From: Candidatus Cloacimonadota bacterium
Lineage (GTDB): Bacteria > Cloacimonadota > Cloacimonadia > JGIOTU-2 > B8-G9
Reading direction: 5' to 3'
Length of the DNA stretch: 5,338 nt
Assembly (NCBI GenBank): GCA_003647765.1
Contig: QMNM01000135.1
Location: 1 to 5,338, forward strand
The notes under the pieces are model-generated. The model searched no databases and had not been told where the DNA came from. It saw nothing but the letters and a program-made list of their open reading frames with translations. A program made the translations under genes and the position numbers. Each line of letters opens with the position of its first letter. The first letter of the stretch is position 1. Positions 1 through 5,338 of the stretch are shown piece after piece.

Positions 1-57
1 ATATTAAAATTATCCACTGGGCTACATCAACCTAGCTCGCTTAAACGAAAGAACTGA
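1..57 (+). CDS. Possible 3' end of an upstream gene (partial)
   Basis: Frame 1 is open from the window edge to a TGA at 55-57 and encodes 18 residues, starting ILKLSTGLHQP. The other two forward frames close earlier, at TAA 5-7 and TAG 33-35. The position just upstream of a restriction-endonuclease-like gene would suit a DNA methyltransferase, but nothing in these few residues shows that. An open stretch this short can occur by chance, so this is only a candidate. Confidence 0.2.
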   Translation: MLKLSTGLHQPSSLKRKN

Positions 58-82
58 CACAACAATATTGCATTATAACAAG

Positions 83-111
83 TTAATTTTTTATAGATAG
101 TTAACTATAAT
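83..111 (+). promoter_or_regulatory. Candidate sigma70-type promoter for the restriction-like gene
   Basis: A perfect TATAAT is at 106-111. Seventeen bases upstream, at 83-88, is TTAATT, which matches only three of six positions of the TTGACA consensus. Transcription would start near 118 and give a leader of about 60 bases before the ATG at 180. The surrounding DNA is very AT-rich, so the -10 alone is weak evidence. It is, however, the best match in the 5' gap and is correctly oriented. Confidence 0.4.
97..108. promoter_or_regulatory. 12-bp palindrome overlapping the -10 (possible operator)
   Basis: ATAGTTAACTAT is a perfect 12-bp palindrome with no spacer. Its right end shares three bases (106-108) with the predicted TATAAT. 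A dimeric repressor bound here would block polymerase. Restriction systems are often held back by controller proteins at such sites, but no controller gene is visible in this window. It does not match a controller box that I can name. Confidence 0.3.
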
Positions 112-179
112 AGTGTTCGTATTCATATAATTTTATGGCTAAAATTTGATAATCTAAATACTTGTAATAAAGGTATAAA

Positions 180-1016
180 ATGAATAAATTTGTACATGGT
201 AGTATAATTGAAGATTTGCTAAACAAAACAAAAGAAGGGAAAATACGACTATATCTGAACGAAATCAATATCCAATATAAAAAGTGGAATAGAGGTAATT
301 TAGCAATTAAAAATAATAGTAAAGATGATATTAAACAGAAAGTTGATTTATATAATGAGTATTACAAAACTATTTTTAATGAAAAGTATATTCGTAAAAA
401 TAAACACAACAGAGATGGTTTTTCTATGAATCATCCTATTTTCAAAACTGTGCTTACTGAATTTTGCTATTATGTATTTAAAGATATAACTTTTATAAAA
501 AATGGAAGTTTAATTTTAGGTTATAGAAATCCACTTGTAAAGATTAGTATTGAATACAATCAGGTGATAGGTATTGGACAAGAGAAGATTTTGCATTTTA
601 TTTACACAGATGAAAATCTGCTCATTGGGACTAACTATGAATTACAATATAAAGCAGAAGAAAATATGGTCTGGTGCAAAGAAAAAATTTTTGTCCCAGT
701 TGTCATTATCGCACCATATCAAGTTTTAACTAATAACATTTTATCACAAAGTATTGTAGTTACCAAAGAGATAAAAAATTTATTTCCAAATTGTTTATAT
801 ATAATTGTATGTGAAACTTCTAATAATGATTTTAAACCGAATCTCAATTTTGCTTCTATTGATAATATTTTTGTTTTGCGTAAACAGGTTGGAGATATTG
901 CTACAAATCCTGTGTATACAGATATTGTTTGGAAAATGTATCAAGTTGTCAGTGATTTTCTTACTTGTGAAAAGGAAAATTACAAGAGTATGATAACTAA
1001 AGGGATATTGAAGTGA
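180..1016 (+). CDS. Bpu10I-like restriction endonuclease homologue, active site apparently lost
   Basis: This 278-residue, lysine- and asparagine-rich cytoplasmic protein has no signal peptide or membrane segment. Its layout recalls the Bpu10I family of type II restriction endonucleases: a helical N-terminus, a segment FKTVLTEFCYYVFKD (88-102), a middle beta-rich part, a strand FVPVVII (171-177), and then the late block LYIIVCETSN...IDNIFVLRKQ (206-236). As I recall the family, catalysis uses a D..D motif followed by ECK just after the PVV strand. Here the matching places read DENLLIG (144-150) and IIAPYQ (176-181), so the acidic and lysine residues appear to be gone. The frame is open throughout. 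The start is supported by AAAGGT at 169-174, five bases before the ATG. GC content is clearly lower than in the right-hand operon: 11 G/C in 301-360 against 22 in 4261-4320. It could be an inactive partner subunit, a decaying gene, or a repurposed DNA-binding protein. The family call rests on memory of motifs without a search. Confidence 0.6.
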   Translation: MNKFVHGSIIEDLLNKTKEGKIRLYLNEINIQYKKWNRGNLAIKNNSKDDIKQKVDLYNEYYKTIFNEKYIRKNKHNRDGFSMNHPIFKTVLTEFCYYVFKDITFIKNGSLILGYRNPLVKISIEYNQVIGIGQEKILHFIYTDENLLIGTNYELQYKAEENMVWCKEKIFVPVVIIAPYQVLTNNILSQSIVVTKEIKNLFPNCLYIIVCETSNNDFKPNLNFASIDNIFVLRKQVGDIATNPVYTDIVWKMYQVVSDFLTCEKENYKSMITKGILK

Positions 1017-1033
1017 GTTAAAAAGCGTAAATT

Positions 1034-1064
1034 CACCACAGAGACACACAGGACACAGAGAAAG
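1034..1064. repeat. Degenerate CACAGAG-type tandem repeat
   Basis: The stretch reads as imperfect 9-base units built on CACAGAG (CACAGAGAC, ACACAGGAC, ACAGAGAAA), with a further CCACAGAAA at 1072-1080. It is non-coding and lies just after the stop of the restriction-like gene. Similar CACAGAG tracts are dispersed between genes in many environmental bacterial genomes; what they do is unknown to me. Confidence 0.55.
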
Positions 1065-1085
1065 AATTATGCCACAGAAAACAAG

Positions 1086-1141
1086 GCGTAATGCGTAGGG
1101 CGTAAAGCGTAGGGCGTAAAGCGTAGGGCGTAATGCGTAAT
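1086..1141. repeat. Heptad tandem repeat array, eight GCGTARN units
   Basis: Eight uninterrupted 7-base units fill exactly 56 bases. Their last two bases run AT, GG, AA, GG, AA, GG, AT, AT. All share the core GCGTA, and a stray GCGTAAA precedes the array at 1025-1031. The three alternating GG/AA units suggest 14-base duplication or slippage. The gap 1017-1252 otherwise holds only the neighbouring CACAGAG tract and the start region of the next gene. The array makes an opposite-strand reading frame rich in YALR, which is an artefact of the repeat. There is no CRISPR organisation because no spacers exist. Confidence 0.9.
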
Positions 1142-1202
1142 GATTGACTGACGATAGGAACAAAGATTGAAGATTTAGTTAAAATTACACAGATGTGAAA
1201 TT

Positions 1203-1230
1203 TTTGTAGATATATTTGTATATCTATGAT
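1203..1230 (+). promoter_or_regulatory. Candidate leuD promoter enclosing an 8-bp inverted repeat
   Basis: TATGAT at 1225-1230 matches five of six -10 positions. A poor -35 such as TTTGTA lies at 1203-1208. Most of the spacer is occupied by a perfect inverted repeat, TAGATATA - TTTG - TATATCTA, at 1207-1226, where an operator would sit. The start of transcription would fall only a few bases before the AAGGAG Shine-Dalgarno site at 1241-1246, so the leader would be very short. AT-rich DNA produces such words by chance, so confidence is low. Confidence 0.3.
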
Positions 1231-1252
1231 TTAATATAAAAAGGAGCGAGAA

Positions 1253-1759
1253 ATGAAGGTGTTCTATTATAATCAGGACAATATAAACACAGATTTAATG
1301 TTTCCTGGTAAATACACTTATGAATCATCAGACCCAGAATTTATCAAACAGCATTTATTTGAAGATTTAGACCCTGAGTTTTCCAACAGAGTTAAGCCTG
1401 GCGACATAGTAATGGCTGGGAGAAATTTTGGCTGTGGTTCTTCTCGTGAGCAGCCAGCTGTTGGACTGAAATATTGTGGAGTACGGGCAATTATTGCAAA
1501 ATCATTTGCCAGAATTTTTTATCGTAGTTCTACTAATCAGGGCTTACTTTTGATTGAATCACCAAAGGCAGTTGAGGAATATAATCAAGGCGAAGAAGTC
1601 CAAATTGATGAAATAAAAGGTGAAATAAGCATTGGAAATAAGAAATATAAGTTTCCATCATTACCAAAGCAAATGCAAGATATTCTTGCTAATGGTGGAT
1701 TATTAAAATATATTAAGTCCAAATCTCATTATTTTACTTTTTCAGATAAGATGGAGTAG
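1253..1759 (+). CDS. leuD: 3-isopropylmalate dehydratase small subunit-like protein (LeuD/DmdB family)
   Basis: The small (swivel-domain) subunit of the aconitase superfamily pairs with an iron-sulphur large subunit. In leucine synthesis it isomerises 2-isopropylmalate to 3-isopropylmalate; relatives act on homoaconitate, citramalate or dimethylmalate. The 168-residue protein shows the family marks DNINTD (9-14), FPG (17-19), NFGCGSSRE (58-66, substrate-binding loop), KYCG (73-76) and AKSFARIFYR (82-91), then the closing GGLLKYIK (148-155). Length is normal apart from about 13 extra C-terminal residues. The substrate-selecting loop after FPG reads KYTYE (20-24) where archaeal-type enzymes have a YLRT-like motif, so the usual arginine is absent and the substrate is uncertain. 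AAGGAG at 1241-1246 sets the start. No large-subunit gene lies next to it, so the partner must be elsewhere. Its last 31 bases overlap the convergent gene. The family is certain; the exact reaction is not. Confidence 0.85.
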   Translation: MKVFYYNQDNINTDLMFPGKYTYESSDPEFIKQHLFEDLDPEFSNRVKPGDIVMAGRNFGCGSSREQPAVGLKYCGVRAIIAKSFARIFYRSSTNQGLLLIESPKAVEEYNQGEEVQIDEIKGEISIGNKKYKFPSLPKQMQDILANGGLLKYIKSKSHYFTFSDKME

Positions 1760-3087
1760 AATTCCTGCTCTAACCCATAAAATGCTTTCAATGCTTCTAT
1801 CTGTTTTTCACGCATTTCATCAGTCCATTGCTCTTTATCCTGTATAAAGTAAGCTCCTATATCTCCTTCATCTATCAAATTTGAAAGTATTTCTGATTCC
1901 CGCTTATAAATATTTACCATATTCTCAGCAATACTTTTATCAATACCCAATTCTTTGCTATGCCTTTCTATGAATTCGCTACCAATTCTCCTGGCTTCAG
2001 ATAAAGATTTAATAGTCCAGGTATTAGCGAGATTGACTTGACTAAATTTCTCATCATCAAGTTCAGCAAAGAATTTTTTATTATCTAGCTTCTCCATCCA
2101 GTATGTTATTGCAGATAATCCTAAATAGTAACCATCTGCTTTTTCAGTATCATAAAGGTCTTTAGCGAAATAGATAAGATTTTCATAAGCTTCAGTTAAT
2201 TCAGTATCTTTCTTTTTTCCATTGATTACACATATAACCCATGGGAATTTCTGAGCAATTTCATAATCTTCAGTCATATCAAAGTAAGTGCGGCAGAACA
2301 ATTCTTGTCCATGTTTTTGATAGCCAGTAATTATACCCCATTCAGGAATTTCAATTAAATCAAGAGCAATTACAGGCCAGCCATTATCAATAGATTTCAT
2401 TATTATTGTCTTGATTTCTTCCTTTTCTCGCATTCTTTCTTTAGATTCTTCATCTCTAATCTCGGGATTTTGAAGCAGATAATATTCATACTTATATCCC
2501 AACTTCTCTAAAAGTTGACCACCAACATCTTTTCCACAAGTAGCATCAGGAGAACTTGGGCACCAATCCTTATGAAATTGTGTCCGAAACGCATAGCCAG
2601 AAAGTCCAATCATATCTTCATAACTTATTCCTGAACCAAATTTTTCGTCAATCCTCCATACACATGCGATAAAGGAATTATCAATTCCCATATCAAAGCC
2701 AAGTTTGCCAATTCCTTTAATAATTTTGGCATTCTTATCAATTTTGTGAGGTTTAGCAATCGGCTGGAAATAAGCGCCTAATTCACCAGCAGGGACTTTA
2801 AGAGCAATCTTTACTTTATCTCTTTTTAAAAGTATCTTTACTTTTTCTTTTGTTACTTCCTGTTTTAGCTTCTGTAAATGTTTAATGGATTTTAATTTTT
2901 TACCATCATATTTAAGCAAAATATCGCCTAATTTTGCACCTTCTTTTTCCAAAGCAGACTCATCAGTAAATCCAATTATTTTCAATCCTAATATTTCTCT
3001 CTCTTGTTTAGCAATCTTTTCATTTGCCAATAATTGCATACTTAATAAAAACATCAGCATAGTGCAAATTGTTTTTATTACTTTCAT
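1729..3087 (-). CDS. Secreted PDZ-domain protein with a C39/BtrH-like domain
   Basis: Residues 1-21 form a signal peptide: lysines at 2 and 5, a hydrophobic core, and cleavage likely after LLA (19-21). There is no lipobox cysteine at the cleavage site, so export to the periplasm or outside is likely. Residues about 32-100 look like a PDZ domain (GLKIIGF..., KLGDILLKYDGKKL). Residues about 125-290 resemble papain-fold C39/BtrH N-terminal domains: DNSFIACVWRI (136-146), MIGLSGYAFR (159-168), DWCPSSPD (174-181), a WPVIALDL strand (237-244) and WGIITGY (250-256). A C39 peptidase would be expected to carry histidine near WGIITGY, but none is there, so proteolysis is doubtful. The rest (about 295-452) is helical, with YYLGLSAITYW (320-330) and a SLSEARR helix (361-367). 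AGGAGG (3095-3100) lies seven bases before the ATG. Substrate and role are unknown. The domain calls come from motif memory. Confidence 0.7.
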   Translation of the reverse strand: MKVIKTICTMLMFLLSMQLLANEKIAKQEREILGLKIIGFTDESALEKEGAKLGDILLKYDGKKLKSIKHLQKLKQEVTKEKVKILLKRDKVKIALKVPAGELGAYFQPIAKPHKIDKNAKIIKGIGKLGFDMGIDNSFIACVWRIDEKFGSGISYEDMIGLSGYAFRTQFHKDWCPSSPDATCGKDVGGQLLEKLGYKYEYYLLQNPEIRDEESKERMREKEEIKTIIMKSIDNGWPVIALDLIEIPEWGIITGYQKHGQELFCRTYFDMTEDYEIAQKFPWVICVINGKKKDTELTEAYENLIYFAKDLYDTEKADGYYLGLSAITYWMEKLDNKKFFAELDDEKFSQVNLANTWTIKSLSEARRIGSEFIERHSKELGIDKSIAENMVNIYKRESEILSNLIDEGDIGAYFIQDKEQWTDEMREKQIEALKAFYGLEQEFYSILSEKVK

Positions 3088-3134
3088 TGTAATTCCTCCT
3101 ATTTAGTTGCGACGGTGTAAATCCATCCGCTTTT

Positions 3135-3164
3135 ATAATCTGACAAAGTAATATTAGCATACAA
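3135..3164 (-). promoter_or_regulatory. Weak candidate promoter for the PDZ gene
   Basis: On the minus strand TTGTAT (3164-3159) and GATTAT (3140-3135) are separated by 18 bases, about 50 bases upstream of the PDZ gene start. Both hexamers are partial matches only. The gene could also be read through from the operon on its right, because no convincing terminator separates them. Confidence 0.22.
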
Positions 3165-3185
3165 CATCTATAATTAGTTTCTATG

Positions 3186-3199
3186 GAATTACGAATTAG
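3186..3199. repeat. Two GAATTAS heptads and a nearby 12-bp palindrome
   Basis: GAATTAC (3186-3192) is followed directly by GAATTAG (3193-3199) and a decayed AATTTTG. Just beyond, TTTTTGCAAAAA (3209-3220) is a perfect 12-bp palindrome. These lie in the 182-bp gap between the PDZ gene and the lipid kinase gene. The palindrome has no loop, so it is not a terminator hairpin. Chance is a real possibility for such short AT-rich words. Confidence 0.35.
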
Positions 3200-3233
3200 A
3201 ATTTTGTGTTTTTGCAAAAATTTAACAGCGGAG

Positions 3234-3259
3234 TTTGCGTCTTCTTTGCGTTCTTTGCG
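3234..3259. repeat. Short tandem TTCTTTGCG nonamer repeat
   Basis: Two perfect tandem copies of TTCTTTGCG (3242-3250 and 3251-3259) follow a related TTTGCGTC (3234-3241). The other strand reads CGCAAAGAA. The tract ends ten bases from the last base of the kinase gene. It belongs to the same general class of intergenic short tandem tracts as those at 1034-1141 but has a different unit. Confidence 0.6.
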
Positions 3260-3269
3260 GTTTATCGCG

Positions 3270-3905
3270 CTATGGAATAAGCATAAATGTTAATGACATT
3301 ACTATTCCAGAAAAAAGAGGGATTCTGATATTGTCATTTATTGGAATGTTTATAAATTCTGCTATAGCAGAAGAAACTGCTCCTGTAAAAATCATCACTA
3401 AATATAATTGGCCAATCTTTAAGTACAATTCACTAGGAGCTTTGCTGAAAATGAGATAATAACTTATAATACCAAACACGAAATTGCTTAAAAAACATGC
3501 TAATCCACCTTCAATAGTTTTGTTATATTTTACCACTTCTCTTTTCCCAAATGGAATTCCTACCAAAGAGGCAAAAGTATCCCCTATAGACAAGAATGAT
3601 AACGTCAAAAAAGTTATCTCTATCGGAAAAACCGCAATACAAATTACAGAAGAGGTAAGCAGATAAGATGCTCCTGTTAATTTGCTTATCTCTTTATTCC
3701 TTAACATCACACCAAAAATACGATAAAAAATCTTTCTTACAGTCGGATGTTCAATTCTGATTATATCTACTATAATTGAAATAAGTGCTATAGGCAATAA
3801 AATAATAAGTGCTATTTTCCTTGAATGGAGAAAAAAGTAATATATTATCGGAATTACTATAGAAAAAACATGAAATATTTTCCGATATAATTCACTCTTT
3901 ATCAT
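3270..3905 (-). CDS. Dolichol/phytol kinase family integral membrane protein
   Basis: This 211-residue protein is mostly hydrophobic, with about six membrane helices (for example 13-26, 31-47, 82-104, 137-153, 167-183 and 196-210). It has the signatures of the polyprenol kinase/phytol kinase (SEC59/VTE5) and CDP-diglyceride synthase-like superfamily: ELYRKIFH near the N-terminus (5-12), DIIR (47-50), LTGASY (76-81), GDTFASLVGIPFGK (108-121) and KTIEGG (129-134). Family members use a nucleotide triphosphate, often CTP, to phosphorylate a long isoprenoid alcohol at the membrane. The exact substrate here (phytol-like, geranylgeraniol, dolichol or a diacylglycerol) cannot be read from sequence. 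The ATG follows the reductase stop by three bases with no clear Shine-Dalgarno site, which suggests translational coupling. That neighbour, which acts on isoprenoid chains, favours an isoprenoid substrate. Confidence 0.75.
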   Translation of the reverse strand: MIKSELYRKIFHVFSIVIPIIYYFFLHSRKIALIILLPIALISIIVDIIRIEHPTVRKIFYRIFGVMLRNKEISKLTGASYLLTSSVICIAVFPIEITFLTLSFLSIGDTFASLVGIPFGKREVVKYNKTIEGGLACFLSNFVFGIISYYLIFSKAPSELYLKIGQLYLVMIFTGAVSSAIAEFINIPINDNIRIPLFSGIVMSLTFMLIP

Positions 3906-3908
3906 AAT

Positions 3909-5090
3909 TTATGTTAAATACGCTTTTACTAATTCGGCAAGTAATTTAGGATTTCCTTTGACAGCTATTTTAAATAACTGAAATAAATTTAGCTTATCCT
4001 CATCTACCTGATTAGCAATTCTGCAAATTTCACAGAATTGTTTATCTGTTAGTGTAAAGAAACTTTCTTTTAATTTATGTAATATCTTTAATCTATTACC
4101 TCTTATTTTCATCCATTGTTTATGGTATTTGTTGAGGAAGTTATTAGAGCAATTATTAGATTTTATAGATTGGGCTGCTATTTTTCCAGCAATCTGTCCA
4201 GATATTATTGCGCTTGCTATGCCTCCGCCTGTTACAGGATTTACTTGCCGTGCCGCATCACCTATTAACATTACATTATCACTAGTGATTTTTGGCAAAG
4301 TTCCAGAAGTTGGCACAGCACCAGCAATAAAGGCAATAATAGAAGCATTTGGAAATTTTTCTTGGACAAATTTATCTAAATAATATTTTGCATTATTATG
4401 TAATCTCTCAGCAGAAACACCTATACCTATATTTGCTATGTTTCTACCTTTTGGGAAAATCCAAGCATAACCACCTGGGGCTATTTCATTACCAAAATAA
4501 AAATGACAAGAATGGCTATCAACATCAATGTCAGTCAATACATATTGAGCTGAGGATTCAATATTGTTCAGTGAAAGCCTCGTATCTAATCCTGCCCAAC
4601 GTCCTACTCGTGATTCAATTCCATCAGCACCAATAACAATATTACATCTTACCTTGTATTTAACATTCATCAAAGTAAAGACAACTCCACAAATTTTGCC
4701 ATTTTCTTTAACTAGTCCGATAGCATTTGCTTTTGTTAATATTTTTGCTCCTTTTTTAGCTGCATATTCAGCAATAGCAGAGTCAAACAGTCGTCGTTCC
4801 AGCACTAGGCCTCTACCAATTGCTTTTTCGCTGATATAAGCTCTATTGCCATCTGGACTGTAAAGGCAAGTGCCATAGATCTCAGTAGCAATCCATCTTT
4901 TTTCAAGAGGGAAGAACTGGTCAATCGCAGATATTGCTACTCCTTCTGCACAACGCACTGGAATGCCAATCTCTCTATCTCGCTCTAATAATAGGACATC
5001 AATACCATTTTCTGCTACTGTCTTTGCACTCATGGTCCCAGCCGGACCACCACCAATTACAATAACATCATAAAACTCCTTAATTAGCAC
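3909..5090 (-). CDS. Geranylgeranyl reductase family FAD-dependent oxidoreductase
   Basis: The flavoenzyme family saturates double bonds of geranylgeranyl chains in archaeal lipids, chlorophyll precursors, quinones or polyprenols. Visible marks, numbered from the GTG start (393 residues): dinucleotide motif GGGPAG (13-18) with ribose-binding E36, family motif PVRCAEG (44-50), GADG (154-157), the substrate-cavity pattern YxWxFP-x8-GxG (Y208, W210, F212, P213, G222, G224) and FAD motif LIGDAARQVNPVTGGGI (275-291). There is no signal peptide; such enzymes act at the membrane surface. The open frame runs further upstream to an ATG at 5243, but that stretch lies inside the ferredoxin gene and codes a non-family leader. 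The GTG at 5090-5088, six bases after GGAGGAGG, is the likely start and overlaps the ferredoxin by 11 bases. The ferredoxin is the likely electron donor and the next gene a lipid kinase. Family certain; substrate unknown. Confidence 0.9.
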   Translation of the reverse strand: MLIKEFYDVIVIGGGPAGTMSAKTVAENGIDVLLLERDREIGIPVRCAEGVAISAIDQFFPLEKRWIATEIYGTCLYSPDGNRAYISEKAIGRGLVLERRLFDSAIAEYAAKKGAKILTKANAIGLVKENGKICGVVFTLMNVKYKVRCNIVIGADGIESRVGRWAGLDTRLSLNNIESSAQYVLTDIDVDSHSCHFYFGNEIAPGGYAWIFPKGRNIANIGIGVSAERLHNNAKYYLDKFVQEKFPNASIIAFIAGAVPTSGTLPKITSDNVMLIGDAARQVNPVTGGGIASAIISGQIAGKIAAQSIKSNNCSNNFLNKYHKQWMKIRGNRLKILHKLKESFFTLTDKQFCEICRIANQVDEDKLNLFQLFKIAVKGNPKLLAELVKAYLT

Positions 5091-5268
5091 TTGTTGCCTC
5101 CTCCGTCTCAATAGCAGAAACAGGACAAAGTATAGCACATTTTCCACAATCAATGCATTTAGATTGTTCAATTTTAGCATAGAATTCAGTATAAAAGATT
5201 GCGTCTGTTGGACACACAGCTGAACAACTACAACAAATATCACAAAGTTCTATATTTATCTTATACAT
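5080..5268 (-). CDS. 2[4Fe-4S] ferredoxin
   Basis: This small soluble electron carrier has 62 residues and two complete CxxCxxCxxxCP motifs: C9, C12, C15, C19-P20 and C38, C41, C44, C48-P49. The first motif carries an extra cysteine at 13. The internal duplication (CP.DAI and CPVSAI) is the classic bacterial ferredoxin form. GGAGGG at 5276-5281 sits seven bases before the ATG. The gene starts inside the last codons of the gene to its right, and its end overlaps the GTG start of the reductase, so all three should be co-translated. From its place it probably donates electrons to the reductase; a ferredoxin gene beside a geranylgeranyl reductase is known in methanogenic archaea (Methanosarcina). 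Confidence 0.92.
   Translation of the reverse strand: MYKINIELCDICCSCSAVCPTDAIFYTEFYAKIEQSKCIDCGKCAILCPVSAIETEEATSAN
5097..5104 (-). promoter_or_regulatory. Shine-Dalgarno site that sets the reductase start
   Basis: The minus strand reads GGAGGAGG here, six bases before the GTG at 5090-5088. It lies within the ferredoxin coding sequence. No ATG in the correct frame exists between it and the FAD motif; the ATGATG-like triplets near 5073 are out of frame. This supports a GTG start and an 11-base overlap between the genes. Confidence 0.75.
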
Positions 5269-5338
5269 TTATTTTCCCTCCAGACAGTAATTCATATTTG
5301 ACTGCCTTAGGAATAACAATTTTATCATATATCTTTCC
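5261..5338 (-). CDS. 3' end of an upstream operon gene, PIN-like tail (partial)
   Basis: The frame is open from the window edge through 25 codons to TAA (5263-5261), and its end overlaps the ferredoxin ATG by eight bases. The residues include KIYDKIVIPKAVKYELL. This looks like the region after the first aspartate of DUF3368-type PIN-domain proteins (a 'LY..IIIPEAVYEEL' pattern). In that family the chain would continue for another 100 or so residues, whereas here it stops. It may therefore be a truncated PIN gene, or an unrelated protein whose C-terminus resembles that segment by chance. That the frame is coding is fairly likely from the overlap and base composition; the identity is weak. Confidence 0.4.
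   Translation of the reverse strand, partial: GKIYDKIVIPKAVKYELLSGGKINV

Follow-up and report, generated by a model that had tools for sequence, protein, structure and literature searches.

The locus described here raises the question of what a row of genes for a small ferredoxin, a geranylgeranyl reductase (GGR) and a membrane-bound lipid kinase does in a bacterium, and whether the three proteins serve a single pathway. The row lies in what we refer to as the window, the whole 5,338-base contig of a metagenome-assembled genome (MAG) which is 89% complete and whose host belongs to the Cloacimonadota; the named relatives of the window are Candidatus Cloacimonadota, and a tree of 81 reductases placed the window inside a clade of 26 Cloacimonadota rows (support 100/99). 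The features of the row, in the direction of reading, are:

5264..5338, minus strand: 3' end of an upstream ORF (ending in GKIYDKIVIPKAVKYELLSGGKINV before the stop) which runs off the contig, overlaps the start of the ferredoxin gene and is without family
5080..5268, minus strand: 2[4Fe-4S] ferredoxin (Fd), ATG start, 62 aa; probably serves the reductase as its dedicated electron donor
3909..5090, minus strand: geranylgeranyl reductase (GGR), GTG start, 393 aa
3270..3905, minus strand: SEC59/DGK1/VTE5-type CTP-dependent lipid alcohol kinase, probably a polyprenol kinase, ATG start, 211 aa; membrane protein

The ferredoxin, GGR and kinase ORFs are all on the minus strand, with an overlap of 11 bases between the first two (5080–5090) and a gap of 3 bases between the GGR and the kinase (3906–3908), and these coordinates match exactly those given for the three-gene row in an earlier sequence-only reading of this DNA. 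A Shine-Dalgarno-like GGAGG is found upstream of both the ferredoxin and the GGR, and the ORF at 5264..5338 possibly shares a transcript with the three genes. The arrangement exceeds chance, because virtually all of the complete Cloacimonadota loci that we examined have the ferredoxin directly before the GGR or overlapping it, with the kinase directly behind the pair or within about 5 kb of it.

The remainder of the window includes a lone LeuD/homoaconitase-type small subunit gene at 1253–1759 on the plus strand (TIGR02087 over the cut-off) with no large subunit gene in the window, and 31 bases of its 3' end are shared with the 3' end of the convergent gene. The minus strand at 1729–3087 encodes a secreted-looking protein of 452 aa with a PDZ-like stretch and an otherwise unassigned sequence, which gave no Pfam match over the cut-off and no match in the defence library, and the plus strand at 180–1016 encodes a protein of 278 aa with no Pfam, NCBIfam or PADLOC matches. 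Between genes at 1085–1139 we also note a 14-base sequence (GGCGTAAAGCGTAG) in four near-perfect tandem copies, beside a CACAGAGACACACAGGACACAGAG-like sequence which looks like a dispersed short repeat.

The reductase is a member of the geranylgeranyl reductase family, having both the FAD Rossmann fold and the catalytic domain (GGR_cat, PF22578, E = 1.3e-29), and it scored 222 bits with the GG-reductase superfamily model TIGR02032 (cut-off 158.8). The YxWxFP-x8-GxG pattern ascribed to it earlier is seen as YAWIFP-x8-GIG, PGGYxWxFPK is strongly conserved among 23 homologues, and residues P205, G207, Y208, W210, F212, P213 and K214 are invariant in the reductase alignment (A1). Cys47, which is invariant in 23/23 aligned homologues and lies inside the part of the protein that aligns with the chains of the Sulfolobus enzyme, corresponds to the catalytic cysteine of the S. 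acidocaldarius GGR, the importance of which is stated in PMC10821996. Among solved structures the closest is 3oz2, a Thermoplasma digeranylgeranylglycerophospholipid reductase (E = 2.6e-78, with almost the whole length aligned), and the window GGR shares with this T. acidophilum protein the PVRCxEG and GGYxWxFPKG regions, although the latter is archaeal and the window GGR scored 269 bits against the Thermoplasmatales equivalog cut-off of 780. Identification as the menaquinone reductase MenJ (84 bits against an equivalog cut-off of 700) or as the chlorophyll reductase ChlP (88 bits against 505) was rejected.

The ferredoxin matches Fer4 (Pfam PF00037, E = 5e-12) and carries two complete CX2CX2CX3CP motifs. 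Its pairing with the GGR extends beyond the phylum to Ignavibacteria, KSB1, Marinimicrobia, a Zixibacterium and Archaeoglobales, and in three Cloacimonadota loci (L112, L115 and L117), which the reductase tree groups as a single clade, the two proteins are fused as one ORF of ~470–490 aa with both 4Fe-4S motifs intact. Open frames of 473–494 aa in G051, G124 and G157 suggest further fusions, and an AF2 model of a natural fusion was good for the GGR part and of low confidence for the ferredoxin domain (block pLDDT of 30–56). The conserved pairing and the fusions are our strongest evidence that the ferredoxin is the electron donor of the reductase, and we regard it as a probable dedicated donor. 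A likeness is found in Methanosarcina acetivorans, where the small ferredoxin MA_1485 adjoins the GGR MA_1484 and is needed for its activation (Isobe 2014, as cited in PMC8941075), and where MA_1484 saturates the ether-linked isoprenoid chains of lipids according to the same paper (PMC8941075). In contrast to the M. acetivorans pair, the one described here is bacterial, overlaps by 11 bases, is fused in some relatives, is followed by a lipid kinase, and is known from its sequence. The identities of all three proteins and the ferredoxin partnership put forward in the sequence-only reading are supported by motifs, profiles, homologues and conserved adjacency.

The third protein of the row gave no match of its own in Pfam, NCBIfam or the PDB sequences, though members of its homologue set (7/12) touched PF01148 with a best E of 2.3e-5, and a profile of the family touched the CDP-diglyceride synthase CdsA (4q2e, E = 1.8e-4). 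The AF2 model of the protein (pLDDT 90) matched the folds of CdsA (Z = 9.8, rmsd 6.7, 179 aligned) and CarS (Z = 7.7, rmsd 3.4, 104 aligned) best, where a Z below 13 is weak on its own for a helical membrane protein, and Foldseek returned no match at E = 0.001 or better, CdsA again being the best at E = 0.0097. The CTP motif D-x2-A-x3-G-x3-G-x8-K-T-x-E-G is present as DTFASLVGIPFGKREVVKYNKTIEG, and its D, A, G, G, K, E and G are invariant in 21 homologues. The motif described for dolichol kinases, DxxAxxxGxxxGx8KKTxEG, has a first K that is not kept here (N in the window), and it is common to CTP-using enzymes (PMC5853391), so that it does not separate kinases from CdsA.

All 25 Cloacimonadota homologues carry the CTP motif. 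An N-terminal RKxxH and a C-terminal [ND]DNxxIP (NDNxxIP in the window), which together we take to be hallmarks of the SEC59/DGK1/VTE5 lipid kinases, are both present in 25/25 Cloacimonadota homologues and in 20 from other genomes. The C-terminal CdsA signature HGGxxDRxD is absent from 25/25 homologues and present in the canonical CdsA which is encoded behind uppS elsewhere in the window's own genome, and we have rejected CdsA as the identity of the protein on both counts; a grouping with the CDP-diglyceride synthases, which the earlier reading had named as fatal to its proposal, was not seen by motif. The protein is best placed in the CTP-using membrane superfamily and, by motif, on the kinase side of it. 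It shares with the SEC59/DGK1/VTE5/FOLK kinases the CTP motif (apart from the first K), RKxxH, a DDN-type C-terminal motif and the nature of a membrane protein, but it is just 211 aa long and no curated family model matches it. A tblastn search for the kinase on plasmids gave no match.

We looked to the rest of the window's own genome for a substrate of the reductase. A GGGP synthase (GGGPS; PcrB) is encoded at C6:8387-9085 (TIGR01769, 216 bits, cut-off 161.55) and lies directly behind genes for a DGGGP-synthase-like (DGGGPS-like) UbiA protein and a polyprenyl synthase. The UbiA protein matched NF009521 at E = 5.7e-53 with 180 bits, which is under the cut-off of 296, and its best NCBIfam matches include GGGP geranylgeranyltransferases, all below their cut-offs. 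The genome holds GGGPS with a DGGGPS-like protein, the combination expected of an archaeal-type ether lipid pathway, and the search for archaeal-type lipid synthases proposed in the sequence-only reading proved positive, with all three genes clustered. As GGGPS, the DGGGPS-like UbiA and the polyprenyl synthase share a genome with the GGR, an archaeal-type ether lipid is the more probable substrate, rather than polyprenol or phytol. No match to CarS (PF01864) or to G1P dehydrogenase (PF13685) was found in this 89% complete genome; for PF13685 we use only this own-genome absence, because elsewhere the profile matches many genomes mostly over part of its length, and the proteins matched are probably other iron alcohol dehydrogenases.

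Two UbiA proteins were found in the genome, the DGGGPS-like one and one of the decaprenyl-phosphate phosphoribosyltransferase type. The second (on C139, locus L186) is followed by genes for a HAD phosphatase and a NAD epimerase, an order which resembles a polyprenyl-phosphoryl pentose donor pathway. Since it looks to be of the phosphoribosyltransferase type, no quinone, chlorophyll or tocopherol acceptor is seen in the genome (of which 11% is missing), and quinone and chlorophyll side chains are disfavoured as substrates. A quinone or chlorophyll tail reductase was rejected, given the equivalog scores far under the cut-offs and no quinone-type UbiA seen in the genome.

It should be noted that the route has been predicted before. 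According to the main text of Villanueva 2021 (PMC7852524), archaeal-type ether lipids were proposed for the Cloacimonadota in 2021 and GGRs related to euryarchaeal ones were noted in MAGs, a Cloacimonadota GGGPS was active in vitro, as was GGGPS together with DGGGPS in E. coli, and CarS and G1P dehydrogenase were likewise not found in the phylum. The pathway described there for Ca. Cloacimonetes and the one considered here have in common the phylum, a GGGPS beside a DGGGPS-like UbiA, the presence of a GGR, and the undetected CarS and G1P dehydrogenase. In the literature we came upon no study of the lipids of a Cloacimonadota member.

The distribution of the two enzymes within the phylum was compared in 124 Cloacimonadota genomes, of which 60 have both GGR and GGGPS, 5 have GGR only, 7 have GGGPS only and 52 have neither. 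The two are found together in 60 of the 72 genomes with either (Fisher p = 3e-21, a value which overstates independence because most of the listed genomes with neither belong to one family). The pattern rests largely on family f3, which lacks both, and because this family carries most of the joint absence, few independent events lie behind it. Three of the five GGR-only cases (G097, G115 and G118) have divergent relatives of the GGR without GGGP synthase, and these may act on a different type of substrate; of the seven GGGPS-only genomes three are less than 62% complete, and G026 has GGGPS without GGR. A broader scan led to 34 GGR-bearing genomes of other phyla and of archaea, with L167 also counted (its label is Cloacimonetes, but it branches apart), and 30 of these have GGGPS above the cut-off.

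In KSB1, Calditrichota and Zixibacteria loci (L142, L140, L158, L163, L164 and L134), the Fd–GGR pair mostly has on its flanks the genes of a prenyltransferase of the UbiA family and of a CDP-alcohol phosphatidyltransferase resembling PgsA. The KSB1 UbiA gave weak NCBIfam matches and, by phmmer, no match to the DGGGPS-like protein of the window's own genome; we do not count it as proof of a linkage to DGGGPS, as it is not clearly of this type and is suggestive only, and the UbiA beside the pair in these phyla could be another kind of prenyltransferase.

The kinase looks independent of the GGR. Family f3, which is without the class-type GGR and GGGPS, keeps the kinase and an ArnC-like glycosyltransferase in the gene order BamG-like, RecJ, kinase, ArnC-like glycosyltransferase, and in most GGR-bearing Cloacimonadota families it is precisely between RecJ and the kinase that the Fd–GGR pair is found. 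Among the loci scanned from the sister family of the window, the kinase and glycosyltransferase genes are together and several kb off, with thiamine genes between. The neighbours of the kinase in other phyla are TilS- and Rpe-like genes, and the GGR is not among them. The gene after the kinase in relatives encodes an ArnC/GtrB-like polyprenyl-phosphate glycosyltransferase (290/310 residues aligned, E = 7e-54), which is not adjacent to the kinase in the window. This persistence of the kinase where GGR and GGGPS are missing, and its other neighbours in other phyla, argue for a role separate from that of the GGR, and because it keeps company with the ArnC/GtrB-like glycosyltransferase we prefer a polyprenol kinase that would supply polyprenyl phosphate. 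Of the three-gene order which the sequence-only reading expected to be conserved in relatives, the Fd–GGR part stands, and the kinase, for all its proximity, is also kept without the GGR.

One alternative is that all three proteins together make a saturated, dolichol-like polyprenyl phosphate, with the GGR reducing the polyprenol, the kinase phosphorylating it, and the downstream glycosyltransferase of the relatives loading a sugar. Archaeal dolichols are reduced by GGR paralogues, and such a role would suit a kinase that adjoins the GGR in most GGR-bearing Cloacimonadota families and is followed in relatives by the glycosyltransferase gene. However, f3 retains kinase and glycosyltransferase together in the absence of the class-type GGR and GGGPS, the kinase is away from the GGR in other phyla, and the GGR tracks GGGPS, and we consider this alternative unlikely. 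It also seems improbable that the operon builds a eukaryote- or archaea-like carrier in which Fd–GGR would reduce polyprenol (perhaps besides ether lipids), the kinase would phosphorylate it and the ArnC/GtrB-like transferase would glycosylate it. The earlier proposal that an isoprenoid is reduced and phosphorylated to give a dolichol-like carrier is retained only in part, since the GGR tracks GGGPS and a polyprenol or phytol route is unneeded for explanation.

The trio might also form one pathway if the kinase-like protein were the missing CDP-archaeol synthase or a diether-glycerol (archaeol) kinase, as CarS was neither found in the own genome nor reported for the phylum in the main text of PMC7852524, the best fold matches are CdsA and CarS, and the protein sits directly behind the GGR. 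Against this, HGGxxDRxD is absent and the kinase-type RKxxH and [ND]DNxxIP are present, the same genome has a canonical cdsA behind uppS, bacterial CdsA can serve archaeal lipids (as that text states), and f3 keeps the kinase-like protein without GGGPS, which leaves this reading very improbable. The salvage of phytol raised earlier, or of geranylgeraniol, in which the kinase would phosphorylate scavenged prenols and the GGR would reduce geranylgeranyl to phytyl, fits the VTE5/FOLK/SEC59-type motifs of the kinase, enzymes of this type preferring CTP (PMC9782597), but is barely credible because the VTE6 family (PF01940), the second kinase of that pathway, was found in 0/59 genomes (controls matched in Synechococcus and three archaea), and because no chlorophyll or tocopherol prenyltransferase is seen, the two UbiA proteins being DGGGPS-like and phosphoribosyltransferase-like.

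We consider it quite likely that the Fd–GGR unit saturates an archaeal-type ether lipid precursor and that the kinase serves its own separate step. As we infer the mechanism, down to the degree of saturation, the clustered polyprenyl synthase, DGGGP synthase and GGGP synthase would make the ether lipid precursor in the same cell, the 2[4Fe-4S] ferredoxin would pass low-potential electrons to the FAD of the GGR, and the GGR would hydrogenate the isoprenoid chains of digeranylgeranylglyceryl phosphate or its CDP or phospholipid derivatives. The CTP-dependent lipid alcohol kinase (dolichol/phytol/farnesol kinase type) of the same operon probably phosphorylates a polyprenol, most likely for polyprenyl-phosphate-dependent glycosyl transfer.

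The route and the presence of a GGR in the phylum were already predicted in 2021, and the main text of PMC7852524, where the GGR is named, mentions no partner ferredoxin and no fused form; nor does it give the order recJ-[Fd-GGR]-kinase-GT2 or a family in which GGR and GGGPS are both missing. To judge from the literature, what seems to be new is the ferredoxin dedicated to the GGR, the natural fusion of the two, the tendency of GGR and GGGPS to be present or missing together, and the insertion of the pair into a recJ–kinase–glycosyltransferase block.

If this reading is true, Fd–GGR would be the saturation step of a bacterial archaeal-type ether lipid pathway with its own electron donor built in, and would provide a concrete gene pair, together with natural fusions, that could be combined with the GGGP and DGGGP synthases of Cloacimonadota already working in E. 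coli. It predicts saturated archaeal-like lipids in those Cloacimonadota families with GGR and GGGPS and none in the family lacking both, and in this way it bears on the question of the lipid divide.
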